Source: Chroococcidiopsidaceae cyanobacterium CP_BM_RX_35 (GTDB lineage Bacteria; Cyanobacteriota; Cyanobacteriia; Cyanobacteriales; Chroococcidiopsidaceae). From it: 8,121 nucleotides of DNA. The notes under the pieces are model-generated. The model was not told where the DNA came from, ran no database searches, and worked only from the letters and a program-made list of their open reading frames with translations. Positions 1 through 8,121 of the stretch are shown in pieces; position 1 is the stretch's first letter; every line of letters begins with the position of its first letter. The translations under genes were made by a program, and so were the position numbers. Location: contig JAFAVL010000539.1 of the NCBI GenBank assembly GCA_019242465.1, forward strand, positions 1 to 8,121, read 5' to 3'.

Positions 1-1135
1 CCCGAAATCTTCTCAAAATCTCATGCCGCTCCTTAACTGGGGTTTGATGCGAAATTGCTGGAATCAGCAACTCTTGAGAGATGCGGTAGACTGTAGCATT
101 ATCAGCCGTAAAAATCAAAGTGCGTTCTGGGTAATGTTCAGCTAACAAATCCGCCAAGACTCGCAGCTTGCCATCTGTTCCCAAAGCGATTTCCTTCGCT
201 TCCCTGTGGGCTAGCATCGCCCGCCGTCCTTCTTGAGAACGCCCACTAGCTTGCACAAATTGCTGCCAACCTTGAAGACTACCCAGGATAATTTTGGCTC
301 TGCGCAAAAAGTCATTGCGCTGTTGCACCAACTGGTTGTAGCGTTCGCGTTCTTGTTGTGACAGATTCACCTTGATTCGTACCACATCATGCTCTGCCAG
401 TGCCTTGCCTGCCAGCTCTGCCGCACTTTTACGATAGACTTCAGGACCGATCAGCATCTCTAGGTCAGCATGTCTTCCATCGGAGCGCTCTGGTGTCGCT
501 GATAATCCCAAGCGATAGGGAGCAAGTGCATACTCAGCAATCACCCGGTTGAATTCTGTTGGCAGGTGATGACATTCATCAAACACCAGCAGCGCATAGC
601 GATTCCCCAAGGCTTCCGCCTGGATAGCAGCACTGTCATAAGTTGCCACTAGAATTGGAGTGCGATCGCGAGACCCGCCGCCCAATAACCCTACTTCTAT
701 ATCTGGGAAAGCTGCCTTCAAATGGGCATACCACTGATGCATTAAATCCAACGTTGGCACCACAATCAGCGTACTGCGGGGAGTTGCTTGCATCGCGAGT
801 TGGGCCAGGTAAGTCTTACCAGCAGCAGTGGGCAGTGCAACTACACCCCGCCGTCCTGCCTGTTTCCAACTTTTCAAAGCCTCAGTTTGATGGGGGTAGG
901 GTTCCATTTCTAGGCTAGGGACAAGTTCCAGCGGCTCAAACCCTTTAGCTTCATCTACCAAAGTGGTCCCTTCCGCTTGCAGCGCTTCCATTAGAGGACG
1001 GTAAGACCAAGCGGGGAGGCGAAACTTCTCGACTCGATCATCCTAAGTAGCATACTCCACCCAGGCTTTTCCTTTCGGTGGCGGATGCAGAATCAAAGTC
1101 CCCCGATCGAAAGATAAGGTAGGGATACGAACCAT
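1..1135 (-). pseudogene. XPB-like superfamily 2 DNA helicase, partial, interrupted by TAG at codon 31
   Basis: This is a DEAD/DEAH (COG1061, XPB/Ssl2-like) ATP-dependent DNA helicase, a family tied to DNA repair. Reading from ATG 1135, a conserved-looking N-terminus (MVRIPTLSFDRGTL) leads into a TAG at 1045-1043. The same frame then stays open to the window edge with every SF2 hallmark in order: Q-motif-like PYPHQ, motif I LPTAAGKT (around 805-828), motif II DECHHLP (around 552-572), motif III LGLSATPERSDGR, and the start of the second helicase lobe (TLIFTADNATVYRIS). The TAG falls in WVEYAT*DDRVEKFR, where relatives as I recall them read ATWDDRV, so a TGG to TAG change is the simplest reading. 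ATG 1171 is in frame but has no ribosome site. If translation restarts, the next in-frame ATG is 991, also without a Shine-Dalgarno, which would lose the N-terminal damage-recognition part. The C-terminus is outside the window. A sequencing error cannot be excluded. Confidence 0.8.
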
Positions 1136-1228
1136 GAAGTTTCCCTGTGTCAGTCTTGCTGCTCTTGCCATTTTGAGGAGTTAGTTTACCATCTCCTACA
1201 GCAGTTGAGCAATTCTAGAAAAACCTAG

Positions 1229-1243
1229 TGAGTGCTGCACTCA
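1229..1243. terminator. 15-bp palindrome, possible terminator of the partition operon
   Basis: TGAGTGC-T-GCACTCA is a perfect 7-bp inverted repeat around a single central base, lying between the end of the minus-strand operon (1265) and the helicase gene. Read on the minus strand the hairpin is followed, after CTAGG, by TTTTTC. That resembles a weak intrinsic terminator, but the T-run is five bases away from the stem. It could instead be an operator for the helicase gene. Confidence 0.35.
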
Positions 1244-1264
1244 TGGTCACAAGCGTCGGAAGCA

Positions 1265-1810
1265 TCACAACCTCAACCTAGAAAACAACAATCCTGGTAT
1301 CCCAGCAACTTCCCTGACAGACAATGCTAGCTTCCTAGTAGCATGACACACTCCATGAGGTTGAGGACATGCCATCTTTGTCGGCACAGCATAAGCGATA
1401 ATCACCACCCAGAAGATCAGCATCGGATTCCACACTAGGCAAAACAAGGTTGTCTTGTTCATCAGCTTGTACAAGTTGCCTGCTGTCCAGCCTAACAACT
1501 TTTGTCCTTCGCTGCGGAGAGTGTCACCTGTCTGCTTTATCGCTTTGGCTTTCCTTTCCTCTGCTGCCGCCCAGGTCAAACTGGCATTCAGCTTCTCCCT
1601 AGCCAACTGCTCAGCTTTGCTATCCGATGCTTGCTCTATCCTGACGTTGATAGTCTGCCGTTCTTCCTCTAACTCTTGATTGACCAGTCGCTTTACTCTT
1701 CGCTCGTTCCCGTCTCGGAGCCTTCGGGCAAGCTCATCGGCTTGGGCGACGAGAGTGGTAGTGAATTCGGCTCCCAGTCCCAAGTCTGCGTCAGGGAACG
1801 AGCCTGCCGC
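1265..1810 (-). CDS. -1 frame C-terminal extension of the third partition-operon gene, with a membrane segment
   Basis: This frame is open from upstream of 1810 to a stop at 1267-1265. It reads as genuine protein: a long charged helical stretch, likely coiled coil (ADELARRL, NERRVKRLVNQELEEE, SKAEQLAREKLN), then a hydrophobic segment of about 24 residues (TTLFCLVWNPMLIFWVVIIA, about 1453-1382) and a short Cys-containing tail. As a separate gene it would have to start at TTG 1783, which has no Shine-Dalgarno and lies inside the 283-residue frame, so independent translation is unlikely. Joined in the -1 direction at the G GGA AAG site (1816-1810) it adds 181 residues to residue 245 of the upstream frame, giving 426 residues with the membrane span near 365-388. 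The upstream frame's own tail over 1815-1693 (WDWEPNSLPLSSPKP, SETGTSEE) looks like the out-of-frame reading. Either a programmed frameshift or an indel explains the arrangement. Function unknown. Confidence 0.6.
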   Translation of the reverse strand, partial: AAGSFPDADLGLGAEFTTTLVAQADELARRLRDGNERRVKRLVNQELEEERQTINVRIEQASDSKAEQLAREKLNASLTWAAAEERKAKAIKQTGDTLRSEGQKLLGWTAGNLYKLMNKTTLFCLVWNPMLIFWVVIIAYAVPTKMACPQPHGVCHATRKLALSVREVAGIPGLLFSRLRL

Positions 1811-2544
1811 TTTCCCTCGATCTGCACCATCACCCGCTCTTCCAATTCGGCAAAAAACAGTTCTGTATTCTCCTTGCTCTGGGCGAGTTTACGGGCAGCA
1901 TGTTTCAGGTAGGAGCGGTTGACCATTCCGGGAATCTTATCGGTCTGTCGGTCTGTCACTTTGTCAACCAAGCGCTCTAACCCTGATTCAGCAATTAAGG
2001 CTGAGTCACTCACCAGTTCTGTAATTTGCTCGCTGTGGGTTTGAGATAGCTCCGCAGTACCAAAATGCGCTGCTATTTCCTCATAGCTCTGACCCTGGTT
2101 CTTCAGTAGGTCGCAGGCTTCCAGAAAGCGATCGCACTCCTGTTGGTTGTATTCCTCAGCATCAGCAGATAAACCACAGGCTTCAAGGAGTGCGATCGCT
2201 TCTTTGGGAGAGATAGCACAACCGAGTTCCTTAGCGAGGGAGAGGAGTTCGGAGAAGTCTAGGGGTTTAGCTGCTGGTTTCTTGCCATTCTTCGATTTCT
2301 TGGTCTTACCTTGAGCTTCGGATTCGGCTGATTGAGCAGGAGTACCAGGAACAATATTATTTTGCTGCATCAACTCAGCAATTTCATTGTCAGACTTGCC
2401 TTGCTCAATCAACTGACGACATTCCTGAAAACGCTCGGCTTCATCTTCTGTGTACTCTTCCTTCTCAGATAAAACACTCAGTTGTAAGGTTTGGACAAAA
2501 TCTTCTTGGGAAAGGGCGCTTTGCAGTTCGTGTCTTTGGTACAT
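1693..2544 (-). CDS. Third partition-operon protein, duplicated helical motif, unknown function (zero-frame product, 283 aa)
   Basis: I do not recognise the family. ATG 2544 follows a GAGG ribosome site (2558-2555, 10-nt spacing) and lies 36 nt after the ParR-like gene, so it is probably the last gene of the operon. The protein holds two copies of a motif of about 50 residues: residues 12-61 (core YTEDEAERF..C..L...G.S..EIA) and 112-162 (core YNQQECDRF.EAC.LL..G.S..EIAAHFG). They are separated by a Lys/Ala-rich linker at 80-94. The G-x-S-x-x-E-I-A core resembles the second part of a helix-turn-helix, so DNA binding is possible but only inferred. Residues 200-245 (LERLVDKVTDRQTDKIPG, YLKHAARKLAQSKENTELF) are predicted helical. 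After residue 245 the composition changes abruptly to a Ser/Pro/Trp-rich tail, and the adjacent -1 frame carries a better-looking C-terminus. The true main product may therefore be the 426-residue frameshifted form. Confidence 0.7.
   Translation of the reverse strand: MYQRHELQSALSQEDFVQTLQLSVLSEKEEYTEDEAERFQECRQLIEQGKSDNEIAELMQQNNIVPGTPAQSAESEAQGKTKKSKNGKKPAAKPLDFSELLSLAKELGCAISPKEAIALLEACGLSADAEEYNQQECDRFLEACDLLKNQGQSYEEIAAHFGTAELSQTHSEQITELVSDSALIAESGLERLVDKVTDRQTDKIPGMVNRSYLKHAARKLAQSKENTELFFAELEERVMVQIEGKRQARSLTQTWDWEPNSLPLSSPKPMSLPEGSETGTSEE
1702..1803 (-). promoter_or_regulatory. Potential RNA stem-loop downstream of the slippery site
   Basis: In the minus-strand transcript GCUCGUUCCC (1803-1794) is perfectly complementary to GGGAACGAGC (1711-1702). 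The stem begins six bases after the slippery heptamer and ends just before the zero-frame stop (1695-1693). Nested inside are GGAGCC (1774-1769) with GGCUCC (1722-1717) and AAGC (1743-1740) with GCUU (1733-1730). A competing smaller hairpin pairs GGCUC (1804-1800) with GAGCC (1773-1769). Either would sit at the spacing usual for a frameshift stimulator. The 82-nt loop of the outer stem is large, and no folding energy was computed. Confidence 0.4.
1810..1816 (-). promoter_or_regulatory. Candidate -1 slippery heptamer GGGAAAG
   Basis: In the 283-residue frame the phase is GAG-GGA-AAG, so the heptamer reads G GGA AAG, the correct X XXY YYZ phase for simultaneous slippage of two tRNAs. GGGAAAG is the heptamer known from the lambda tail genes G/GT. 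Slipping back one base leads straight into the frame ending at 1265, where the membrane segment lies. Phase was checked from ATG 2544: the GGA codon is residue 244. Function is inferred. Confidence 0.5.
2126..2201. repeat. 16-bp perfect inverted repeat built on two HIP1 octamers
   Basis: AAGCGATCGCACTCCT (2126-2141) is the exact reverse complement of AGGAGTGCGATCGCTT (2186-2201). The arms are 44 bp apart, inside the second motif copy of the 283-residue protein. Each arm contains GCGATCGC (2128-2135 and 2192-2199), itself a palindrome common in cyanobacteria; the remaining eight matched bases in each arm are extra. A strong mRNA hairpin would form inside the coding region. Confidence 0.75.
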
Positions 2545-2580
2545 GTTTACTTAACCTCGTTAAATTCGTTGAAACTTGAT

Positions 2581-3060
2581 TCAGTCTTTAGCAGCAATTG
2601 TAGAGACGTAATCGTCGTCTCCTAAGTTGGAAGTAAATTGAAAAGGAACATTCCACTCTCCATCATCAGCTTCTTCAACAGATAGTTCCTCCGTTAGTGA
2701 GTTATCAGAGTTGTGTACTGCTTCAGAAGCACTTATCGACACTGAAGCAGTGTTCACCTGTATGGGTAGAATACTTCCAATCATGCCGCTATCTAGCTTG
2801 ATCCCGATCATTGATTGCAGACGCTGTAGATGGATCAGCAACCCGTAGATAGATTCCAGAGTCACTTGATGCAGTTGCTCACTTGTCACCTTCAGATGTT
2901 TATAGGCATAAGGCAACCAGAAGGTTTTTAGTGCTAACATTACCATTTCCCGGAACGGGTAAGGTGTAGCCTCTACATCACGTAGATACTCTACCAAGAC
3001 AGCTTCTGAGCTATCATATTCCACCTTGATCCGCAATCTAATCTCAATTGTCTTCTTCAA
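2581..3060 (-). CDS. ParR-like plasmid partition adaptor (putative), 159 aa
   Basis: This is probably the centromere-binding adaptor of a type II (actin-like) partition system, linking the iterons to the ParM filament. The assignment rests mainly on position: 12 nt downstream of parM, in the parC-parM-parR order. The predicted fold fits a ribbon-helix-helix: a strand at residues 3-14 (KTIEIRLRIKVEY), a helix near 18-30, a helix at 36-54 (FREMVMLALKTFWLPYAYK) and a further helix at 59-84. The tail from about 123 to 151 is acidic and probably flexible (LTEELSVEEADDGEW, LGDDD), as expected for a ParM-contacting tail. I see no sequence signature that proves ParR. The start is TTG at 3060, supported by AGGAG at 3074-3070 with 9-nt spacing. 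The next in-frame ATG would delete the first 38 residues, including the DNA-binding strand. ParR proteins usually repress their own operon by binding the iterons. Confidence 0.6.
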   Translation of the reverse strand: MKKTIEIRLRIKVEYDSSEAVLVEYLRDVEATPYPFREMVMLALKTFWLPYAYKHLKVTSEQLHQVTLESIYGLLIHLQRLQSMIGIKLDSGMIGSILPIQVNTASVSISASEAVHNSDNSLTEELSVEEADDGEWNVPFQFTSNLGDDDYVSTIAAKD

Positions 3061-3069
3061 TCCCCGTTA

Positions 3070-3074
3070 CTCCT
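3070..3074 (-). promoter_or_regulatory. Ribosome binding site fixing the TTG start of the ParR-like gene
   Basis: AGGAG overlaps the TAG stop of parM (3075-3073), so termination on parM places the ribosome directly on the next gene's Shine-Dalgarno. This suggests translational coupling and a fixed ratio of filament protein to adaptor. It is the reason for choosing TTG 3060 as the start. Confidence 0.6.
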
Positions 3075-4245
3075 AAACTCGCTTTTTGACTCCGTTTAGG
3101 TAAGGCAGCACTTGCTTTTGCATATACCTGTACAACCCATAGGCATCTGTAAGACGTAGACATTGTGCATCTTTACTAGGTGCTAGATTGAAGGCTTGGC
3201 GTACATCCTCTTCTAGTTCTGCTGCCCAGGAAAACGTAGCATGAGGAAATCTCTTCGCGCATAAAGCTTTGAGTTCAACCTTGAGATATTCCGATGTACC
3301 TCCACCTACAATCACTTCGTCTACATCAGTAGGGGTGTGATTATAAAGCCAGTTTGACACTCTTCCCCAATACTCAGTTCGTGATTTACGTACCGCCTCG
3401 ACAATCTCGTTAATTTCATCCGCTTTAAATCCGTCCTTGCGACTTCTTACCAAACCCTCAAAGTATTTGGATTTGATGACGTTCCCTGCCTGGTGAATTG
3501 CTTTTAGTAGTAGATCAACTTCCATTCGGGAGGTGCGGCAGGTAATCAGCTTAATCATCTCAGCCAGACCTAGAGCTTCGGTCTTGCCAGTAATCACCCC
3601 TCGCTCCGACACTACTATTGATATATCTCGATAGCCAAGCATGATCACCAGAATCTTCTTCTGGTCAAATCCGGCTCCGAGTTTGCGATTGCGCGTGATG
3701 ACTAGTCCGCCCCCCTCTGGCACACACATGAAAAACTTGAGTCCCACTGCTAGCGATCGCTTTCTGAAGCTGAAGTTTGACAAAGCCTTGGTCACTGCAC
3801 GCTCAAATTTATCCTTGTCTCGCCATTCGTTGTATGGCAAAGGAAGTGTTAGCGCCAAATCAAATTCATCAGGCAATCCAAACTTACTAGCAATTACCCC
3901 AACTGCGGCTAAGACCTTGGGAATTGCACCCTCGTACTTCAGGTTGTCCAGTTCTACTGTCCCATCGAATTGGTTTTTCGCCAGGAACCCCACGACATAA
4001 CACTCATCCTCGTACTCTACCCATGCCTCATTTTCTGGTTGCGGCACACTGAACCTGGTCGATTCATACCTCTCCTCAATCTCTTCCCGGCTTTTTTGTG
4101 ATAATTGCGGTTCCATCCACAGTAGATCTAGTTTCGATGGCACTCCCTCTTGTACAACCTTGAACACTATCTTGGTTCCTGAAGTACCTACATCAACAGT
4201 TAACAACACTAGGTTGCCAATACTCTCGTTTATCTTCAACACCAT
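3073..4245 (-). CDS. parM: Actin-like ATPase ParM/StbA, plasmid segregation
   Basis: This is an ATP-driven filament protein that segregates plasmid copies in the cytoplasm. The 390-residue product has the actin/Hsp70-fold signature. Phosphate-1 loop is LTVDVGTSGTK at residues 15-25, with Asp18 as the likely metal-coordinating residue. The adenosine loop is VIVGGGT at 311-317, and a conserved C-terminal helix reads RLTDAYGLYRYM. Between them, LALTLPLP (130-137) and a long helical insert match cyanobacterial ParM-like proteins in layout. The phosphate-2 loop, IMLGYRDISIV (201-211), lacks the usual D-x-G-G-x-T, keeping only one Gly and an Asp, so hydrolysis may be atypical. The length is slightly above R1 ParM (about 320). 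ATG 4245 is preceded by only a weak GGTAG ribosome site. The iteron region just upstream and the ParR-like gene just downstream support the partition role. It is the first gene of a minus-strand operon. Confidence 0.88.
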   Translation of the reverse strand: MVLKINESIGNLVLLTVDVGTSGTKIVFKVVQEGVPSKLDLLWMEPQLSQKSREEIEERYESTRFSVPQPENEAWVEYEDECYVVGFLAKNQFDGTVELDNLKYEGAIPKVLAAVGVIASKFGLPDEFDLALTLPLPYNEWRDKDKFERAVTKALSNFSFRKRSLAVGLKFFMCVPEGGGLVITRNRKLGAGFDQKKILVIMLGYRDISIVVSERGVITGKTEALGLAEMIKLITCRTSRMEVDLLLKAIHQAGNVIKSKYFEGLVRSRKDGFKADEINEIVEAVRKSRTEYWGRVSNWLYNHTPTDVDEVIVGGGTSEYLKVELKALCAKRFPHATFSWAAELEEDVRQAFNLAPSKDAQCLRLTDAYGLYRYMQKQVLPYLNGVKKRV

Positions 4246-4380
4246 GCTTGTCTACCATTCGCAACGGTAACTTATGCCAATTCCTAGAAGCTGCGATCAC
4301 CTTCACATTTCTTAATCCCAAAAGGCGATTTTTCTGGGTTTATTCTAGTATCGCTCAAGAACAAAGTGGGTCAATTCAAC

Positions 4381-4435
4381 CCCACTTACAACCCAATCTT
4401 ATCCCACTTACAACCCACTTACAACCCACTTTTCT
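4381..4435. repeat. parC: Iteron cluster A: five 11-bp direct repeats (parC, promoter-distal to the second cluster)
   Basis: Five units abut with no gaps at 4381, 4392, 4403, 4414 and 4425. Three are identical CCCACTTACAA, one is CCCACTTTTCT and one is CCCAATCTTAT. The 11-bp period puts every unit on nearly the same face of the helix, as expected for a protein that polymerises along DNA. The cluster lies in the parM leader, between the candidate promoter and the start codon. Confidence 0.88.
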
Positions 4436-4464
4436 CTTAAAGTACAAAATTATTGCAAATTATT

Positions 4465-4494
4465 ATTATTAATCCATTAAGTCACGATTGTCGA
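4465..4494 (-). promoter_or_regulatory. Candidate parM promoter between the two iteron clusters
   Basis: On the minus strand TCGACA (4494-4489) is followed after 18 bp by AATAAT (4470-4465). Both differ from the sigma-70 consensus at one position, the -10 box at its first base. The segment between the iteron clusters (4436-4507) is AT-rich. Transcription would begin near 4458, giving a leader of about 210 nt that includes cluster A. Adaptor bound to both clusters would cover the promoter and so autoregulate the operon. Confidence 0.45.
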
Positions 4495-4507
4495 TGTCCA
4501 AACAGCT

Positions 4508-4573
4508 CCCACTCGTGACCCACTTGTGACCCACTATCATCCCACTCATAACCCACTTACAACCCAATATACT
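4508..4573. repeat. parC: Iteron cluster B: six 11-bp direct repeats (parC)
   Basis: Units start at 4508 (CCCACTCGTGA), 4519 (CCCACTTGTGA), 4530 (CCCACTATCAT), 4541 (CCCACTCATAA), 4552 (CCCACTTACAA) and 4563 (CCCAATATACT). All begin CCCA and the first five begin CCCACT; the second half drifts. The unit at 4552 is identical to the main unit of cluster A, tying the two arrays to one binding protein. R1 parC likewise has two arrays of five 11-bp iterons around the parM promoter. Confidence 0.85.
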
Positions 4574-4575
4574 TG

Positions 4576-4597
4576 TTGGGAAGGACCTCCTTCCCAA
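4576..4597. repeat. Perfect 9-bp inverted repeat with 4-nt loop; possible oriT element or cruciform
   Basis: TTGGGAAGG - ACCT - CCTTCCCAA starts three bases after the last iteron. No T-run follows on either strand, so it is not an intrinsic terminator. It lies between the partition and transfer operons, upstream of the relaxase gene, where an origin of transfer could be. I see no recognised MobF nick sequence, so the oriT role is only a guess. Confidence 0.45.
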
Positions 4598-4777
4598 ACC
4601 CATCCCGGAAAATTCTTCCCTTCGGTCAGGGCACATTACTCTAATTTTTAGGTTAAGATAGCAGACAGAAAAAAGCTCAATAATCCAGAGTAAACAAAAA
4701 AGTGAAGCTGGGTAGATAGAAATTCAAAAAGCTAACTACCACTCTGCTCCTCTTCAGTTTCATCACACCCATCACTC
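4598..4777. other. AT-rich intergenic leader of the mobilisation operon
   Basis: I find no gene and no convincing promoter here. CCCT-AGGG (4618-4621 with 4628-4631) is a weak four-base-pair hairpin. TAAGAT (4654-4659) could be a -10 box for the plus-strand operon, but no -35 stands out at the right distance. The motif AAAAAGCT occurs twice, near 4670 and 4726. The promoter and oriT for the relaxase operon most likely lie between 4576 and 4825. Confidence 0.4.
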
Positions 4778-4825
4778 ATGCACGCAGTTAAGCAGACTCT
4801 CTTAAACAGAGAGGCAAGATTTTTA

Positions 4826-5218
4826 ATGGATAGTTGTTTTTGGTCAAGCAGTCATTATTGGTCAACGCGACAACCAAAACTGAAGCGAGACAGAACTAAA
4901 ACTGGAATTAAGATTGCTTACTCATCTAGAACTGAGTGGTTTGTCTTCATGTTCAGTAAGTTCCACCGAGAAGCAATAGAAATTTTTCGCTCTCTAGAAA
5001 AGAGGGAGACATGGTTTTATCAGGAGCCAATCAACCAGTATCGAAGCTTCAGTGCCTGGTGCATAGATGCTAAACAATTTGAAGGAGTGCTAGAGCAACT
5101 AAAAACGTTGTCTGATATTGAGTTGGAGTTTGTTGTTCCCCAAACCAGTCAGGGGTTACGTATACCTGAACGGTTTAATGTACTGGGGTTGCAGTTCTTT
5201 AAGGTCAATCCGCTATGA
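4826..5218 (+). CDS. Small unrecognised protein upstream of the relaxase, possible mobilisation accessory, 130 aa
   Basis: I do not recognise this protein. The frame is open from ATG 4778 (146 residues), but that start has no ribosome site. ATG 4826 has GAGAGG at 4809-4814 with 11-nt spacing and is preferred. The first 30 or so residues are Lys/Arg-rich (TRQPKLKRDRTKTG). The rest alternates predicted strands and helices (WFVFMFSKFHREAIEIFRSL, SFSAWCIDAKQFEGVLEQL, ELEFVV), a small alpha/beta fold, with no signal peptide or membrane segment. Its TGA stop overlaps the relaxase start as ATGA (5215-5218), so the two are co-translated. This fits a DNA-binding accessory protein for relaxosome assembly, which is inferred from position only. 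Confidence 0.65.
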   Translation: MDSCFWSSSHYWSTRQPKLKRDRTKTGIKIAYSSRTEWFVFMFSKFHREAIEIFRSLEKRETWFYQEPINQYRSFSAWCIDAKQFEGVLEQLKTLSDIELEFVVPQTSQGLRIPERFNVLGLQFFKVNPL

Positions 5219-8121
5219 TGACCCCGAAGAACATCAAGGCTAAGACAGCGCTTGAGTACTTCAAGAAAGGCTACTACGCGCAGGGCGAGTGGCTGGGTCA
5301 GGGTGCAGAAAAGCTGGAATTGAAGGGGGAGATTAAGAACCTCGAAGCCTACGAGAACGTTGTCAAAGGGTTTAGTCCTGACAAGAGCCAGCGGTTAAAT
5401 CAACGAGAGGTTGACGAAAATAAGCGCAAAGCCGCAGTTGATTGCACATTTAACGCTCCCAAAAGTCTGAGTATAACGGCTCTGATTGGAGATGACGAGC
5501 GCCTGCTGGAGGCGCACAATCAAGCCGTAGAAGAAGTTTTGCAAATCCTAGAGTCACGTTATGCCCAGACCCGAATTATGGTGGACGGCAAGACTCAAGA
5601 ACTCGTGAGAACAGGAAATTTGATCATTGCCAAACACGACCATATTGAAACCAGGAAGTTAGATCCTCACGCCCACAGTCATTGCTTGGTGATGAACGCC
5701 ACTCAAGCAGCGAATGAGGAGTGGTACAGCCATTTGAATGATGCCATCTTTAGCAACCAAAAGCTGTTGGGGATGATGTACCAGCACCATTTGGCAGCAA
5801 AAGTGGAGAAGTTGGGGTACGAGATTGAGTGGAAGGACCACGGTCAATTTGACATCAAAGGTTACTCTGAGAAAGACTTAATGGACTTCTCGAAGCGACG
5901 GCAGCAGATTTTAGCCGTTGCCGGAGCAGACGCAAGTTGGGCACAGAGAGAAAGGGCTTGGAAGAAAACCCGCAGCAATAAAGAATATGTCCCGGAGGAC
6001 GAACTTAAAAGCAAGTGGAGGGAAGAAGCTAAGGCATTAGGAATTGAGTTCGTCAGACCTGGGGAGCCAAAACTAGGGTCAGAACCAGCACCTATTAGCC
6101 AAGAACTGTTCAACGATAGCATCAACCATTGCTCAGAGAAGCGAGTAGCTTTCAAGGCAGAGGATATTGAGAAATTTATCCTGAGCCACAGTTATCAGAC
6201 AGTCAATCTGCACAACCTTCAGTCATTAATTGACAGTAGCGATGAGTTAATTCGGTTGGAGTTTGATAATCAGCTCCTCTACACCACTCAAAAAGCAGTG
6301 CAGATGGAATTAGCAACCATTCGCCTGATGCAAGAGGGACAGAGAACGGTTGCCTCAATTACCCATCCCAAAGTTGTTGCACACTACCTAGAAGAGATTC
6401 GGCTCAAGCAAGAACAGAAGCTGAATCAAGGACAGCGGCAAGCGGTAATGATGACTTTGTCGACAACAGATCAGTTTGTTGCGTGGCAAGGGGTAGCAGG
6501 AGCTGGCAAAACCTTTGCGTTGGAACATTTAAAAGCACTGGCTGAGGCACAAGGATATATGGTCAAGGGGTTCGCTCCCAGTGCTAAAGCAGCGCGAGTC
6601 TTAGCCAAAGATATTAAGTCAGAGACTCAGACAGTTGCTCAATTATTATGTTCCAAGATGCCAGAGCTGGACCATCCCAAACAGATATGGGTGGTAGATG
6701 AAGCGGGACTCTTGAGTACTAAAGATGCTCAGGCTCTGCTACAACGCGCCAGAGCTGAACAAGTCAGGGTAATTCTGGTGGGAGATACCAAACAGCTATC
6801 AGCAGTAGAAGCTGGGAACCCGTTCAAGTCCTTGCAGCAACGGGGAATCAAGACAGCCTATCTAAACGAATCACAACGGCAGAAAGACCCTGACCTCAAA
6901 CTAGCAGTGGACTTACTAGCTGATGGTTGCATTGAAGATGGATTTAGGAAATTAGAAACAGACGGTCGCATTAGAACAGTAGATGCAACCGCCCTGACAA
7001 CTCACATAGTAAAAGCATATTTACAGCTTACACCAGAGGAACGCAGAGAAACTCTATTGCTGGCTGGCACTAATGAACAACGACGTACCATCACTGCTGT
7101 ACTACGCCAGGAGTTAAAAGCTGAGGGGAGCTTAGGAGAAGATGTCACACTTACTCAGCTCAAAGCCAAGGACTTATCCGACGTTGAGAAGCAGAATTAC
7201 CTGAGCCACTTTGCTGTGGGCGATGTGGTTATTCCTCTAAGAGACTACAAACGCAAAGGTCTGGTCAAGGGTGAGCAATATCAAATCGTGAGCAAGACCT
7301 CAGATAAATTACAACTGCAAGCCAGTGATGGGACGCAGCTAACAGTTGACCTGAATTTCAAAAAGGCAGTATTTGAACGCGAACAGATTCAAATTGCCGT
7401 GGGCGATCGCCTGATGTGGAAGAAGAACAACCGGGCATTAGAGCAGGTGAACGGAGAAGAGGTGCTTGTCAAAGCCATCGATGGCAACCAAGTAGAACTT
7501 GAACAGCAGGATGGGAAAACACGCTTAATTGACCTATCTATGCCGCATCACCTAGACCATGCACTGGTGAGGACGACCTATTCCTCTCAGGGAGAGACAG
7601 CGGATCGAGTGCTGATAGCGGCAGATGCAACCATTGGTCAGGAGAGCTTTTACGTAGCAGCTAGTCGTGCTAGACATGAACTCTGCTTCTTCACTCAAAA
7701 TCCCAAAGAGCTATTGAGGTGGGCATTGGAGTCGAGGGCGCAGGAAAATGCCTTGGACCTACTGCGTCAGCAGCTAGAGAAACAGATGCAACTGGAAGTG
7801 ACGGCTAGAGTTAGTCAGTCCTCTACCTCAATTGTTGTGGCTGAAAAACCGCAGCCACAACAGAATTCACCCGTTTCCGTTGCTAATAGTGCAGCTCAAT
7901 CAACAGTAGCACCACCGATTAAACGCACCGATAAAACCCCCGAACCAATTGTCATTGCTCCGGTTCAACGCCATGAGCAGCTACCACAACCACAACCAGT
8001 TCCCCATCATCACATTGCTCAGCCACCTATCAAGCACCCAAAAATCGCAGCCTTCTGGACTCCAGGCAACGCTGGGGAAGCCCCCATTCACATTGGACCG
8101 CAGCACTGGAAAGAACTAGTG
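5215..8121 (+). CDS. MobF-family conjugative relaxase-helicase (TrwC/TraI-like), partial at the right edge
   Basis: This enzyme nicks one plasmid strand at oriT, stays covalently bound through a tyrosine, and unwinds the DNA for transfer. The frame is open for 969 residues with no stop and continues beyond the window. N-terminal relaxase: candidate catalytic tyrosines Y15, Y20 and Y21 in EYFKKGYYAQGEW; DCTFNAPKSLS (76-86) matches the family D-x-TF-x-APKS motif; metal-binding triad H152, H154, H156 in DPHAHSH. A RecD-like SF1 helicase follows: Walker A GVAGAGKT (426-433), Walker B VVDEAGL (D495, E496), motif III VGDTKQL (522-528), YSSQGET (789-795) and YVAASRAR (813-820). From about 850 the protein turns into a Pro/Gln-rich, probably disordered linker. 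The start is ATG 5215, overlapping the preceding stop, with AAGG at 5201-5204; ATG 5218 is equally in frame. TrwC is 966 residues, so this one is longer. Confidence 0.93.
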   Translation, partial: MMTPKNIKAKTALEYFKKGYYAQGEWLGQGAEKLELKGEIKNLEAYENVVKGFSPDKSQRLNQREVDENKRKAAVDCTFNAPKSLSITALIGDDERLLEAHNQAVEEVLQILESRYAQTRIMVDGKTQELVRTGNLIIAKHDHIETRKLDPHAHSHCLVMNATQAANEEWYSHLNDAIFSNQKLLGMMYQHHLAAKVEKLGYEIEWKDHGQFDIKGYSEKDLMDFSKRRQQILAVAGADASWAQRERAWKKTRSNKEYVPEDELKSKWREEAKALGIEFVRPGEPKLGSEPAPISQELFNDSINHCSEKRVAFKAEDIEKFILSHSYQTVNLHNLQSLIDSSDELIRLEFDNQLLYTTQKAVQMELATIRLMQEGQRTVASITHPKVVAHYLEEIRLKQEQKLNQGQRQAVMMTLSTTDQFVAWQGVAGAGKTFALEHLKALAEAQGYMVKGFAPSAKAARVLAKDIKSETQTVAQLLCSKMPELDHPKQIWVVDEAGLLSTKDAQALLQRARAEQVRVILVGDTKQLSAVEAGNPFKSLQQRGIKTAYLNESQRQKDPDLKLAVDLLADGCIEDGFRKLETDGRIRTVDATALTTHIVKAYLQLTPEERRETLLLAGTNEQRRTITAVLRQELKAEGSLGEDVTLTQLKAKDLSDVEKQNYLSHFAVGDVVIPLRDYKRKGLVKGEQYQIVSKTSDKLQLQASDGTQLTVDLNFKKAVFEREQIQIAVGDRLMWKKNNRALEQVNGEEVLVKAIDGNQVELEQQDGKTRLIDLSMPHHLDHALVRTTYSSQGETADRVLIAADATIGQESFYVAASRARHELCFFTQNPKELLRWALESRAQENALDLLRQQLEKQMQLEVTARVSQSSTSIVVAEKPQPQQNSPVSVANSAAQSTVAPPIKRTDKTPEPIVIAPVQRHEQLPQPQPVPHHHIAQPPIKHPKIAAFWTPGNAGEAPIHIGPQHWKELV

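Follow-up and report, generated by a model that had tools for sequence, protein, structure and literature searches.

Background

Bacterial ribosomal frameshifting is known from phage tails, transposases and dnaX, and the shift site of phage lambda G/GT is GGGAAAG. In Escherichia coli, A_AAA_AAG and G_GGA_AAG are described as highly shift-prone heptamers (PMC5009743). Among partition-related systems, filamentous cyanobacteria have FcmB, a ParM-derived actin with a membrane-associated partner, FcmC (PMC12645912), and a ParM-derived actin can therefore be membrane-linked in cyanobacteria; the word “frameshift” is absent from the main text of that paper. The first-pass annotation of the locus described here knew of no described frameshift in a ParM-type operon, and none was found among open-licence papers screened by title and start of abstract.

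Organisation of the locus

The window (the whole stretch of DNA analysed, 8,121 nucleotides) carried on its minus strand a ParM-type operon consisting of genes 1, 2 and 3, followed by a frame that overlaps gene 3 in the -1 phase and ends at 1265 (“gene 4” or “extension” below):

4370..4573, strand not given: tandem 11-bp repeats upstream of gene 1, candidate centromere-like (parC) region
3073..4245, minus strand: gene 1, actin-like ParM-type ATPase (Pfam ALP_N, 27.0 bits, cut-off 26.3; PHROG partition protein, 6e-14)
2581..3060, minus strand: gene 2, occupying the ParR position (many loci have a relative at this place)
1693..2544, minus strand: gene 3, zero-frame product of 283 aa (open reading frame list; full-length homologues)
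1810..1816, minus strand: slippery heptamer G_GGA_AAG, the last base of codon 243 plus codons 244-245 of gene 3
1265..1816, minus strand: -1 frame from heptamer to stop, 183 codons including the Gly-Lys of the heptamer, 181 residues after residue 245

Two traits of type II (ParMRC) systems were present: an actin-like ATPase gene and centromere-like candidate repeats adjoining the operon. Gene 2 matched no named family in the Pfam, NCBIfam and PHROG scans and was placed by its ParR position only; Rfam, at gathering thresholds, gave no match within the window. A long plus-strand open reading frame (ORF) starting at 5215 may be MobF/TraI-like, by analogy with annotated relatives.

Both overlapping minus-strand frames lay where the first-pass annotation had placed them (zero frame, 1693-2544; -1 frame, to 1265). 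From 1888 the -1 frame was open as far as the stop at 1265, with 142 codons beyond the gene-3 stop, and the GGGAAAG heptamer at 1816-1810 was in phase, being read as GAG GGA AAG. The predicted fusion would comprise 245 + 181 = 426 residues.

Recurrence of the two-frame arrangement

Gene-3 relatives were drawn from 388 + 388 genomes (37 + 13 with a match, partly the same genomes), from further regions and from 14 plasmid records. Of 80 distinct gene-3-like ORFs (E <= 1e-5), 62 continued in the -1 frame for 85 or more codons past the stop and 4 did so in the +1 frame; as a control, 125 other ORFs from the same loci, each 200 codons or longer, gave counts of 5 and 21. The gene-4 frame was the -1 frame of gene 3 in all nine loci for which it was computed, and Gly-Lys was found near its opening in most of them. 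The 18 ORFs without an extension were fragments (L039, two in L051, two in L089), distant hits with E values from 3e-13 to 1e-6 (two in L048, two in L049, L055, L056, L074, two in L076, L077), or neither of these (L034, the first of two ORFs in L018, and one of two in L042).

Relatives were present in 28 plasmid records (22 from Nostoc, two from Tolypothrix, and the others from Calothrix, Microchaete, Aulosira and Gloeothece), and the named relatives nearest to the window came from Chroococcidiopsidaceae assemblies. Some copies with a ParM-like neighbour were located on contigs the size of a chromosome, in G011 (6.7 Mb) and, in two copies, in G314 (6.1 Mb). Annotation of gene 4 varied among the plasmid records: it was omitted, begun inside the overlap, or begun past the gene-3 stop. 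Searches of plasmids at the DNA level, tblastn of the extension against plasmids, and a search of viral contigs gave no matches.

The first-pass annotation had pointed out that one continuous frame in close homologues would indicate a recent indel or a sequencing error. A search admitting up to 1.75 times the query length retrieved 46 homologues of the zero-frame protein, all of 162-304 aa, and none of fusion length, so no continuous frame was seen in close homologues. In an alignment of 25 of these homologues with the window, the C-terminal tail was recognisable to its end in most of the 26 sequences. Since there are 46 such homologues and the zero-frame C-terminus is itself conserved, the 283-aa form is complete in itself; by this comparison it is a product in its own right, not the remnant of a longer protein split in two.

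A single natural fusion was encountered. A profile of 33 extensions, searched with lengths limited to 0.55-1.75 times the query, retrieved 17 proteins, sixteen of 88-148 aa and one, P0060, of 312 aa. Compared with L073, P0060 followed the zero frame up to Leu-Gly-Lys (28% identity) and then the -1 extension (60% identity), with the junction of both parts at the shift site. It was the only continuous-frame fusion seen, and is a single metagenomic protein sequence from a distant single-domain relative, not a close homologue of the window. P0060 is what an indel or sequencing error in a formerly one-frame gene could appeal to; this explanation has against it the two-frame arrangement in 62 of 80 ORFs, from many assemblies that include plasmid records deposited as complete, as well as the conserved zero-frame C-terminus, and was considered the most remote of the alternatives.

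Conservation of the slippery site

The 62 extension-bearing ORFs formed 41 clusters (single linkage, 80% identity), and 39 representatives were counted. The two clusters set aside (the first ORF of L011, and L036) had a second gene-3-like domain as extension; an ORF of L006 resembling them was kept as a non-representative. The second ORF of the L036 locus (L157) had GGGAAAC and a -1 extension.

A strict heptamer was defined as an X_XXY_YYZ that lies in phase within the overlap and has A or T as Y. It was present in 36 of the 39 representatives, in agreement with the initial expectation that heptamer and phase would be conserved among homologues. The other two phases had a heptamer in 2 and 6 of the 39, equally long upstream stretches had one in phase in 3 of 38, and Gly-Lys pairs elsewhere in the 62 genes fell within such a heptamer in 8 of 103 cases. 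When the same proteins were recoded synonymously 300 times, heptamer-bearing representatives averaged 10.3 with a maximum of 19 (observed, 36 of 39); p values from the null models used here are rough, because this synonymous null keeps the Gly-Lys dipeptide and because some of the 19 gene pairs described below share a clade. The frames, their phase and the heptamer are solid and, by homology, far beyond chance.

Heptamers were of the GGGAAA-, AAAAAA- and TTTTTT- types: the encoded residues varied (GK, GN, KK, FL) while the slippery rule was kept. The residue preceding the shift site also varied among representatives, one 80% cluster contained AAAAAAG and GGGAAAG members alike, and in L052 CCCTTTG fitted the pattern besides GGGAAAT. 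The three representatives without a strict heptamer had runs of G at or near the matching place: four in L041 and L068 (GGGGAAG) and five in L046.

Run lengths also bear on transcriptional slippage, in which the frame would change already in the mRNA, through a base inserted or dropped by the polymerase, and not on the ribosome. Some members have six or seven A, or six T, in a row, as such slippage might use; the GGGAAA-type runs extend to only three or four bases (three in the window), and transcriptional slippage usually requires longer runs, making it highly improbable here.

Coding constraint and start codons in the overlap

Translation of gene 4 as a separate overlapping gene, either from its own start or by re-initiation next to the gene-3 stop (translational coupling), was the principal alternative to frameshifting. 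In the window, its candidate start was:

1781..1783, minus strand: TTG, the sole ATG/GTG/TTG codon that the -1 frame has from the heptamer to the end of gene 3, candidate alternative start

L001 retains this TTG (1783), which is in frame, and the near-invariance between the window and L001 begins at about this point; in the 11 codons between heptamer and TTG, the -1 frame changes at several residues. Such poor conservation would fit a loose linker and equally a start at TTG 1783. A separate start is also favoured by a GTG in L001 that overlaps the gene-3 stop, by P0047, which is annotated as starting at the corresponding place, by L152, a distant gene-4 relative with its own ATG, by a start-like codon 82-88 nt ahead of the stop in several relatives, and by the frequent choice of annotators to begin gene 4 in or past the overlap.

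Taken alone, the comparison of the window with L001 had pointed to TTG 1783 as an independent start, a reading that was reversed once more relatives were sampled. In 23 of 36 representatives the stretch of -1 frame from the heptamer to the gene-3 stop held no ATG, GTG or TTG (the codons counted), so that the start before the conserved part expected of an independent gene was absent in these and present in 13, including the window, and in L152. The first start-like codon after the heptamer may fall deep in the conserved helix (116 residues on in L084, 92 in L032). By eye, no Shine-Dalgarno-like sequence was seen ahead of TTG 1783, and a separate start leaves unexplained the in-phase heptamer in 36 of 39 representatives and its differing types. 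The separate start was therefore rated improbable, L152 having raised its standing slightly, though it remained ahead of transcriptional slippage and of an indel or error; for the window alone, TTG 1783 is possibly an additional start.

Four-fold degenerate sites were compared in 19 non-overlapping pairs (each gene used once, unchanged amino acids; some pairs share a clade). Changes were found at 21 of 272 sites in the overlap vs. 304 of 1286 upstream (Fisher p 2.4e-10). The difference was observed both in ten pairs without a start codon (15 of 130 vs. 193 of 770, p 4.5e-4) and in eight pairs with one (6 of 134 vs. 90 of 464, p 7.4e-6). A downstream -1 frame that is conserved (62 of 80) and under coding constraint (four-fold sites) is a trait of bacterial programmed -1 frameshifting.

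The stem and other potential stimulators

An inverted repeat downstream of the heptamer had been proposed as a stimulatory stem:

1794..1803, minus strand: 5' arm of a 10-bp perfect inverted repeat, six bases past the heptamer
1702..1711, minus strand: 3' arm of the same repeat

The repeat exists, at the spacing originally described, and was only weakly significant. Its chance occurrence, first put at one in a few hundred, was nearer 1 in 60 (of 500 dinucleotide-shuffled versions of the 124-nt stretch, 8 had a perfect stem of at least 10 bp anywhere). Folding of 1816-1690 (127 nt) was not unusually stable (z -0.22; 86 of 200 shuffles at least as stable). The expected conservation of the stem was not borne out either: outside the window it was seen only in L001 (9 bp, by eye), and these two sequences offer no covariation to count.

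Across 36 representatives, folding z values revealed no conserved stimulator (means of -0.50, -0.39 and -0.44 for 50, 90 and 120 nt; 60 shuffles each). The 10-bp stem was therefore rejected as a general stimulator, being seen only in the window and L001 with mean z values of -0.4 to -0.5. One clade (L011, L015, L018) had a strong hairpin about six nt past the heptamer (z -2.2, -3.7 and -4.0, 50 nt), and stimulators, if any, are thus probably clade-specific. No Shine-Dalgarno-like sequence was seen by eye before the heptamer of the window.

Predicted products of the two frames

The AlphaFold2 model of gene 3 (mean pLDDT 67.3, pTM 0.30, moderate confidence) showed two confident HTH-like domains, more helices, and a disordered tail beginning at residue 245, the shift site:

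2362..2544, minus strand: first HTH-like domain, residues 1-61 (pLDDT 86-91 in blocks 1-60; MerR_1 at residues 30-61, 17.7 bits)
2059..2265, minus strand: second HTH-like domain, residues 94-162 (pLDDT 73-87 in blocks 91-160; HTH_38 at 146-162, 14.4 bits)

The HTH_38 match was subthreshold (14.4 bits vs. cut-off 27). Membership of the MerR family, or of the TubY type, was rejected for gene 3 (MerR_1 17.7 bits, below the cut-off of 21.6). Among solved structures, the sequence matched one repeat protein (short stretches, none significant alone) and gave weak hits.

The model of the extension, of similar, moderate confidence (mean pLDDT 72.7, pTM 0.32), runs from a disordered linker through helices of 104 and 22 residues, the latter in a hydrophobic stretch, to a short tail:

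1460..1771, minus strand: long predicted helix, extension residues 16-119, perhaps a coiled coil (AlphaFold2)
1388..1453, minus strand: predicted transmembrane helix, extension residues 122-143 (Kyte-Doolittle maximum 2.19 over 19 residues; helix in the model)
1334..1369, minus strand: C...C...R motif after the transmembrane helix, C150, C157 and R161 of the extension (alignment)

A transmembrane stretch (19 residues, Kyte-Doolittle mean of at least 1.6) was predicted in 35 of 39 extensions vs. 1 of 39 zero-frame proteins. C150, C157 and R161 were invariant in the 33 of 39 extensions that were aligned. The six left out (L042, L053, L044, L045, L054, L075) were inspected by eye: C...C...R was present in L042 and L053, the first Cys only in L044, and the motif was missing at that place in L045, L054 and L075. 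As the disorder of gene 3 begins at residue 245 in its model, shifting would put a helix and a membrane anchor in the place of a disordered tail.

Distant loci and a second type of site

The extension profile matched 34 of 388 genomes. Sixteen further loci (15 distinct, L123 being the same as L161) with stronger and longer matches, outside the gene-3 counts, were inspected, and in twelve the extension frame overlapped an upstream ORF in the -1 phase. Five of these loci had a strict GGGAAA-type heptamer (GGGAAAG in L151, L158 and L159; GGGAAAC in L157 and L160), six had G_GGG_AAG (L122, L123, L153, L154, L155 and L156), and L121 had a five-G run. Only L157, L122 and L159 matched the gene-3 profile, suggesting that the extension travels with other, or very diverged, upstream proteins. 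L118 and L124 were fragments. L152 had the gene-4-like frame in +1 relative to the upstream ORF, and an ATG of its own in the overlap, which speaks against the frameshift reading. The longest open frame with gene-4 similarity had 393 codons (G004) and ran into the downstream reading frame.

G_GGG_AAG, also present in L041 and L068, was taken as a second class of site, on our own reasoning that the Gly codon would re-pair fully and the Lys codon with one G-U pair.

Proposed mechanism

Gene 3 is very probably decoded in two ways through -1 ribosomal frameshifting. The reading of the first-pass annotation, a programmed -1 frameshift, was supported by comparison among relatives (62 of 80 ORFs with an extension, 36 of 39 representatives with a heptamer), which extends to the phase, the dual-coding constraint, the absence of starts in many relatives, and the predicted anchor. 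Ribosomes staying in frame would stop at 1693 and produce a soluble 283-aa protein with two HTH-like repeats, and a fraction of ribosomes would slip back one base at G_GGA_AAG (1816-1810) and read on to 1265, replacing the disordered 38-residue tail by a linker, a long helix (which may be a coiled coil), a transmembrane helix and a short C-terminal tail bearing the Cys...Cys...Arg motif. On this reading the gene would make a soluble partition accessory protein, the short form, together with a membrane-anchored version of it, the long form.

The shift presumably occurs at a useful rate, and the soluble form may bind DNA or the partition complex. Whether the membrane form tethers the plasmid or the filament to the membrane, with the shift setting the ratio, is an even call. 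Evenly balanced, too, is the broader proposal of a widespread cyanobacterial variant of actin-type partition, encoded on plasmids and some chromosome-sized contigs, in which frameshifting would fix how much of an HTH-like segrosome protein is soluble and how much membrane-anchored, and so tie plasmids or ParM filaments to the membrane, G_GGG_AAG serving as a second, non-classical site in one branch.

Such a system would add a broadly conserved family to the uses of bacterial frameshifting, with a product switch between soluble and membrane-anchored forms, and would give actin-type plasmid partition a candidate membrane-tethering component. It would also account for a gene that annotators shorten or omit. 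Membrane-linked plasmid segregation in cyanobacteria becomes testable, having been proposed for type III systems (PMC7762940) and seen for FcmB. The gene-3 family may already sit, unnamed, among the supplementary clusters of the GeneTack survey (PMC3711429).

Comparison with known systems

The arrangement resembles lambda G/GT, in which, as described in PMC5009743, ribosomes slip by -1 shortly before the upstream frame ends and produce long and short forms sharing their N-terminus. Unlike G/GT, it is part of a partition operon, not a tail operon, and its extension is a helix with a transmembrane anchor; identity as a tail assembly chaperone was rejected, a PHROG scan of both frames giving no tail family up to E 1. 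It is also like OrfA/OrfAB of IS3-type elements, where a shift, often into -1, joins a DNA-binding-type upstream product to a second part (PMC5009743), but here the second part is a membrane anchor, and the proteins of the operon had no transposase match in the Pfam, NCBIfam and PHROG scans.

FcmB identity was rejected for gene 1 (NF052678, 48.6 bits vs. cut-off 300) and, in G275, the gene-3 matches were on contigs other than that of FcmB. TubY of the type III TubZRC system shares with the putative long form the condition of a third partition protein with HTH, coiled coil and a membrane-binding C-terminus (PMC7762940). TubY is described there with an amphipathic tail and a tubulin-like motor, whereas the present locus has an actin-like motor and a transmembrane helix that would be coded through a frameshift. 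By analogy, TubY (PMC7762940) appears to be the closest functional analogue of the membrane role.

Genomic context of the operon

The ParM-type operon of the window was accompanied by a truncated gene at the window edge and by repeats upstream of its first gene, which encodes the actin-like ATPase:

5' portion of a ResIII/DEAD-type helicase gene (minus strand, 2-991), which extends beyond the window

The 11-bp tandem repeats (CCCACTTACAA-like) were arranged in two clusters at 4370-4573, upstream of the ParM-type gene, and may serve as its centromere and operator. Among the compared loci, three on chromosome-sized contigs (L145, L146 and L147, with two copies in one genome) carried a ParM-like gene, a gene-2-like gene and gene 3/4; these may be integrated plasmids or domesticated systems.

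Arrangements of the extension and variants of the shift site

Gene 4, the -1 frame extension overlapping the end of the HTH-like gene 3, was found in other arrangements. At L152, the gene-4-like gene had its own ATG at the overlap, in the +1 frame relative to the upstream ORF, and would represent a lineage with two separate genes. Both parts were encoded in a single frame, an apparent natural fusion, in a metagenomic sequence (P0060, a 312-aa distant relative). The same kind of extension also followed upstream ORFs of about 90-207 codons with no match to the gene-3 profile (L151, L153-L156 and L158), and the anchor encoded through frameshifting may act as a module that is also combined with other partners.

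TTTTTTG heptamers were present in the distant members L045, L054 and L075; the transmembrane stretch of the -1 extension was absent from L045 and L075, and lay at a different place in L054. In a single clade (L011, L015 and L018), a strong hairpin, likely a clade-specific stimulator, was located about six nucleotides 3' of GGGAAAC/A (z of -2.2 to -4.0 against shuffled sequence, for 50 nt). The heptamer position was occupied by G_GGG_AAG in L041, L068, L122, L123 and L153-L156, which, judged from sequence, would constitute a recurring, non-classical shift site.
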